Part shown: piece after piece, positions 1-64,000 of the stretch
Layout: each line of letters opens with the position of its first letter
How positions within the stretch are numbered: the stretch's first letter is position 1
NCBI RefSeq assembly: GCF_004153685.1
Contig: NZ_SDQD01000002.1
Location: 62,001-126,000, forward strand
DNA length: 64,000 bases
DNA from: Pollutimonas harenae
GTDB taxonomy: Bacteria > Pseudomonadota > Gammaproteobacteria > Burkholderiales > Burkholderiaceae_B
Reading direction: 5' to 3'
Notes under the pieces: generated by a model
Seen by the model: only the letters and a program-made list of their open reading frames with translations
Told to the model about the DNA's origin: nothing
Databases searched by the model: none
Translations under genes and position numbers: made by a program

Positions 1-384
1 TCGGTGGTGATCAGTGGTTTCCTGTACTGGAATCTTATTCTGGATCGCCGTCCCAGCCCACCTGCCGTGATGTCGCCCGGGGGGCGAATTATTTCTCCGG
101 TGCTGACCATGGTGCCGCAAATGGTGGCTGGTGCGGTCATTACATTCACTGAGTACGACTTATATCCCATCTTCGATTTATGCGGTCGGGCGATCCCGGG
201 TATGACGGCCCTGACCGATCAGGCCATCGGTGGGCTTACCATGTGGGTGCTGGCTGGCTTTGTCGAGGTGTTTGGTCTACTGTTTGCGTTGGCCACTCTC
301 ATGCGCTTGTCTGCCAAAAACCGATTGCCCAATAAACGAGATATCGAGCGACGCAAGCAGGCGGTGGTTGCTACCGCCTCCTGA
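1..384 (+). CDS. CtaG-like (caa3_CtaG family) membrane protein, 3' part only
   Basis: The reading frame is open at the window's left edge, so the 5' end is missing; about 127 codons remain. The visible part has hydrophobic segments and the motif TDQAIGGLTMWVLAG, typical of the caa3_CtaG family, followed by one more membrane segment and a basic cytoplasmic tail (KNRLPNKRDIERRKQ). Family members are multi-pass inner-membrane proteins linked to cytochrome oxidase assembly or copper delivery. The M48 protease gene starts 19 bp downstream, so the two may be cotranscribed. The family call rests on the C-terminal third only. Confidence 0.72.
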   Translation, partial: SVVISGFLYWNLILDRRPSPPAVMSPGGRIISPVLTMVPQMVAGAVITFTEYDLYPIFDLCGRAIPGMTALTDQAIGGLTMWVLAGFVEVFGLLFALATLMRLSAKNRLPNKRDIERRKQAVVATAS

Positions 385-403
385 TCTTCGCTTATTCGGA
401 CTG

Positions 404-1909
404 ATGACTGCCACTCAAACTGCTTTCCGATTTCAGTTTCGCTCCCGCCTCCTATGTGCTGGGCTTATCACGCTAATGTGCTGGGGTGGACCGGCGTCCA
501 GCCAGCCCGTAGGTATTCCCAGCATGGGTTCGGCATCTGCGGCCGAGCTTTCGCCTTCTCTTGAGCGTACGCTGGGTGACGCGATCATGGAGCAGGGGCG
601 CCGAGACCCCACTTATATTGCCGATCCTGATGTCAGCCAGTATCTGACCGATCTGGGCCGGCGCCTGGCGGGTTTTGCACCTGGTGGAGCCAATCAGCGC
701 ATTACCATCTTTGGTGTGCGCGACCCGCAAATCAACGCTTTTGCCTTGCCTGGCGGCTATATAGGCGTCAATAGCGGTTTGCTGGTGTCAGCCCAGAATG
801 AATCCGAATTGGCATCGGTGGTTGCTCATGAAATCGGACACGTTGTTCAGCGTCATATTGCGCGCGGCATGACGCAGAGGTCACAGAGCGGCAATGTAGT
901 CATTGCCGCCCTGGCGGCGGCGTTGCTCGCAGCGCTGTCAGGTAGCGGTGATCTGGCGATGGGTGTGGCTGCTTTTGGCCAGGCGGCTGCCGTCGACCAG
1001 CAACTCGGTTTTTCCCGTCAGGCTGAACAAGAGGCAGATCGTGCCGGATTCGAAATGATGCGGAAAGCCGGCTTTGACCCGCGCGGCATGGTTCGTATGT
1101 TTGAGCGGCTGGGCAATGCTTCCCGGCTCAACGAGGGTTCTGGCGGTGGCTATACCAGCACTCACCCGCTCTCTATTCAGCGTATGTCCGATATTCAAAA
1201 CCGCGTCGCCCGACTGCCGGCAACAGCGGTCCGCAGTTCTGACGCGTTCTGGTATATAAGGGCCAAGCTGAGCGTGCTGCAGGCGCGCAGTAGCACGCCT
1301 TTACGCAATGCGTTGGAAAAGCTCCGCCTAGATGCCAAGAATAAAACAGGCGTTGAGCAGTCGGCTGCCTGGTATGGCCTGGCATATGCCGCCTGGCAAA
1401 AGAAAGATTTGGCCGGTGCTCAACAGGCCTTGTCACGAGCGCAGCAACAAGGAAGAAATAGTCCTGAAATAGCTGGTCTGGCAGTGGCCCTGGCTTTGGA
1501 TCAGGGCGATCAGACACAGGCTTTGTCCTTGTCGCAATCAGCCTGGGCGCGCTGGCCTGACAGCCAGGTAGTGGCTCTCGCACGGATCGAAGCCTTACAG
1601 AAAACCGGCCAGGATGCACAAGCTGTCGAACTGCTTGCCCAACTCACCCGGAAATGGCCTGATGTGCCGCGCATGCATCAATTACAGGCGCAAAGCTATG
1701 AGCGCTTGGATCGGCATGTCGAAGCGCGGCGTGCCATGGCCAACTACTACGAGCTGACCGGGGCTCTGCCTTCGGCAGTAGCGCAGCTCGAGCAAGCCCG
1801 CAGCATGTCAAAAGATTTTTATGTGCAGTCCGAGCTGGATGTTCAGATACGCACGCTGAAAGACCGGTTGCAATCAGACCGGCAACTGCTCGAGCGTTTC
1901 AAGTCCTAA
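404..1909 (+). CDS. BepA/YfgC-like periplasmic M48 zinc metalloprotease with TPR repeats
   Basis: A 501-residue protein with an N-terminal signal segment (roughly residues 12-34), an M48 peptidase domain with zinc motif HEIGH at residues 142-146, a third ligand in QEAD near residue 210, and an alanine-rich C-terminal half (about 270-500) that reads as TPR-like helices. This layout matches BepA (YfgC), which degrades stalled or misfolded outer-membrane proteins such as LptD in the periplasm. The ATG at 404 is chosen because it begins the signal peptide; an in-frame upstream extension to 230 lies inside the preceding gene and has no protein-like character. It could also be a related M48 paralogue such as LoiP, but the TPR tail favours BepA. 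Confidence 0.85.
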   Translation: MTATQTAFRFQFRSRLLCAGLITLMCWGGPASSQPVGIPSMGSASAAELSPSLERTLGDAIMEQGRRDPTYIADPDVSQYLTDLGRRLAGFAPGGANQRITIFGVRDPQINAFALPGGYIGVNSGLLVSAQNESELASVVAHEIGHVVQRHIARGMTQRSQSGNVVIAALAAALLAALSGSGDLAMGVAAFGQAAAVDQQLGFSRQAEQEADRAGFEMMRKAGFDPRGMVRMFERLGNASRLNEGSGGGYTSTHPLSIQRMSDIQNRVARLPATAVRSSDAFWYIRAKLSVLQARSSTPLRNALEKLRLDAKNKTGVEQSAAWYGLAYAAWQKKDLAGAQQALSRAQQQGRNSPEIAGLAVALALDQGDQTQALSLSQSAWARWPDSQVVALARIEALQKTGQDAQAVELLAQLTRKWPDVPRMHQLQAQSYERLDRHVEARRAMANYYELTGALPSAVAQLEQARSMSKDFYVQSELDVQIRTLKDRLQSDRQLLERFKS

Positions 1910-1949
1910 GGCTGCACTGCATGGTTGCCAGTGCTTATCGAGCAGGTGG

Positions 1950-3041
1950 CTACGTACCGTTGTCGAAAAAACGTGCGAGTCGGGCAGGCAGCCAGCCTAT
2001 ATGGCCTGGAATGGGTCCGGTCACAAAGGCGGCATGGCCGCCCTCGGCAGGCTGGTGCAGCATGACGCTGGATGAGCAGTCATGCGAACCCGGCAATGAA
2101 GGGGCCGGTACAAAAGGATCGTTGCGCGCATTCAGCACCAGGGTTGGAACAGTGATGGACTTGAGTTGAGGTTTGCTTGAGGCCCGCGTCCAGTAGTCGA
2201 GGGCATTCTTGTAGCCATGCATGGGGGCTGTGTATAGGGTGTCAAACTCGCGCAGTGTCTTGCACTGACTTAACCTGAAGACATCGATATTGCCTGGAAA
2301 GCGTTTTGCTTTCTCGCTGATCTTGGCTTTCATGGTTTTCAGGAAGTAGGGGGTATATAGACGCCGGCCGATGGTGGTATCGGACAGCTGTGTGCCGCAT
2401 GCAAGTAAATCCATGGGCACCGACACTGCCGCGCTTGATGATAGCCATGAGGTACTGTCGTGATGCTCGCCCAGATATTTGAGCATGGCGTTGCCACCCA
2501 GCGAAACGCCTACGGCATGCCAGCGTGCATGTGGCAGGCGCTGCCGCACCGTTGTCAGCATGAATTCGATATCGGCGGTGTCGCCCGAATAATAGGCTCG
2601 TGCCATGCGGTTGGGAAAACCGGAGCAACTACGAAAATGCCCAATGACGACGACCCAGCCACGCGCCCTGAAGTATTGCGCGATGGCTTGTGCGTAGTGA
2701 CTGTGGCTGCTGCCTTCGAGGCCGTGAAATAAGATCAGCGCCGGCGTGCCGGGAGTGGCCGGTAATGTGTTCCAGTCGTCGTCCTGTAACCAGCGATGGG
2801 CCGCGGTTTTGTGCAGGGCCTGATCTATTTGTGTCGGCTGACCATTGGCCAGACGGTCTGAAAACAGGCCCGGGCCGGTCCAGTCGAAATCCAGGAAATC
2901 GCCATCGGGTGTATTGACGCGTTCACGTACGAATGCGATACGGTGGTAGCGTGCCATCAGGACGCCGTACACAGTTTGCACATGTCCACCGGGCAACCAG
3001 GCAGGACTGGGACAAGGAGAGGTATCTATCTGTGCTGTCAC
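1950..3041 (-). CDS. YheT-family alpha/beta hydrolase
   Basis: A 363-residue protein of the YheT/AB_hydrolase_4 family. The N-terminal stretch PAWLPGGHVQTVYG and the nucleophile elbow GVSLGGN (serine nucleophile) are characteristic, with LFHGLEGSSHSHYA forming the oxyanion-hole region and NARNDPFVP carrying the likely acid. Physiological substrates of bacterial YheT proteins are not established; carboxyl-ester hydrolysis is the family expectation. It ends a minus-strand series ilvE, CHCC zinc protein, NTF2-like protein, yheT, with a 9-bp gap to the preceding gene, so cotranscription is likely. Confidence 0.85.
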   Translation of the reverse strand: MTAQIDTSPCPSPAWLPGGHVQTVYGVLMARYHRIAFVRERVNTPDGDFLDFDWTGPGLFSDRLANGQPTQIDQALHKTAAHRWLQDDDWNTLPATPGTPALILFHGLEGSSHSHYAQAIAQYFRARGWVVVIGHFRSCSGFPNRMARAYYSGDTADIEFMLTTVRQRLPHARWHAVGVSLGGNAMLKYLGEHHDSTSWLSSSAAVSVPMDLLACGTQLSDTTIGRRLYTPYFLKTMKAKISEKAKRFPGNIDVFRLSQCKTLREFDTLYTAPMHGYKNALDYWTRASSKPQLKSITVPTLVLNARNDPFVPAPSLPGSHDCSSSVMLHQPAEGGHAAFVTGPIPGHIGWLPARLARFFDNGT

Positions 3042-3050
3042 AACCTGCCT

Positions 3051-3473
3051 TCAGTGCAGCGTGTCTGGCCGATCCTGCAAATCGAATAAATCGATTTCCT
3101 GCGGCGCATGGGAAGCGTGATGCAAGACCATTTTCCAGCCTGATCGGCCTTTGTGGAAGATATTGGTGGTATAGCAGTGAGCTGACTGGCTGCCTTGAGC
3201 AGTGCTGACGGTCAGTTGTTCGATCAGGACATGAGTGGAACTCATGACGCTGGTCATGATCATGGGCTGTATGGGCTGAATATTGACAGGACCGTTCGCA
3301 AAGATTTGTTGCCAGGCGCTTTGCAGGGCGTTGTGACCTATGGTCCGCATTCCGCCAGGGTGTATGCAGACGACTTCTTCGTCATCAGCCCAAACCCGCA
3401 TCATCAGGGCAAGATCGGCTTGTCGCAGCGCTTCGTAAAACGCCTGTTCGGCCTCTTGTGGTGTGGTGAACAT
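3051..3473 (-). CDS. NTF2-like / SnoaL-type small protein
   Basis: A 140-residue protein with the cone-fold pattern of the NTF2-like superfamily (DUF4440/SnoaL_3 type): an N-terminal helix pair (EAEQAFYEALRQADLALMMRVWADD), then CIHPGG, then alternating strands ending in a conserved basic segment (GWKMVLHHASHAP). Such proteins are ketosteroid-isomerase-like scaffolds of varied function, and no specific reaction can be assigned. It lies between the CHCC zinc protein and yheT on the same strand with short gaps. Confidence 0.72.
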   Translation of the reverse strand: MFTTPQEAEQAFYEALRQADLALMMRVWADDEEVVCIHPGGMRTIGHNALQSAWQQIFANGPVNIQPIQPMIMTSVMSSTHVLIEQLTVSTAQGSQSAHCYTTNIFHKGRSGWKMVLHHASHAPQEIDLFDLQDRPDTLH

Positions 3474-3527
3474 AGAAACTGGAATCCGGAAGAAGTAGCG
3501 GGGTGGCTGCGAATGCGCCTAAGCGTG

Positions 3528-3740
3528 TCAGTGTCCGTGTACTTTTTCGCCGTCTTTGAGTTGGTAGGCGGCACCGCAGTAGGGGCACAATGCCTTGCCT
3601 GTTTTGACCACTTCTATATATACACGCGGATGCATGCTCCAGAGCGGTGCATGGGGGCCGGGGCAGTACAGCGGCAAGTCGTGGGCTTGCACGAAAATGG
3701 TTTCGTCTTTGGGAACGGCGGTTTTTGGGGTACTGCTCAT
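3528..3740 (-). CDS. Small CHCC-type zinc-finger protein
   Basis: A 70-residue protein with the residues C26, H37, C52 and C55 in the spacing of the zf-CHCC family (C-P-G.. H-P-R-V-Y-I .. C-P-Y-C-G). The fold is shared with the small NDUFS6-like subunit of complex I, but the bacterial stand-alone proteins have no settled role. The start is supported by AGGATC about 6 bases upstream. It follows ilvE by 55 bp on the same strand, a common arrangement in Bordetella relatives (from memory). Confidence 0.78.
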   Translation of the reverse strand: MSSTPKTAVPKDETIFVQAHDLPLYCPGPHAPLWSMHPRVYIEVVKTGKALCPYCGAAYQLKDGEKVHGH

Positions 3741-3795
3741 GGGGGATCCTAGTAGATAAGTGTAATCAGATGGGTATAAGGTACGCGTGAATAGC

Positions 3796-4716
3796 TTATA
3801 CCTTGCTTAGCCAGTGATGGTATTTGGAATTTTTGCCATTCACGACATCAAAAAATGCCTTTTGCAGCTTTTCAGTGATGGGGCCGCGACTGCCTTGTCC
3901 GATGACGCGACGATCGACTTCACGTATGGGCGTAACTTCGGCGGCGGTTCCGGTAAAAAAGGCCTCGTCAGCGATATATAGGTCGTCTCGGGTCAGGCGT
4001 TTGGTAAGCATAGGTATGCCCAGGTCGGTGGCCAGCGCGTGGATGGTCGATCGAGTGATGCCGGTAAGAGCCGAGGCGATCTCGGGTTCGTGTAGAACAC
4101 CGTCTTTGACGATAAAGATATTTTCGCCCGAGCCCTCGGCTACAAAGCCGTCGGTGTCGAGCAAGATAGCCTCATCGTAACCGTGGTCCAGTGCTTCCGC
4201 ATTGGCAATGATGGAGTTGGCATACGTGCTGGCGACCTTGGCGCGAGGCATCGTCACGTTGACATGCTGACGGGCGTAGGACGAAATTTTTACGCGTATG
4301 CCTTGCTGCAAGGCTTCTTCGCCCAGGTAGGCGCCCCAGGGCCAGGCGGCAATAGCCACGTGAACCGTGGCGCCTTTGGGTGAAACGCCCATTTTTTCGG
4401 AGCCGTAGAAGACCAGGGGACGGATGTAGCAGGACTCCAGCTCGTTTTGGCGTACAACATCCAACTGTGCTGCGTTGATGGTTTCCTGGTCGTAGGGAAT
4501 GCCCATTTGGTAGATGTGGGCCGAATTGAACAGGCGCCGAGTGTGATCTTGCAAGCGAAAAATCGCCGTGCCGATGTCGGTGTGGTAGGCGCGTACGCCC
4601 TCGAAGACGGCCAGGCCATAATGCAGGGAGTGGGTCAGCACATGAGTGGTGGCATCGCGCCACGGCACCATCTTGCCGTCGTACCAGATTAGGCCATCGC
4701 GATCAGACATAGACAT
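3796..4716 (-). CDS. ilvE: Branched-chain amino acid aminotransferase
   Basis: A 306-residue fold-type IV PLP enzyme that transaminates Val, Ile and Leu with 2-oxoglutarate. Landmarks are the N-terminal LIWYDGKMVPW, LHYGLAVFEGVRAY, the lysine in MPRAKVAS that should bind PLP, and the phosphate-binding segment FVAEGSGENIFIVKDG. Length fits E. coli IlvE. Two small genes and yheT follow on the same strand. Just upstream and divergent is azlCD, a branched-chain amino acid exporter pair, so the locus groups synthesis and export of the same amino acids. Confidence 0.95.
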   Translation of the reverse strand: MSMSDRDGLIWYDGKMVPWRDATTHVLTHSLHYGLAVFEGVRAYHTDIGTAIFRLQDHTRRLFNSAHIYQMGIPYDQETINAAQLDVVRQNELESCYIRPLVFYGSEKMGVSPKGATVHVAIAAWPWGAYLGEEALQQGIRVKISSYARQHVNVTMPRAKVASTYANSIIANAEALDHGYDEAILLDTDGFVAEGSGENIFIVKDGVLHEPEIASALTGITRSTIHALATDLGIPMLTKRLTRDDLYIADEAFFTGTAAEVTPIREVDRRVIGQGSRGPITEKLQKAFFDVVNGKNSKYHHWLSKV

Positions 4717-4798
4717 AGCGCTCTCCCAAAGATGAGGCTCGATTGTACCAAGCGCGGGAAGCTTACAATAGCCGTTTTTCGTTTAAGGTCAGAATGTC

Positions 4799-5545
4799 GT
4801 GAGTGAGTCCAGGTTCGCTTCTTGGCACCTCGATGCCAGCAAGAAGCAAAGCATTCGGGCTGGCCTGGTTGATGTCTTGCCCGCATTGGTAGCCACCGCT
4901 ACATGGGGGTTCGTTACCGGAATCGCCTTGATCAAATCAGGCCTGACCGACAGCATGGCCACCTTGATGACGCTCATGGTCTATGCTGGTTCGGCTCAAC
5001 TGACTTCGTTGCCTTTGCTGGAATCCTCCGCGCCCTTGTGGCTGATTTTTGCCGCAGGAACGGTGGTCAACATACGTTTTATTATTTTCGCTGCGGCATT
5101 GCAGCCCTTTTTTCGTCATCTTTCCTGGTGCAAGCGTCTGTTCCTGGGGTATCTGACCACCGATTTTTCATTTGTGCTGTTCATGTCCCGCTATGGCGAC
5201 AGCCGGACCCGCGGAACATCCGATCAGCTATGGTATCTCCTGGCAGTCATCATACCCGGCTGGATCACCTGGAATCTTTCCTCTTTGTTGGGTATTTATC
5301 TCGGATCCCTGGTGCCAGCCAGCTGGTCGCTCGAGTTTGCCGCCATATTGGCCTTGATGGCTATTGTGATTCCCTTGGTCAAGACGCGGCCCATGGTCAT
5401 GTGCCTATTGGTAGCGGGTGTGATCGCCTGGGTGGGCCAGCCCCTGCCCCTGCGGCTGGGCCTGGCTGCCGCAGTGGTAGGAGGTGTAACCGCCGGCGTG
5501 CTGACTGAGCGCCGGATGTCGGTTCAAGCGAGTATGACGCGATGA
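4799..5545 (+). CDS. azlC: AzlC-family branched-chain amino acid exporter, large subunit
   Basis: A 248-residue multi-pass inner-membrane protein of the AzlC/YgaZ/BrnF family. The N-terminal GLVDVLPALVATATWGFVTGIA and the segment TLMTLMVYAGSAQLTSLPLL are typical. With AzlD it forms an exporter of branched-chain amino acids (and azaleucine). The start must be the GTG at 4799, because the nearby ATG at 4794 runs into a stop after two codons. The end overlaps azlD by 4 bp. Confidence 0.88.
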   Translation: MSESRFASWHLDASKKQSIRAGLVDVLPALVATATWGFVTGIALIKSGLTDSMATLMTLMVYAGSAQLTSLPLLESSAPLWLIFAAGTVVNIRFIIFAAALQPFFRHLSWCKRLFLGYLTTDFSFVLFMSRYGDSRTRGTSDQLWYLLAVIIPGWITWNLSSLLGIYLGSLVPASWSLEFAAILALMAIVIPLVKTRPMVMCLLVAGVIAWVGQPLPLRLGLAAAVVGGVTAGVLTERRMSVQASMTR

Positions 5546-5886
5546 CGGGAAATCTTGAATACGACCTGTATATTCTGGGTGGCATCGTCCTGCTGACGCT
5601 ATGCAGTTTTCTGACGCGTTCAGGCTACTTTCTGTTCGGTGAGCATATTCCCCTGACTGACTCGGTGCGCAGCGCACTGCGGTATGCCCCGACCGCTGCG
5701 CTGGTTGGTATTCTGGTTCCCGAGCTGCTGCCCTGGACCGAAGCAGGCCCAGTGGCGGATATCCGGATTTTGGCAGTCATTGCCGCCGTCCTGGTGTTCT
5801 GGCGTACCCGCAGCACGGTAATGGTGATCGTGGGCGGAATGGTTGCCTACTGGATACTGAAAGCCGTCCAAAATGTATACTTTTAA
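5542..5886 (+). CDS. azlD: AzlD-family exporter small subunit
   Basis: A 114-residue protein with three to four hydrophobic segments, matching AzlD/YgaH/BrnE, the small partner of AzlC. Its ATG overlaps the azlC stop codon region (ATGA), which points to translational coupling. The conserved RSGYFLFGEHIPLTDSVRSALRYAPTA region is split between the first two membrane segments. It is the only plausible partner of the upstream gene. Confidence 0.88.
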   Translation: MTGNLEYDLYILGGIVLLTLCSFLTRSGYFLFGEHIPLTDSVRSALRYAPTAALVGILVPELLPWTEAGPVADIRILAVIAAVLVFWRTRSTVMVIVGGMVAYWILKAVQNVYF

Positions 5887-5988
5887 CGACATTTCTCGGT
5901 TTTTATTGGGACTTTCAGGCGTTGTGCATCGCCAAGTCATGATGTAAGCGCATGCTGCGTTAAAATACCCGGGTTATAACGCAAGTGA

Positions 5989-6010
5989 GCTGCTTGCTTG
6001 TTCAAGCAGC
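5989..6010 (+). promoter_or_regulatory. Hairpin in the leader upstream of the RhlE helicase gene
   Basis: A perfect 8-bp stem (GCTGCTTG / CAAGCAGC) with a 6-base loop lies about 45 bases before the rhlE start codon. It has no T-run, so it is not an intrinsic terminator. Placement in the 5' leader of an RNA helicase gene suggests possible RNA-level control, but this is inference. Confidence 0.4.
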
Positions 6011-6055
6011 ACGCCAGGTGCAAGATACTCTCGCCCCGGGCATTAACCTTCTTCA

Positions 6056-7426
6056 ATGACTGACACTACACACACCGATACCCCAGCCCCTACTTTTTCC
6101 GACTTCGGACTGCATCCCAGCATTTTGCAAGCGGTTGCCGAAACCGGATACACCACGCCTACGCCTATTCAGGCCCAGGCCATGCCTATGGTCATGGATG
6201 GCCGTGATGTCATGGGGGCGGCACAAACCGGAACAGGCAAGACAGCGGCTTTTACGCTGCCCATACTTCATAGGCTGATGCAGTTCGCCAATACCAGCGC
6301 ATCGCCGGCCCGTCATCCGGTTCGAGCCTTGATTCTCACGCCCACTCGCGAGTTGGCCGATCAGGTGGCGGACAGTGTCACGACTTATGCCAAATTTACC
6401 CCGCTGCGTTCCACCGTAGTATTTGGAGGGGTCGATATCGGACCACAGCGCGATGCCTTGCGCAGGGGATGCGAAATCCTCATTGCCACGCCAGGCCGCT
6501 TGCTGGATCACGTCGAGCAAAAAAACGTCAACCTGAGCCAAGTGGGCATACTGGTGCTCGATGAAGCCGATCGCATGCTCGATATGGGGTTCTTGCCTGA
6601 TCTTGATCGCATCGTTCGGCTGCTGCCCGCCAAGCGCCAGGGCTTGCTGTTTTCAGCGACCTTCAGCAATGAAATTCGCAAGCTGGGGCGTAGCTATCTG
6701 AGCAATCCTGCAGAAATTGAAGTAGCAGCCCGTAATGCAACAGCCGACACCGTAACGCAAATTGCCTATCCGCTTGCGGGTAGCGACAAGCGTGCAGCGG
6801 TTGTGCATTTGGTCAAGTCACGAGGTTTCAATCAGGTGATCGTCTTCTCGAACACCAAGATTGGTACCAGCCGCTTGGCTCGCGAACTTGTGCGTGACGG
6901 TGTCAAGGCCGAATCGATACATGGCGACAAAAGCCAGCTTGATCGCATGAAGGCGCTGGATGCCTTCAAGGCCGGAGAGCTTGAGGTGCTGGTCGCCACC
7001 GATGTGGCTGCTCGTGGTCTTGATGTGGCCGGCGTACCGTGCGTGATCAACTATGATCTTCCCTACAACGCAGAAGATTACGTTCACCGTATAGGCCGTA
7101 CAGGACGCGCGGGAAATACCGGTGAAGCCATCGCATTTTTCACGCCCGAAGAGGAACGGTATCTGCTTGATATCGAAAAACTCATCAAGACCAAGATTCC
7201 GCGCGGCCAGCTTGCGCTGTCACCGTCTTCACGCCGGAGCCCAAGCGGTCGAGGTGATCGTCGCGGCTATGTCAGCAGCGCTGCACCCTCCAAGCCCGTA
7301 GACGAGTTCTTCTATAAGCCCTATGTGCCCGCGCCCAACGCAGGCGAGACAGAGGCATCACGGCGGGCCAAGCCTGCCGCGCCAGCCAGCAAGAAGTCGG
7401 TGGGTATTTTGCTGGGCGGGCGTTAA
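6056..7426 (+). CDS. rhlE: DEAD-box ATP-dependent RNA helicase, RhlE type
   Basis: A 456-residue helicase with all motifs in order: Q motif TPTPIQAQA, motif I AQTGTGKT, Ia PTRELADQ, Ib TPGRLLDH, II DEAD, III SAT, IV VIVFSNTK, V ATDVAARGLD and VI HRIGRTGRAG. The tail after about residue 385 is basic and low complexity (SSRRSPSGRGDRRG), as in the RhlE subgroup. Expected role: ATP-driven remodelling of RNA in ribosome maturation or mRNA decay. The ATG at 6056 directly precedes a proline/threonine-rich leader and the Q motif. RhlE rather than SrmB or DbpA is a best guess from the tail. Confidence 0.88.
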   Translation: MTDTTHTDTPAPTFSDFGLHPSILQAVAETGYTTPTPIQAQAMPMVMDGRDVMGAAQTGTGKTAAFTLPILHRLMQFANTSASPARHPVRALILTPTRELADQVADSVTTYAKFTPLRSTVVFGGVDIGPQRDALRRGCEILIATPGRLLDHVEQKNVNLSQVGILVLDEADRMLDMGFLPDLDRIVRLLPAKRQGLLFSATFSNEIRKLGRSYLSNPAEIEVAARNATADTVTQIAYPLAGSDKRAAVVHLVKSRGFNQVIVFSNTKIGTSRLARELVRDGVKAESIHGDKSQLDRMKALDAFKAGELEVLVATDVAARGLDVAGVPCVINYDLPYNAEDYVHRIGRTGRAGNTGEAIAFFTPEEERYLLDIEKLIKTKIPRGQLALSPSSRRSPSGRGDRRGYVSSAAPSKPVDEFFYKPYVPAPNAGETEASRRAKPAAPASKKSVGILLGGR

Positions 7427-7452
7427 TCCGCTTAGTACCGGAATCGTACCGC

Positions 7453-7836
7453 TTAAGCGCCGTCCAACAAGTCAGGCAGAGCCCCCGGGCTCGGTTCAAT
7501 CAGGGGCGAGTGCTCATCCAGACTGCCTATCAGACGTTCAAGATGACTGATGTGGGGGAGCAATGTTCCAAAAAACAAGCTGCCTCGCCGATCTTGTATC
7601 AGCAAGGTTGGAAAATTTTCTACATCTTCATCGCCAAGCAGCTCTGGATTTTCTTCAATATCTACCCATATGAAGGTGTGCTGGGGCAGTTTGCCGGCCA
7701 GGGCATTGAAGCCAGGCCGGTATTCTGTGCAAGTATCGCACCATGCGGCGCAATAACACACTACGGCCAGACCCTCTTGCTCGCGCAAGCGGGATGCCAG
7801 GGCAGACATATTATGTTGGGCTTCGAATACTTGCAT
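7453..7836 (-). CDS. Thioredoxin-fold protein with WCDTC active site
   Basis: A 127-residue cytoplasmic thioredoxin-like protein. The redox motif W32-C33-D-T-C36 follows strand VVCYCAA, and the cis-proline sits in NFPTLLIQD. No signal peptide is seen with this start. A longer frame extends to 7950, but its extra residues do not look like protein and would run into the divergent EI24 gene; the ATG at 7836 begins a typical helix (MQVFEAQHNMSALASRL). It lies convergent with rhlE and divergent from the EI24 gene. The substrate is unknown. Confidence 0.8.
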   Translation of the reverse strand: MQVFEAQHNMSALASRLREQEGLAVVCYCAAWCDTCTEYRPGFNALAGKLPQHTFIWVDIEENPELLGDEDVENFPTLLIQDRRGSLFFGTLLPHISHLERLIGSLDEHSPLIEPSPGALPDLLDGA

Positions 7837-7897
7837 AAAAGACAAATAGGATCGGGTTTGACTATGATAGTTGTATCGTTGATTTGAGGTTGCAGTG

Positions 7898-8686
7898 ATG
7901 AACCAAACTAATCTAGCTGTGCGTGCTGTGCCGGCGAATGGCCTTGCCACCGTCGGCCTTGCATTTAAGCGGGCGCTGGTGTCACAGTGTCATCCCAAAA
8001 TGCTGCTGGCTCTGTTCCTGCCGTTTTTGATTGCCTTGTTCGGCGCCATTATATTGCTTTGGGCGTTTTGGGAGCCCCTCACTTCATGGCTGACCTTACA
8101 GGCATCGGAATGGGGCTTTATAAACCAGGTTGATCAATGGATGCTGGCCATAGGGTTGTTTTCCATCAAACTCTATTTGGTGCCGCTGCTGGCCGTCGGC
8201 ATCTTGTTGCCTATTTCAGGCATTTTGGGCCTGGTCATTGCCGCCGTCTTTGTCATGCCCATAGTCTTGCGTCACCTCGAAAAAAGTGAGTATCAAGGGG
8301 TATCGCGTCAGGGCCGCTATTCCACTGCGGTGGGTGCCTGGAACGCTGTCTGGGTGGGCTGTATCTTTGCCATTGGATGGCTGTTGACCATGCCTTTATG
8401 GCTGATTCCTCCCTTTGCCGTGCTGCTGCCTATTTTTTGGTGGGCTTTTGCCTTTACGCGCATGCTCAGGGTTGACGCCACCATCGAGCACGCCAGCACC
8501 CAAGAGCGCCGGCTATTGTGGCGCCGGCATAATCGTCAGTGGTGGCTGATTGGCTTCATTCTTGCTCTGATCAATCTTTTTCCGCCAGCCTGGCTATTCC
8601 TGCCTGTTTTTTCAGCGCTGGTCTTTGCGCATTTTGGCCTGGAATCCTTAAGGCAACTTCGTGCACAAACTGTTATTGATACCTGA
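7898..8686 (+). CDS. EI24-domain (CysZ-like) membrane protein
   Basis: A 262-residue inner-membrane protein with four to six hydrophobic segments: about residues 30-50, 85-130 (a long hydrophobic hairpin), 150-195 and 220-240. The pattern GLAFKRALVSQCHPKMLLALFLPFLIALFG at the N-terminus matches the EI24/CysZ superfamily. CysZ itself is a sulfate channel, but many betaproteobacterial EI24 proteins stand outside sulfur loci, as here, so the solute is unknown. A GTG lies immediately before the ATG at 7898; GAGGT upstream fits either. Confidence 0.75.
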   Translation: MNQTNLAVRAVPANGLATVGLAFKRALVSQCHPKMLLALFLPFLIALFGAIILLWAFWEPLTSWLTLQASEWGFINQVDQWMLAIGLFSIKLYLVPLLAVGILLPISGILGLVIAAVFVMPIVLRHLEKSEYQGVSRQGRYSTAVGAWNAVWVGCIFAIGWLLTMPLWLIPPFAVLLPIFWWAFAFTRMLRVDATIEHASTQERRLLWRRHNRQWWLIGFILALINLFPPAWLFLPVFSALVFAHFGLESLRQLRAQTVIDT

Positions 8687-8719
8687 TATCTGCCCCACCG
8701 TGATGAGGATTGTCCCACT

Positions 8720-9532
8720 ATGACTACTGACATACAGAAGAAGGGAACCCGCAACATCCGCATGCTGATTATTGGCGACGAAATATTGTCAGGAAGGCGC
8801 CAGGACAAGCATTTTGACAAGCTGATCGAGTTGTTGTCGCAGCGCGGCATGCAACTGTCGGGTGCAGAATTTGTTTCTGATGAGCGTGATGCTATTGCTG
8901 CTGCGTTGGTTCGCAGCTTCAGTACCGACGATATTGTCTTTTCCTGCGGTGGTATCGGTGCAACGCCCGATGACCAAACCCGTCAGGCAGTGGCGCAGGC
9001 GCTTGGGGTAGATCTGGCTTTGCATCCTGAGGCTGAACGGCTGATTGCTGAACGGTGTGCTGATAATGAGCGGCGCGGCCAGGGTAGCGCCGATATGAGT
9101 CTGCCGGAAAATCAGCAGCGCCTGCAAATGGGTGTGTTTCCATTGGGCGCTGAAATCGTCCCCAATTCCTATAACAAGATACCTGGGTTTTTCATTAGGG
9201 ATCATACGTTTATGCCGGGCTTTCCCGTCATGGCCTGGCCCATGATGGAATGGACGCTCGATACTCGCTATCGTCATCTGCAGCATCAATCCATGCGTGT
9301 CGAACATTCGTTTTTGGTGTTCAAGCTGCCAGAGTCGCGCATTACTCCGGCCCTCGAGGAAATCGAACGACGTTGGCCCGGGGTCAGGGCGTTCAGCCTG
9401 CCCAGCATGGGCGGGACCGGTCAGCCGCATATTGACCTTGGGGTCAAGGGAGAGCCCGAAGCGGCGGCCGAGGCACTGGCATTTCTCCGGGCCGAAGTGG
9501 CGAAAGTGGGTGGTGAACTGAGCCCCGTCTGA
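8720..9532 (+). CDS. CinA-family molybdopterin-binding-like protein
   Basis: A 270-residue protein with the MoCF_biosynth (MoaB/MogA-like) fold: LIIGDEILSGRRQDKHF, then SCGGIGATPDDQTRQAVAQALG. It corresponds to the N-terminal domain of competence/damage-inducible protein CinA (COG1058) and lacks the C-terminal nicotinamide-nucleotide amidase domain. Stand-alone copies are common in Bordetella-type genomes (from memory). The activity of this short form is unproven; the family may act on ADP-ribose or NMN-type compounds. It starts 33 bp after the EI24 gene. Confidence 0.8.
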   Translation: MTTDIQKKGTRNIRMLIIGDEILSGRRQDKHFDKLIELLSQRGMQLSGAEFVSDERDAIAAALVRSFSTDDIVFSCGGIGATPDDQTRQAVAQALGVDLALHPEAERLIAERCADNERRGQGSADMSLPENQQRLQMGVFPLGAEIVPNSYNKIPGFFIRDHTFMPGFPVMAWPMMEWTLDTRYRHLQHQSMRVEHSFLVFKLPESRITPALEEIERRWPGVRAFSLPSMGGTGQPHIDLGVKGEPEAAAEALAFLRAEVAKVGGELSPV

Positions 9533-9601
9533 AAATAACTCTTGCCAGGATGTGGGTTTTTTTCATATTATGGGATTGTTGCGTTGCGTCAAAATAAGAC
9601 T

Positions 9602-10414
9602 ATGCCACGATCTTCCTTACTAACCTCGTCATTGAGTGGTTCTTCGTCCATTCATGGCTCTTCCATTACCATACAGGTGCTCGAGCGCGCGATGCGTTTG
9701 CTCGATGTACTCGCTCAGCAATCCGATCCCGTCGCACTGAAAGACCTGGCTGCTGCCACTGGCTTGCATACCTCGACGACACATCGAATACTGAATGACC
9801 TGGTTGTAGGCCGGTACGTGGAGCGGGTCGATAGCGGCCAGTATCAGTTGGGTATGCGTTTGCTTGAGCTGGGTTCGTTGGTAAAAGGCCGGCTCAATGT
9901 GCGTGAGGTAGCGCTGGAGCCTATGCGTGAGTTGCATAAGCTCACAGGCCAGACGATCAACCTGTCATTGCAGCAGGGTGATGAAATCGTCTACATCGAG
10001 CGAGCCTGGAGCGAGCGCTCGGGCATGCAGGTTGTGCGGGCGATCGGAGGGCGGGCGCCTCTGCATCTGACTTCCACTGGCAAGCTATTCCTGTCGGTCA
10101 GCGACCCCCGGCAAGTCAGAGCGTATGTCATGCGCACCGGCCTGGCAGGCACAACACGCAACAGCATTACAGAAGCCGAGCAACTTGATCGCGATTTGGC
10201 ATTGGTGCGGCGTCACGGCTATTCGCGCGATAACGAAGAACTGGAGTTGGGCGTGCGCTGTATTGCCGCGGGTGTCTATGACGATACAGGCAAGATGCAG
10301 GCAGGTTTATCAATATCTGCTCCCGCCGAACGCATGCGGGACGAATGGATACCCGTACTGCTGCGCACTGCAGCACAGATATCCGAAGCACTGGGCTACG
10401 AGGCTGCCCAATAA
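9602..10414 (+). CDS. IclR-family transcriptional regulator
   Basis: A 270-residue regulator with an N-terminal winged helix (ITIQVLERAMRLLDVLAQQ ... LKDLAAATGLHTSTTHRILNDL) and a C-terminal IclR effector-binding domain (from about residue 100; RAIGGRAPLHLTSTGKLFL, GYSRDNEELELGVRCIAAGVYD). IclR proteins sense small organic acids. The ATG at 9602 is preferred to an in-frame ATG at 9542, whose extra residues are not conserved in character. It faces a convergent Bug-type solute receptor, a frequent pairing for organic-acid uptake, but a regulatory link between the two is only inferred. Confidence 0.88.
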   Translation: MPRSSLLTSSLSGSSSIHGSSITIQVLERAMRLLDVLAQQSDPVALKDLAAATGLHTSTTHRILNDLVVGRYVERVDSGQYQLGMRLLELGSLVKGRLNVREVALEPMRELHKLTGQTINLSLQQGDEIVYIERAWSERSGMQVVRAIGGRAPLHLTSTGKLFLSVSDPRQVRAYVMRTGLAGTTRNSITEAEQLDRDLALVRRHGYSRDNEELELGVRCIAAGVYDDTGKMQAGLSISAPAERMRDEWIPVLLRTAAQISEALGYEAAQ

Positions 10415-10439
10415 AAAAAGCGCCTGCAAAAGCAGGCGC
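10413..10439 (-). terminator. Intrinsic terminator of the Bug receptor gene
   Basis: Read on the minus strand, an 8-bp GC-rich stem (GCGCCTGC / GCAGGCGC) with a TTTT loop is followed by a run of seven T. It lies directly after the Bug receptor gene and overlaps the stop codon of the convergent IclR gene. Confidence 0.88.
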
Positions 10440-10467
10440 GGGGTATGCGAGTACTGCGAATGCCCTC

Positions 10468-11448
10468 TTATTGGGCTTCTATGCCCGCTTTCTTGAACAG
10501 TTCGGCCCACTGAGGAACTTGCTGCTCTACCTTTTTGGTCAGGGCTGCTGAGTTGGCTTGGTCGGTCAGAACGGTAGCGCCCAGGCCAGCCATGCGCTTC
10601 TGGAAGTCTTCAGAGGCCAGGCCGGCTTGCAGTGCTGCAGTCAGCTTGTCTGTAACGGGCTTGGGTGTGCCCTTGGGCGCCCACATGCCGTGCCAGATAC
10701 CCACTTCAAAGCCATCGTAGCCAGATTCCTGCATGGTGGGCAGGTCGGGCAGTGTAGGAACACGCTGCTTGCTGGTGACCGCATAAGCTTTGACCGTGCC
10801 AGCCTTGATGTGCTGGGTGGTGTTGGTGGTTTGATCGCACAACACGTCAACTTGCTTGCCCAGCAAGTCATTCATGGCTGGGCCGGTGCCCTTATAGGGA
10901 ATGGTCAGGAGATCGACACCAATGGCGTTGGTGAACATGGTGCCACAAAGGTGGCTGGCGGCGCCAATGCCAGCGTTGGCCAGCGATACCTTGTCTTTAT
11001 TGGCTTTCAGGTATTCGACCAGTTCCTGGATGTTGTTGGGTGGAAAGTCGGCACGTGCAATGATGGTCATGGGCACGTCAACTACCAGTCCGATGGGCTC
11101 GAAGCTGGTTTTAGGATCGTAGCCAGGGTTTTTATACAGGGATGGTGCGGTTGAGAAGCCAATATGCATCAGCAGGGCACTATAGCCGTCTGGTTTTGCG
11201 CGGGCGACCTGACTGGTGCCGATGGTACCGCCAGCACCCGCCTTGTTTTCGACAACGATAGTTTGGCCCAACGCAGGCCGCATGGCTTCTGCCAGGGAGC
11301 GTGCAACGTTGTCGGTGGGGCCGCCTGCAGAAAATGGCACGATCATGTTGACGGCATGATCGGGGTAATCGGCTGCCTGGGCTGCGCCTGCGCTAAGCAA
11401 TGTGCTTGCGAACAGGACGGCACCAAGTTTCGGTGTATGGGACTTCAT
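10468..11448 (-). CDS. Bug-type periplasmic solute-binding protein (tripartite tricarboxylate transporter family)
   Basis: A 326-residue exported receptor. It has a signal peptide (residues 1-25, AGAAQAA-DYPDHAV), then the Bug hallmarks VNMIVPFSAGGPTDNVARSLA, VVENKAGAGGTIGTSQVARAKPDGY and PYKGTGPAMNDLLG. These receptors bind organic acids or amides for TctAB-type symporters, but no membrane subunits are nearby, so it is an orphan as is usual in Alcaligenaceae. The SD GGAG sits just before the start. The convergent neighbour is an IclR regulator. Confidence 0.93.
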   Translation of the reverse strand: MKSHTPKLGAVLFASTLLSAGAAQAADYPDHAVNMIVPFSAGGPTDNVARSLAEAMRPALGQTIVVENKAGAGGTIGTSQVARAKPDGYSALLMHIGFSTAPSLYKNPGYDPKTSFEPIGLVVDVPMTIIARADFPPNNIQELVEYLKANKDKVSLANAGIGAASHLCGTMFTNAIGVDLLTIPYKGTGPAMNDLLGKQVDVLCDQTTNTTQHIKAGTVKAYAVTSKQRVPTLPDLPTMQESGYDGFEVGIWHGMWAPKGTPKPVTDKLTAALQAGLASEDFQKRMAGLGATVLTDQANSAALTKKVEQQVPQWAELFKKAGIEAQ

Positions 11449-11622
11449 CTAGACTCCAAGTGTTTTTGTAACAAAACAGAAAACTATTCGTGCAATGATG
11501 TAAGCATCAAGACGAGGGGCATGAATACTGGGGGAAAAAGTATTTTTTGTCGCCTAGGTTAATCCCTATTTTTTAAGCAAGTAGCAGGCATGGGCATTAG
11601 CAACAGCCACTATTATTGTTGT

Positions 11623-11635
11623 TGCAATGCAGCAA
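11623..11635 (+). promoter_or_regulatory. Upstream copy of a 13-bp repeat flanking the phasin promoter
   Basis: TGCAATGCAGCAA ends 7 bp before the -35 box of the phasin promoter. It is repeated with one mismatch at 11679-11691. In PHA-producing bacteria the repressor PhaR binds TGC-rich sites around phaP promoters, so this is a candidate PhaR operator; the assignment is inference. Confidence 0.55.
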
Positions 11636-11642
11636 AATATGC

Positions 11643-11670
11643 TTGACATGCTTGTTTGTTAAGGTAGAAT
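11643..11670 (+). promoter_or_regulatory. Sigma-70 promoter of the phasin gene
   Basis: A consensus -35 TTGACA (11643-11648) and a -10 TAGAAT (11665-11670) are separated by 16 bp. The predicted transcript would have a leader of roughly 125 bases. This is one of the best-matched housekeeping promoters in the window, which suits an abundant granule protein. Confidence 0.75.
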
Positions 11671-11678
11671 AGATTTTG

Positions 11679-11691
11679 TGCGATGCAGCAA
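11679..11691 (+). promoter_or_regulatory. Downstream copy of the 13-bp repeat at the phasin promoter
   Basis: TGCGATGCAGCAA begins 8 bp after the -10 box, so it lies at or just beyond the expected transcription start. The copies start 56 bp apart. Placement either side of the core promoter is what a repressor operator pair would look like. Confidence 0.55.
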
Positions 11692-11765
11692 GGAAGGTTT
11701 TCACACAAGTTAGGTGATTTGCTTAGCCTTCTTTATTTTATGTTTGAACCCCGTTCAATTAGCTG

Positions 11766-11782
11766 GAATCGCGTAGCGATTC
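11766..11782 (+). promoter_or_regulatory. Hairpin in the phasin mRNA leader
   Basis: A perfect 7-bp stem (GAATCGC / GCGATTC) with a 3-base loop ends 7 bases before the SD AAAGGA of the phasin gene. It may stabilise the mRNA or affect ribosome access. The rest of the 353-bp gap 11449-11801 holds no open frame that I can support. Confidence 0.4.
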
Positions 11783-11801
11783 TATTTATAAAGGAAATAC
11801 C

Positions 11802-12389
11802 ATGAGCGCAATCCCCCAACAAGTACTGGCCAGCCAAAAAGCTTCGCTGGACAATCTTCTTGCTATCCAGGGCACTTTTTTCGGTGGTTTCGAAAAGCTT
11901 GTCGACCTGAACTTGAAAGTCATCAAGGCAACTTTTGACGAAGTTGCTCAAAAGTCGCAAGAAGCCATCGAACTGAAAGACGCCCAGGAAGCCGTAGCCT
12001 TCACATCTGGCCTGGTTCAGCCCAATGCAGAAAAAGCCTTGGCTTACAGCAAGCACGTCTATGACATCGTCTCAGGTGTGCAAGGCGATCTGTCCAAGCT
12101 GACTGAAGAGCAAATTGCACAAGGCCAACGCCAAGTGTCCGACGCGATTGATCAAATCTCGAAAAATGCTCCTACCGGTTCAGAAGGTGCCGTGGCTCTG
12201 CTGAAGTCTTCGCTGGCTACTGCAAACAGTGCCTACGAGTCGGTTGCCAAGGCCACCCGCCAGGCTGCTGAAGCTGCTGAGTCCAACATCAACGCTGCCA
12301 CCAGCGCAACGTTCAAGGCTGCAACCGACGCTGCTGAAGCTGCTACCAAGGCTACTCCTCGCACCCGCCGCGCCAGCGCTGCCAACTAA
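11802..12389 (+). CDS. phaP: Phasin (PHA granule-associated protein)
   Basis: A 195-residue phasin-family protein. It is amphipathic and helical throughout, with the family motif NLLAIQGTFFGGFEKLVDLNLKVIKATFDE and an alanine-rich C-terminus ending in the basic RTRRASAAN. Phasins coat polyhydroxyalkanoate granules and influence their size and number. No PHA synthase or depolymerase is in the window, so the gene is unlinked from the rest of the pathway. The SD AAAGGA precedes the ATG. Promoter and repeat elements upstream suggest regulated, strong expression. Confidence 0.92.
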   Translation: MSAIPQQVLASQKASLDNLLAIQGTFFGGFEKLVDLNLKVIKATFDEVAQKSQEAIELKDAQEAVAFTSGLVQPNAEKALAYSKHVYDIVSGVQGDLSKLTEEQIAQGQRQVSDAIDQISKNAPTGSEGAVALLKSSLATANSAYESVAKATRQAAEAAESNINAATSATFKAATDAAEAATKATPRTRRASAAN

Positions 12390-12430
12390 AACCGTGCTGC
12401 TCTGTTAACGGAGCAGTCTTGCGGTAACAG

Positions 12431-12460
12431 AAAAGCCCAGGGCCAGGCCCTGGGCTTTTT
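12431..12460. terminator. Bidirectional terminator between phaP and pyrD
   Basis: A long GC stem (AAAAGCCCAGGG / CCCTGGGCTTTT) with A-runs on one side and T-runs on the other, placed between two convergent genes, so it can serve both strands. Confidence 0.9.
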
Positions 12461-12486
12461 GCCGTCTGGTCGGCGCGAATGCGTCC

Positions 12487-13527
12487 TTAATGTTTAAGTG
12501 CTTGTACGCATTCATTGATCAGGGCGGGGCCGCGGTAGATTAATCCTGTATATAGCTGGATGGCGTTGGCACCCGCCGAGATCTTTTCTTTTGCCTGCCG
12601 GCTAGACAATATGCCGCCCACCCCAATAATAGGGTAGGCAGCGCCCAGTTGTTGACGCAGGCGGGCAATGACTTCCAATGACAAGGCATGCACCGGCGGG
12701 CCTGAAAGACCACCTGCTTCCTGGCCATGAGGCAGGCCTTGTACCGCATCGCGCGACAGGGTTGTATTGGTGGCGATGACTCCGTCTACTTCATAGCGGG
12801 GCAGCAGGCTTGCTATGACATCAATTTGTTCTGTGTTTAAGTCGGGAGCGATCTTGACAACCATAGGTACTTTCCGACCGTGTTGATCGGCCAGCGCCTT
12901 GCGTTTTTCTTGTAGTGGCAACAGCAGTTGTGTCAGTTCGTCCTGCCCTTGCAGAGTGCGCAGATTTTGTGTGTTGGGCGACGAAATATTGACGGTTATG
13001 TAATCTGCGTGGGCATAGACGCCCTCGAGTCCCAGCAGATAATCGTCGACAGCTCGCTCTATGGGGGTTGCCGCATTCTTGCCAATATTCAGGCCGAGAA
13101 TCCCGCCGTGCTGCCGCCACTGGCTTTTCTGGACATTGGCAATAAAAGTCGCCAGCCCCTGGTTGTTGAAACCCAGGCGGTTGATCAACGCCTTTGCTTC
13201 AGGCAAGCGAAACATGCGGGGTTTTGGATTGCCCGGTTGAGCCAATGGCGTGACGGTGCCAACTTCCACAAAGCCGAAGCCAAGATTGCCCAAAGCGTCG
13301 ATATGAGCCCCGTTTTTGTCCAGACCAGCTGCCAGCCCGACTGGGTTGCGCAAGCGTAGGCCCATCAGGGTAGTGGTGTGTTCCGGCTGAGAGGCCATCA
13401 ATCCACGCGTCAAGCTGCAATCGTAGGCTTTCTGCAAGGATCGCAGCGTAATATCGTGAGCGGTTTCAGCGTCGAGTGAAAAAAGAGCCGGGCGAGCCAG
13501 TGAGTAAGTATTGAATAGAAATGACAT
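12487..13527 (-). CDS. pyrD: Dihydroorotate dehydrogenase (quinone), class 2
   Basis: A 346-residue FMN enzyme that oxidises dihydroorotate to orotate with ubiquinone in pyrimidine synthesis, bound to the inner membrane. Landmarks are the class 2 N-terminal helix ([20 protein letters not shown]), [10 protein letters not shown], the catalytic-serine loop [11 protein letters not shown], and the FMN phosphate site [18 protein letters not shown]. Length fits the family. It is the last gene of a tight minus-strand group and starts 14 bp after bpt. Confidence 0.96.
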
Positions 13528-13541
13528 GCGAGCAGTGGTTC

Positions 13542-14270
13542 TCAGGCTGTGGGGGGCTCGGCCCAGACGCCATGCCTGAGTATTTGAAAGGGCCGGTATT
13601 GCGATTTGTATGCCATTTTACGGCTTTCCCTGATCCAGTAGCCCAGGTACAGCCAAGGTAGTTGTAGCCTGCGGGATAGGTCTAACTGCCATAGCACGCC
13701 GTAAGTACCGAGGCTGCCAGATGCATCCGGGTCGAAGAAGGTGTAGACCGACGAAAGGCCGGTATCGAGCACATCGACAATGGATACCATTTGCAGCAAT
13801 CCAGTAGGCAGTCGGAACTCAATGATTTTGGAGTTGACGCGGCTGGTCAGGAGGAATTGCGTGTACTGGCTGCGGCTGTCTTCGTCCATTCCGGCGCCAG
13901 GATGCCTGCCTGACTGATAGCGCTGATACAGCTCGAAATGCTCCGTGTTCCAGTGCAAGGGCAGCTCGCGGATGACCAAGTCACTGTGGCGCTTCCATGT
14001 CTTGCGCTGTGTGCGGGTAGCTTTGAAGTTGTTGACGTCCACACGTATGGGCAGACAGGCCTGACATCTGTCACAGTGGGGGCGGTAGGTAAATAGGCCG
14101 CTACGCCTGAAGCCTTGCTCGACCAGCTGGGAATAGGTGTCGTTGGTGATCAGGTGGGTAGGAGCCGCCACTTGCGAACGCGCGCCCAAGCCTGGAAGAT
14201 AACTGCAAGGATAGATAGCCGTCGAATAAAACTGCAGGGTTTCAAAACCAGGTTCAGACAAATGGCTCAT
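13542..14270 (-). CDS. bpt: Aspartate/glutamate leucyltransferase (N-degron enzyme)
   Basis: A 242-residue protein of the Ate1-like bacterial family. It has the N-terminal [14 protein letters not shown], the cysteine pair in [11 protein letters not shown], and the C-terminal block [23 protein letters not shown]. Bpt transfers leucine from Leu-tRNA to N-terminal Asp or Glu, marking proteins for ClpS/ClpAP. The 242-residue length is typical. It lies between aat and pyrD with gaps of 31 and 14 bp. ClpS and ClpA are not in this window. Confidence 0.93.
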
Positions 14271-14301
14271 GGCAAGGACCGGTAGTACTGTATCGCCTTC
14301 A

Positions 14302-15054
14302 TTATCGCGTTATCCCCTGGTAGCGAGCAAGCTGTCCCGATTGCCATATTTCACCTTGGCCCCATTCCGGCGCCGGGTATTGCAGTGCCTGGTTCAATAA
14401 GTCCAGAAACTGCTTGCGGTCAACAGGGTGCGCACCCAGGCTGGCCAAGTGACCGGTTTGCTGCTGGCAATCTATATGGCTGATACCTCGTGTGGACAGG
14501 AAGCGAATCAAGTAGGCTACAGCTATCTTGCTGGCGTCATTTGCTCGGCTGAACATGGACTCGCCAAAGAAGAACCTGCCCAGGCACACGCCGTACAAGC
14601 CTCCAGCCAGTTCCCCATCTATCCACGTTTCAATGCTGTGAGCAGCTCCGGCGTGATGCCAGGCTGTATACGCTGCCTGGATGGCAGGTGAAATCCAGGT
14701 GGCATGCTGTGTGCCGCGAGGCTCTGCGCAGCCATGAATGACTGCTGCGAAATTCAGGTTGGTGGTGATGCGAATTCGAGCTGATGGTGTGCCCTCGCTG
14801 CGGGCAATCTGACGTAGCTTTTTTGATAAGGAGTGCGATGCCCTGAATTCGTTGCAGGCGAGCACCATACGCGGGTTTGGACTCCACCACAGAATGGGAT
14901 CGCCGTCGTTGAACCATGGAAAAATGCCGCGCCGGTAGGCCTGTGTCAGGCGCTCGACGGTCAGGCTGGCACCGACCGCCAGCAAGCCTTCAGGCAAGGC
15001 TGCATCGGGATCGGGAAACGGTGCGCAATCATCCAGCCAGATCAAGCTTGCCAT
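14302..15054 (-). CDS. aat: Leucyl/phenylalanyl-tRNA--protein transferase (N-degron enzyme)
   Basis: A 250-residue enzyme that adds Leu or Phe to N-terminal Lys or Arg, producing primary N-degrons. Family signatures are visible: [16 protein letters not shown] near the start, [44 protein letters not shown] and [17 protein letters not shown], then [16 protein letters not shown]. It sits 7 bp after the NUDIX gene and 31 bp before bpt, so both known bacterial N-degron transferases appear to be cotranscribed. Confidence 0.96.
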
Positions 15055-15060
15055 GAAAAC

Positions 15061-15651
15061 CTAATGCTTGGGGAAGGGGACAGGAATATCGTAATGGTGC
15101 ACAGGAAAGACGCCTGTCTTGAGGTCGGTAATGTAATGCTCAAGCGTGGTGACAACCGTCCGGAATGCCAGTTCGGCCCACGGGATATCGTCCAGATGGA
15201 AGAATGTGGCCTCGAGACTTTCCGGGCCTGGGTACAACTCTTCGCTCAATACCTTTGCAAGATAAAAAAAATGCACCTGCTCGGCATGCGGGACATCGAT
15301 CACGGTGTAGAGCGGGCCCAGCTCTATTTGTGCTCCGGCTTCTTCCTGTGTTTCACGCATCGCTCCTTGTGCGGTGGTTTCCCCCAACTCCATGAATCCG
15401 GCGGGGAGCGTCCATTTCCCGTAGCGTGGTTCAATGGCGCGACGACAAAGCAGTATGCGCTCTTCTAGTACAGGCAACACACCGACAACATTACGTGGGT
15501 TTTGATAGTGAATGGCTCCACAATGATCGCAGACATCGCGCGTGCGGTTATCGTCGGGTGGAATTCTTTGCGTAATTTCGGTGCCGCACTGGCTGCAGAA
15601 TTTCTGTGTGCGAGGTGCGGGAAAGTAGAAGGGAGGGGCTTGCGAAGTCAT
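15061..15651 (-). CDS. NUDIX hydrolase with N-terminal zinc ribbon
   Basis: A 196-residue protein. An N-terminal zinc ribbon (C-S-Q-C-G ... C-D-H-C-G) precedes a NUDIX domain whose box reads G-FMELG-E-TTAQGAM-RE-TQEEAGA, matching GX5EX7REUXEEXGU. The ribbon-NUDIX layout is shared with a Pseudomonas/Bordetella-type group annotated as ADP-ribose or NADH pyrophosphatase-like; the substrate here is not determined. Its ATG overlaps the upstream gene's stop codon. Confidence 0.85.
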   Translation of the reverse strand: MTSQAPPFYFPAPRTQKFCSQCGTEITQRIPPDDNRTRDVCDHCGAIHYQNPRNVVGVLPVLEERILLCRRAIEPRYGKWTLPAGFMELGETTAQGAMRETQEEAGAQIELGPLYTVIDVPHAEQVHFFYLAKVLSEELYPGPESLEATFFHLDDIPWAELAFRTVVTTLEHYITDLKTGVFPVHHYDIPVPFPKH

Positions 15652-16280
15652 GACGTGATTCTACCCAATGCGGGGCAGCGCACAAAGCCGAGTTTGTTTT
15701 CAATGCTGGCTGCCAGGCAAAAGTTCAGTGGCACAGCGCTGTCCTGTTTGCCCCATCGAATCAATTGACGTTCGCCTAAATCGTGCTCCAGTGCGTCAAG
15801 CAGGGAAGTACCATCCTCCAGAAGCAGTTCGGCCAGCAATGTGGGCAAATCCCGGCCAGCAATCAGGCCTGACCCTATATCGGTTTGTGCATACAGCTTG
15901 CCTTTGTCATCCAGCCACCAGCCAGAAATTATCCTGATATCGAGACCGGTATGGCTGCGTAGACGATGCCCTGTATCTTCGTTCATGGTGTGTAAGACAT
16001 GGGGGGCGGCATCGAGGCGTACATATACTTTTTGCGGTCCGTTCTGAAAATACCACTGGCCAGCGTTGTCGTATGCGTAATTGCGGTTCATGAACCGCAA
16101 AATGGCGGGGCTGGTAATGGCCTCGCCTGGACTGAGCGCATCTGGAGCGCAGTGGTCGGGCAGCAAGGCATCGCCTTGCGGATGCAGGCGCCATTCTCCG
16201 CGCTCAGATAGCGAAAGCCAGCCGTATACGTCGGGTACGTCCGGCCACCGAGCCATTGCGGCTATTACTTGCTCGTCCAT
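15648..16280 (-). CDS. Conserved betaproteobacterial protein of unknown function
   Basis: A 210-residue cytoplasmic-looking protein that I cannot assign. It has no signal or membrane segment. Notable stretches are WPDVPDVYGWLSLSERGEWRLHP, ILRFMNRNYAYDNAGQWYFQNGPQKVYVRL and SGWWLDDKGKLY, that is, repeated Trp/Tyr-rich strands suggesting a beta-rich fold. The ATG at 16280 is preferred over 16325 because the protein-like pattern begins there. It is coupled to the NUDIX gene by an ATGA overlap, so it probably heads the NUDIX-aat-bpt-pyrD transcript. Confidence 0.72.
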   Translation of the reverse strand: MDEQVIAAMARWPDVPDVYGWLSLSERGEWRLHPQGDALLPDHCAPDALSPGEAITSPAILRFMNRNYAYDNAGQWYFQNGPQKVYVRLDAAPHVLHTMNEDTGHRLRSHTGLDIRIISGWWLDDKGKLYAQTDIGSGLIAGRDLPTLLAELLLEDGTSLLDALEHDLGERQLIRWGKQDSAVPLNFCLAASIENKLGFVRCPALGRITS

Positions 16281-16364
16281 AGTGTTGTGAATGTTTAACT
16301 GTTCGAGGCTGGAGCGCCATTGCAAAATTCAGCGAAACGCTGCTTGTTTGCCGTTCGCAACAGT

Positions 16365-17015
16365 CTAACGCTGGTTCAAGCGCTGGGCCAGCATATTGCC
16401 CAATACATGAAAGGTTTCTGCCAGAACGATAAGCATCACCGCAGCAGTCAACATGACTTCGGGCAGAAAGTTGGCATAGCCGTAACGTATGCCTAAATCG
16501 CCCAATCCGCCACCGCCTATGGCGCCGGCCAGGGCGGAATAACCAACCAGGCATGCCAGGGTAATGCCCAGGCCAGCGATGATGTCGGCAGACGCTTCGG
16601 GTATCAGTACCTTGCGCAGAATCTGCCAATAAGAGGCGCCCAAAGTCTGGGCAGCCTCAATGAGGTGGTGGTCAACCCCATTCATGGCTGCTTCGACATG
16701 ACGCGCTACAAAGGAAGTGGCGATAATGGTCAGCGGGGCGATGGTGGCAGCCAGTCCGTTTGATTGTCCCAGCAAGGCATGCGTCAAGGGTATGGTTGCG
16801 GCCAGGACGATAATGGACGGCGTGGATCGAAGGCCTTGCACCGTCATTCTTAAGGCTCGTGATACGGCTGTAGCGGCAATCACACGGTGCTGGACCAGAT
16901 GCATGAACACGCCCAATAAGCCACCTAGCATGGTCCCCAGCGCCCCTGACGTGCCGGTCATGAGCAGTGTTTCGCCAAAAGAAGTAATGAAAAGGTCGAG
17001 CGTAGGCGACGACAT
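16365..17015 (-). CDS. MetI-type ABC transporter permease (orphan)
   Basis: A 216-residue permease with five predicted membrane segments. The ATPase-coupling EAA loop is clear (EAAQTLGASYWQILRKVLIPEASADIIAGL), and VGYSALAGAIGGGGLGDLGIRYGY is the characteristic MetI C-terminal motif. MetI works with ATPase MetN and lipoprotein MetQ in D/L-methionine uptake. Neither partner is next to it, on either strand, so it must pair with subunits encoded elsewhere or be a relic. Specificity for methionine is therefore family inference. Confidence 0.88.
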   Translation of the reverse strand: MSSPTLDLFITSFGETLLMTGTSGALGTMLGGLLGVFMHLVQHRVIAATAVSRALRMTVQGLRSTPSIIVLAATIPLTHALLGQSNGLAATIAPLTIIATSFVARHVEAAMNGVDHHLIEAAQTLGASYWQILRKVLIPEASADIIAGLGITLACLVGYSALAGAIGGGGLGDLGIRYGYANFLPEVMLTAAVMLIVLAETFHVLGNMLAQRLNQR

Positions 17016-17156
17016 GGCCTGTTTCCTGGAAGGGATTCAGAAATTGTAGGAGTCGGCGCGGCGAAAGAGAACGATTGTTTTGGTGCGAGCTAATAGCTGC
17101 AAGTGATAAGCCGGGGTTGCTTTTTTGGGAATTTGAAGCGACCAGAACAGGTCAAT

Positions 17157-17230
17157 TGGAGGCGCAACTCGGAATCGAACCGGGGTACACGGATTTGCAA
17201 TCCGCTGCATAACCACTCTGCCATTGCGCC
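17157..17230 (-). tRNA. tRNA-Cys (GCA)
   Basis: Read on the minus strand, a 74-base cloverleaf with acceptor GGCGCAA / TTGCGCC, anticodon loop carrying GCA (GGATTGCAAATCC), T arm with GGTTCGATTCC, and an encoded CCA end. It stands alone between metI and the phospholipase D gene. Confidence 0.95.
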
Positions 17231-17297
17231 AAAAATTTTGAGCTAAATAAAAACGAAGCCAAAATCTATAAAGCAAAAGAGTATAGCATTTCTTTCG

Positions 17298-18857
17298 CTA
17301 TAACAGCCAGTCTATCGGAAGCTGCGACACAAACCACACGCTGGCGCGTTGCAGGGCATTGGTATCGGGCTCAGTATCGTGACGCAGCAATCTGCCGTTT
17401 TTGTGCTCCAGCCAATACAGACTTCCATCGGCCGACAGGCGTACTTCATATGATCGTTCAGGAATGTCGGTGTTGAAGGCTTTGTCGATCTGTTGGGCGA
17501 GAACCGGGCTTTCAATGATAAAGCCCAGTTCTGTATTGAGTTTTGCTGATCTGGGATCGAAGTTGTAAGAGCCAACAAAGAAAAGCATGCCATCCGCGGA
17601 GAAGGTTTTGGCGTGCAGGCTGGAGCCTGAGCTGCCTAAGCGCCCAGGCCGGAACGAAGATTCAGGAGGGGCGGACTTGGCGCGCTTCATTTCGTATAGT
17701 TTGATGCCCGCTGTCAGCAAGTCTTTACGCCATTTTGCATAGCCTGCGTGTACGGCCACCACGTCGGTGGCAGCCAGCGCGTTGGTGAACACCTGGATGG
17801 CCACCCCATTTTGGGCCATGGATACCAGGGTGTGGGTTCCTGTTTCTGTGGGAACGAAATATGCGGAAACCAGGTTTAAACTGCGAGCAGGCTTACCGAC
17901 AATATCGCTCAACTGATGAATCAGCAAATTCTTGGCGCCGACGTCATCCAGGCCTTTTGCCGGGTCGTCACTGACCATGCGGGCGGGTGCCCATTCCAGC
18001 GGCAGATCACCTTTTATCAATTGCTGGATGATAGGTAGCTCGCTCGTTACCTTCATGTACGACTCGGCCGCTGCCGAACGTTCGGTGTTGTTTGCCGCCA
18101 AGGACAAGGCGTTCAGGTCTTGTGGCGCAGCCGCTGGCAATACCTGCGCTACAGGAAACGATGATTGGCTGGCCCAATAACGATCGAAGTCATTTGAAAG
18201 TTCCTGGACAACAGGACCCATTGCCAGGATGTCCAGGTCGGAAAACAGCGCGTCAGGATCCGCGCCAAAGTACTCGTCTCCTATATTGCGTCCGCCAATA
18301 ATGGTGGCCTGATTGTCGGCTGTAAACGACTTGTTGTGCATGCGCCGATTGGCTCGCTTGAAGTTGGTCAGGTAGCCCAGCACCTTCAGTTTTCGAAAGT
18401 AAAAGGGATTGAACAAGCGGACTTCGATATTGGGGTGGGAATCCAGCGCTGCCAACTGTGTATCCAGGCCTGCGTTACCGTTGTCGTCGATCAGCAGACG
18501 TACGCGTACGCCCCGATCGGCTGCGTCATGCAAGGCTTCCAGCAGCAAAATCCCGGTTGTATCGTTACGCCATATATAACTTTGAATATCCAGGCTGCGT
18601 TCGGCTGCCCTGGTCAGCAGCATACGTGTGGCAAAGGCGTCGTGGGGGTCGCCCAGCATGTGTATACCGGTAAGACCTTTATGCTTTTCAGTAAGGTGAG
18701 TAATGCCTTTTCCCAGCCGGGTATCCTGGGTTTCGATAGAGGAAAACGCCCGGGTATTTGTCTGGTGCTGGGGTTCGGTATATGAACATCCGATGAGAAT
18801 AAAGGCCAGGCACAGGAGCAAGCCGCCCCCCAGAATGCTGGTGGCTCTGGCGATCAT
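17298..18857 (-). CDS. Phospholipase D-family lipoprotein, ClsC-like cardiolipin synthase
   Basis: A 519-residue protein with two HKD catalytic motifs: HNKSFTADNQATIIGGRNIGDEYF in the first half and HAKTFSADGMLFFVGSYNFDPRS in the second. Both keep His, Lys and Asp. The segment YFRKLKVLGYLTNFKRANRRMHNKSF closely resembles E. coli ClsC (YmdC), which makes cardiolipin from phosphatidylethanolamine and phosphatidylglycerol. Unlike ClsC it begins with a lipoprotein signal ending in LIGC (Cys about residue 24), predicting a membrane-anchored periplasmic enzyme. An exported phospholipase D is the alternative. Confidence 0.88.
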   Translation of the reverse strand: MIARATSILGGGLLLCLAFILIGCSYTEPQHQTNTRAFSSIETQDTRLGKGITHLTEKHKGLTGIHMLGDPHDAFATRMLLTRAAERSLDIQSYIWRNDTTGILLLEALHDAADRGVRVRLLIDDNGNAGLDTQLAALDSHPNIEVRLFNPFYFRKLKVLGYLTNFKRANRRMHNKSFTADNQATIIGGRNIGDEYFGADPDALFSDLDILAMGPVVQELSNDFDRYWASQSSFPVAQVLPAAAPQDLNALSLAANNTERSAAAESYMKVTSELPIIQQLIKGDLPLEWAPARMVSDDPAKGLDDVGAKNLLIHQLSDIVGKPARSLNLVSAYFVPTETGTHTLVSMAQNGVAIQVFTNALAATDVVAVHAGYAKWRKDLLTAGIKLYEMKRAKSAPPESSFRPGRLGSSGSSLHAKTFSADGMLFFVGSYNFDPRSAKLNTELGFIIESPVLAQQIDKAFNTDIPERSYEVRLSADGSLYWLEHKNGRLLRHDTEPDTNALQRASVWFVSQLPIDWLL

Positions 18858-18911
18858 TTTTTGTTCCTGAAAGAGGCCGGCTTACGGGTCATCAGTGTGG
18901 CCAGTAAGCGA

Positions 18912-19670
18912 TTATGCGGTTTTTGAATCACCGTCGATGGGAAATAACTGGCCTGAAATCGAGCGGGCATGTTTCCCTGCCAAAAACTGGACCAGCTCGG
19001 CGATGTCGGCCGGATCGACAAAGTGTTTGATGGCCTGGTTGTGCAGGGCATCGTCGGTTTCTTCCTGCACACTGCGGCCAGACCGCTCAGCGCGTCCCTT
19101 GAGGACGTTCTGGATACGTGCGCCCTCGACGGCACCGGGGTGGATGGTATTGCACGTAATCCCCCACGGGCCTAGCTCCAGGGAGAGCGTTTTGGCCAAG
19201 CCAACCAGCCCCCATTTGCTAGCTGAATAGCCAGAGCGGTCAGGGTAGCCAAAGCGCCCTGCAACGGACGACATGATAATGATCGAGGCTTGGCTGGATT
19301 GCTTCAGGAGTGGAATCGCTTGCTGGGTAACGTAAAAAGTACCGTTCAGGTTGACATTCATCACAGCAAGCCAGGCGGCGGGATCGTACTCTTCCACGGG
19401 CGCGGTGGGGCCGGCTACGCCGGCGTTGTTGACCAGCACATCGAGGCCGCCTAATTGCACCTGTACCTCACTGAACAAGCGTTTGACCGCCATAGGGTCA
19501 CTGATGTCGGCTACGGAACCACTGATCAGCTCGTTCGCACTTGTTATTGCATTGAGTGAGTGTTGATCGATATCGGCGATATGAACACGGGCACCATCGG
19601 CGGCAAACCGCTGGGCAACGGCCAGTCCGATTCCGCTTGCTCCGGCTGTGACGAGAACTCGTTGTTGCAT
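18912..19670 (-). CDS. Short-chain dehydrogenase/reductase
   Basis: A 252-residue classical SDR. It has the cofactor site TAGASGIGLA, an acidic residue after strand 2 (HIADID) indicating NAD(H), NNAG, the catalytic Ser in IIIMSSVAGRFG and YSASK. The substrate cannot be told from sequence. The ATG at 19670 has AGGA about 6 bases upstream and begins the Rossmann strand directly, so it is preferred to 19703. The phospholipase D gene follows 54 bp later on the same strand. Confidence 0.88.
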   Translation of the reverse strand: MQQRVLVTAGASGIGLAVAQRFAADGARVHIADIDQHSLNAITSANELISGSVADISDPMAVKRLFSEVQVQLGGLDVLVNNAGVAGPTAPVEEYDPAAWLAVMNVNLNGTFYVTQQAIPLLKQSSQASIIIMSSVAGRFGYPDRSGYSASKWGLVGLAKTLSLELGPWGITCNTIHPGAVEGARIQNVLKGRAERSGRSVQEETDDALHNQAIKHFVDPADIAELVQFLAGKHARSISGQLFPIDGDSKTA

Positions 19671-19846
19671 GCTGGATCCTGTTAATGGATGGGCACTGTG
19701 CACAAAGCATGTGCGCCCAAATTAGTGCAAACTAGCAGTTCGAATCATATCCCAGCGAGATCCTGATTAGACGTCCGTATTCATCATGGCTTGTGTTTTA
19801 TGATTCTGCTTATTTTTAGTTTTTACAAAATATTTTTGGGTGTTAA

Positions 19847-20383
19847 ATGGCTCGATTACTTAAAGTGAGCGTATTGACGGCAGGATTGGCCGTGACGTTT
19901 TTTATGACCAGTGTGAATGCCGAACCAACCTTCGGTGGCGTCAGTGTCAGGGCGGGTTATGCCAGCCACTATAGCCGGGCTGAAATCGCCTGGGAGTCTC
20001 CTTCATTATGGACGTACCGGTTTGCAGAGGGCTATGGACGTCTGGACCTGGTGGCCGAGCTCGGCGCAGCATACTGGATGGCGCAAGGCTCGCGTTCACC
20101 GTCTCGCGTCTGGCAGTTCAGTGCCATACCCTTTCTCAGATGGTCCTGGAATGAGCGGTACTATCTCGAGGCTGGCGTCGGAGCCACGGTTTTTTCCCGT
20201 ACCGACTTTGCCGACAAGAATCTGAGTACGGCATTTCAGTTCGGTGATCACATCGGCGTAGGTGCTTACCTTTCGGATACCAGCCGAATTGGCTTGCGGT
20301 TCTCTCATTTTTCCAACGCAGGTATCAAAGAGCCCAATCCGGGACTGAATATCCTGCAGCTGTTGTATACCTATCGTTATTAA
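19847..20383 (+). CDS. pagL: PagL-like lipid A 3-O-deacylase, outer membrane
   Basis: A 178-residue outer-membrane beta-barrel with a signal peptide cleaved after about residue 25 (SVNA-EPTF). PagL removes the 3-position acyl chain of lipid A. The active-site strand RFSHFSNAGIKEPNPG holds His154 and Ser156, and the chain ends in the aromatic YTYRY expected of barrels. The third triad member of P. aeruginosa PagL (Glu140, 14 residues after the His) corresponds to Asn168 here; see findings. Upstream DNA is strongly AT-rich. The hslR gene begins 8 bp after the stop. Confidence 0.85.
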   Translation: MARLLKVSVLTAGLAVTFFMTSVNAEPTFGGVSVRAGYASHYSRAEIAWESPSLWTYRFAEGYGRLDLVAELGAAYWMAQGSRSPSRVWQFSAIPFLRWSWNERYYLEAGVGATVFSRTDFADKNLSTAFQFGDHIGVGAYLSDTSRIGLRFSHFSNAGIKEPNPGLNILQLLYTYRY

Positions 20384-20391
20384 AGTGAACT

Positions 20392-20784
20392 ATGGAATCG
20401 GGTATTGTAAAAATCAGGCTCGACAAATGGCTATGGGCGGCTCGTTTTTATAAAACCCGCAGCCTGGCGGCACAGGAAATCGGCAAGGGACGTGTATTGG
20501 TCAATGGTCAGGCTGCCAAGCCGGCACGTGAGGTGGCGGCCGACGACCTGGTCAGTGTACGCAAGAATGATCCGCCCACCGAGGTCCGGGTGCTGGCAAT
20601 AAGTAATGTAAGAGGTCCGGCTTCTGTCGCTCATTTGCTTTATGAAGAAACGCCAGAAAGTCTTGCTGCACGCGAGCATGCCATGGAGACGAGGCGACTT
20701 GCTCCCGAGCCGGCACTCGATATTGCTGCAGGGCGTCCTACCAAGCGCGACCGGCGCCTGATCGGCCAGATCAAAGGAAGGTAG
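20392..20784 (+). CDS. hslR: Hsp15-like S4-domain RNA-binding protein
   Basis: A 130-residue protein with an S4 RNA-binding domain at residues 6-65 (RLDKWLWAARFYKTRSLAAQEIGKGRVLVNGQAAKPAREV) and a basic tail ending KRDRRLIGQIKGR, as in Hsp15. Hsp15 binds 50S subunits carrying stalled nascent chains and helps recycle them after heat shock. It is preceded by pagL by 8 bp, which may be coincidental spacing. No sigma-32 promoter was recognised here. Confidence 0.9.
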   Translation: MESGIVKIRLDKWLWAARFYKTRSLAAQEIGKGRVLVNGQAAKPAREVAADDLVSVRKNDPPTEVRVLAISNVRGPASVAHLLYEETPESLAAREHAMETRRLAPEPALDIAAGRPTKRDRRLIGQIKGR

Positions 20785-20829
20785 CTGCGGTAAACTCTGG
20801 ACACGAATAATACAGGAGTCATATCGATT

Positions 20830-21801
20830 ATGCGCAGTCTAATACAGGCCGGTTTGGCGGCACTTTTGTTGCTAGGTTTCTCGTTACCGGCCGCCGCTCA
20901 AGAATGGCCGGCCAAGCCTTTGACACTGATAGTGCCTTTTGGCCCGGGCTCCAGTCCAGATGTGATGTCGCGGCTTATTGCAGACCAGGCCAGCAAGACG
21001 TTGGGCCAGACTATTGTGGTGCAGAACCGGCCAGGCGCCAGCGGCAACCTGGGCACATCGGTGATAGCCAAGGCTGCGCCAGATGGCTATACCTTTGGTG
21101 TTTCCATCACAGGCCCCATGGTGAACAACACCGTTCTGTACAAAGAGTTGCCCTACGATCCGAAACAAGACATAGCTCCTCTGACTCTGGGTGTGCACCA
21201 ACCCAATATTCTGGTGGTGCCGGCTTCGTCGCCCATCAAGTCTCTGGATGATCTGCTTGCAGCGGTAAAAGATCCCAAGTCGCAGTACAACTTCCCCTCG
21301 ACGGGGGCGGGTACGATTTCGCATCTGTCGGTCGAACTGCTGCTCGAGCGTGCCGGTGGACAGGCTGTTCATGTTCCTTATCCGTCATCCCCCGCCGCAG
21401 TGACCTCATTGGTGGCAGGCGATACGCACTTTGCGGCATTGCCTCCCATTGCCGTCATGCCGCTGGTCAATGATGGCCGATTGCGTGCACTGGCCGTGGT
21501 GTACAGCGAAAGGGTGAGCTTTCTGCCCGATACACCTACCGTCGCCGAGTTGGGCCTAGAAGGTATAGAGGGGTCTGGCTGGATAGGCTTTGTTGCGCCG
21601 TCCGGCATCCCCAAGGACATCAAGGCAAAGCTGACCAATGCCCTGATCGACGCCATACACAACCCAGATGTTCAGGCACGTTTGCACAGCCAGTTCATGG
21701 AGCCTGTTGGTAACCAGCCCGAAGAGTTCGCCCAGTATATGGACGCAGAGTTGCAACGTTGGGCGCCGCTGATCAAACGCCTGAATCTCAGCGTCAACTG
21801 A
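20830..21801 (+). CDS. Bug-type periplasmic solute-binding protein
   Basis: A 323-residue exported receptor with a signal peptide to about residue 23 (LPAAAQ-EWPAKP). Hallmarks are LTLIVPFGPGSSPDVMSRLIADQASKTLGQTIVVQNRPGASGNLGTSVIAKAAPDGYTFG and VPYPSSPAAVTSLVAGDTHF. Like the receptor at 10468-11448 it is an orphan without TctAB membrane subunits. The ligand is unknown. It is the second Bug gene in 11 kb, supporting an Alcaligenaceae origin. Confidence 0.92.
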   Translation: MRSLIQAGLAALLLLGFSLPAAAQEWPAKPLTLIVPFGPGSSPDVMSRLIADQASKTLGQTIVVQNRPGASGNLGTSVIAKAAPDGYTFGVSITGPMVNNTVLYKELPYDPKQDIAPLTLGVHQPNILVVPASSPIKSLDDLLAAVKDPKSQYNFPSTGAGTISHLSVELLLERAGGQAVHVPYPSSPAAVTSLVAGDTHFAALPPIAVMPLVNDGRLRALAVVYSERVSFLPDTPTVAELGLEGIEGSGWIGFVAPSGIPKDIKAKLTNALIDAIHNPDVQARLHSQFMEPVGNQPEEFAQYMDAELQRWAPLIKRLNLSVN

Positions 21802-21858
21802 TCTAATAGATTGTCCATGCAAGGCAAGAGCGGGTCGCCGGTGGCGCCCGCCGAGTCT

Positions 21859-23067
21859 TTAGCTGATGGCCCGCATGAAAGTTTCCATCTTGGTGGCCGT
21901 TTCCTTGATTTCGCTTTCAGGGTCCGAGCCTGCCACGGTGCCAGCGCCGGCATAAAGTCGCAATTGCTTGCTGCTCGAGTGTAGTGCACAGCGCAAGGCC
22001 AGAGCCCACTCCCCATCTCCGTTGGCATGCTGCCATCCCACCAGACCAGCATAATAGCCGCGCTCAACGGTTTCCAGTTCCTGGATGTGCTTGAAAGCCG
22101 TTGAGGTAGGGTGGCCGCAAATCGCCGGGGTGGGGTGTAAGGCGCAAGACAGCTCAAGTGCTGTGACCGAAGGGTCGCGCAGCCGGCCGCTAATATAGGT
22201 CGACAAATGCCACAAGGTGTCGGTGCCGATGACAGACGGACCAGCGGGTACGTCCAGTTCGTCGCAATAGTCGCGCAATATGCGCTCGATATCAGCCACC
22301 ACATAGCTGTGTTCACGCAGGTCTTTTTCCGAGCAGGCGAGCCCCGCCTTCAAGCTTTGGTCTTTTTCCGGATCGCTGTTTCGGCCGATCGAACCCGCCA
22401 GAGGGTTGACGTAGATCCGGTCACCAACACGACGAACGAGTAGCTCGGGGCTGGCTCCCACCATGACGCCGCCGGGGGGCGCACCTGTTCCCTGATCCCA
22501 AATTGGGATGGCAAAGGTATAGCCGTGGCTGTTGCGCTTGAGCAGATCGGGCAGCAGTTGCGTGTAGTCTGGTGGGCTATCGAGCTCGACATCCATGGCA
22601 CGCGAAAGAACGACCTTCTTGAGCTCACCCTGTGCAAACAAGACCAGGGCCTTGCGGACCATGTCACCATATTGTTCGGGCGCAGGCACTGGTGTGCGTT
22701 TGACGATGGTGGGGCGTGTTCCTTTTGTTTGCTTGATGCCTGCGTCGCCACCAGGGATATCTGCGGCTTCCCAGTGTAGCGGTATGGCTAAACTGGCGTT
22801 GCCCGATGCATCGAATGGGATCAGACCGAACATCAGTGGATTCTCGACACCACGTTGTGCAGCCTGGTCAAACAGCGACTTGACTAGGTCATTGCTTACA
22901 GGCTGGTAAGCCGACAGCAGGCCGTTTTTGGCCCAGCCTCGATACTGCCGTGTGGGCGAGGCAAAGAAAAAATCTCCTGTCTGGAACTCATCGAGCAACC
23001 ACGGCGTGCCTGGCGAACTCGTCCCGTCCTGATGATGTTTGCCGCTGGTTTCAGCTCCGGATTCCAT
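21859..23067 (-). CDS. Isochorismate synthase (EntC/DhbC type)
   Basis: A 402-residue chorismate-binding enzyme that converts chorismate to isochorismate. Motifs: KVVLSRAMDVEL, VGASPELLVRRVGDRIYVNPLAGSIGR, the Mg-binding LREHSYVVADIERIL, and the C-terminal LHPTPAICGHPTSTAF ... ERGYYAGLVGW ... LRLYAGAGTVAGSDPE. The ATG at 23067 is preferred because AGGA lies 7 bases before it; in-frame starts at 23073 and 23136 exist. There is no isochorismatase, EntE, EntA or pyruvate-lyase gene nearby, so whether the product feeds a siderophore, salicylate or a quinone is unknown. Confidence 0.88.
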   Translation of the reverse strand: MESGAETSGKHHQDGTSSPGTPWLLDEFQTGDFFFASPTRQYRGWAKNGLLSAYQPVSNDLVKSLFDQAAQRGVENPLMFGLIPFDASGNASLAIPLHWEAADIPGGDAGIKQTKGTRPTIVKRTPVPAPEQYGDMVRKALVLFAQGELKKVVLSRAMDVELDSPPDYTQLLPDLLKRNSHGYTFAIPIWDQGTGAPPGGVMVGASPELLVRRVGDRIYVNPLAGSIGRNSDPEKDQSLKAGLACSEKDLREHSYVVADIERILRDYCDELDVPAGPSVIGTDTLWHLSTYISGRLRDPSVTALELSCALHPTPAICGHPTSTAFKHIQELETVERGYYAGLVGWQHANGDGEWALALRCALHSSSKQLRLYAGAGTVAGSDPESEIKETATKMETFMRAIS

Positions 23068-23244
23068 GGTCATTTCCTTACCTTCAACAAGTTTCAATTC
23101 AGCGCGGACGGTAGCAGAAACAGGGGTGTTTTTCAATAAATCAGTCGGTGTGGGACGGTTGGATGCCCGTCAGGCCGGGAAGGGCACTGTTCCTGCCGGG
23201 CCATATCAGGTAAAAGGACATTTGACACATTAAAAGGGGTTGGC

Positions 23245-24177
23245 ATGGCTAAGGTTGCAATAGTTGGTTGTGGTGCGATGGGGTCAGTTTATGCAGGTTT
23301 GATGGCTCATGCAGGCCACGAGGTCTATGGCGTCACGCTATGGCCTGACCACGCCGCAGCGATTCAGCAGAAAGGCTTGCGGGTATCAGGTATCAGTGGC
23401 GACAAGACGATGCGACTGGCTGCTGCATCCACCACCACAGATGGTATAGGCGTATGCGATCTGGTCATTATTGCCACCAAAGCCTTTGACGTTCAGGCTG
23501 CGGCCTCTGCCGCGTTATCGCTGATAGGGCCATGCACGGTGATACAAACCATACAAAATGGTGTCGGTTCACCTGACACTGCAGCGCAAGTCCTTCCGGC
23601 GAACCAGATGGCTGTGGGTGTAGTGGGTGGATACGGAGCGTCGGTACCCGAGCCTGGCCATGCCCATCACAACGGCTTCGAGGTCACTTGGTTTGCCAAA
23701 TATGCCGGGCTATCTGACGAACAGATGGAAGACTCTGCCGATGTCTGGCGTAGTTCGGGTTTCCAGGTAGCATTGCATGACGATGTCCGGAGCATGGTCT
23801 GGAAAAAGCTGATCATGAATGTTGCATTCTCCGGCACTTCCTGTGCCACTGGCCTGACCATAGGCCAGATTCTTGCCAATGAAAATGCGTGGAAGGTGGC
23901 GCGGGCTTGTTCAGAAGAAGCGGTAGCGGTCTGTCAGGCGCAGGGTATAGATTTGGGCCTTGCCGACCCCATCGCCCACGTGCAGAACCTGGGAGGAAAA
24001 ATTCCCAATGCGCGCCCATCCATGTTGCTTGACTCACTGGCTGGGCGGCACGGTGAAATCGATGCCATCAATGGTGCCATCAGTCGCTTGGGCGCTGAGT
24101 TGGGCGTACCCACACCAGTCAATGATGTTGTTGTGGCCATCGTGAAGGCCAAGGAAAGCCTGATAAGCAAGCGCTGA
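23245..24177 (+). CDS. 2-dehydropantoate 2-reductase family protein (PanE/ApbA-like)
   Basis: A 310-residue ketopantoate-reductase fold. It has the NADP site VGCGAMGSVYAGLM at the N-terminus, the catalytic-lysine region MVWKKLIMNVAFSGTSCATGLTIGQIL, and the C-terminal RPSMLLDSLAGRHGEIDAINGAISRLG with the substrate-binding serine and glutamate. PanE makes pantoate for CoA synthesis, but bacteria carry many paralogues acting on other 2-oxo acids. There are no pantothenate genes nearby, so the general family name is safer than panE. Confidence 0.85.
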   Translation: MAKVAIVGCGAMGSVYAGLMAHAGHEVYGVTLWPDHAAAIQQKGLRVSGISGDKTMRLAAASTTTDGIGVCDLVIIATKAFDVQAAASAALSLIGPCTVIQTIQNGVGSPDTAAQVLPANQMAVGVVGGYGASVPEPGHAHHNGFEVTWFAKYAGLSDEQMEDSADVWRSSGFQVALHDDVRSMVWKKLIMNVAFSGTSCATGLTIGQILANENAWKVARACSEEAVAVCQAQGIDLGLADPIAHVQNLGGKIPNARPSMLLDSLAGRHGEIDAINGAISRLGAELGVPTPVNDVVVAIVKAKESLISKR

Positions 24178-24241
24178 CATACGCAAAGTGCGCGGGGCCC
24201 GTTGAAACGCTGCATCGGGCGCCTGCGCTCATCGTAGAGCG

Positions 24242-24883
24242 CTATAGATCTGCCTTGCAGCTTCGATATTGCGCACCGAAGCGTTCTGCGCGCTCTTGTA
24301 CTTTGGCGGCTACGCGCTTCAGCCAGGGCTTGCTGTCATAGCTGCGCTTGCGGTAGCCGGTCCAGCCCTCGTGATAGTTCAGGTACTGGCCATAGGCATC
24401 CCATTTGGATGTACCATTCAAGCGCTGGGACTTGTTCATATACCAGCCCATAAAATCCAGGGCGTCGCCAAAGTCGTCGCGACTGGCAAACCAGCCCCCG
24501 GCTTCATTCTTGTAGTCATCCCAGGTTTCGTCTTTGGCTTGAGCATAGCCGTAGGCAGAGCTCACGCGGCCCCAGGGAATGACCCATAAGATGTAGCGCC
24601 GCGGGGGCTGGGCATCGTGCCGAAAACTCGACTCCTGATAGACAACCGCCAAGGTCACTTGCGGTGGTACCCCCCATTTTTCCTGAGTTCGTATAGCGGC
24701 CTTATGCCAACTGGGTTTCTCGCGAAATATTTCACAGATGTTTTCCGGATTGTCGGGCGGTACGGTTGCGCAACTTGCAAGCAACAGAAGTAAGGCCGCG
24801 GCCAGGGTTGTACGCAGTCGTGCCTTCTGGTCAGGCCAGGACAGATGTATCTCGAAAAAATGCCGGATTCTGGTTAGTGTCAT
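24242..24883 (-). CDS. Lysozyme-like (SLT-domain) lipoprotein
   Basis: A 213-residue protein with a lipobox LLASC (Cys38) behind a hydrophobic segment, then a lysozyme-like domain. LAVVYQESSFRHDA carries the probable catalytic Glu84, followed by SSAYGYAQAKDETWDDYKNEAGGW and WYMNKSQRLNG. It is a putative peptidoglycan lytic transglycosylase at the outer membrane. The unusual insert of aromatic residues after the catalytic Glu (PPRRYILWVIPWGRVS) matches a known group of small SLT lipoproteins. It stands alone in the minus orientation. Confidence 0.8.
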   Translation of the reverse strand: MTLTRIRHFFEIHLSWPDQKARLRTTLAAALLLLLASCATVPPDNPENICEIFREKPSWHKAAIRTQEKWGVPPQVTLAVVYQESSFRHDAQPPRRYILWVIPWGRVSSAYGYAQAKDETWDDYKNEAGGWFASRDDFGDALDFMGWYMNKSQRLNGTSKWDAYGQYLNYHEGWTGYRKRSYDSKPWLKRVAAKVQERAERFGAQYRSCKADL

Positions 24884-25070
24884 GCGCAGTGCGTAGTATG
24901 CAAGAGCGGAATTTATGGCTATTGTTCAGAGTTGAAGTATAAGTTGTACCCACGCAGAGACAAAAGCAAGTCTACGAATGCGTGCTGTGTGGCCTGGAAA
25001 CGCATAGACAAATATCACGAAAAACCAAGAACGCAGGCTGAGTCCTGACGTGCAATTAGCAGGAGGTGAC

Positions 25071-25508
25071 ATGGACGAATTTATGAAGGCGGCAATTGAG
25101 GAAGCGCGCCTGGGCCTGCAAGAGGGGGGTATCCCCATAGGTTCGGTGCTGGTGCACCGGGGAGTCATAATCGGGCGTGGACACAATCAGCGCGTGCAAC
25201 ATGGCAGCACTATTCTTCATGGCGAGATGGATGCACTCGAGAATGCGGGCCGTCAGCCTGCAAGCGTATACAAGGAATCCGTGCTCTATACAACGCTGTC
25301 ACCATGCCCCATGTGCACTGGCGCCATTTTGCTCTACGGCATTCCCAAGGTCGTCATAGGCGAGAACCAAACCTTTATGGGCGGAGAAGCATTGCTGAGC
25401 GCTCAGGGTGTCGAGTTGCAGGTGCTGCAAGATGAAACCTGCATGACGCTGATGCGTGATTTCATCGCAGCTAAGCCCGAACTCTGGAATGAGGATATTG
25501 GCGTTTGA
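25071..25508 (+). CDS. Nucleoside/cytosine deaminase (CDA fold)
   Basis: A 145-residue zinc deaminase with the ligands in HGE (His50, catalytic Glu52) and PCPMC (Cys79, Cys82). Overall similarity, such as GGIPIGSVLVHRGVIIGRGHNQRVQ and LYTTLSPCPMCTGAILLYGIPKVVIGEN, is closer to yeast-type cytosine deaminase and guanine/creatinine-like deaminases than to TadA. The ATG at 25071 has a near-perfect SD (AGGAGGTGAC). It opens a plus-strand run with glcG-like and garR genes, though a 88-bp gap leaves their link uncertain. Confidence 0.83.
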   Translation: MDEFMKAAIEEARLGLQEGGIPIGSVLVHRGVIIGRGHNQRVQHGSTILHGEMDALENAGRQPASVYKESVLYTTLSPCPMCTGAILLYGIPKVVIGENQTFMGGEALLSAQGVELQVLQDETCMTLMRDFIAAKPELWNEDIGV

Positions 25509-25596
25509 CTACTGCGACTGGGGCGCGGGATGAGCCTTGCTGTGTGTCTGAAGCACTTGTATGATGTTAAGCTGATATGATGAATGTGGAAAAGGT

Positions 25597-26022
25597 ATGC
25601 AGAGCCTGACACTCTCACAAGCACAAGAATTACTTGCGCATGGCGTCGACCAGATGCGTCATTACCCGGGCAAGACAGCATGTTTTTCGGTGTGCGACCA
25701 GCATGGCTTCCTGATCAGCTTTTCGCGTATGGACGGCGCGCCAGTGCGCAGCATTCAGCTGGCCCAGCAAAAGGCATATACCTGCGCCCGCATCGGAACA
25801 TCAACTGATGCATTTCTGGCACGGCTGCGCCGTGAAGATATTCCAATCACTTATTTCTGCGATCCGCTGCTGACCGCCTTGCCCGGAGGCGCGGTACTGA
25901 TCGATAAGCAGGGCAGTATCCTCGGAGGGGTCGGTGTCAGTGGTTTGGCACCGACCGAGGATCAGGCTATTGCCGATAAGCTGGCCGCTATCATGTCCGG
26001 CAGTGACAACCAAAAAACGTAG
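25597..26022 (+). CDS. GlcG/HbpS-family protein
   Basis: A 141-residue protein of the GlcG/HbpS (DUF336) family: LTLSQAQELLAHGVDQM at the start, then CDQHGFLISFSRMDGAPVRSIQLAQQKAYTCARI, and PGGAVLIDKQGSILGGVGVSGLAPTEDQAIADKL. Members lie in glycolate, glycerol and aldarate catabolic operons; some bind haem, but a role in these operons is not settled. It precedes the tartronate-semialdehyde reductase gene by 12 bp and is probably cotranscribed with it. Confidence 0.85.
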   Translation: MQSLTLSQAQELLAHGVDQMRHYPGKTACFSVCDQHGFLISFSRMDGAPVRSIQLAQQKAYTCARIGTSTDAFLARLRREDIPITYFCDPLLTALPGGAVLIDKQGSILGGVGVSGLAPTEDQAIADKLAAIMSGSDNQKT

Positions 26023-26034
26023 ACGGAGACAATC

Positions 26035-26922
26035 ATGGCAAAGGTAGGATTCATTGGTTTGGGCATCATGGGCGCGCCTATGGCGCTGAATTTGCTGAAA
26101 GGTGGGCATCAGCTTTTTGCACACAGCCACAAGGCTCCGTCGGCAGAGCTGATCGATAACGGTGCCGTAGCGTGCGGTTCAAGTCAGGAAGTAGCCCAGA
26201 AGGCCGATATCATTATTTTGATGCTGCCCGACACGCCCCAGGTCGATGAGGTGCTATTTGGCGAAAATGGCGTGGCCAGTGGTCTGCGCGGGGGCCAGAT
26301 AGTGGTCGACATGAGCTCTATTTCGCCCATCGCCACCAAAGAGTTCGCTGAAAAAATCAATGCGCTCGATTGCCAATATCTGGACGCGCCGGTGTCGGGT
26401 GGCGAAGTGGGCGCAAAGGCAGGCTCCCTGACGATTATGGTGGGTGGTCCTGAAAAGGCCTTTGAACAGGTCCGGCCTTTATTCGAGCTGATGGGAAAGA
26501 ACATCACCCTTATAGGCGGCAACGGTGATGGGCAAACAACCAAGGTGGCCAACCAGATAATTGTCGCCTTGAATATCCAGGCGGTGGCCGAAGCATTGCT
26601 GTTTGCCTCACGTGCTGGGGCTGATCCGGCCAAGGTACGGCAGGCATTAATGGGCGGGTTCGCATCTTCGCGTATTCTTGAAGTTCATGGCGAACGTATG
26701 ATCAAGCGCACCTTCGACCCCGGTTTCCGCATCGAGCTGCACCAGAAAGATCTTAATCTTGCCTTGGTAGGAGCCAGGGCTCTGGGGGTTTCACTACCCA
26801 ATACAGCAGGAGCCCAGGAGCTGATGAATGCATGTGCCGCCAATGGCATGAGCAAGCTGGATCACTCGGCCCTGTGCAGGGCCATAGAACTGCTGGCCAA
26901 TCACGAAATCGCCGGCGCCTGA
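26035..26922 (+). CDS. garR: 2-hydroxy-3-oxopropionate (tartronate semialdehyde) reductase
   Basis: A 295-residue beta-hydroxyacid dehydrogenase. Cofactor site GFIGLGIMGAPMALNLLKGG; substrate site YLDAPVSGGEVGAKAGSLTIMVGG; catalytic lysine in GDGQTTKVANQIIV; C-terminal FRIELHQKDLNLAL. It closely matches GarR/GlxR, which reduces tartronate semialdehyde to D-glycerate in glyoxylate and aldarate breakdown. No glyoxylate carboligase is in the window. It is convergent with ltnD, another member of the same superfamily. Confidence 0.9.
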   Translation: MAKVGFIGLGIMGAPMALNLLKGGHQLFAHSHKAPSAELIDNGAVACGSSQEVAQKADIIILMLPDTPQVDEVLFGENGVASGLRGGQIVVDMSSISPIATKEFAEKINALDCQYLDAPVSGGEVGAKAGSLTIMVGGPEKAFEQVRPLFELMGKNITLIGGNGDGQTTKVANQIIVALNIQAVAEALLFASRAGADPAKVRQALMGGFASSRILEVHGERMIKRTFDPGFRIELHQKDLNLALVGARALGVSLPNTAGAQELMNACAANGMSKLDHSALCRAIELLANHEIAGA

Positions 26923-26985
26923 CATGTATTCAGCATTAGACTGCGGCGTGGCGTGGTGTCATCTGCCGCAGTGCCGGAACGAGCG

Positions 26986-27879
26986 TTACTCCTTATTCCG
27001 CTGGAAGCCGTTGTAGTACTGTACGACTGCAGAATCGTCTTTAAGTCCGAGGCCAGCGCCACTGGCGCCAAGAAAGCTTTGCAAGGCGGTGGCGGCCAGC
27101 GATGCAGGGAACTTAAGTTCGCGCGCAACATCCATCACGATGCCCAGGTCTTTCACGAAAATATCGACCGCGCTGGCCGAGGTATCAAAAGCACTGGCCA
27201 CCATGCGAGGGCCGCGATTGGACAGCATCCATGATCCGGCAGCGCTTTGGCTTACTACGTCAAATACAGCCTGAGGCTCCAGGCCTGCACGTTGCGCCAT
27301 GGCGATGGCTTCGCCTGCTGCTGCCAGATGCACGCCGCATAACAGCTGGTTGATGGTCTTGACCAAGGCACCCTGGCCCGGCTGGTTGCCCACCCGCTTC
27401 AGACGTGTGCCTATCTGAGTCAGCAGTGCGTGGCTGGCGTCCAGCGCTGCCTTGTCTCCCGAAGCCATGACAGTCAGGTCACCTTGCTTTGCGCCGACTT
27501 CTCCGCCGCTGACCGGCGCGTCAATAAAGGACCATCCATGTTCCCGGCAGCGCTCGCCTATGAACCTGGCCTCGGACGGCAGCATGGTTACACAGGAAAT
27601 GATGGTGAGTCCTGCTGCTGCCGTTTCGTGCAGTCCTCCTGGCCCGAATATGACTTGTTCGGCCTGTTTGCCGTTCACGACAAAAATCACGATATGACTG
27701 GCATTGACTGCCGTGGCAGCGGCGCTGGTGCAGACGATGCCGCCAATTTCTTTGAGGTGTTCCAGCGGCTCAGGATTGATGTCGTAAGCCTGTACGCGGA
27801 AAGCGTCCTGTACCATTCGCCTGGCTACATGCCGTCCCATTACACCCAGGCCGACGAATCCAATGGTTTGTTGTGTCAT
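26986..27879 (-). CDS. ltnD: L-threonate dehydrogenase-like enzyme
   Basis: A 297-residue beta-hydroxyacid dehydrogenase. It has GFVGLGVMGRHVARRM, the substrate motif DAPVSGGEVGAKQGDLTVMASG and the catalytic lysine in GQGALVKTINQLLCGVHL. Position in a DenD/OtnI/OtnK/OtnC operon points to LtnD, which oxidises L-threonate at C2 to 2-oxo-L-threonate. It is the last gene of the operon. The start at 27879 is favoured by a GAG 7 bases upstream. By sequence alone it could be another beta-hydroxyacid dehydrogenase. Confidence 0.85.
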   Translation of the reverse strand: MTQQTIGFVGLGVMGRHVARRMVQDAFRVQAYDINPEPLEHLKEIGGIVCTSAAATAVNASHIVIFVVNGKQAEQVIFGPGGLHETAAAGLTIISCVTMLPSEARFIGERCREHGWSFIDAPVSGGEVGAKQGDLTVMASGDKAALDASHALLTQIGTRLKRVGNQPGQGALVKTINQLLCGVHLAAAGEAIAMAQRAGLEPQAVFDVVSQSAAGSWMLSNRGPRMVASAFDTSASAVDIFVKDLGIVMDVARELKFPASLAATALQSFLGASGAGLGLKDDSAVVQYYNGFQRNKE

Positions 27880-27940
27880 GTTGTCTCGCATTAATTAGAG
27901 GAAAGGCAGCCGCTGTGGCGGCCTGGTTATTTGAATGTAC

Positions 27941-28723
27941 TTATGCTTTCGTCATTGTGTGCAGCCACCCCAGACCGTCCAGCGTGCCTTTCGCAGGTCT
28001 GTACTCGCAGCCTACCCAACCCTTGTAGTCCAGCTCATCCAGCAGCTTGAATAGGTAGGTATAGTTCACCTCGCCGGTATCAGGCTCGTGACGATCGGGT
28101 ACGCCGGCTATCTGAATATGTCCGACGTTTGGCTGAAATTTCCGAAAAGTCATGGCGATATCTCCCTCCATGATCTGCACATGGTAGAAATCCATTTGCA
28201 CCTTGAGATTGGCGGCAGCAACCTGATCCACAATGGCGTGAGCCTGGTCCTGGCGGGACAAGAAATAATGGGGCATGTCGCGACTATTGATGGGCTCAAT
28301 CAATACCGTAATGCCATGCAGTGCGCATTGGGCGGCGGCGTATTCAAGGCGAGTCAGGAAGATGTCATGGTATTGCTGTTTTTGGGCGGCGTCGGGTATC
28401 AGGCCTGCCATCACATGCACACTGGGCGTGCCCAGGGCCTGAGCGTAGGCAATAGCCTGGTCGACGCTGCGCCGGAACTCATCATCACGGCCAGGCAGTG
28501 ATGCGATTCCCCGTTCGCCTGCAGCCCAGTCTCCGGGAGGCAGATTGAACAGCGCGTTTTTCAACTGATGATCTGCCAATCGTGCGGCAAGATCAGAGGT
28601 GGAATATTCGTAGGGAAATAGAAATTCCACGGCGTCAAAACCAGCCTCGCGTGCCGCCTCAAATCGATCAGGAAAGGGCACTTCGTTGAACATCATGGTG
28701 ATATTGGCGGCAAACTTTGGCAT
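27941..28723 (-). CDS. otnI: 2-oxo-tetronate isomerase (hydroxypyruvate isomerase family)
   Basis: A 260-residue TIM-barrel protein of the Hyi family: KFAANITMMFNEVPFPDRFEAAREAGFDAVEFLFPYE at the start, VLIEPINSRDMPHYFL with a metal-binding Glu, VQMDFYHVQIMEGD, HIQIAGVPDRHEPDTGEVNY and GWVGCEYRP. OtnI interconverts 2-oxo-tetronate and 3-oxo-tetronate so that the kinase can act. The neighbours denD, otnK and otnC make this role more likely than plain hydroxypyruvate isomerisation. The SD AAGGAAG precedes the ATG. Confidence 0.9.
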   Translation of the reverse strand: MPKFAANITMMFNEVPFPDRFEAAREAGFDAVEFLFPYEYSTSDLAARLADHQLKNALFNLPPGDWAAGERGIASLPGRDDEFRRSVDQAIAYAQALGTPSVHVMAGLIPDAAQKQQYHDIFLTRLEYAAAQCALHGITVLIEPINSRDMPHYFLSRQDQAHAIVDQVAAANLKVQMDFYHVQIMEGDIAMTFRKFQPNVGHIQIAGVPDRHEPDTGEVNYTYLFKLLDELDYKGWVGCEYRPAKGTLDGLGWLHTMTKA

Positions 28724-28789
28724 GTTCTTCCTTGGTAATCAATCAGGCTTCCTGTCTTGATGTACTTGCTGCACCTCAAGCTCAAAGAC

Positions 28790-29422
28790 TCAGGATTTGA
28801 ACAAGGTGTGGAGCTCTGCTATCTGTTCTTCGGTCAGTACCCTGGGGTTATGGCCTTGCAGCAGGAGGAACAATTTGGCGGTTTCTTCCAGCTCTTCAAT
28901 GGCGTATACAGCTGCTTCCAGCGTTTTGCCCGATACTACTGGACCATGGTTGGCCAGCAAGACCGCACTGTGCTTGGCGGCGAGCCCGTGGATGGCTCCG
29001 GCTAGGTCTGGGTCGCCAGGGCGGTGGTAAGGTATCAGTGGCAACTGGCCTATTTTCATGACGAAGTAGGGTGTAAGCGGTGGTATGCAGCTATGGTGAT
29101 CCAGATTGGACATGCACGATACCGCGGCAGAATGGGTGGAGTGCAGGTGCACAATAGCTCCGGCCTGACTGCGTGCATCGTACATGGCACGATGCAGGAA
29201 CGCCTCTTTGGATGGCGCATCACCCGACAACAAGGTGCCGTTGTCATCCATTTTGGAAATTCTGGCGGGGTCCAGTGTGCCCAGGCAACTATTGGTAGGC
29301 GTCAGCAGCCAGCCGTCGTCAGTACGCACGCTGATATTGCCGCTGCTGCCTGCGGTCAGGCCGCGCTGATACAAGGAGGCGCCCAGAATGCAGATGTGTT
29401 CTCGTAGGAGTGATTCGTTCAT
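28790..29422 (-). CDS. otnC: 3-oxo-tetronate 4-phosphate decarboxylase (class II aldolase family)
   Basis: A 210-residue class II aldolase-fold enzyme. It has GLTAGSSGNISVRTDDGWLLTP, the zinc-binding histidines in IVHLHSTHSAAVSC and a later histidine in LLANHGPVVSG. OtnC decarboxylates 3-oxo-tetronate 4-phosphate to dihydroxyacetone phosphate. The start at 29422 is fixed by GGAG 8 bases upstream and by the ATGA overlap with the kinase gene, so the kinase and decarboxylase are translationally coupled. Confidence 0.9.
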   Translation of the reverse strand: MNESLLREHICILGASLYQRGLTAGSSGNISVRTDDGWLLTPTNSCLGTLDPARISKMDDNGTLLSGDAPSKEAFLHRAMYDARSQAGAIVHLHSTHSAAVSCMSNLDHHSCIPPLTPYFVMKIGQLPLIPYHRPGDPDLAGAIHGLAAKHSAVLLANHGPVVSGKTLEAAVYAIEELEETAKLFLLLQGHNPRVLTEEQIAELHTLFKS

Positions 29423-30705
29423 GGCAACAAGCTCCATGCCTTGCTGAAAAAATCCACATTGCCAAAATTGCCTGATTTCAATGCCAGCGATATAGGTGTG
29501 CCGTCAAGACTGACGGTCCAGGGTACGCCGGGGTCGATTTGAGGGCCTATGCGCAAACTGCTTATTTTTAACGCAGTGACTACGGCACCCGACGTTTCGC
29601 CGCCCGCAACAATCAGTTGGCGTACACCCTGCGCAACGAGCTTTTGTGCCACAGCAGCGAGAGCGGCTTCGACCAGAGCGCCGGCGCGTTCCGTGCCCAG
29701 GGCCTCTTGTATGGCTTTGACGCGAATGGCAGAGGCAGTTGCGTAGACCACGACAGGCCCTTGCGGCAGTAGTGGGGCAGCCCACGCCATTGCGGCCTGT
29801 ACGGCGTCATCCAGTGCGTGGTCGCTGCCTGTCAGGGTTAGCGGGTCTATGGCATATGAAGGTACGCCTTTTTTGGCGATATCGGCTAGCTGAGCTTGGG
29901 AGGCCTGTGAGCAACTCCCGCACACGATCGCTCGCAAACCCGGTGTGGGTGGCAGGCTGGTAGCCGCATCCTGCCGTGTCAGCAAACCCTGCTCACGGAA
30001 ATTTTGCGGTAAACCCAATGCCACCCCGGAACCCGCCGTCAGCAGAGGCAGGTCGGCGCAGGCCTGGCCTATTTGCATCAGATCTTCGTTGGAGGTTGCA
30101 TCGATGACAGCGATCTGGATGCCGTCAGCCTTGATTTGTGCAATACGCTGGCGTATGGCTTGTACGCCCGCCTTGACGATCTGGTGACCGATCAACCCTA
30201 CCCGGCTGCTTGTTTGCCGTTGCAGCACTCTAACCAGGTTGGAGTCTGTCATGGGTGTGAGCGGATGATGGCGCATGCCGCTTTCTTCCAGCAGCATATC
30301 GCCTACGAACAAGTATCCATTGAAAATAGTCCGGCCATTTTCGGGGAATGCTGGACAGGCAATGGTAAAGGGGGTGTCCAGCGCTTGCATGAGTGCATCG
30401 GTGACTGGCCCAATATTGCCCTGATCGGTGGAGTCAAAGGTCGAGCAATATTTAAAGTAGATTTGCCTGCAACCGGCTGAGCGTAGCCACTTCAGTGCGG
30501 CCAGAGAATCTGTTACGGCTTCTTGAGCCGGGTTGGTGCGCGACTTCAGGGCGATGACGACAGCATCAGCATCGATATTCGAGGGTAGCGGGCCCTGCGG
30601 GATGCCTATGATCTGTACCGTTTTCATTCCGCCTTGGACCAACATGCCGGCCAAGTCGGTTGCACCAGTGAAGTCGTCGGCGATGCATCCGAGCATAATA
30701 CTCAT
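29419..30705 (-). CDS. otnK: 3-oxo-tetronate kinase (DUF1537 family)
   Basis: A 428-residue four-carbon sugar-acid kinase. The N-terminal substrate-binding domain begins GCIADDFTGATDLAGMLVQGG and includes FKYCSTFDSTDQGNIGPVTDAL; the C-terminal nucleotide-binding domain carries QLIVAGGETSGAVVTAL. OtnK phosphorylates 3-oxo-tetronate at O4. It overlaps denD (ATGA at its start) and otnC (ATGA at its end), giving a tightly coupled denD-otnK-otnC core. Confidence 0.92.
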   Translation of the reverse strand: MSIMLGCIADDFTGATDLAGMLVQGGMKTVQIIGIPQGPLPSNIDADAVVIALKSRTNPAQEAVTDSLAALKWLRSAGCRQIYFKYCSTFDSTDQGNIGPVTDALMQALDTPFTIACPAFPENGRTIFNGYLFVGDMLLEESGMRHHPLTPMTDSNLVRVLQRQTSSRVGLIGHQIVKAGVQAIRQRIAQIKADGIQIAVIDATSNEDLMQIGQACADLPLLTAGSGVALGLPQNFREQGLLTRQDAATSLPPTPGLRAIVCGSCSQASQAQLADIAKKGVPSYAIDPLTLTGSDHALDDAVQAAMAWAAPLLPQGPVVVYATASAIRVKAIQEALGTERAGALVEAALAAVAQKLVAQGVRQLIVAGGETSGAVVTALKISSLRIGPQIDPGVPWTVSLDGTPISLALKSGNFGNVDFFSKAWSLLP

Positions 30706-31676
30706 GATGTTTGTTGATCGTGTATGTATGCCCGAATGATGCTGTCGTAATCCTCGTCTGAAGTAAAGCCCAATTCGGTGGCTCTTTGGGTGTCGAAGTC
30801 ACCTGGCCAGGAGTTGACAATGCGTTTAATGGCCTCGTCTTCCGTCCATTCGATGCGTTGAGCGACATCGACGCCCGCCACGCGTTCCAGCGCGGCGACC
30901 ATGTCACGTACCTTTACGGACAAGCCAGGCAATGAGATGGTGCGTGTGAAGCCGAATTTGCTGGCTTCCAGTTCGTGCCCATGAATCAGGTTGTTCACAG
31001 CCTGTTGGGGCGACATCAGCCACATGCGGGTGTCGCCATGAACAGGACACACGGCTGCTTGTCCCGCTAGCGGTTCGCGAATGATTCCACTGGCAAAGCT
31101 TGACGCCGCCTTGTTGGGCAGGCCAGGACGTACTGAGATGGTAGGCAGGCGCAGGGTGCGCCCATCAAGGTAGCCGCGGCGGCTGTAGTCGCTGATGAGA
31201 AGCTCGCACATGGCTTTTTGGGTGCCGTATGAACTTTGCGGTAGCGTAGCCATGGTGTCGGGAACGCTGGTGGGTAAAGGCCCGCCAAACACAGCGACTG
31301 AGCTGGTAAACACCATGCGTGGCCGAGTTTCCAGGGAGCGAATGCGTTCGAGCATGCTGCGGGTCGCGTCAAAGTTGACGGTCATGCCCAGATCGAACTC
31401 GGCTTCTGCCTGGCCGCTGACGATCGCAGCGAGATGAAAAATGCTGTCTGTATCGGGGGTGACGATGGACGCGATAGTTTGCGGGTCGGAAATGTTGCCG
31501 ACTACGGTATGGACGCGAGGATCGGAGATGCCGGTGACCGCAGTGACGTCGGCCAGGGTAATGCGGGAAATGGCTTCGGGCTTGCCGCTACGCCCAAGGA
31601 GCTTGCCATTTTTCAATAGCTGCCTGGCCAGTTTGTTACCCAAAAAACCAGCTGCCCCCGTGATGGCAATATGCAT
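30702..31676 (-). CDS. denD: D-erythronate dehydrogenase
   Basis: A 324-residue extended SDR. It has the NAD site GAAGFLGNKLARQL, DATRSMLERIRS, the Ser/Tyr/Lys catalytic set in VFTSSVAVFGG and SSYGTQKAMCELLI, and RLPTISVRPGLPNKAASSFASGIIREPL. This pattern matches DenD, which oxidises D-erythronate at C2 for breakdown by OtnI, OtnK and OtnC. It is the first gene of the operon, behind a consensus-like promoter and opposite a GntR regulator. Confidence 0.9.
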   Translation of the reverse strand: MHIAITGAAGFLGNKLARQLLKNGKLLGRSGKPEAISRITLADVTAVTGISDPRVHTVVGNISDPQTIASIVTPDTDSIFHLAAIVSGQAEAEFDLGMTVNFDATRSMLERIRSLETRPRMVFTSSVAVFGGPLPTSVPDTMATLPQSSYGTQKAMCELLISDYSRRGYLDGRTLRLPTISVRPGLPNKAASSFASGIIREPLAGQAAVCPVHGDTRMWLMSPQQAVNNLIHGHELEASKFGFTRTISLPGLSVKVRDMVAALERVAGVDVAQRIEWTEDEAIKRIVNSWPGDFDTQRATELGFTSDEDYDSIIRAYIHDQQTS

Positions 31677-31696
31677 ATTTTTAAGCCCGTAATGTT

Positions 31697-31707
31697 ATCA
31701 TACAAGT
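31697..31707. promoter_or_regulatory. Candidate GntR operator at the denD promoter
   Basis: On the minus strand this reads ACTTGTATGAT. The identical 11-mer occurs at 37155-37165 upstream of the ABC importer operon. It lies just after the predicted denD transcription start, a position suited to repression. TTGTATGAT-like elements are common targets of FCD-type GntR regulators; here the assignment is inference. Confidence 0.55.
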
Positions 31708-31717
31708 TTACAATTCC

Positions 31718-31746
31718 AGTTTATGGATTAATCTATATGCTGTCAA
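31718..31746 (-). promoter_or_regulatory. Promoter of the denD-otnK-otnC-otnI-ltnD operon
   Basis: On the minus strand a perfect -35 TTGACA (31746-31741) is followed after 17 bp by TAAACT (31723-31718), a 4/6 match to the -10 consensus. It faces denD, and the transcript start would be near 31711. Confidence 0.6.
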
Positions 31747-31830
31747 TACAACTTTGGGTGGCGTTGCTATGGGCCAGCCCGATGCCAAGTAACTGAGCAC
31801 TCCGGATAACAAGTCCACTGAAGGGCACTC

Positions 31831-32613
31831 ATGAATAAGGCGGAAATTTTGCCAAGCGAAAAATTGAAAAAAACAGATACGCTCGCCGATCGCGTAACTT
31901 ATATTCTGCTTACCGAAATCCGCGAAAATAAATTTCCGGCACACTCGCGTTTGCCGTCCGAGTCCGTCATGGCCAAGCGTTTTGGTGTCAGTCGAACAGT
32001 TATCCGCGAAGCGGTTTCACGCCTGAAAGCCGAAGGCCTGGTAGACACCCGACAGGGGAGCGGAACCAGTGTCCTGGAGCCCAACACCGCCACGCCTTTT
32101 CGCCTCGATGCGCATACGCAAGACTCATTGCAAGCGGTATTGCGCGTGATTGAATTACGCCGTGGTGTCGAGGCTGAAATGGCTGCCCTGGCTGCCGAGC
32201 GCCGCAGTGCTGCACAGTTTGCACGGATCAAGAAAGCCTTCAATGCCATCAGGAAAGCAGAGCGTGCCGGTCGTGATGGCGTCGATGAAGATCTTGCGTT
32301 TCATACGGAAATTTCCCAGGCCTGCGGCAATCCTTTGTACACCTCCTTGTTGTCTTATTTAAGTCTGTATTTGCATACTGCCATTGTGGTGACACGAGCC
32401 AACGAAGCTCAGCGCGACGACTTCAGCAGACAGGTGCACGAAGAGCACACAGCCATCATGGAGGCGATCTTCCGCAAAGACCCTGCAGCCGCTCGCGCAG
32501 CAGCGTTGCGGCACATGGAGGGCGCCGTCAGCCGCTTAAGAGCGATTGACGCCGCTTCCTGGACCGCCCCCATGGATGAGGCTGCGCGACGCCTGAACCG
32601 CATGCGTGAATGA
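31831..32613 (+). CDS. GntR-family (FCD) transcriptional regulator
   Basis: A 260-residue FadR-subfamily regulator. The N-terminal winged helix includes ADRVTYILLTEIRENKFPAHSRLPSESVMAKRFGVSRTVIREAVSRLKAEGLVDTRQGSGTSV; the C-terminal all-helical FCD domain carries the metal-binding pattern DLAFHTEISQACGNP and VHEEHTAIMEAIFRKD. It is divergent from denD and adjacent to the importer genes, so it is the obvious candidate to control both. The effector is probably erythronate, threonate or an oxidised derivative, by inference. Confidence 0.92.
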   Translation: MNKAEILPSEKLKKTDTLADRVTYILLTEIRENKFPAHSRLPSESVMAKRFGVSRTVIREAVSRLKAEGLVDTRQGSGTSVLEPNTATPFRLDAHTQDSLQAVLRVIELRRGVEAEMAALAAERRSAAQFARIKKAFNAIRKAERAGRDGVDEDLAFHTEISQACGNPLYTSLLSYLSLYLHTAIVVTRANEAQRDDFSRQVHEEHTAIMEAIFRKDPAAARAAALRHMEGAVSRLRAIDAASWTAPMDEAARRLNRMRE

Positions 32614-32621
32614 GCGCCCGC

Positions 32622-33539
32622 TTATTCCTTGACGGCGCCCGTCATGCCTGAAACATAATATTCAACAAAGAATGAGTACACGATCGCCACTGGCACCGAG
32701 CCGAGCAGAGCGCCAGCCATCAGTTGTCCCCAGTGGTAGACGTCTCCCTCTACCAGCTCGGTGACGACGCCGACCGGTACGGTCTTGATTTCGGACGATG
32801 AAACAAAAGTCAGTGCATAAATGAATTCGTTCCAGGACAGGGTGAACGCAAATATCCCTGCCGATATCAAGCCCGGGACAGCCAGCGGCAAAATAATCTT
32901 GACCAGAATCTGCCAGCGTGTGGCCCCATCTATGAGTGCGCACTCTTCGAGTTCGTAGGGGATGGACCGAAAATACCCCATCAATAGCCAGGTACAAAAT
33001 GGAATCAGGAAGGTGGGGTAGGTAAGAATTAATGCCCAACGCGTATCGAACAGGCCCAGTTTGAAAACAATAGAGGCGAGAGGAATGAAAAGAATGGAAG
33101 GTGGCACCAGATAGGCAAAGAAAATGGCAAAGCCCACCTGTTTGGAGCCCTGGAATCTCAGGCGTTCGATTGCATAGGCACCGAAAACACTGGCTGCCAG
33201 TGATAAGAACGTGGCAACCACCGAGATAATGACGGTATTAATGAGCCAGTCAGTAAACGGCGTATTAAACAATAAGTCTTTGAAGTGTTGCAGAGTTGGT
33301 GCAATGACCCAAAAAGGATTGTTGCTGCTCAACAGCATTTCGGAGTTCGGCTTGATGGCCGTCATTGCCATCCAGTAGAACGGAAACAGCAGGATAAAGA
33401 CCAGTATGCCCAGCGGAATATAAATGGTGACCCAGCGACGTGGCAAGCTCTGCAAATAATCCATACCGTGGGTTTCTTGCTTGTCTTGCTCGTCTTTTTT
33501 CTTGTTGGCGCGCAGGCCGCGCTTGTTTGTCTGGCTCAT
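32622..33539 (-). CDS. Sugar-type ABC transporter permease, MalG-like
   Basis: A 305-residue permease with six predicted membrane segments. The N-terminus is long, charged and lysine-rich (NKRGLRANKKKDEQDKQE), and the EAA loop reads EECALIDGATRWQILVKIILPLAVPG. This is the MalG/UgpE (CUT1) type, which forms a heterodimer with the MalF-like partner. It overlaps that partner gene by 4 bp. It is the last gene of the importer operon and ends 8 bp after the convergent GntR gene's stop codon. Confidence 0.92.
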   Translation of the reverse strand: MSQTNKRGLRANKKKDEQDKQETHGMDYLQSLPRRWVTIYIPLGILVFILLFPFYWMAMTAIKPNSEMLLSSNNPFWVIAPTLQHFKDLLFNTPFTDWLINTVIISVVATFLSLAASVFGAYAIERLRFQGSKQVGFAIFFAYLVPPSILFIPLASIVFKLGLFDTRWALILTYPTFLIPFCTWLLMGYFRSIPYELEECALIDGATRWQILVKIILPLAVPGLISAGIFAFTLSWNEFIYALTFVSSSEIKTVPVGVVTELVEGDVYHWGQLMAGALLGSVPVAIVYSFFVEYYVSGMTGAVKE

Positions 33540-34438
33540 TTGTCACCTCCACGCTGCCAGGCTTGGCGCTGCAGCCCAAAATACGAAAACATGATGGACG
33601 CCAATAGGAATGGGATCATCATGATGGCCAATGCAGAGCCCTCGCCCAACGCTCCGCCGGGGATGGCCCGCTGGAAAGACAGGGTGGTCATGAGGTGGGT
33701 GGCATTAAGTGGCCCGCCTCGGGTCAGCACATAAATCAGTTGGAAGTCGGTGAAAGTGAAGAGCACCGAGAATGTCATGACGACAGCGATAATGGGGGTC
33801 AACAGCGGCAGGGTTACGTAGCGAAATTGCTGCCACGGAGAGACGCCGTCGATCGAGGCTGCCTCGTAAAGTGCAGGTGAAATGGTTTGCAGCCCGGCCA
33901 GCAAAGTAATGGCGACAAAGGGAATGCCTCGCCAGATATTGGCCGCGATTGTGGAAAAGCGTGCATTCCATGGATCGCCCAGGAAATTGATGTACTCGTC
34001 GATAAGGCCCAGCTTCATCAATGTCCAGCTGATAATGGAAAATTGAGCGTCGTAAATCCACCAGAATGCCAGTGCCGAAAGCGCTGTAGGCACAATCCAG
34101 GGTAGCAGGACAATTGAGCGGAAGAGTGATTTGAACGGCAGGTTTTTGTTCAGCAAGAGCGCCAGCCATAAGCCCAGGCCGAACTTCACAATGCTGGCTA
34201 CCGTGGTATAGAAAATAGTGTTGAAGAGGGCGAGTTGTGTAACGGGATCGCCGATCAGGTATAAATAATTATCGAGACCTATCCATTGGCCCGACGAACC
34301 CAGGTCGGTATCGGTAAAGCCCAGCCATACGCCCAGTCCCAGCGGATACGTCAGGAAAAGCAGCAGCAGTATCGCAGAGGGCAACATAAACAATATGCCC
34401 AGCACATTACTATTATTCAACTTGCGCGACAGCAACAT
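33536..34438 (-). CDS. Sugar-type ABC transporter permease, MalF-like
   Basis: A 300-residue permease with six predicted membrane segments. Its EAA loop is YEAASIDGVSPWQQFRYVTLPLLTP, as in MalF/UgpA (CUT1) proteins. The ATG at 34438 follows a strong GGGGGG SD about 5 bases upstream; an in-frame ATG at 34477 has none. It is coupled by a 4-bp overlap to the MalG-like gene and follows the binding-protein gene, with a small intercistronic hairpin at 34504-34519. Confidence 0.92.
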   Translation of the reverse strand: MLLSRKLNNSNVLGILFMLPSAILLLLFLTYPLGLGVWLGFTDTDLGSSGQWIGLDNYLYLIGDPVTQLALFNTIFYTTVASIVKFGLGLWLALLLNKNLPFKSLFRSIVLLPWIVPTALSALAFWWIYDAQFSIISWTLMKLGLIDEYINFLGDPWNARFSTIAANIWRGIPFVAITLLAGLQTISPALYEAASIDGVSPWQQFRYVTLPLLTPIIAVVMTFSVLFTFTDFQLIYVLTRGGPLNATHLMTTLSFQRAIPGGALGEGSALAIMMIPFLLASIMFSYFGLQRQAWQRGGDK

Positions 34439-34532
34439 TGTTGCCCCCCAAAATGAGAGCCGGGGGCGACGGGTCATGTAAGTGGCCCGTCACCCAGCGG
34501 TTCAGGTTTTAATCAACCTCAGTGCGACGCCG

Positions 34533-35852
34533 TCAGCTCTTGTAGTAGCGCTTGGCACGTTCTGCTGCCTGCTTTGCCGCTTCTTGTGGAGACATGTCTC
34601 CGCTGGCGGCCGAAGCAAACATATCGAGTATCACGTAGTCGGCCATGACCGCTGCAGATGCCGCGCCCAGTGGGCCGTTGTAGCCGTTATCGAGCATGCG
34701 TGAAGCCGAATCGCGGTACACAGTGTGCTTGGGATCGGACGTCCAGATGGGGTTTTTCTCGTAAGCCTTGAGCGATTGGCTGACGTAGCCTATGGATGCT
34801 TCCATCCATGGGTCATATTGGTCGGCCTCCATCATGAACTGTATATACGCCTTGGCAGCGTTCGGGTATTTTGTGTACTTGAACGCCATCATTTGCGTGA
34901 TGCCAGGTAGTTCGGTGGGCTTGCCTACCGGGCCTACCGGATAGTGCGCATGATGAATGTCAGTGGCCATGGCGTGGATGGTCGGATCTTTGGAACCCAA
35001 GGCCGCGTAGTACACCGAAATGCCGTTGTTGGTCAGGCCGATCTGGCCATCGAAAAAGACTTTGTTATTTGAGGGGTCTTGCCAGGATAGCGTACCCGGC
35101 AGGAAGGTGTCGTAAAGCTGCTTGGAGTATTCAAGCGCAGCAACGGTTTCGGGTGAGTCGAGCACGACATTGCCTTTTGGATCGGACACCATGCCGCCAT
35201 GCGACCACAGTAGCCAATGTACCCAGGCGTTGCCATCAAGCACCGCGTGACCCAGCGCAAATGCGGCAGGTGTGCCTTTGGCCTTGAGGGCCTGGCATAG
35301 CTTGAGGAAGCCGGCCGTATCCTCAGGAATAGCGTCGAAGCCGGCTGCCTTGACCATGCTTTCGCGGTAAACCAGTGCATTGCCGACAGCGCCCAGCGGG
35401 ATGGCGATCCATTTGTTTTCGTTCTTGCCGTATTTCTTGCAGACGTCGTACCAGCCGCCGTACTTGTTACCCAGATATTCACCCAGTTCGGACACATCCA
35501 GCAATTTATCGGGATATTGATGAGGGTCGTCGTACCAGCCCAGAATCACGTCGGGCCCTGATCCAACCCGTGCAGCCACTGCAGCTTTGGGCCGGATGTT
35601 CTCGAAGCCTTCATGGTCAACCCTGACTTTGACGCCGGTTTGCTCCGTGAACTTCTTGGTGTTGGCCATCCATTGATCTTCTTCACCCTGCACAAAGCGG
35701 CGCCACCTCAGGACGCGTAGCTCGGCCCCTTCTTCAGGCTTGTATTCCAGTGTCGGACCCGCCGCGCTTGCGCTGCCTGGAACACCCCATGCGGATACCG
35801 CAGCAACCGCTGCCGTCGATCGCAAAAAGTCACGTCTCGTCTGCTTCGTCAT
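34533..35852 (-). CDS. Tat-exported ABC transporter sugar-binding protein
   Basis: A 439-residue extracellular solute-binding protein of the MalE/UgpB type. The N-terminus TKQTRRDFLRSTAAVAAVSAWGVPGSASA is a twin-arginine signal (RRDFL), so the protein should be folded before export, which is unusual for this class. Later landmarks are NTKKFTEQTGVKVRVDHEG and VFFDGQIGLTNNG. The start at 35852 is supported by AGGAG upstream. Context suggests a four-carbon sugar acid or a related polyol as ligand, by inference. Confidence 0.9.
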   Translation of the reverse strand: MTKQTRRDFLRSTAAVAAVSAWGVPGSASAAGPTLEYKPEEGAELRVLRWRRFVQGEEDQWMANTKKFTEQTGVKVRVDHEGFENIRPKAAVAARVGSGPDVILGWYDDPHQYPDKLLDVSELGEYLGNKYGGWYDVCKKYGKNENKWIAIPLGAVGNALVYRESMVKAAGFDAIPEDTAGFLKLCQALKAKGTPAAFALGHAVLDGNAWVHWLLWSHGGMVSDPKGNVVLDSPETVAALEYSKQLYDTFLPGTLSWQDPSNNKVFFDGQIGLTNNGISVYYAALGSKDPTIHAMATDIHHAHYPVGPVGKPTELPGITQMMAFKYTKYPNAAKAYIQFMMEADQYDPWMEASIGYVSQSLKAYEKNPIWTSDPKHTVYRDSASRMLDNGYNGPLGAASAAVMADYVILDMFASAASGDMSPQEAAKQAAERAKRYYKS

Positions 35853-35941
35853 GCCCCTGCTCCTTTGGTAAAAAGGGACCACGTGCCGTGGCCTCTATAG
35901 GTTTTGACTGCCTCCTGCTACTGAAACTCTTGTATGAATTA

Positions 35942-37021
35942 TTACTTTGCCAATGTCTGGCCAGTTTCCGCATCAAACAAGTGCGTATTGTTGTGATCAG
36001 GTACCAGCGTCAGTGTTTCACCGGGTGCAAAGTTATGGCGTTCGCGGAAAACAGCAACAATGTCCGCATCGGAGGAACGGCAGTGGACTTCGGTGTTGGC
36101 TCCGGTGGGTTCGATCACTGATACCTCGGTTTTAATACCCTGTACGCCTGTTTGAATGATCAGGTGTTCAGGTCGCACACCGTAGATGATTCGTTGCCCT
36201 TCGATGCCGGCCTGGAGGCCTCGTGGCACGGGCAGGAGCGTGCCATCACCAAGTTCGACCTGGTGTTCGGCGCCTTCGGTGCGCAATGTGCCTGGCAGGA
36301 AATTCATGGCTGGCGAGCCTATGAAACCAGCTACGAAAAGATTGACGGGATGGTCATACAAGTCGAGCGGGCGGCCGCGTTGTTCGACAACGCCATCCCG
36401 CATGACGACAATCTGGTCGGCCATGGTCATGGCTTCGATCTGGTCGTGGGTGACGTATACCGATGTCGTACGCAAACGTTGGTGTAGTTCGCGGATTTCG
36501 GCGCGCATCTGTACACGCAGCTTGGCATCCAGGTTCGATAGAGGTTCGTCGAAGAGGAACACCTGAGGGTCACGCACAATGGCACGGCCCATTGCCACCC
36601 GTTGACGCTGTCCGCCCGAGAGCTGGCGCGGATAGCGATCCAGCAGGTTGGTCAGGCCCAGAATGCTGGAAGCGCGATCAACCCGTTCCTTTACGGCTGA
36701 TTTTTCGACCTTGGCGAGCATCAGTGAAAAAGCCATGTTGTCGTAGACCGACATGTGCGGATACAGCGCATAGTTTTGAAACACCATGGCGATATCGCGT
36801 TCTTTGGGTGGCATATCGTTGACGACCGTGTCGCCAATCGATATTTCTCCTTCGGTAATCTCTTCAAGGCCGGCCAGCATGCGCAGCAATGTGGATTTGC
36901 CGCAGCCCGATGGCCCCACCAGCACGGCAAACTCACCGTCTTTAATGTCTATATCGACGCCCCGAATGACTTGTGTACCACCAAAATACTTTTGTACGCC
37001 ACGAATCTGCACTGATGCCAT
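35942..37021 (-). CDS. ABC transporter ATP-binding protein, MalK/UgpC type
   Basis: A 359-residue ATPase. Walker [12 protein letters not shown], signature [15 protein letters not shown], Walker [17 protein letters not shown] and the switch [11 protein letters not shown] are all intact. The C-terminal TOBE/regulatory region ([23 protein letters not shown]) is typical of CUT1 ATPases, which may be shared between importers. It is the first gene of the importer operon: ATPase, binding protein, two permeases. The shared 11-bp motif lies 134 bp upstream of its start. Confidence 0.93.
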
Positions 37022-37154
37022 GCTTCGTTCCTTTTATCGTTTGTTGTACTCAGGTGTTCGATGCGTGCGGGTTGTTGATGGCGAGGCTGGAAAGGGTTTT
37101 TTATGTCTGGCTTCCAGCTTGTCACACAACCTCTTTGTCTCCTTAAGTATTATC

Positions 37155-37184
37155 ATCATACAAGTACATAAGTAAATACTTCAA
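37155..37184 (-). promoter_or_regulatory. Candidate promoter/operator of the ABC importer operon
   Basis: On the minus strand, TTGAAG (37184-37179) and TATGAT (37160-37155) are 18 bp apart. The -10 lies inside ACTTGTATGAT (37165-37155), which is identical to the element at the denD promoter. The rest of the gap 37022-37260 shows no gene. Confidence 0.5.
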
Positions 37185-37260
37185 GTGTTGTTTGACTTCG
37201 GGTTTGAAATCTCGCTTTCGCAACGGGCGGCAAGCATCGTCCCGTCAGGCTCTGGCGGAC

Positions 37261-38148
37261 TCAGTCGGCTGATTTCATCAATAGCCAATGACGGAATTTT
37301 TTGATCTTGGGCACCTGATTTTCGTTGGCTCGGTATGAAACAAAGTGGATTTCCCTGCAGCAGGGCGGGAAGGTGTCTTGGCCCAGCTCAAGCAGCTTGC
37401 CATTTTCCAGCTCGAGTCTGGCCAGCCTGGTGCTTTCCAGTATGACGCCCAAACCATCGACGGCGGCTGAAATAGCCAGGGAGGCGCGGTCATACGAGGG
37501 GCGCGGGCTGTTGGGCAGCTCAAGGCCATTGCTGGAAAACCAGTCTGCCCAGGTGACGGGGCTGAGCTGGGAATCGATCAAGGTCAGGCGGTTCAGCAAG
37601 TCCGCCATGGCCACATCAAGATGGATCAGTGCGGGTGAGCACATGGGAGCAATGCGCTCGGTGCCTAGCGGCATGGAAATAATACCGGCGCGCTCGCGTA
37701 CAGCTCCGTACGAAATCAGCAGGTCAAGTTCACGGGTGCGCGTCAGGTCTATGGGTTCAGCACCGGAGGTCAGGCGAATAATGATGTCGGGGTGAGCCTG
37801 CATGAACTCTGGCAGACGCGGGCTCAGCCATTTGCTGGCGAGGCTGGGCGAGCAGTGCAGGGCCAGCACTTGTGCCTGTGGTGCCAGGGCAACCTCGGCA
37901 CAGGCCGTTTCCATGGCATCGAATACCCGAGACAGGCTTTCCAGCAGCCGTTTTCCTTCTGCCGTCAGCTGAACCCGTCGATTCTGCCGGATAAACAGTG
38001 CCCGGCCAAAATACTCTTCGAGCTTGCGTACTTGGTGACTGACCGCCGACTGGGTGACGTGCAGTTCCAGGGCAGCCAGCGTGAAATTTTCCAGGCGTGC
38101 GGCGGCTTCAAAAGTCTTGAGCAGTGCAAAGTTGGGTATGCGCCGCAT
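37261..38148 (-). CDS. LysR-family transcriptional regulator (GcvA-like)
   Basis: A 295-residue regulator with an N-terminal helix-turn-helix (RRIPNFALLKTFEAAARLENFTLAALELHVTQSAVSHQVRKLEEYFGRALFIR) and a PBP-like effector domain. The N-terminus resembles the GcvA group. The ATG at 38148 has GGAGG 4 bases upstream and is preferred to 38166. It is divergent from a class II aldolase gene, its likely target. An inverted repeat lies between the two starts. Confidence 0.9.
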   Translation of the reverse strand: MRRIPNFALLKTFEAAARLENFTLAALELHVTQSAVSHQVRKLEEYFGRALFIRQNRRVQLTAEGKRLLESLSRVFDAMETACAEVALAPQAQVLALHCSPSLASKWLSPRLPEFMQAHPDIIIRLTSGAEPIDLTRTRELDLLISYGAVRERAGIISMPLGTERIAPMCSPALIHLDVAMADLLNRLTLIDSQLSPVTWADWFSSNGLELPNSPRPSYDRASLAISAAVDGLGVILESTRLARLELENGKLLELGQDTFPPCCREIHFVSYRANENQVPKIKKFRHWLLMKSAD

Positions 38149-38173
38149 GCCGCCTCCGCTATTCATGAGTTCA

Positions 38174-38191
38174 ATTCATCTTTCCATGAAT
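38174..38191. promoter_or_regulatory. Inverted repeat between lysR and the class II aldolase gene
   Basis: ATTCAT and ATGAAT are separated by 6 bp, giving an 18-bp dyad, 26 bp upstream of the LysR start. A dyad in a divergent LysR intergenic region is a plausible regulator binding site. Confidence 0.45.
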
Positions 38192-38272
38192 AAGCATCGT
38201 TTGTCAATGAGCTGAGTGCATGCGAGCATGAGCAGGATCATTGTTTTACCTATCAGGCGTCAAGGAGACACC

Positions 38273-39115
38273 ATGCAAATCGTGCTGGAGCCCACTTCTG
38301 AAATCCAATTCACTGATGGACGCGTGTCCATTTATCAGCCTGAACAGGCCGATCGCATTTTTCCGACGGTGCCTGAGTTCTCCAGCTTCGCTGACGAGCG
38401 GCGTCACCTTAAAGAACGCTTGGTTGCCGCGTGTCGTGCTTTTGCATTGAATGGCCTGGATTACGGCTTTGCCGGCCATCTGACCGTGCGCGATCCCGAG
38501 CACCCGTCGTTATACTGGACCAACCCCATGGCCGTGCATTTTTCTCAGGTCAAGTTGTCCAATTTGATTCTGGCTGATCACACGGGCAAGGTGGTCGAGG
38601 GTCAGCATGCCATCAATCGTGCCGGCTTTGTTCTGCATTCCGCCGTGCACGAGGCTCACCCCGACATCATAGCCATGTGCCATGCTCATACCGTCTATGG
38701 TGGAGCCTTTGCTTCGCTGGGCAAGAAACTCGAGCCAATTACGCAAGATGCGGCGGTTTTCTTCGAGGACCATGTTGTCATTGGGGATGAGGCTGGGCAG
38801 GTTGCCGTCGAGGTCAAGGCAGGCAACAAAATTTCCCATGCATTTACCGGTGTCAAGGCTGCCATACATCAAAACCACGGTTTGTTTACGGTAAGCCGCC
38901 ATAGCATTGAAGCAGCCGCATTCTGGTTTATTGCACTTGAGCGATGCTGTCAGCAGCAACTCATGATCGATGCCACAGGTATTCCGCCACGTATGGTTAC
39001 GCCCGAGCGCGCCCGCTATAGCCGCGAGCATGTAGGTAGCGAATACATAGGCTGGCTGCACTTCCAGGCAATCTGGGGGCAGTTGCTCGAGACCCAGCCC
39101 GATATGTTCGACTGA
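38273..39115 (+). CDS. Class II aldolase/adducin-domain protein
   Basis: A 280-residue protein. The domain runs from about residue 40: LVAACRAFALNGLDYGFAGHLTVRDP, the zinc histidines in IIAMCHAHTVYGGAFASLG, and HQNHGLFTVSRHSIEAAAFWFIALERCC. The active-site position is FFEDHVVIGDEAGQ. This longer group includes decarboxylases and aldolases of undefined substrate. The ATG at 38273 has AGGAG 6 bases before it. It is divergent from a LysR gene and may extend the sugar-acid block. Confidence 0.85.
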   Translation: MQIVLEPTSEIQFTDGRVSIYQPEQADRIFPTVPEFSSFADERRHLKERLVAACRAFALNGLDYGFAGHLTVRDPEHPSLYWTNPMAVHFSQVKLSNLILADHTGKVVEGQHAINRAGFVLHSAVHEAHPDIIAMCHAHTVYGGAFASLGKKLEPITQDAAVFFEDHVVIGDEAGQVAVEVKAGNKISHAFTGVKAAIHQNHGLFTVSRHSIEAAAFWFIALERCCQQQLMIDATGIPPRMVTPERARYSREHVGSEYIGWLHFQAIWGQLLETQPDMFD

Positions 39116-39126
39116 GCCTGAGGCCT

Positions 39127-39849
39127 TTATTTTTTAGGCAGGTAGCGCATGGCATCAACTGCCTTGCCGTTGTAGCGCAGTTCAAAATACAGCTGGACAC
39201 GATTGCTTTCGGTGTTGCCCATTGTGGCAATGGTTTGACCCTGCCTGACCTGCTCGCCTTCCTTGACCAGCAGGTCTTTGTTATGGGCATAAACGCTTAG
39301 AAAGTTTGAGTCGTGATTGACGATCAGCATGTTGCCATAGCCACGCAAGCCATTGCCGGCATATACGACCTTGCCACTTGCTGCCGCCTTGATTGGTGTT
39401 CCTGCCACCCCGGCAATATAGACAGCCTGGCTATTGGACGCCGAGGTTCCCCGGTGTGATCGGCCTTCCGCCGGCCAGATGAGGTTTATTGATCGCGGAG
39501 CGGCAATCGATGGGCCAGTGACCGGGGGTGGGGCGGCATAAGCACCTTGGGCGGTTCCTCCCCGCACTTTTAAAATCTGACCGACACGAATATGGTCAAC
39601 GTCTTTCAGCTTATTCAGACGCTTGAGGGAGCTGACGCTCTGACCGTGCTTTTGTGCGATTTTCGTCAGGGTGTCGCCCCGTACGACACGATACTCACCG
39701 ACGCCTACGGGTGGCGTGGATCCGCAAGCGGCCAGTAAAGCCGTTATGGCCAAAACGGCAATAAGTCGGCACCAGGCTGTAGACAAGGAGGCGAGTCTGG
39801 TTTTGCATTCAAAAGAGCCCGGCCAGGCAGGGAGCGTGGATATCAGCAT
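39127..39849 (-). CDS. NlpD-like lipoprotein, LysM plus degenerate LytM domain
   Basis: A 240-residue lipoprotein (lipobox LLAAC) with a LysM domain (YRVVRGDTLTKIAQKHGQSVSSLKRLNKL) and a C-terminal M23/LytM domain. The zinc ligands of active M23 enzymes are not kept: the HxGxD-type motif reads HRGTSASNS, and the final HxH position reads VQLYFELRY. That is the signature of NlpD/EnvC-type activators, which switch on amidases during division rather than cut peptidoglycan. It is shorter than usual NlpD and is not next to surE, pcm or rpoS. Confidence 0.85.
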   Translation of the reverse strand: MLISTLPAWPGSFECKTRLASLSTAWCRLIAVLAITALLAACGSTPPVGVGEYRVVRGDTLTKIAQKHGQSVSSLKRLNKLKDVDHIRVGQILKVRGGTAQGAYAAPPPVTGPSIAAPRSINLIWPAEGRSHRGTSASNSQAVYIAGVAGTPIKAAASGKVVYAGNGLRGYGNMLIVNHDSNFLSVYAHNKDLLVKEGEQVRQGQTIATMGNTESNRVQLYFELRYNGKAVDAMRYLPKK

Positions 39850-40046
39850 CGATCAACAATCCCCGCTATTCTTGGTTCATGGCCCAAGAGCTTGGCGGGG
39901 CATTCAATATAAATAGAGAAACCATACTACACCATGCTAGTACACTAATCAGTGCTGTCAGCCTTGTTCAGAGGAAAGGATGGGGCTGCTCAGGACGTTT
40001 GGTTTCTCTTTTTACACAAAACACACAAACATGACAGGAGCAGGCA

Positions 40047-40736
40047 ATGAGCAATAAAAGTCGTCTACGGAATATTTTTCTGACTCTCTCTTCGGTGGCA
40101 CTTGTAGCAGGTTGCGCCACAACATCCATACCGGAAGAGTCCGGATTCCTACCCGATTACTCACGCTTGCAGCAAGAGTCCATACCCGGAGGCGGAGCCC
40201 GTCTGGTCTATGTGAATCCGGCCTTTACCCCCGATCGCTACACGGCCGTAAAACTCGATCCGGTCGTGTATTACCCCAAGCCGCAGCCCACAGACGGCGT
40301 TTCAAACGAAACATTGACGCAGGTCCGTAAAGCACTGGATCAATCGCTGCGCAAGAAGCTGGGGCAAAAAATCAGGCTGGTTGATCAGGCCGGCCCGGGA
40401 GTAGCCCACGTGCGTCTGGCGATTACAGCCGTTGGGAGTGAAACACGGTCCTTAAAGGCCTATCAGTTCATACCTGTCGCCTTGGCCGTGACTGGCGCCA
40501 AGGCGGTGGCGCAAGGCGGCTTGCCGAACGATGCCACTATTGCCATCGAGTCGCAGGTCACTGACAGTAAGTCAGGCGAACTTTTGTATGCCTCGGTGCG
40601 CGGTGGCACAGGTGAGCGCGTTGTCAGTGCATCTCAGGGCAAGGGTGGCGTCCAGCTGTCCAGCCTGCAGCCCCTGATTGACGCATGGACCACGGCTGCG
40701 GCCAATCAGGTCCAGAAATACATCAAAGCAAAGTAA
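40047..40736 (+). CDS. DUF3313-type lipoprotein
   Basis: A 229-residue lipoprotein (LSSVALVAGC lipobox, Cys about residue 23). Its body, PDYSRLQQESIPGGGARLVYVNPAFTPDRYTAVKLDPVVYYP ... VRLAITAVGSETRSLKAYQFIPVALAV, matches the DUF3313 family of periplasmic lipoproteins. No function is known. It is a single gene behind a 197-bp upstream region in which I see no distinctive element. Confidence 0.8.
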   Translation: MSNKSRLRNIFLTLSSVALVAGCATTSIPEESGFLPDYSRLQQESIPGGGARLVYVNPAFTPDRYTAVKLDPVVYYPKPQPTDGVSNETLTQVRKALDQSLRKKLGQKIRLVDQAGPGVAHVRLAITAVGSETRSLKAYQFIPVALAVTGAKAVAQGGLPNDATIAIESQVTDSKSGELLYASVRGGTGERVVSASQGKGGVQLSSLQPLIDAWTTAAANQVQKYIKAK

Positions 40737-40738
40737 GC

Positions 40739-41590
40739 TTATATATTCGTTTGGTCTGGCGGTACGCCTTCCGGCAATTTTGCTGCGCAAGATGAGGTCT
40801 TGCGCAGCTCCATTTCCGCATCGAGTCCGAAGCAGGTCATCGAGATAGCACCCATGGTGTGGCCCCGGAGCAGAGGTTCCGGCTTGCTGTTGTCGGCTGC
40901 CGCAAGCCCTGTCAGATAAAGCAGCGGTATGAAATGATCGGGCGTCGGCGCGGCAAGGCCATAGTCGGGATGATCAAGCATACGCAGGACATCGCCGGGC
41001 GCTTGCATCAACTGATCCACCACGGCATCATCGAATCGTTCGGCCCAGTCGTATGCAAGTTCCTGCTGTCGCCATTGCAGTTTCTGGAGGTTGTGCACCA
41101 CGTTGCCGCTGGCGATGATCATTACCCCTTGCTCCCGTAGCGGTGCCAGCCTCGTGGCAAGGTCAAGGTGGTAATCAAGAGGCCTTAGCGCATTGATGGA
41201 GAGCTGCAGGACGGGAATGTCCGCCTCGGGATACATATGTGCCAGCACCGACCAGGTGCCATGGTCAATGCCCCATTGGTCGACATCCAGACCCAGCCAC
41301 TGAGGTTTGACCAGCTCGACGATTTCGCTGGCTAGATCGGCATCACCAGGTGCAGGGTATTGGAAGTCGAACAAGGCTTGTGGAAAGCCATAAAAGTCAT
41401 GGATGGTTCTGGGCTTGGCCATGGCAGTGATTGCCGTGGCGCCAAAATACCAATGAGCGGAAACCACCAGCAAGGCCTTGGGGCGGGGGAGATGCCGCCC
41501 GAACGCTTGCCATGCTTCGGTGTAGCCGTTCTGTTCCAGGGTATTCATGGGGCTTCCGTGCCCGATGAAGAGGGCTGGCATCTTGCGCAT
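40739..41590 (-). CDS. LigB-type extradiol dioxygenase (YgiD / 4,5-DOPA dioxygenase family)
   Basis: A 283-residue protein beginning MPALFIGHGSPMN, with the metal histidines in FIGHGSP and later VVSAHWY and SGNVVHNL. It belongs to the class III extradiol ring-cleavage family with E. coli YgiD, which opens L-DOPA. The true substrate in this organism is unknown. It ends 2 bp past the convergent DUF3313 gene. Confidence 0.88.
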   Translation of the reverse strand: MRKMPALFIGHGSPMNTLEQNGYTEAWQAFGRHLPRPKALLVVSAHWYFGATAITAMAKPRTIHDFYGFPQALFDFQYPAPGDADLASEIVELVKPQWLGLDVDQWGIDHGTWSVLAHMYPEADIPVLQLSINALRPLDYHLDLATRLAPLREQGVMIIASGNVVHNLQKLQWRQQELAYDWAERFDDAVVDQLMQAPGDVLRMLDHPDYGLAAPTPDHFIPLLYLTGLAAADNSKPEPLLRGHTMGAISMTCFGLDAEMELRKTSSCAAKLPEGVPPDQTNI

Positions 41591-41659
41591 GTGGCATTCC
41601 TTCTGTGGCGGATGCGCTTACGATAACGCAGTTTCGAAGTGCGTACGCGCTTTCTTTGC

Positions 41660-42280
41660 TTAGCTTCGAGAGTTGGTATCCTGCATCCAGTGCAGATAAG
41701 CCGATCGAGTTACAGCAGACACTGAGTCCAGCACTTGTTGATGCTGGACTTTATGCCGAAGTGTCAGCCGAGCATCGGCGACAGCACGGGATTTGCAAAA
41801 CCAGTGACAGCTATGCTGGAACAGATACAACTCTGCCGAGAGGTGATAGGCACGATCTTTGGCGGTCAATTGGCTTTCATTGTCCACCACGTAGCGCAGG
41901 CCAGCTGCATGAATACGCAGCAGTGCACGAAAATCCCGTGTCAGCGCAGGCAAAAAATGTTCGGCATAAGGCAAGCAGAATGGAAGCGTACACAGGCTGG
42001 CGGCCTGTATGTTTTCTTTCTGCATGGCGCCGGCCAGTGACTGTATATTTGCCGCAGCTGCGTGTTCGGTCTGGGCAAAGGTTTCCAGTACCTGATTTTG
42101 GCGGGCTTCTTCCTTTTCGTGGATGGCGCGGGTATAGCCTTGTGTCAGCGTTTCCATGTGGCGCTCGAGCTGCAGATTGGCTAAATACTGCCCCAGCAAT
42201 GCAATATGCGCGCGCTGGTAGCGCACGCGCAGCACCTGCCATGCCGCGATGACCATCAACAGGATTAACGCAATATCCAT
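41660..42280 (-). CDS. Single-pass membrane protein of unknown function
   Basis: A 206-residue protein that I do not recognise. It has one N-terminal membrane segment (MDIALILLMVIAAWQVLRV), then long helical stretches rich in Glu, Gln and Ala (YLANLQLERHMETLTQGYTRAIHEKEEARQNQVLETFAQTEHAAAANIQSLAGAMQKE) that may form a coiled coil, and a histidine/cysteine-containing C-terminus (YLFQHSCHWFC). AGGAA lies before the ATG at 42280; longer frames run into the tRNA-Gly gene upstream and are not used. Confidence 0.65.
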   Translation of the reverse strand: MDIALILLMVIAAWQVLRVRYQRAHIALLGQYLANLQLERHMETLTQGYTRAIHEKEEARQNQVLETFAQTEHAAAANIQSLAGAMQKENIQAASLCTLPFCLPYAEHFLPALTRDFRALLRIHAAGLRYVVDNESQLTAKDRAYHLSAELYLFQHSCHWFCKSRAVADARLTLRHKVQHQQVLDSVSAVTRSAYLHWMQDTNSRS

Positions 42281-42325
42281 TGCTCGTATTCCTACATAGA
42301 CCAACCGAAAAACCGATGCGCAAAA

Positions 42326-42357
42326 CAAAAGGCCCAAACCGAAGCCTGGGCCTTTTG
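42326..42357 (-). terminator. Intrinsic terminator after tRNA-Gly copy 1
   Basis: On the minus strand a 13-bp stem (with two G-T pairs) closes a TTCG tetraloop and is followed by TTTTG. It begins 8 bases after the tRNA. Confidence 0.85.
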
Positions 42358-42364
42358 TAGAATC

Positions 42365-42440
42365 TGGAGCGGGAGACGAGTCTCGAACTCGCGACCTCAA
42401 CCTTGGCAAGGTTGCGCTCTACCAACTGAGCTACTCCCGC
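42365..42440 (-). tRNA. tRNA-Gly (GCC), copy 1
   Basis: A 76-base cloverleaf on the minus strand with acceptor GCGGGAG / CTCCCGC, anticodon GCC in ACCTTGCCAAGGT, GTTCGAGAC T arm and encoded CCA. It differs from copy 2 only at acceptor pair 7-66. Confidence 0.96.
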
Positions 42441-42540
42441 AAAACGTCTGGCCGTAAAAGCTGTAGAACCAGAGAAGAGCAGCATTGTAGCAGATTTTTT
42501 TGCTCGTGTTTTTTGCTTGTCTGCAATCACTGCGCGGTAG

Positions 42541-43386
42541 TCAGGTAGCCCCATCAACATGTCTTTGAAAGCGCTGATTCAAGTCGGCATTGGTGGTGAT
42601 ATGGGCGAAGCCTTCGAAACTGCCTTCCTGGGCTATGTCTTGCGCGGCATGTAAAAAAGCATCCATGGCAACACGCGACAAGGAGCCGCCAACGCTGATA
42701 CGCCGTACACCCAGGCGTGCCAGGTCGTCGACGGTATAGCCCAGTGGAACTGCATTCAGGAAGTTGACGGCCACGCCACCTGCTGCCTGCAGCACAGCGT
42801 TGATATCTTCCTTTGTTGTAATGCCTGGGGCATACAGGCAGTCGGCTCCGGCATCTGCATAGGCCTTGATGCGTCGCACGGTTTCGTTGATGTCGGGAGC
42901 GCCCCGCACGAAGCCTTCGGTTCTGGCTGTAAGCAGCACACGATGGCCGGTGTGATCAATGGCGGCACGTGCTGCCTTGATGCGAGTGACAGCACGCTCG
43001 AAATCATAAAGGCCGGAAGCGCCTTCTTGTGCCGTGTCTTCTATAGACAGGCCTGCCACGCCTGTGGCTACGCAGCGTACGATATTCTCCTGCATGCCTT
43101 CGAGGTCTTCAGAAAAGCCATTTTCAAAGTCGGCATTGAGTGGAATATTGACGGCAGCGGCCAGCTCCTTCAGGTGCGCCAGTACTGATTCCAGGCTTTG
43201 AGCTCCATCAGGCAGGCCGTTGGCGTGAGCGTGGCCGGAGCTGGTGGAAGCAATAGCCTGGAAACCCAGGTCTTCCAGGCACCTGGCGGTTCCGATGCTC
43301 CATGGGTTGGGCATCACAAAACAGCCAGCCGCGTGCAGCTGGAAAAAGGAGTCTCGTTTTGACGCGGTAGTAGGGGGTTGAGTCAT
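42541..43386 (-). CDS. Isocitrate lyase / PEP mutase family protein
   Basis: A 281-residue alpha/beta-barrel enzyme. PNPWSIGTARCLEDLGFQAIASTSSGHAHANGLPDG and the metal-binding NADFENGFSEDL, then GLSIEDTAQEG and LLTARTEGFVRG, match the ICL/PEPM superfamily. Related single-domain enzymes include oxaloacetate decarboxylases and carboxyphosphonoenolpyruvate mutases; no flanking phosphonate genes support a specific choice. It lies between two tRNA-Gly genes on the same strand. Confidence 0.85.
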   Translation of the reverse strand: MTQPPTTASKRDSFFQLHAAGCFVMPNPWSIGTARCLEDLGFQAIASTSSGHAHANGLPDGAQSLESVLAHLKELAAAVNIPLNADFENGFSEDLEGMQENIVRCVATGVAGLSIEDTAQEGASGLYDFERAVTRIKAARAAIDHTGHRVLLTARTEGFVRGAPDINETVRRIKAYADAGADCLYAPGITTKEDINAVLQAAGGVAVNFLNAVPLGYTVDDLARLGVRRISVGGSLSRVAMDAFLHAAQDIAQEGSFEGFAHITTNADLNQRFQRHVDGAT

Positions 43387-43473
43387 GCGTGTCTCCTGGA
43401 ACCTGGGGTGTCCCTTTTTTTAGGTTAAAACAGGCAATAGATAGACCATAATCGTACGTCAGAATAGTGCCTC

Positions 43474-43584
43474 ATGGACGACGATCAGCTTGCCGAGTTT
43501 ATGCGGTTCTTAAGAAAGTATCGACATAAGTTCAGGCGGATTGCCAAAGCAACTCGAAATGAGTGTGAGCACGATGATGAATAA
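43474..43584 (+). CDS. Possible 36-residue small ORF or gene remnant
   Basis: The frame from ATG at 43474 encodes 36 residues with an acidic start, a strongly basic middle (RFLRKYRHKFRRIAKATR) and an acidic end (ECEHDDE). No good SD is visible. The basic helix recalls the start of longer proteobacterial proteins, so it could be a truncated gene. It ends 15 bp before the convergent terminator of tRNA-Gly copy 2. It may be chance. Confidence 0.3.
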   Translation: MDDDQLAEFMRFLRKYRHKFRRIAKATRNECEHDDE

Positions 43585-43598
43585 GTTAGAGATACGCG

Positions 43599-43628
43599 AA
43601 AAAGCCCAGACCGAAGTCTGGGCTTTTT
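43599..43628 (-). terminator. Intrinsic terminator after tRNA-Gly copy 2
   Basis: On the minus strand a perfect 13-bp stem with a TTCG tetraloop is flanked by A- and T-runs. It begins 9 bases after the tRNA and resembles the terminator of copy 1, so tRNA and terminator were probably duplicated together. Confidence 0.9.
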
Positions 43629-43636
43629 TAGAAACC

Positions 43637-43712
43637 TGGAGCGGGAAACGAGTCTCGAACTCGCGACCTCAACCTTGGCAAGGTTGCGCTCTACCAACTG
43701 AGCTATTCCCGC
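43637..43712 (-). tRNA. tRNA-Gly (GCC), copy 2
   Basis: A 76-base cloverleaf on the minus strand with acceptor GCGGGAA / TTCCCGC, anticodon GCC and encoded CCA. Apart from pair 7-66 (A-T instead of G-C) it is identical to copy 1, 1.27 kb away. Confidence 0.96.
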
Positions 43713-43862
43713 GAAAGACCAAGATATTAGCATAAAATTCCGCCTGAGTGTCAAGCCGTCCCCTTCTTCGTCCATGAGACTATTCCAGTTTGAGTATTCT
43801 CGCGACAGCCAGAGGTATGCTTATGCTTTTTCATCGGCATACTGCCGGGTATTTTATCTTCA

Positions 43863-44894
43863 ATGGAGCTGCTTTTGCTGCATGTGGTCGATCAGGATCT
43901 GACTTCCTTTAACACGCTGGGCTTGCGCTCGCGCGCACGGTCTTTTGTGCGTTGCGAGTCTGCGGAACAGCTGCGCGCACTGTCCGATCTGGCTGATGCG
44001 TATCGTGACGTCTTTATATTGGGGGGCGGCAGCAATGTTGTGCTGGCCTCTGAGCTTGATTGCCTGGTCATCAAGATGGACAACGTGGGGGTGCGGCTGC
44101 TGAGCGAAACAGACGATGAGTGGGTGGTCGAGGCTCAGGCCGGCGAACAGTGGCATGGCTTTGTCGAGCACTGCATCGATCAGGGGTGGAATGGGCTGGA
44201 GAATCTGGCCTTGATTCCTGGCACGGTAGGTGCTGCGCCGGTCCAGAACATCGGTGCGTACGGGGTTGAGCTGGATCAGCGCTTCCATAGCTTGTTGGCG
44301 TGGAATATGCGTGAGCAGCGCTTGGTCGAGATGGGTGCGAAAGAGTGCGGCTTTTCATACCGCAACAGTTTTTTCAAGCAGGCGGGGCAAGGGCGTTGGC
44401 TGATTGTGGCCGTGCGCTTTTGTTTGCCCAAGCGGTGGACGCCGGTGCTGAGTTACCCGGATCTTCAGCGTCATCCTGTGCTGCAGGCGGCGGGCGCAGA
44501 TGCCACGGCGCGACAGATTTTCGACGCCGTAGGCCAGATCAGGCAAAGCAAGCTGCCTGATCCGGCGGTGCAAGGTAACGCAGGCAGTTTTTTCAAAAAT
44601 CCTGTGATTATCGCTAGGGCATACGAGGCACTCAAGAAAGCGCACCCTGGCCTGGTGGCTTATCCGCAGCCTGACGGAGCGTACAAACTCGCAGCTGGCT
44701 GGCTGATCGAACAAGCTGGCTGGAAGGGCAGGCGTGTGGGGGCGGCTGGTGTGCATGACCGCCAGGCTTTGGTGTTGGTCAACGATGGGGGCGCCACAGC
44801 GGACGACATCGTCGCACTAGCCAGTGCCATCAAGACGGATATTGCAGCGCGTTTTGGCGTGGATCTCGAGCAGGAGCCCGTTCAGGTGGGCTGA
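43863..44894 (+). CDS. murB: UDP-N-acetylenolpyruvoylglucosamine reductase
   Basis: A 343-residue FAD enzyme that reduces UDP-GlcNAc-enolpyruvate to UDP-MurNAc in peptidoglycan synthesis. Motifs: [10 protein letters not shown], the FAD-binding [56 protein letters not shown] with the catalytic serine, and [13 protein letters not shown]. It is the type I (E. coli-like) form by length. The SD is weak. No other murein genes flank it. Confidence 0.95.
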
Positions 44895-44961
44895 GCCATA
44901 GTCCAGGAATGTGGTGGATTGTGAGCAGTCCACCGATATGGTGAACTGCTCAGGTTGGTGT

Positions 44962-45753
44962 TCAGGTTGCCAGTACGTCCTGCATGTCGAACAGGCCGAA
45001 TTCCTTGCGGGCCAGATAGCGGGCGGCGCGCAGGCTGCCTTGGGCGTATGTGGCACGACTGCTGGACCGGTGTGTGATTTCTATGCGTTCACCTGTGCCG
45101 CAGAAGTAGACAGTGTGGTCGCCCACAATATCGCCCCCGCGTACGACTGAAAATCCGATGTTGCCGGTTTCCCGGGCGCCTGTTTCTCCGTGGCGAGCCC
45201 AGTCGGCGATGTCGTCCAGCTTTTTACCCCAGGCGTTGGCCACAGCTTCTCCCATGGCTAGTGCTGTACCGGAGGGAGCGTCGACTTTGTTTCGGTGGTG
45301 CGCCTCGAAGACTTCGACGTCGTAGCCGCTGTTCAGCAGCTTGGCCGCTATGTCTAGGAGCTTAAGGGTAGCATTGACCCCGACGCTCATGTTGGGAGCG
45401 AACACCACTGCAATTTTCTGGCTGGCGGCCTGTATGGCCTGCTTGCCTTGCTCGTCGAAGCCTGTGGTGCCGATGACGCACTTGGTGCCATGTTTGATGC
45501 ATGCTTGCAGGTGTGCCAGTGTGCCCTCGGGTCGAGTGAAGTCGATCAGACAATCGGCGTCGGCAAGTGCATTAAGGTTGTCGCTGATCAGCACGCCTGT
45601 GTTGTGCCCAAGAAAGGCGCCGGCATCTTGCCCCAATGCCGCAGATCCGCTGCGGTCCAATGCAACCGTGAGTTCCAGATCGGGGCTTTGGGTCACGGCT
45701 TCGATCAGCATGCGGCCCATACGGCCGTCTGCGCCAGCGATGGCAATACGCAT
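44962..45753 (-). CDS. dapB: 4-hydroxy-tetrahydrodipicolinate reductase
   Basis: A 263-residue enzyme of lysine and diaminopimelate synthesis. It has the cofactor site [48 protein letters not shown], the catalytic [16 protein letters not shown] and [13 protein letters not shown]. It lies 9 bp after bamE on the same strand and is probably cotranscribed, a conserved Bordetella-type arrangement (from memory). Confidence 0.96.
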
Positions 45754-45762
45754 TTTTTCCCC

Positions 45763-46323
45763 CTAGCGTAGTGGTTCAGTAGAGCTTGTGCCCGGTATAT
45801 GTATGCCCGGGTTGGGTTGGGGCTCGTTTTTATTGATGATAGCCCGATGCTCCGTACTGCTGGCGGGCAGGGCTTCAGCTTCGGCATTTGCTTCACGGGT
45901 ATTGGGTTCATCTTTCGATGCGTCGATGGCGCCAGCTCCGCTGTCAGTCTTTTCGTAAGGCTGCCGGTCAGGCTGATCATCGCCTTCCCAGCGCACAAGC
46001 GTGTCACCTTCGAACCAGACAGTGAATTGACGGTCTTCTTCCTCGCCGTAGCCAGGCTTGTTATAGTAAGGATAGTCCCAGCGATTAGTACGGAAAATAT
46101 CCTGTAGCGTTGGGGTGCCCAAAATAAAACGAACCTGCTCGCGCGTCATGCCCTGCTGTAGTTGCGCAACTTGTTCGGCGGTAATCCAGTTGCCCTGTTG
46201 GATGTCTGGGCGATACGGAAAGCCCCAGTGAGTGCCGCCGCAGGCTGTCAAGGCCATAGTCAGCACACTTGCCGTCAAACCGGCCCGAAGCATGGAAAAT
46301 CTTGGTTTTGCAGTCGTCAGCAC
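45763..46323 (-). CDS. bamE: Outer membrane assembly factor BamE
   Basis: A 186-residue lipoprotein of the SmpA/OmlA family, part of the BAM complex that inserts outer-membrane proteins. The signal ends in ALTAC; the domain is WITAEQVAQLQQGMTREQVRFILGTPTLQDIFRTNRWDYPYY and QFTVWFEGDTLVRWEGD. A Glu/Asn/Pro-rich tail of about 70 residues extends beyond the usual domain. The start is a GTG at 46323 with AGGGG 6 bases upstream; the in-frame ATG at 46293 lacks an SD. It is divergent from fur. Confidence 0.92.
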   Translation of the reverse strand: MLTTAKPRFSMLRAGLTASVLTMALTACGGTHWGFPYRPDIQQGNWITAEQVAQLQQGMTREQVRFILGTPTLQDIFRTNRWDYPYYNKPGYGEEEDRQFTVWFEGDTLVRWEGDDQPDRQPYEKTDSGAGAIDASKDEPNTREANAEAEALPASSTEHRAIINKNEPQPNPGIHIPGTSSTEPLR

Positions 46324-46470
46324 GAAGCGCCCCTGTTATTCATCTAGGATAAAACCGTTATCATAAAGCTTGGATAATAAACGCATAATAGCGTTAGTCA
46401 GCGTCGAGCGTATTGCGAGCCCCGCATACACCCGAACCACCTTACCATTTCTGCCAGAGACATTTTAGCT

Positions 46471-46893
46471 ATGAATGACCAAACTGAATTGAAGAACATG
46501 GGTTTAAAGGCGACCTTCCCGCGTCTGAAAATCCTTGATATTTTTCGACGAGCCGATCTACGCCATCAAAGTGCCGAAGACGTCTACCGTACGCTTGTGG
46601 CCGAGGATGTCGACATAGGCCTGGCCACGGTTTACCGCGTACTGACCCAGTTTGAACAGGCGGGCATTTTGGTACGAAGCCAGTTTGATGGTGGCAAGGC
46701 TGTTTTTGAACTTAACGACGGCGATCATCACGATCACCTTATTTGCACTAATTGCGGCACGGTAGTCGAGTTCACTGACCACGAAATTGAAAAACGCCAG
46801 CATAAGGTTGCCAAAGACAAAGGCTTTGTACTCGAAAGCCATACAATGCTGTTGTATGGCATTTGCCCGAACTGCTCGCAAAAAAAGCAATAA
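46471..46893 (+). CDS. fur: Ferric uptake regulator
   Basis: A 140-residue metalloregulator. It has the DNA-binding domain ([18 protein letters not shown] ... [33 protein letters not shown]), the metal-binding [16 protein letters not shown] and a C-terminal CPNC. It is divergent from bamE in an AT-rich 147-bp region. TTATC and GATAA half sites occur there (around 46361-46380), but I could not recognise a clear 19-bp Fur box. Confidence 0.96.
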
Positions 46894-46919
46894 ATAAGCA
46901 AGCAATACACAGCAGCAAG

Positions 46920-46947
46920 AAAAGCCGGCTAAAGCCGGCTTTTCTTT
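46920..46947. terminator. Bidirectional terminator between fur and recN
   Basis: A 10-bp stem AAAAGCCGGC / GCCGGCTTTT with a TAAA loop lies between convergent genes, with A- and T-runs on both sides. Confidence 0.9.
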
Positions 46948-46995
46948 ATTAATGAGTGGTATGCGGCTCTCAGATGCCTGAATACTGAATTGTGC

Positions 46996-48651
46996 CTAAC
47001 CGGCGCCCGCCAGCATTTCGCGAGCATGGCGGCGGGTTGTGTCGGTAATTTTCAGGCCACCCAGCATGCGAGCGATTTCGTGTACGCGTTCTTCGTCGTT
47101 CAGGGCCTCGATTTGGGACAGCGTGCCGCTGCGGGTGCTTGATTTTTTGACTTCATAATGATGCGCGCCACGTGCAGCAACTTGTGGCAGGTGGGTCACG
47201 CATAGCACTTGGTGGCGGTCTCCGAGTTCGCGTAGGAGCTTGCCCACGACCTCGGCGACGGCACCGCCCACGCCGGTATCGACTTCGTCGAAAATCAGTG
47301 TGGGCACCCGAGCGGCCTGGCTGGCAATGACCGACAAGGCCAATGAGATACGCGCCAGTTCGCCGCCGGAGGCTACTTTGGCCAGAGGCTTGGGACTGGT
47401 CCCGGCATGTCCGGCCACCAGGAACTCTATGGCTTCATTGCCACCTGCACCGGGTGGACAGTTTGATAAATTAACCTTGAAACTGCCGCCCTGCATGGCC
47501 AGGTCTTGCATGGCGGCGGTGACCTGCTGCGAAAGCTTTTTGCTGGTTTTATGCCGTGCCTTGCTTAATAGCTCTGCCTGGCTTTGATACTGTGCGGCTG
47601 CAGCATCGCGCTGTTGTGTGAGTGCATCGGTATCGGCAGCTGCCTGGCTGTTGTGCAGTTGCTGTACAAGGCCCTGGAACAGGGCAGGCAGGTCGTGAGG
47701 TTCGGTTTTGAACTTGCGTGCCGCCTCGAAGAGGGTGGACAAGCGTTGCTCAGCATGAGCCAGTTTTTCGGGCTCGAGTTCGAGTTTGTCCAGGTAGCTG
47801 TTCAGGTCGGAAACGGCTTCAACGGTTGATATGCGGGCTGATTCGATGGCATCGTAAATACTTTGTAAATGGCTATCGTGACGCAGTTGCTGGCTGATGG
47901 CGTGGGCTGCGGCATTCAGGGCCTGCATGGCCGAACCTTGCCCGTTGTCGTTATCGAGAGCGGCCAATGTTTGTGTAGCGCCATCAAGCAGGGCCTGAGC
48001 ATGGGCCAGCCGGTTGTGGTTGTTGCTGAGCGTTTCCCATTCGTTTTCCTGCAGCCCCAGTTGTTCGAGTTCGGTTACCTGCCACTCGAGCTGTTCGCGT
48101 TCAGCCTGCAGTGTGGCGTCATTGGCCAGCGCGGTAGCCAGGCTTTTTTCGGCTTGCTGCCACTGTTGCCACGCTTGTTGCACCTGGCGGGCCAGCGGCA
48201 GGTGCCCACCCTGGGTATCGAGCAGCTCTCGCTGATTGGCCGCCTTGAGCAAGCTTTGATGGGCATGCTGGCCATGGATGTCGACCAGTTGCTCGCCCAG
48301 TTCGCGCAATTGGCTCAGCGTGACCGGCAGCCCGTTGATGAACGATCGGCTGCGGCCCTGCGCATCGATGACCCGGCGCAGGATGAGGTCGTCGTCGCTG
48401 GTGAATTCGTGCTCTTGCAGCCACGTTTGCAGACTGGCGGGAGGCTCGAAGACCGCGGAAATATCAGCGCGTGGTGCGCCGTCGCGAATGGCCGAGGCGT
48501 CGCCCCGGGCCCCCAACGCAAGCGATAGAGCGTCGATAAGTATGGATTTACCCGCCCCGGTCTCGCCGGAGAACACGGTGAAACCGGGTGCGAAGGGTAT
48601 TTCTGCCTGATCGACAATGACGAAGTCGCGTATATGCAGGGATCGCAGCAT
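46996..48651 (-). CDS. recN: DNA repair protein RecN
   Basis: A 551-residue SMC-like ATPase for double-strand break repair. It has Walker A FSGETGAGKSILIDALSLALG at the N-terminus, long coiled-coil regions in the middle (about 150-350), the signature LAKVASGGELARISLAL and Walker B TLIFDEVDTGVGG. The ATG at 48651 begins the standard LRSLHIRDFVIVDQAEI; the longer frame to 48768 overlaps nadK and is rejected. It starts 4 bp after nadK, so the two form an operon. Confidence 0.96.
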   Translation of the reverse strand: MLRSLHIRDFVIVDQAEIPFAPGFTVFSGETGAGKSILIDALSLALGARGDASAIRDGAPRADISAVFEPPASLQTWLQEHEFTSDDDLILRRVIDAQGRSRSFINGLPVTLSQLRELGEQLVDIHGQHAHQSLLKAANQRELLDTQGGHLPLARQVQQAWQQWQQAEKSLATALANDATLQAEREQLEWQVTELEQLGLQENEWETLSNNHNRLAHAQALLDGATQTLAALDNDNGQGSAMQALNAAAHAISQQLRHDSHLQSIYDAIESARISTVEAVSDLNSYLDKLELEPEKLAHAEQRLSTLFEAARKFKTEPHDLPALFQGLVQQLHNSQAAADTDALTQQRDAAAAQYQSQAELLSKARHKTSKKLSQQVTAAMQDLAMQGGSFKVNLSNCPPGAGGNEAIEFLVAGHAGTSPKPLAKVASGGELARISLALSVIASQAARVPTLIFDEVDTGVGGAVAEVVGKLLRELGDRHQVLCVTHLPQVAARGAHHYEVKKSSTRSGTLSQIEALNDEERVHEIARMLGGLKITDTTRRHAREMLAGAG

Positions 48652-48655
48652 AGGT

Positions 48656-49555
48656 TTATTCGGTCTCGTCCGAGACTTGAGGCATGTGGTTCCAGGAAAG
48701 CTTTTGGCGTAGCGTTGAGAAAAAGCTGTAGCCGGTAGGGTGTATGAACCGGACGGTATGCTGCGCACGGCGGACGTCGATGCGATCGCCTGGCTGGCAT
48801 TCGGACCAGGTCTGCATGTCGAAGTGGACGCTGGCGCCCGATTCGACTCGTCCGAGGGCGGTGATGGTCAGGCTGAGCGTACCGCTATCGGGCAGGACAA
48901 TGGGACGGTTGGACAAGGTTTGAGGGGCAACTGGTACCAGTAAAAAGGCAGCCAGCTTGGGGTGGACGATAGGCCCGTTGGCTGAAAGTGAATAGGCCGT
49001 GGAACCCGTAGGGGTGGCGACGATAAGGCCGTCGGCCCGTTGGCTGTACATGAACGCGCCGTCGAACTCGACGCGAACCTCGATCATGCCGCCGCGGCCG
49101 GCGCGGTTGAGCACCACATCGTTGAGGGCCAGGCCGGAATACAGGGTTTCGTCGTTGCGGACGATACGACCTTCGAGCAGTACGCGTTCTTCGGCGTTGT
49201 AATTGCCATGAATGACGCTGTTCAAGGCATCGGTGGCGCTATGCAGTGGAATGTCGGTGATGAAACCGAGACGGCCATGGTTGATGCCGATGAGGGCAAT
49301 GTTGCTGTAGGCCAGTTGGCGGGCAGCGCCCAGCATGGTGCCGTCGCCCCCCATGACGATAGCCAGGTCAGCCTGTTGGCCGATTTCGTCATAGGAGGCG
49401 ATGGTGTGTTCGGTAATGTCGGTATTGCGGGCCGTGTCGGCTTCCAATAGCACTTTACAGCCTTCGGCTTGCAACATGCCGGCAAGCTTGCGCAAGGGCG
49501 CGTCAAGGCCGGTATCCTGGTACCGGCCTATGATAGCGATGGTTTTGAAGTGCAT
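48656..49555 (-). CDS. nadK: NAD kinase
   Basis: A 299-residue enzyme that phosphorylates NAD to NADP. Motifs: the GGDGT loop (LAIVMGGDGTMLGAAR), NHGRLGFITDI, and the NAD-binding SQRADGLIVATPTGSTAYSLSANGPIVHP. It is divergent from hrcA and directly precedes recN, the usual nadK-recN pairing in proteobacteria. Confidence 0.96.
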   Translation of the reverse strand: MHFKTIAIIGRYQDTGLDAPLRKLAGMLQAEGCKVLLEADTARNTDITEHTIASYDEIGQQADLAIVMGGDGTMLGAARQLAYSNIALIGINHGRLGFITDIPLHSATDALNSVIHGNYNAEERVLLEGRIVRNDETLYSGLALNDVVLNRAGRGGMIEVRVEFDGAFMYSQRADGLIVATPTGSTAYSLSANGPIVHPKLAAFLLVPVAPQTLSNRPIVLPDSGTLSLTITALGRVESGASVHFDMQTWSECQPGDRIDVRRAQHTVRFIHPTGYSFFSTLRQKLSWNHMPQVSDETE

Positions 49556-49670
49556 GGGCCCAACCTTGTTGATTGATGGAATAATACAGACTCATTGATT
49601 ATATTGTTACTGGAACCGAATGGCTGTAGGTATAACAACCTGTGTCAGCTACATTCTTTAGAATAGCGTC

Positions 49671-50678
49671 ATGGATGATCGAGCCAATGCGCTTTTGAAA
49701 GCGCTCATAGAAAAATACATTGCGGATGGACAACCGGTAGGTTCCCGTACGCTCTCCAAGATGTTCGATCTGTCGCCCGCGACCATACGTAACGTCATGG
49801 CCGATCTCGAAGACCTGGGCCTGATTCACAGTCCTCACACCTCGGCGGGACGCATACCCACGCCCAAAGGCTATCGCTTGTTTGCAGACCGCCTGCTGGC
49901 GGTGCAGCGCTTTCACTCCTTGCCCAGTCAAATCAGGCAGACGCTGCCAGCGGCCGAACCGGGTCGGGCTGTTACGGCGGCCGCAACCCTGTTGTCCAAT
50001 TTGTCTCAATTCGCGGGGGTGGTGCTGGCGCCCAAGCGGGCTCAGGTATTTCGGCAAATCGAATTCATCCGCCTGTCTGAAAAAAGGGTACTGCTGATCA
50101 TCGTCACTCCTGATGGCGATGTACAGAATCGTATCCTGTTTGTGGCGCGCGATTATCTCGAGCAGGAGCTGATCGAGGCCAGCAATTTCTTTAACCAGCA
50201 TTTTGCCGGCATGTCGTTCGAGCAGGTCAAAATAACCATAGCCGACGAACTTTCATCCTTGCAGGCCGATATTTCACGCTTGATGCAGGCGGCTGTCGAG
50301 GCGGGTACAGCAGCAGCCGACACCGACGAATCCCTGGTCATTTCCGGCGAAAGCAAGCTGCTCGATATTTCCGAAATCGCTTCCGATATGGATAGGTTGC
50401 GGCGCATGTTTGCCTTGTTTGAAAAGAAAACCGATCTTTTACAGCTATTGGACGTGTCCAGCCGTGCGCAGGGCGTGCAAATTTATATCGGTGGTGATTC
50501 CCAGTTGGTACCCATGGACGATGTTTCCGTGATTACCGCCCCTTACGGCGTGGACGGCACGATAGTCGGCACGTTGGGGGTCATCGGGCCTTCACGCATG
50601 GCATACGAGCGGGTCATTCCTATTGTTGATATCACCGCGCGCCTCCTGTCCAATGCCTTGAGCCACAATCAGTCTTAG
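49671..50678 (+). CDS. hrcA: Heat-inducible transcription repressor HrcA
   Basis: A 335-residue repressor with an N-terminal winged helix ([65 protein letters not shown]) and a GAF-like C-terminal domain. HrcA binds CIRCE elements, usually at groESL. I see no CIRCE element in this window; the nearby grpE and dnaK have sigma-32 promoters instead. It is followed 33 bp later by hemH. Confidence 0.95.
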
Positions 50679-50711
50679 GGGCTGGCGGCTGTTATCGGAT
50701 TTCTCTCATTC

Positions 50712-51773
50712 ATGCCCAAGTTTTTTGCATCATCTTATTTGCCGGAGCCTGTTGATCCACATGCGTTCAACCAGGAGCCGCCGCCTCGACTTCCTGGTCC
50801 AGTGGGCATACTGCTTGTCAATCTTGGTACGCCTGACGCGCCCACCGCGAGCTCCATACGCAGGTATCTGGGTGAGTTCCTGTCCGATCCGCGTGTCATT
50901 GAAATTCCCCAATGGATCTGGCAGGTCATTTTGCGGGTGTTCATCCTGACTCGCCGTCCCGCTGCATTGGCACCGCGCTACCAGGAAATCTGGCTTGACG
51001 GCGGGTCGCCCCTCTTGGTCTGGAGCCGGCTCCAGGCGCAGGGTGTACAGAAACATCTCCAGGACCAGGGGCTGGATGCACGGGTGGCACTGGGAATGCG
51101 CTATGGCAATCCGTCGATAGCAGCAGCGATTGATGAGCTCAGGGCGTCTGGCTGCCAGCGTATCCTGACTGTGCCCATGTACCCGCAGTATGCCGCCAGC
51201 ACGACGGCCACCGCCGTTGATCACGTGGCTGCTTATGCGGCCCGGTTGCGCGACCAGCCTGAACTGCGATTCATCAAGCGCTTTCAGGATGATCCGGCCT
51301 ATATACAGGCCCTGGCCCGGCAAGTGCGCGAATTTTGGGATCAGCACGGTAAGCCACAGCGGCTATTGCTCAGTTTTCATGGTTTGCCGCGCAGAACCGT
51401 AGAGCAGGGTGACCCCTATTATCGCGATTGTATGGACACCGCCAAGCTGCTCAGGCAGGAGCTGGGTCAGGACGGACAACTGATCCATGTTTCATTCCAA
51501 AGCCGTTTTGGTGCCGAGCGGTGGCTGGAACCTTATACGGAACCGACATTGCGGCAGTGGGCGCGCGATGGCATTACGCAGGTTGATGTCATGTGTCCGG
51601 GCTTTCTGGCAGACTGCCTGGAAACCCTGGAAGAAATTCAAATGCAATGTCGCGATGCCTTCCTGGCAGAAGGAGGGCAGCAGTTTCGATATCTTCCGTG
51701 CCTGAACGATGACCCGGTCTGGGCAGCGGGGTTTGCCGCCCTGATCCGCAAGTCGCTGGGGGGATGGGTGTAA
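50712..51773 (+). CDS. hemH: Ferrochelatase
   Basis: A 353-residue enzyme that inserts Fe2+ into protoporphyrin IX, the last step of haem synthesis. Motifs: GILLVNLGTPDAPT, GGSPLLVWS, the catalytic histidine in LLSFHGLPRRTVEQGDPYY, FQSRFGAERWLEPYT and CPGFLADCLETLEE. It lies between hrcA and grpE, with a gap of 119 bp before grpE that contains a heat-shock promoter. Confidence 0.95.
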   Translation: MPKFFASSYLPEPVDPHAFNQEPPPRLPGPVGILLVNLGTPDAPTASSIRRYLGEFLSDPRVIEIPQWIWQVILRVFILTRRPAALAPRYQEIWLDGGSPLLVWSRLQAQGVQKHLQDQGLDARVALGMRYGNPSIAAAIDELRASGCQRILTVPMYPQYAASTTATAVDHVAAYAARLRDQPELRFIKRFQDDPAYIQALARQVREFWDQHGKPQRLLLSFHGLPRRTVEQGDPYYRDCMDTAKLLRQELGQDGQLIHVSFQSRFGAERWLEPYTEPTLRQWARDGITQVDVMCPGFLADCLETLEEIQMQCRDAFLAEGGQQFRYLPCLNDDPVWAAGFAALIRKSLGGWV

Positions 51774-51822
51774 ACTCAGCCCGGACAAAATTTTGCTGCG
51801 CAAGAACTTGATGTGCGCAGGT

Positions 51823-51851
51823 CTTGAAAATGGGGGCAATTGCCCCCATTT
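51823..51851 (+). promoter_or_regulatory. Sigma-32 heat-shock promoter of grpE
   Basis: A perfect -35 CTTGAAA (51823-51829) and -10 CCCCATTT (51844-51851) are 14 bp apart, matching the RpoH consensus. The -10 and spacer form a 24-bp perfect palindrome (51828-51851), so AAATGGGG mirrors CCCCATTT. Confidence 0.88.
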
Positions 51852-51892
51852 GCATGAAATTGGACAATTCAGATCAGAAGTGGAGATTTTTT

Positions 51893-52507
51893 ATGCCGGC
51901 ATCCCAAGAACCTCAGGATCCCAAGCAGCAGGACCCAGCAGTTGATACCTCCGAACAGATGGAGGTCAACGCAGAGCAAAGCGCTACCGACAGCAGCGAA
52001 GAACAGTCTGCAGCACAGGGCATTGAGGCCCGTACCGACGAGGAATGGGCCACGCTATTGTCCGAAACACAGGAAAAAGTGGCTCAGTATCACGATGAAT
52101 TGTTGCGGGCCAAGGCAGAAGTCGAAAACATTCGTCGCCGCGCCCAGGACGACGTGGCCAAAGCACGCAAGTTTGGTACCGAGTCGTTTGCCGAGAGCCT
52201 GATTCCTGTCAAAGACAGCCTGGAGGCTGCTCTGGCGCTCACCGATCAAACGGCTGAAGCCTGGAAGGAAGGCGTAGAGGTGACTTTGCGTCAGATCAAC
52301 ACCGCATTTGAGCGCAACCAATTGAAAGACGTGGCGCCGAACCAGGGCGACAAATTCGATCCGCACCTGCATCAGGCCATTTCTTCGGTGCCATCCGAGC
52401 TGCCAGAAGGAACAATCGTCCAGCTGCTGCAAAAGGGCTACACCATCGCTGATCGGGTCTTGCGCCCAGCTTTGGTCATGGTGTCTTCGGGGCAGCCTGC
52501 CGCGTAA
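51893..52507 (+). CDS. grpE: Nucleotide exchange factor GrpE
   Basis: A 204-residue cochaperone that releases ADP from DnaK. A long acidic, disordered N-terminus and a helix (about 50-100, [49 protein letters not shown]) precede the C-terminal beta domain ([46 protein letters not shown]). The ATG at 51893 follows TGGAG; upstream in-frame starts at 51824 and 51854 precede or overlap the promoter and are rejected. Confidence 0.95.
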
Positions 52508-52595
52508 GCGTCCAGACGCTTGTTGGGGTTTTTGGCCTGTTTTGCATGAAAAAAGCTAGTTAATGCGCGAAAAATACAAAATTTTTGTAGCAAGG

Positions 52596-52623
52596 CTTGA
52601 AATTACAGGTGCAAGCCCCACTT
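52596..52623 (+). promoter_or_regulatory. Sigma-32 heat-shock promoter of dnaK
   Basis: A perfect -35 CTTGAAA (52596-52602) and a -10 CCCCACTT (52616-52623, one mismatch to CCCCATNT) are 13 bp apart, 56 bp before the dnaK start. Confidence 0.85.
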
Positions 52624-52678
52624 AAGAACCATCAAGCAGTTTTCACAAATTCAAAATTTTTAGCAGGGTTATAAGATC

Positions 52679-54595
52679 ATGGGCAAGATTATCGGTATTG
52701 ACCTGGGTACGACCAACAGCTGTGTGGCTGTATTGGACGGCAGCAGCGTCAAAATCATTGAGAATTCTGAAGGTACACGCACAACGCCTTCTATCGTCGC
52801 TTATATGCAAGATGGCGAAATTTTGGTCGGTGCGCCAGCCAAGCGCCAGGCCGTCACCAATCCTCAAAACACGCTTTATGCAGTCAAGCGGCTGATTGGT
52901 CGCAAGTTTGACGAGAAAGCCGTGCAAAAAGACATCGACCTGATGCCCTACAACATCGTCAAGGCCGATAACGGTGACGCGTGGGTCGAGGCCCAGGGCA
53001 AGAAGCTAGCCCCTCCCCAAGTGTCGGCCGACGTGCTGCGCAAAATGAAGAAAACAGCGGAAGACTACCTGGGTGAAGAAGTCACCGAGGCCGTGATTAC
53101 CGTCCCCGCCTATTTCAACGACAGCCAGCGCCAGGCCACCAAAGACGCCGGTCGCATTGCGGGTCTTGACGTCAAGCGTATCATCAACGAGCCTACGGCG
53201 GCAGCACTGGCCTTTGGCATGGACAAAACCGAGAAGGGCGATCGCAAGATCGTAGTCTATGACCTGGGCGGTGGTACCTTTGACGTTTCCATCATTGAAA
53301 TCGCCGACGTCGATGGCGAGAAGCAGTTCGAAGTATTGTCCACTAACGGCGACACGTTCCTGGGTGGTGAAGACTTCGATCAACGCATCATTGATTACAT
53401 CATCAGCGAATTCCAGAAGGAAAGTGGTGTTGACCTGTCCAAAGATGTGCTGGCGCTACAACGCCTGAAGGAAGCGGCTGAAAAAGCCAAGATTGAGCTT
53501 TCCTCGACACAGCAAACAGAAATCAACCTGCCTTACATCACCGCAGATGCTTCAGGTCCCAAGCACTTGAGCCTGAAGATCACGCGTGCCAAGCTGGAAG
53601 CGCTGGTTGAAGAGTTGATCGAACGCACCATTGAGCCTTGCCGCATCGCCATCAAGGACGCTGGTATCAAGGTTTCCGAAATTGACGACGTGATCCTGGT
53701 CGGCGGCATGACGCGTATGCCCAAGGTGCAGGAAAAAGTCAAAGAGTTCTTTGGCAAGGATCCTCGTAAAGATGTCAACCCCGACGAAGCGGTTGCTGCA
53801 GGTGCTGCGATTCAGGGTTCGGTGCTGTCCGGTGATCGCAAAGATGTTCTGCTGCTGGACGTGACTCCCTTGTCCCTGGGTATTGAAACCCTGGGCGGCG
53901 TCATGACCAAGATGATTCAAAAGAACACCACGATTCCTACACGGTTTTCGCAGGTGTTCTCCACGGCCGACGACAATCAGCCCGCCGTGACCATCAAAGT
54001 CTTCCAGGGCGAGCGTGAGATCGCAGCCGGCAACAAGGCACTGGGTGAGTTCAACCTTGAGGGCATTCCGCCAGCAACACGTGGCACGCCACAAATCGAA
54101 GTTACCTTCGACATCGATGCCAATGGTATTTTGCATGTATCGGCAAAAGACAAGGGCACGGGCAAGGAAAACAAGATCACCATCAAGGCTAATTCTGGCT
54201 TGAGCGACGAAGAGATCGAGCGCATGGTGCAGGATGCCGAGGTCAACGCCGAGGAAGATCACCGTATCGCCGAGCTGGCACTGACTCGCAACCAGGCTGA
54301 ATCGCTACTGCACTCCACACGCAAGTCTTTGGAAGAGTATGGCGATAAGCTCGAAGCAGCCGACAAGGAAGCCATTGAAGCAGCCTTGAAGGATCTCGAA
54401 GAAACCTTGAAGGACGGCGACAAAGCCGCCATCGAGGCCAAGGTCGAGGCGCTGTCGACGGCTTCCCAGAAACTGGGCGAGAAGATGTACGCTGATATGC
54501 AGGCACAGCAGGCTGCTGCACAAGGCGAGGGCGATAAGCCCGCCGACGATGACGTGGTCGACGCCGACTTCAAGGAAGTCAAGCGCGATCAGTAA
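52679..54595 (+). CDS. dnaK: Chaperone DnaK (Hsp70)
   Basis: A 638-residue Hsp70. The ATPase domain (about 1-380) starts [20 protein letters not shown] and includes [15 protein letters not shown] and [13 protein letters not shown]. The substrate domain follows ([28 protein letters not shown]), then a helical lid and the EEVD-like bacterial tail [13 protein letters not shown]. It has its own sigma-32 promoter. A 236-codon frame on the opposite strand is the well-known antisense shadow of dnaK genes. Confidence 0.98.
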
Positions 54596-54617
54596 TCGCT
54601 GCATAAAGTGCACATGA

Positions 54618-54659
54618 GCCCGGTTTCTGGTGTTTTGCCGGAAATCGGGCCTTCTTATT
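54618..54659 (+). terminator. Intrinsic terminator/attenuator between dnaK and dnaJ
   Basis: A 13-bp stem (GCCCGGTTTCTGG / CCGGAAATCGGGC, with two wobble pairs) and 7-base loop is followed by CTTCTTATT. A partial terminator here would give less dnaJ than dnaK mRNA. Confidence 0.75.
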
Positions 54660-54700
54660 CATAGAAAAAAGAGCAAGCGTCCCTGACGCAGGCAATTCAT

Positions 54701-55825
54701 ATGGCAAAACGCGACTATTACGAAATACTGGGTGTGGCAAAAAATGCTTCGGACGATGAGCTGAAAAAGGCTTATCGCAAGCTGGCCATGAAATATCACC
54801 CGGACCGCAATCCCGATAGCAAGGAAGCCGAGGAAAAGTTCAAAGAGGTCAAAGAGGCCTACGAGATGCTGTCCGACGAGCAAAAGCGCAGTGCATATGA
54901 CCGGTTTGGGCATGCAGGCGTTGACCCGAACGCGGGTGCGGGCGGCGGCATGGGTGGTGCCGGCTTTGCCGATGCGTTTGGTGATATTTTTGGTGAGATA
55001 TTTGGCGGCGGTGGTGGCGGTCGTCGTGGCGGTCCGCAGGTTTACCGTGGTGCCGACCTGAAATACACGCTCGAAATCAGCCTTGAGCAGGCTGCCAATG
55101 GCTTCGATACGGAAATTCGTGTGCCGAGCTGGGAAACCTGCGATGTCTGTCATGGTTCAGGAGCGAAGCCGGGTACACAGCCCAAGACCTGCCATACCTG
55201 CGACGGTGCCGGTACGGTGCGCATGCAGCAAGGTTTCTTCAGTGTGCAGCAAACCTGCCCTACCTGTCATGGTACGGGCAAAGAAATTACCGATCCCTGC
55301 AAATCTTGCGATGGTGTTGGGCGCACGCGCAAGAACAAGACACTGCAGGTCAAGATACCGGCCGGTATCGACGACGGTATGCGTATCCGCTCGTCCGGCA
55401 ACGGTGAGCCCGGTGTCAACGGAGGCCCTCCGGGTGACCTATACGTTGAAATCCACTTGAAGCCGCACGGTATATTCCAGCGCGATGGTGAAGACTTGCA
55501 TTGCGAGCTCACCATACCGTTTACCACTGCAGCATTGGGTGGCGAGCTTCAGGTGCCGACCCTGACCGGCAAGGGTGAAATCACCATTCCTGAAGGGACG
55601 CAAACCGGCAAGACCTTCCGCTTGCGCGGCAAAGGAATACGAGGCTTGCGGGCCAGCTATCCGGGCGATCTGTATTGCCACGTAGTTGTTGAAACCCCAG
55701 TACGTCTGAGCGACGAGCAAAAGACTATTCTGCGGCAATTCGAGGCGTCGCTGGCTGATGGCGGTGAAAAGCACTCGCCCAAGAGCGAGTCCTGGACTGA
55801 CCGGGTCAAGAACTTCTTTTCATAA
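54701..55825 (+). CDS. dnaJ: Chaperone DnaJ (Hsp40)
   Basis: A 374-residue type I J-protein. It has the J domain (1-70) with HPD in [16 protein letters not shown], a Gly/Phe-rich linker, four zinc repeats [24 protein letters not shown] and CKSCDGVG, then the C-terminal substrate domain. It stimulates DnaK ATPase. No separate sigma-32 promoter is obvious, so it is probably transcribed by read-through from dnaK. Confidence 0.97.
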
Positions 55826-55839
55826 GTGCTCGCATAACA

Positions 55840-55878
55840 ACAAAGCGCGAGTCCATCACGGGCTCGCGCTTTGTTTTG
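55840..55878. terminator. Bidirectional terminator between dnaJ and the M16 protease gene
   Basis: A 12-bp stem ACAAAGCGCGAG / CTCGCGCTTTGT followed by TTTG, placed between convergent genes. Confidence 0.88.
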
Positions 55879-55883
55879 TCGGT

Positions 55884-58658
55884 TTACTGCTGAGCTTTCC
55901 CTTGCTTGCTATGGTCAGCCGCAATAGCCGTACTGAACGTGCTGGGGTCAAGGGCTTTGCGCAGGGCTGCATTCACCTGTTCGGCAGTCAGTTTCGATAA
56001 GGCCTCGTCAATCTGGGCCGACCACTCGAAGCTGCGATCCAGCTGTAAGTAGTTAATCCATGCCGAGGCCAATACGCCATCGCGTGTGCGTGCCAGTCTG
56101 CGGTAATTCAGCAGGGCCTGTACGCCTTCGCGCACCTCTTCGTCGGTAAAGCCTTCTTTGAGTGCGCGCTGCAGCTCTTCGTTGACAGCCGTCAACAGCT
56201 TCTCTGTATTTTCGGGGGCGTGGATGGCGTAGATGCTCCAGTCGCCAGAAGGTTCGTAGGAGGAGATGTCGAGGCTGCTGCCTACATCGTACGAGAGACC
56301 GTCCTTGACACGTATGCGCTCCCACAGGCGGGAGGTTTCCGACCCACCCAGCAAATAGTTGGCCATATACAGCGCGGCATAATCGGGGTCGGTGTCTTGA
56401 GCTTTCAAGACCGCCGTTGACAGATAGAAGGCGTTGGCCTTGTCGGGCGTGTCAATATTGAACGTTTCAGCCGGCACGGGTTGATAAGGGTCGCTGATGC
56501 GTTGATAGGCGGGGGCCTGCTGCCAGCCTTTCAGGCCTCGGGTCAGGGCGGCCTTGACAGCATCAGGATCAAAAGCCCCCACCGCCGAAAAACCTATCGT
56601 ACCCGCGCCGTAGAAACGGGAGTGAAAATCCACCAGCTGCTTGCGTGTCAGGGCGGCCGCTTCCTGTTGGGCTTCTTCGAAACTGGGCGTATAGCGTATG
56701 TCGTCACGCGGCCATGGGTTGTCGTGGCGTGCCAATGCGCGCGAGGCAAGTGCGCTAGGTTCGGACATGGCGTTTTTTATGGCCGTACTGGCTTGGGCCT
56801 GGTATCGGCTTAACTCTTCTTTTGGAAAATTGGCATCCCGAATGACATGAAGTACCAGTTCCACCAGAGCCGGCAAATTGTCTTGTGTGGTCGACAGGCT
56901 GGCTACCACCAGGCCGGCGCCGCCGCCTATTCCTACGTTGGCTTGCAGTTTATTGTATTGGTCCTGGATTTCCTGACGGCTCATGTCATGCGTGCCGTGT
57001 TCCAGCAAATCGGCTACGGCACTCGAGACGCTGCGCTGGCCTTTCAGGCTCTCTGCATCTCCGAACTGAATCAGCAGTTTGGCCTCGACCCGATTCCCAC
57101 GAGTGGGCTTGGGCAGCAAGGCGAGCTTGACCTCGCCGTTAGGCAGCGTGAGTGGTGTGCGCTGCGTTGTCTCATTGATATGTGCTGGGCTGGGGTCGAA
57201 TGCCTCAACGACCTGGCTGGCTCCCTTGCCTTGGTAGCCCTTGAGTAGCGTTTCGAGCTGGCTATGGCCGTCTTGCGGGGCGCGTAGTGGTTTTTTTGTG
57301 GGGACATACAGGCCACTGGTGCGATTGCTAGGGATCAAATAGGCAGTGGTGACGCGCTGGACGTCTTCAAGTTGCAAGTGCTCGACCTGATCACGTTCAA
57401 GGAAGAATAAGCGCCAGTCACCATCGGCTACGTTTTCAGACAGGGCTGAGGCCAGGCTGGCCGGGTTGGCATAGACTTGCGCCCAATCGGTCAACCACTG
57501 ATTGCGTATGCGCTCCAGTTCTTCATTGGTGAAGGGCTCCTGGCCTATAGAGCCCAGCGTATCCTGCAACGTTTGCAAGGCCTCGTCCTGATCCATACCT
57601 TCTTCAAGCTCAGCGCCAAAGAAAACATAGCCTGGCTGGTTCAGGCCGGCGGCGAAGCCAAATACGCCGGTACTGAGCTTATTGCCGACCAGAGATTTAT
57701 ACAGGCGCCCGGAAGGCGTGTCGGCCAGGATTGATACGCCAATATCCAGCGCAGTGAAGTCGGGATGGCCTGCTGCCGGAGCATGGAACATGGCAGCGAT
57801 CAGTGGGCTACCTCCGTGCCGTCTTACGGTGACTAGACGCTCGCCGTCCTGGATGGGTTCTACGGTGTATTCGGGCGGCAGCACGCGTGTTGGGCGCTCA
57901 ATAACGCCGAAAGCGTCTGCAATGGTCTGCAGGGTATCGAGGGGATCGAACAGGCCCGAGACAATCAATACGGCGTTGTCGGGTTGATAGTACTGGTGGT
58001 AGAAAGCGCGTAATTGGGCAATATCAACGTTTTCAACGTCGGATCGCGCACCTATGGTGCTGTGGCCGTAATTATGCCAGCGGAAGGCCGCCGCCTGCAT
58101 TTGTTGCATGAGCACCTGAAATGGGCTGTTTTCGCCACGCTCCATTTCATTGCGCACGACCGTCATTTCGGCATCCAGGTCTTCTCGCGCGATCAGTGAG
58201 TTGACCATGGCATCCGCCTGCCAGCGCAGATACCAGTCCAGGGTTTCGGGGTTGGCTGCGAAGCTTGCATAGTAGTTGGTGCGATCGCTGGTGGTGGAGC
58301 CATTGGCGGCAAGACCTCGCTTGGAAAACTCTGCCAAGGCGTTACGCATGCTTGGGGTGCCCCGGAACAGCAGGTGTTCCAGCAGGTGCGCCATGCCGGT
58401 TTGTCCGTAGTTTTCGTGGCGGGCGCCCACCAGATAGGTCATATTGACGGTCGTGGTCGGTTTGGAAGCATCTGGGGCCAGCAACACACGCAGGCCATTC
58501 GGCAGGGAGTACTCAGTGACGCCTTCCACGGCGCTGTGCTGTACCACGCCGGCGGGCAAACGAGTGGCAACGTCTTGCTTGGTCTGGCCGATCGAAGGTG
58601 CCAGCAGCAGAATGCTTGCAAGCAATACGAGGGGAAACGAGCGCAGATAGGACAACAT
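55884..58658 (-). CDS. Periplasmic M16 zinc metalloprotease, two-domain
   Basis: A 924-residue exported protein (signal MLSYLRSFPLVLLASILLLAPSIG). The first M16 domain holds the inverted zinc motif HLLEH at residues 91-95 and a downstream glutamate region (AEMTVVRNEMERGEN); the second half repeats the M16 fold without a zinc motif, as in pitrilysin-like enzymes. It should degrade peptides in the periplasm. The ATG at 58658 begins the signal peptide; an in-frame extension to 58712 overlaps the upstream VWA gene. Confidence 0.9.
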   Translation of the reverse strand: MLSYLRSFPLVLLASILLLAPSIGQTKQDVATRLPAGVVQHSAVEGVTEYSLPNGLRVLLAPDASKPTTTVNMTYLVGARHENYGQTGMAHLLEHLLFRGTPSMRNALAEFSKRGLAANGSTTSDRTNYYASFAANPETLDWYLRWQADAMVNSLIAREDLDAEMTVVRNEMERGENSPFQVLMQQMQAAAFRWHNYGHSTIGARSDVENVDIAQLRAFYHQYYQPDNAVLIVSGLFDPLDTLQTIADAFGVIERPTRVLPPEYTVEPIQDGERLVTVRRHGGSPLIAAMFHAPAAGHPDFTALDIGVSILADTPSGRLYKSLVGNKLSTGVFGFAAGLNQPGYVFFGAELEEGMDQDEALQTLQDTLGSIGQEPFTNEELERIRNQWLTDWAQVYANPASLASALSENVADGDWRLFFLERDQVEHLQLEDVQRVTTAYLIPSNRTSGLYVPTKKPLRAPQDGHSQLETLLKGYQGKGASQVVEAFDPSPAHINETTQRTPLTLPNGEVKLALLPKPTRGNRVEAKLLIQFGDAESLKGQRSVSSAVADLLEHGTHDMSRQEIQDQYNKLQANVGIGGGAGLVVASLSTTQDNLPALVELVLHVIRDANFPKEELSRYQAQASTAIKNAMSEPSALASRALARHDNPWPRDDIRYTPSFEEAQQEAAALTRKQLVDFHSRFYGAGTIGFSAVGAFDPDAVKAALTRGLKGWQQAPAYQRISDPYQPVPAETFNIDTPDKANAFYLSTAVLKAQDTDPDYAALYMANYLLGGSETSRLWERIRVKDGLSYDVGSSLDISSYEPSGDWSIYAIHAPENTEKLLTAVNEELQRALKEGFTDEEVREGVQALLNYRRLARTRDGVLASAWINYLQLDRSFEWSAQIDEALSKLTAEQVNAALRKALDPSTFSTAIAADHSKQGKAQQ

Positions 58659-58674
58659 ATATATTTTTTTTCCC

Positions 58675-59847
58675 TTATTTAGAGAGCATTCGCATGGCTT
58701 GTTCCAGTCCACTGACCGTCACGCTATACATGCGATCGTGCATGATGTTCTGGATAACAGCAATGGATTGCCGGTACTTCCAGTAGGCGGCAGGCTCGGG
58801 GTTTAGCCAGACGGCCTTGGGCCAGTTCTCGAGCAAGCGCTGCAGCCATGCGGCGCCGGTTTCTTTGTTGTAGTGCTCGACCGAGCCACCCGGTTGCAGG
58901 ATTTCGTAAGGGCTCATGGTAGCGTCTCCGACGATGATCAGGCGCCAGTCATCGTTGTACTTGCGCAGTACATCCCAGGTGTCGAAGCGTTCGGCATGGC
59001 GGCGCTGATTATTGCGCCAAAGTGACTCGTAAGGGCAATTATGGAAGTAGTACACCTCCAGATGCCGGAACTCACTGCGTGCGGCGGAAAAAAGCTCTTC
59101 GACACGTGCAATGTGGTCGTCCATGCTGCCACCGACATCGAGCAACATCAACACTTTCACGGTGTTGTGCCGCTCGGGTACCATCTGCAGATCAAGAAAT
59201 CCCGCATTGCGGGCGGTGCTACTGATGGTGTGGTCCAGATCCAGCTCCATTTCAGCACCTTCGCGGGCAAAGCGGCGCAGGCGGCGCAAAGCCATCTTGA
59301 AGTTGCGCGTGCCCAGTTCCTGCTGGTCATCGTAATCTTTGTATTCGCGCTTTTCCCATACTTTGATGGCCGTGCGGTTGCCGGCTGAGGGCCCGCCCAA
59401 GCGTATGCCTTCGGGATGATAGCCGCCATGGCCGAAGGGTGATGAACCTCCGGTGCCTATCCATTTGTTCCCGCCCGCGTGGCGCTTTTGCTGCTCTTCA
59501 AGGCGCTCCTTGAAGAGTTCCATCAGTTTGTCCCAGCCGTGTTTCTCGATGGCCGCTTTTTCTTCAGGGGTAAGGTTTTTCTGGAATTCCTTGATCAGCC
59601 AATCCAGCGGAATTTCTTTGCTTTCGGGCAGGGCGGCTTCCAGGGTACGGTAGAACTCGCCGAAGGCTTGGTCGTAACGATCGAAAAGGGTTTCGTCCTT
59701 AACCAGAGTCATGCGCGCCAAATGATAAAAATCGTCGACAGTAGGCGGCATGATGCGCGCCTGGAGTACCTGCAGCAAGGTCAGGTATTCCTGCACGGAT
59801 ACAGGCAGTTTGCGGGCCCGCAAATGGTAAAAAAAATCAGTCAGCAT
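58675..59847 (-). CDS. VWA-domain protein, CoxE-like partner of MoxR
   Basis: A 390-residue protein. The N-terminal region (FFYHLRARKLPVSVQEYLTLLQVL) matches the CoxE-like VWA group; the C-terminal von Willebrand A domain has a MIDAS sequence DVGGS at 237-241 in place of the usual DxSxS, but the first Asp and last Ser are kept. These proteins work with a MoxR ATPase in metal-centre or complex maturation. The MoxR gene lies 31 bp upstream on the same strand. The target is unknown. Confidence 0.87.
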   Translation of the reverse strand: MLTDFFYHLRARKLPVSVQEYLTLLQVLQARIMPPTVDDFYHLARMTLVKDETLFDRYDQAFGEFYRTLEAALPESKEIPLDWLIKEFQKNLTPEEKAAIEKHGWDKLMELFKERLEEQQKRHAGGNKWIGTGGSSPFGHGGYHPEGIRLGGPSAGNRTAIKVWEKREYKDYDDQQELGTRNFKMALRRLRRFAREGAEMELDLDHTISSTARNAGFLDLQMVPERHNTVKVLMLLDVGGSMDDHIARVEELFSAARSEFRHLEVYYFHNCPYESLWRNNQRRHAERFDTWDVLRKYNDDWRLIIVGDATMSPYEILQPGGSVEHYNKETGAAWLQRLLENWPKAVWLNPEPAAYWKYRQSIAVIQNIMHDRMYSVTVSGLEQAMRMLSK

Positions 59848-59878
59848 GGCGGCTTTGCAATGAGCAATCTGTGCGGTA

Positions 59879-60751
59879 TCAGCGACGCTGGCCGGCACGT
59901 GTCATGGCCGCCAGACGCTGTAACAGGGTGAGGTCTTGTTCATTCTTCAGCAACGCACCGGCCATCAGGGGCAAGTCTCCTTGAGTGTTGTTGATATCGT
60001 CGGCTGACACGGCTTCGTTGGTCAGCAGGCGCAGCCAGTCGAGAAATTCGGAGGTCGACGGTTTTTTCTTGAGCCCAGGTGCATCCCGCAGGGCAAAAAA
60101 AGTGTCGAGCGCCGCGCGCAGCACATCGGCCCGGATGTCCGGGTAGTGCACTGCCACGATGTCTTTCATGGTGGCAGGGTCGGGGAAGTTGATGTAGTGG
60201 AAAAAGCAGCGTCGCAGGAAGGCGTCGGGGAGGTCTTTTTCGTTGTTGGATGTGATGATGATCAGCGGCCGATGCTTGGCCTTGACCATTTGGCGTGTCT
60301 CGTAGACATGAAACTCCATTCTGTCGAGTTCGCGCAGCAAATCGTTGGGGAATTCGATGTCGGCCTTGTCGATTTCGTCGATCAGGACGACGGTAGGCTC
60401 GTCGGCCTGGAATGCTTGCCACAACACACCCTTGACGATGTAGTTGCCGATATCACGGACCTTTTCATCGCCAAGCTGAGAGTCGCGCAGCCGTGAAACC
60501 GCGTCGTACTCGTACAGCCCCTGGTGGGCCTTGGTGGTGGACTTGATATGCCACTGCAGCAAGGGTCGATTGAGGGCGGCAGCGACCTCTTCGGCCAGCA
60601 TGGTTTTGCCTGTGCCGGGTTCACCTTTGATCAAAAGAGGGCGCTCAAGAGCCAGTGCTGCATTGACCGCCAGTTTCAGGTCGTCGGTGGCAACATAGCG
60701 TTCGGTGCCGGTAAAACGTTCAGAAGAAAAATTGGGTGCCGCAGACGTCAT
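59879..60751 (-). CDS. MoxR-family AAA+ ATPase
   Basis: A 290-residue AAA+ ATPase: Walker A GEPGTGKT at residues 43-50, Walker B VVLIDEIDKAD, sensor ITSNNEKDLPDAFLRRCFFHY. MoxR proteins act as chaperones with VWA partners, here the downstream gene. The ATG at 60751 begins the usual short N-terminus; the frame to 60814 has no protein-like extension. It is divergent from two cytochrome c genes across a region with an FNR-type box. Confidence 0.9.
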   Translation of the reverse strand: MTSAAPNFSSERFTGTERYVATDDLKLAVNAALALERPLLIKGEPGTGKTMLAEEVAAALNRPLLQWHIKSTTKAHQGLYEYDAVSRLRDSQLGDEKVRDIGNYIVKGVLWQAFQADEPTVVLIDEIDKADIEFPNDLLRELDRMEFHVYETRQMVKAKHRPLIIITSNNEKDLPDAFLRRCFFHYINFPDPATMKDIVAVHYPDIRADVLRAALDTFFALRDAPGLKKKPSTSEFLDWLRLLTNEAVSADDINNTQGDLPLMAGALLKNEQDLTLLQRLAAMTRAGQRR

Positions 60752-60848
60752 CGGGTGCTCCGGGTGGTGTATGGTAAAGCGTGTTTGCCACAGTAATCGT
60801 GTGTAGGTCATCACAATTATCGTACAATCTCAGTTTTTCGTTAGTCTG

Positions 60849-60862
60849 TTGATGTAGATCAA
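60849..60862. promoter_or_regulatory. FNR/Anr-type binding site
   Basis: TTGATGTAGATCAA is a perfect match to the FNR consensus TTGATNNNNATCAA. Its centre is 36 bp before the first cytochrome start codon and 104 bp before the moxR start codon. A possible -10 (TACAAT, 60823-60828) for the cytochromes lies upstream of the site, which would make the box a repressor site for them. Confidence 0.7.
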
Positions 60863-60891
60863 CCTCTATTCACCGCCAAATAAGAGCTATT

Positions 60892-61245
60892 ATGAAGTTG
60901 CGAACTTACCTGACGCGCACCTTGTCTGCGCTGGCCGTTACGGCTTCCTGTGCAATTGCGGGCCAAGCACTTGCTGCTGATGCCGCTCCCGTGGGTGACG
61001 CCAAGGCTGCACTGGCTAAAACTTCCATGTGTATCGGCTGTCACGGTATCCCTGGCTACAAGTCCAGCTACCCCGAGGTCTACCACGTCCCGATGATTGC
61101 CGGGCAAAACGCCGAATACATCGTGGCCGCACTGAAAGAATACGCCAGCGGTGCGCGCACCTTCCCAACCATGGAAGCCATTGCGCAAAGCCTTACAGAA
61201 CAAGATATGGCTGATTTGGCAGCTTATTACTCCAGTCTTAAATAA
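60892..61245 (+). CDS. Small monohaem cytochrome c, first of a pair
   Basis: A 117-residue periplasmic class I cytochrome c. The signal peptide ends near AGQALA-ADAAP; the haem site is CIGCH; the distal methionine is probably in TFPTMEAIAQSLTEQDMADLAAYYSSLK. The fold resembles one half of a dihaem cytochrome c4, which carries electrons to oxidases or nitrite reductase. The second cytochrome follows 12 bp later, so the two are cotranscribed behind an FNR-type box. Confidence 0.88.
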   Translation: MKLRTYLTRTLSALAVTASCAIAGQALAADAAPVGDAKAALAKTSMCIGCHGIPGYKSSYPEVYHVPMIAGQNAEYIVAALKEYASGARTFPTMEAIAQSLTEQDMADLAAYYSSLK

Positions 61246-61257
61246 TCGGGGGCCCGA

Positions 61258-61620
61258 ATGAAAAAATTGATACTTGCCGTGGCAGGCTCCGCCCTCTTTG
61301 CGTTGAGCTCGGGTGCAATGGCTGCCGATCTGGCTGCTGGCAAAGCAGCATTCGAAAAATTCACCTGTGCAACTTGCCACGGTGCTGACGGTAAAACACC
61401 TACACTGCCCGCTTACCCAATTCTGGCAGGGCAGCATCAAGACTACCTTAAGCATGCGCTCAAGGCATACAAGCGCGGTGCAGCCAATGCGCCCGCAACC
61501 GCCAACGTACGCAAAAATGCCATCATGGGTGCCATGGTGGCCCAACTGTCGCCGACCGACATCGAAAACATTTCGGCATGGCTCGCCAGCCTGCCATCGC
61601 CTTTGGCTGTGCGCAAGTAA
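61258..61620 (+). CDS. Small monohaem cytochrome c, second of a pair
   Basis: A 120-residue class I cytochrome c with signal MKKLILAVAGSALFALSSGAMA-AD, haem site CATCH, and probable methionine ligand in NAIMGAMVAQLSPTDIENISAWLASL. It is clearly related to its upstream neighbour, and together they look like the two haem domains of cytochrome c4 as separate proteins. A strong terminator follows. Redox partners are not in the window. Confidence 0.88.
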   Translation: MKKLILAVAGSALFALSSGAMAADLAAGKAAFEKFTCATCHGADGKTPTLPAYPILAGQHQDYLKHALKAYKRGAANAPATANVRKNAIMGAMVAQLSPTDIENISAWLASLPSPLAVRK

Positions 61621-61631
61621 TATGCCTCGGC

Positions 61632-61672
61632 AAAAAACTCCCTGGACACACATGTGTCCAGGGAGTTTTTTT
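61632..61672 (+). terminator. Intrinsic terminator after the cytochrome pair
   Basis: A stem of about 17 bp (ACTCCCTGGACACA / TGTGTCCAGGGAGT extended by A/T) with a CA loop and seven T. The A-run on the other side lets it work for the minus strand also. Confidence 0.9.
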
Positions 61673-61722
61673 ATGGGTTGCTGAATCCCGGCTACAGCGC
61701 TTCAGGATTGTGAGCTCGGACT

Positions 61723-62151
61723 TTATGCGCGCGTGGCGTGCCGACGGATAAGATCCAGATATTTTTCTGTATCCAGTGGTGTGCCCAGGCGCTGGGATTC
61801 CCATACCGTTTCACCCAGTGCTTCCATAATGACATGAGCAGCGTCGTGGGCGTCGCGCGTGGTCAACAGCCTCTGGAATGCCGCTTTGATGCCCGGTGGC
61901 TGATCAATGGACAGTTGTTCGTTGATGGCCAGGTGCATGGATAAATGCAGGAAGGGATTGGTTTTGCCTTGTTCGACGGAAAAGTCGGCGTCTGCTGCGT
62001 CGGGGCGCTCCAGGTCGGCATGATATTCTGGGTGCAGTTCGATCAGGTCGACCGCCATGGTTTCCAGCGGCGTCAGAACCTTGGCAGCTTTATGCTTGTG
62101 CCATGCTTCAGTAAAAAACTGTCGAACCTGCTCCCGCGAGGGGTTGAACAT
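61723..62151 (-). CDS. DUF1841-family protein
   Basis: A 142-residue cytoplasmic protein matching DUF1841: FNPSREQVRQFFTEAWHKHKAAKVLTPLETMAVDLIELHPEYHADLE and FLHLSMHLAINEQLSIDQPPGIKAAFQRLL ... AHDAAHVIMEALGETVWESQR. No function is known. Conserved histidines in LHLSMHLA and HDAAH could bind metal. It is divergent from icd. Confidence 0.85.
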   Translation of the reverse strand: MFNPSREQVRQFFTEAWHKHKAAKVLTPLETMAVDLIELHPEYHADLERPDAADADFSVEQGKTNPFLHLSMHLAINEQLSIDQPPGIKAAFQRLLTTRDAHDAAHVIMEALGETVWESQRLGTPLDTEKYLDLIRRHATRA

Positions 62152-62210
62152 AAAATATCCTGTGCTGACAATGAGGTGTGGTCGGGGGCACCGATTTTGA
62201 TGCGCTTGCC

Positions 62211-62230
62211 GGTAAAATGACTATTTTACC
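62211..62230. repeat. Perfect inverted repeat between the DUF1841 gene and icd
   Basis: GGTAAAAT and ATTTTACC with a 4-bp spacer form a 20-bp dyad, 60 bp upstream of the DUF1841 gene start and 162 bp before icd. There is no T-run, so an operator is more likely than a terminator. A CTTATATAAG palindrome follows at 62306-62315. Confidence 0.5.
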
Positions 62231-62391
62231 CGTCGCGGCGCGTGGTTTCAGGCAGACGGATCGCAGGCAATCGTATCAGCATGATCAAATTTAGGCTAAA
62301 CTACTCTTATATAAGACTGAGCATATCGCGCTTAGCATTCACTTTTTCATTCGACTGATTTCTACTCCTTACGGAGCAAACTGGAGCATTC

Positions 62392-63648
62392 ATGTCTTAT
62401 CAGCATATTAAGGTCCCTGCTGCGGGCCAAAAAATCACGGTTAATGCCGATTTTTCGCTCAACGTCCCCGACGAGCCCATCCTTCCCTACATCGAAGGTG
62501 ATGGCACCGGCGCAGATATTACTCCCGTCATGCTCAAGGTTGTTGATGCGGCAGTAGCCAAGGCCTATGGTGGCAAGCGCAAGATCCACTGGATGGAAGT
62601 GTACGCAGGCGAGAAGTCCACCAAAGTCTATGGTCCTGATGTCTGGCTGCCAGAAGAAACCCTGGAAGCGGTCAAGGATTATGTCGTCTCGATCAAGGGC
62701 CCTCTTACTACGCCAGTTGGCGGCGGTATCCGTTCGCTTAACGTTGCACTGCGCCAGCAGCTGGACCTGTATGTCTGCCTGCGTCCCATTCAATACTTCA
62801 AGGGCGTGCCTTCGCCCGTGAAAGAACCCGAAAAAACCAATATGGTGATCTTCCGCGAAAACTCGGAAGACATCTATGCCGGTGTTGAGTTCGAAGCCGA
62901 AAGCGCCAACGCCAAGAAACTGATCGAGTTCCTGCAAAAGGAACTGGGTGTCACCAAAATCCGTTTCCCCGAAACTTCAGGTATTGGCGTCAAGCCCGTA
63001 TCGCGTGAAGGTACCCAGCGCCTGGTACGCAAGGCCATCCAGTACGCCATCGACAATGACAAGTCGTCAGTCACCCTGGTGCACAAAGGCAACATCATGA
63101 AGTTCACCGAAGGTGGCTTCCGTGATTGGGGCTACGAGCTGGCTCAAAAAGAATTCGGCGCTGAACTGATCGACGGCGGCCCATGGTGCAAATTCAAGAA
63201 CCCCAAAACGGGTCGTGAAATCACGGTTAAAGACGTCATTGCCGATGCCTTCCTGCAGCAAATTCTGTTGCGTCCTGCCGAGTACGACGTGATCGCCACG
63301 CTGAACCTGAACGGCGACTACGTGTCCGACGCATTGGCCGCACAAGTGGGTGGTATTGGTATTGCCCCCGGTGCGAACCTGTCTGATTCCGTCGCTATGT
63401 TCGAAGCGACTCACGGCACGGCCCCCAAGTACGCAGGCAAAGACTACGTGAACCCCGGTTCCGAAATCCTGTCCGCCGAAATGATGCTGCGTCACATGGG
63501 CTGGACCGAAGCTGCTGACCTGATCATCTCCAGCATGGAAAAATCCATTCTGTCCAAGAAAGTCACCTACGACTTTGCCCGTCTGATGGAAGGTGCGACT
63601 CAGGTGTCGTGCTCGGGATTTGGTCAGGTCATGATCGACAACATGTAA
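62392..63648 (+). CDS. icd: Isocitrate dehydrogenase (NADP)
   Basis: A 418-residue TCA-cycle enzyme. Substrate-binding [17 protein letters not shown] includes the serine that IDH kinase phosphorylates in E. coli; catalytic region [15 protein letters not shown]; cofactor-binding [26 protein letters not shown] and [21 protein letters not shown] match the NADP-dependent type I enzyme. Start and length fit E. coli Icd. The upstream 240 bp contain a TATATA-like -10 and the dyad noted separately. Confidence 0.97.
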
Positions 63649-63679
63649 GTTAGTCTGTAGCTGTACCTAGTAGTCTACG

Positions 63680-63713
63680 AAACCCGCTTGCTGAAAGGCT
63701 TGCGGGTTTTTTA
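63680..63713 (+). terminator. Intrinsic terminator after icd
   Basis: Stem AACCCGC / GCGGGTT with an inner GCT-gaaa-GGC extension and six T. Confidence 0.85.
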
Positions 63714-64000
63714 TCGTCTGTAGCAGTCTATGGCTATACACAGAAATACCTCATTAAATGAGGCGCAGCACGGTATCCCCGGTTACCTCGAATACCTTGT
63801 TTGTGAGGTACATGACAGGCCCAGGCCCACCAGTCAGTGCAGGAATATCGCAGTATGGGTATAGCGGTGGTTGATGGTTTGTATCCTGAAAAAGTATTAA
63901 TGTGGTTTGCAATAGATTTTCATCGACATCGGCAACCTATTGAAAACAAAAATGCACATGAATAGCCTTTAATAGCATTAAGTGCCCCTTAAATGGGCAT
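63714..64000. other. AT-rich intergenic end of the window
   Basis: This 287-bp stretch after the icd terminator is visibly richer in A and T than the rest of the window. It holds no complete gene, only the interrupted minus-strand frame listed separately. Confidence 0.5.
63754..64000 (-). pseudogene. Possible decayed reading frame with an in-frame amber codon
   Basis: On the minus strand one frame is open from the window edge to a TAG at 63939-63937, then continues for 60 codons to a TAA at 63756-63754. The second part (ending ALTGGPGPVMYLTNK then VFEVTGDTVLRLI) looks protein-like. The codon before TAG is CAA, and CAG to TAG would be a single change. I do not recognise the protein; it may be chance. 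Confidence 0.3.

Follow-up and report, generated by a model that had tools for sequence, protein, structure and literature searches.

In Ralstonia eutropha (Cupriavidus necator) the promoter of the phasin gene phaP1 carries two sites for PhaR, the protein by which granules of the bioplastic PHB are sensed, BS1 directly upstream of the -35 element and BS2 around the transcription start, and the motif that has been deduced from the published sites is YTKNTGCRNYGCANMAR (PMC12849132). The corresponding protein of Herbaspirillum seropedicae, PhbF, represses phaP1 and recognizes TG[N]TGC[N]3GCAA, and both PhbF and the PhaR protein of P. denitrificans are tetramers (PMC3206438). For the PhaR of Sinorhizobium meliloti a core YGCRNYGCR has been described, and either of two sites flanking the -35 suffices for binding (PMC12542648).

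The DNA that we study is a stretch of 64,000 nucleotides from Pollutimonas harenae (contig NZ_SDQD01000002.1), referred to in what follows as the window. A sequence-only reading of it had noticed two 13-bp direct repeats on either side of a phasin promoter and had proposed a PhaR-type pair of sites, possibly defining a variant operator. Here we compare this locus with the systems above, follow the sites through related genomes and consider where else in the genome PhaR might act.

Architecture of the phaP promoter

Exact copies of TGC(A/G)ATGCAGCAA are found at 11623-11635 and 11679-11691, with a start-to-start distance of 56 bp, so that both the places and the distance given by the sequence-only reading are correct. 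Each 13-mer makes up most of a 17-bp palindrome (Table 1), a property that is absent from that reading. The promoter between the repeats, TTGACA-16-TAGAAT, agrees with the sigma-70 consensus at 11 of 12 positions and its -35 hexamer is separated from the first 13-mer by a gap of 7 bp, bearing out the description of a near-consensus promoter at this distance from copy 1. A transcript that begins 7-8 nt past the -10 would have its first nucleotide within the second 17-mer, and the placement of copy 2 at the transcription start holds for this predicted start. The downstream gene scores 77.3 bits against the phasin model TIGR01841, as compared with a curated cut-off of 30.2.

Table 1. Positions of features at the phaP locus, in window coordinates, and of the related site before kup
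Feature	Position	Strand	Remarks
IclR-family regulator gene	9602..10414	+	PF01614, PF09339
Promoter-like TTGCCA-18-TATTAT of IclR-family gene	9542..9571	+	read from sequence; block conserved in relatives
Near-palindromic block TTTCATATTATGGGA	9561-9575		overlaps -10 of IclR-family gene; conserved in relatives
PhaR-type site TTGTTGCGTTGCGTCAA in IclR-family gene promoter	9576..9592	+	directly after -10-like TATTAT, over predicted start
TctC-type receptor gene	10468-11448	-	divergent from phasin gene
PhaR operator 1 (predicted)	11619..11635	+	TTGTTGCAATGCAGCAA, near-perfect palindrome, upstream of -35; 17/17 to YTKNTGCRNYGCANMAR
-35 hexamer TTGACA	11643..11648	+	
-10 hexamer TAGAAT	11665..11670	+	spacer 16
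PhaR operator 2 (predicted)	11675..11691	+	TTTGTGCGATGCAGCAA, at predicted transcription start; 17/17 to YTKNTGCRNYGCANMAR
Phasin mRNA leader, about 110 nt	11693..11801	+	three predicted hairpins: 11693-11731, 11744-11758, 11766-11782
Ribosome-binding site of phasin gene	11790-11797	+	3' of third hairpin
Phasin gene, 195 aa	11802..12389	+	TIGR01841, E 9.5e-22
PhaR-type site before kup, outside window	L038:1501-1517 = G000:C2:545381-545397		perfect 17-mer

Identity of the motif

The agreement of both 17-mers with the R. eutropha motif extends to the TGC/GCA core. The PhbF motif of Herbaspirillum can in addition be read on the minus strand of copy 1 (PMC3206438), and copy 2 departs from TGCGCCGCAACAA, a phaP1 site of R. 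eutropha that has been tested by QCM (PMC3570403), at degenerate positions only. The placement, with one site beside the -35 and the other at the predicted start, is that of a Burkholderiales-type PhaR operator. Since motif and layout both equal the published R. eutropha ones, the repeats are, on sequence grounds, a standard two-site PhaR operator that is known in kind. The proposal of a PhaR-type pair around phaP therefore stands, by motif and layout and equally by the presence of phaR in the genome and the conservation described below, while the idea of a variant operator is not borne out, both sites agreeing with the published motif at all 17 positions.

It is useful to ask how often such sites occur by chance. 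With up to two mismatches allowed the 13-mer is found 9 times in the window as against 7.9 times expected, which is the chance level, and perfect matches are therefore what counts. Exact 13-mers number 3 among the 76 genome matches listed, two of them being the copies at the phaP promoter. Perfect 17-mers occur 9 times in the 3.37 Mb genome, twice at the phaP promoter and, for the rest, six times inside mechanical ORFs and at a sole intergenic position that precedes kup; there are in addition at least 64 sites with one mismatch (73 sites less the 9 perfect ones). When the 352-bp intergenic region was subjected to 20,000 dinucleotide shuffles a perfect 17-mer arose in 12 of them and two within 75 bp in none, and in three congeners 22 perfect 17-mer sites, those at phaP, iclR and kup among them, compare with 1 for the reversed pattern. 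That the repeats might be a functionless chance duplication or an effect of TGC-rich composition, a reading to which the chance-level count of the two-mismatch 13-mer lends itself, is scarcely credible in the face of these shuffles and of the retention of a site in 81/81 family promoters despite a diverging spacer and leader.

Conservation at phasin promoters

In order to follow the sites among relatives we have assembled a family set made up of the window's locus and the best 80 of 105 relatives, all 80 of which were used (n = 81). Under a strict rule that allows at most 2 mismatches with the core intact, and that counts as a pair two sites 45-75 bp apart, at least one site is present in 81/81 promoters and a pair in 73/81, leaving 8 without a pair; these 80 relatives are akin to each other, many of them Achromobacter and Bordetella, and hence are not independent cases. 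The reversed motif is found in 0/81, and 1620 dinucleotide-shuffled regions gave 28 with one site and 1 with a pair. Absence of the repeats from orthologous phasin genes, which the sequence-only reading had named as the outcome that would speak against it, is thus not what is seen. Spacer and leader diverge among the 81 promoters while the sites stay.

A looser rule, with up to 3 mismatches of which one may fall in the core, makes it possible to describe the geometry in full. Site 2 is then present in every promoter (81/81) and lies 32 nt past the start of the -35 in 78 and 33 nt past it in 3, with a promoter spacer of 16 nt that fits 80/81. Site 1 is present in 76/81, the exceptions being L103, L122, L124, L125 and L126, and the spacings between the two sites in these 76 pairs are 54 (2), 55 (32), 56 (36), 57 (4) and 67 bp (2). 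The two 67-bp spacings (L052 and L123) are about one helical turn longer than 56 bp, but there are only these two cases and site 1 of L123 is weak. A family-wide layout is thereby given, with the spacer and the position of site 2 as above and with sites 54-57 bp apart in 74/76.

In the wider order a phasin match was obtained in 62/100 genomes, and the best 30 of these 62 were scanned at one locus each, the 30 including 3 loci of the window's family, among them that of the window itself. Among these 30 loci, each the one best phasin of its genome, 15 have a pair, 11 have one or more sites that do not form a pair and 4 have none at up to 2 mismatches. Three of the pairs call for some care, as the one in L221 is situated far upstream and must be doubted, and those in L197 and L201 have no recognized promoter in between; L208 and L209, two of the four loci without a site, have one at 3 mismatches with the core intact. 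All 27 non-family genomes among the 30 carry PhaR, so that there are genomes which encode PhaR and yet have no clear site at their best-scoring phasin.

PhaR and its own operon

The sequence-only reading had recommended a search for phaR, and the gene is indeed present in the same genome, outside the window and behind phaC and phaB (TIGR01848, E 1e-45; PF07879 and PF05233). Across 151 family genomes PhaR and a phasin are both present in 136 and both missing from 11, with PhaR alone in 1 and a phasin alone in 3 (G057, G051 and G150). A 2.0-Mb family genome (G014; L166, G014:C1:402000-408000) contains a diverged PhaR (110.6 bits) and no TIGR01841 phasin. The phasin-only genome G057 is 100% complete and has neither a PhaR match nor any site with at most 2 mismatches and the core intact, retaining at its phasin one degenerate remnant with 2 mismatches and a broken core; its five congeners, all with PhaR, keep two sites each. 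G057 is also without the IclR gene and, because phaR and the IclR gene are both lost, this control is confounded and cannot alone separate PhaR from IclR. G051 (66% complete) and G150 (95% complete, in 340 contigs) have no PhaR match and keep two sites, and here PhaR may merely be absent from the assemblies.

Upstream of phaC and of phaR in the genome's own phaC-phaB-phaR operon (L165, G000:C3:88000-98000) no site was found when up to 3 mismatches were allowed, of which one could fall in the core. Among 22 loci compared in windows at phaC or phaR, G034 alone has a site with at most 2 mismatches and the core intact, and several have weaker candidates, such as one with 3 mismatches and an intact core at -94 of phaC in G015. 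Autoregulation of phaR, as reported for Ralstonia and Herbaspirillum, would then have no visible site in this operon, although a weak one might escape such a scan, since in R. eutropha the oligonucleotide taken from phaR showed no stronger binding than control DNA (PMC3570403).

The IclR-family gene as alternative regulator and as candidate target

An IclR-family gene lies 1.4 kb before the phaP start, and it is conceivable that its product, and not PhaR, binds the palindromes at phaP. The two genes do travel together: 28 of the best 30 family IclR loci are within 5 kb of a phasin match, with G061 at 7.3 kb and G038 on another contig, and they are also near each other in some other families (for example G212, G180 and G224). 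Moreover, a similar palindrome stands in the promoter of the IclR gene itself at 30/30 of these loci, and in G057 phaR, iclR and the intact sites are missing all together. Four genomes of the order (G202, G231, G225 and G181) nevertheless have both the phaP pair and PhaR while lacking an IclR match with an E-value of 1e-40 or below, which favors PhaR as the binder, and the motif is that of PhaR sites that have been footprinted or mutated in other genera (PMC12849132, PMC3206438, PMC12542648). The iclR promoter, furthermore, has another conserved block, TTTCATAWTATGG, of which the window has no copy close to phaP when up to 2 mismatches are allowed; on visual inspection several distant iclR promoters that have no PhaR-type site show looser forms of it, although the fixed pattern is found in only 1/20. 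IclR as the binding factor at phaP is thus disfavored, and we consider it very improbable.

The palindrome in the IclR gene's promoter is a candidate PhaR target. This site, TTGTTGCGTTGCGTCAA, departs from the R. eutropha motif at a single core position, number 13 (GCG for GCA), and fits the S. meliloti core (PMC12542648). The best 30 family orthologues, out of 93/101 genomes with any match, were scanned with a rule of at most 2 mismatches, one core mismatch being allowed, and the 30 sites comprise 5 that are perfect, 13 with one mismatch and 12 with two, the TGC and GC columns being invariant in 30/30. By comparison, mean column identity over the 40 nt upstream of the site, which include the promoter and so some columns near 1, is 0.70, and over the 20 nt downstream it is 0.52. 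Further afield the site becomes rare, with 3 occurrences at up to 2 mismatches in 20 further IclR loci (G001, perfect, and G240 and G197) and with 1/6 among those 6 of the 20 that belong to the family. The near-palindromic block that overlaps the -10 (Table 1) might be the operator of the IclR protein itself, but because of this overlap such an assignment is only a guess.

A PhaR-type site before kup

The intergenic 17-mer before kup lies at -70, that is 70 nt before the gene, in 4/4 members of the genus, perfect in 3 and with one mismatch in 1. The identity of kup derives from NCBIfam Kup models, which match below cut-off on a partial stretch. The site would cover a -35-like TTGCTG with GATAAT 17 nt further on, as read from the sequence, and in an ungapped comparison of the four genomes 23/31 columns are invariant over the site and its -10, as compared with 1/98 upstream and 10/41 downstream. 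One intergenic perfect site per genome does not on its own exceed chance, and it is this conservation that supports the case for kup. At 26 other kup loci (from the best 30 of 77 genomes with a match) no core-intact site was found at up to 2 mismatches, G027 having a weak candidate whose core is broken.

Both the iclR and the kup site are PhaR targets by prediction, from comparison of genomes. It is possible, if in our judgment slightly short of probable, that in this branch of the Alcaligenaceae PhaR, instead of controlling the PHB enzymes, heads a small cascade in which phaP, the phaP-linked IclR-family gene and, in the genus, kup are its direct targets, with its own operon lacking a strong site. 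Granule formation would in that event switch a second transcription factor as well as potassium uptake, and the range of what PHB granules control in these bacteria would be widened. In a limited literature search we found no printed account of IclR or kup as PhaR targets, although one may be published: PMC10888616, as searched, has a single mention of IclR, among the regulator families that are affected, and IclR is absent from the text of PMC11332829 as searched; a search for Kup in PMC10888616 and PMC12542648 found no mention, though trkH is present in an S. meliloti protein table.

The phasin mRNA leader

The leader is predicted to form three hairpins (Table 1), the first of which has a sequence that is near-invariant in the Pusillimonas/Pollutimonas/Candidimonas group. 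The last hairpin holds its place before the ribosome-binding site as its sequence changes, and Achromobacter has a different conserved leader that likewise ends in a hairpin. RNAalifold, applied to the leader alignment, recovered the first hairpin only, with no compensatory pair, so that the evidence for the third hairpin comes from folding each sequence separately. Folding of the window's leader is not unusual (z -1.44), and in 32 of 56 leaders of at least 85 nt the best hairpin, which is sometimes not the last one, beats mononucleotide shuffles (p<0.05). With E values of up to 1 allowed, Rfam matched nothing in the leader, the sole hit (E 0.99) lying past the gene at 12423-12456, and no printed account of such a phasin leader was found, as judged by titles.

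Regulation of phaP and comparison with known systems

The sites, the promoter, the phaR gene and their conservation are found here; binding, repression and release by PHB would follow by analogy with the work on R. eutropha, Herbaspirillum and Sinorhizobium. On this basis we are confident in the reading that two PhaR operators bracket the sigma-70 promoter of phaP, through which PhaR would repress the gene until PHB forms. As long as there is no PHB, free PhaR would occupy both 17-bp palindromes, beside the -35 and over the start, and keep RNA polymerase out; as PHB forms PhaR would be drawn to the granule and phaP derepressed. Repression most likely works by exclusion, the mode that has been reported for R. 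eutropha phaP1, because PhaR on site 2 would cover the predicted start and on site 1 would adjoin the -35. One PhaR tetramer may even bridge both sites, a speculation that the tetrameric state of the PhaR orthologues makes possible.

PhaR could in principle bind here and activate phaP, as it does phaP3 in R. eutropha reporter assays (PMC12849132). However, phaP3 has a sigma-N-like promoter, and its two sites precede the transcription start by about 70 and 200 bp (PMC12849132). At phaP of the window the sites stand on either side of a sigma-70 promoter close to consensus, which is the arrangement of the repressed phaP1, and activation is most improbable.

The locus can be set beside its described counterparts. 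As at phaP1 and phaP2 of S. meliloti, where PhaR is also termed AniA, two palindromes with the core YGCRNYGCR flank the -35; the S. meliloti protein is, however, an alphaproteobacterial PhaR, and the phaP1 sites listed for it are 18 bp apart, as against 56 here (PMC12542648). With H. seropedicae the locus shares the PhbF motif and the genome shares the gene order, phbC-phbB-phbF corresponding to phaC-phaB-phaR, although PhbF binds eleven promoters of PHB genes, its own included (PMC3206438), and the phaC-phaB-phaR operon here is without a core-intact site. From R. eutropha the genome differs in having no site that we could find at phaR, and, unlike phaP1 with its predicted BS3 inside the gene (PMC12849132), the window's phasin gene contains no third site under the looser rule of up to 3 mismatches, of which one may be in the core. 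In all other respects compared, namely a 17-bp palindromic motif, one site by the -35, one at the start and a sigma-70 promoter, the phaP promoter of the window is like that of R. eutropha phaP1 (PMC12849132).
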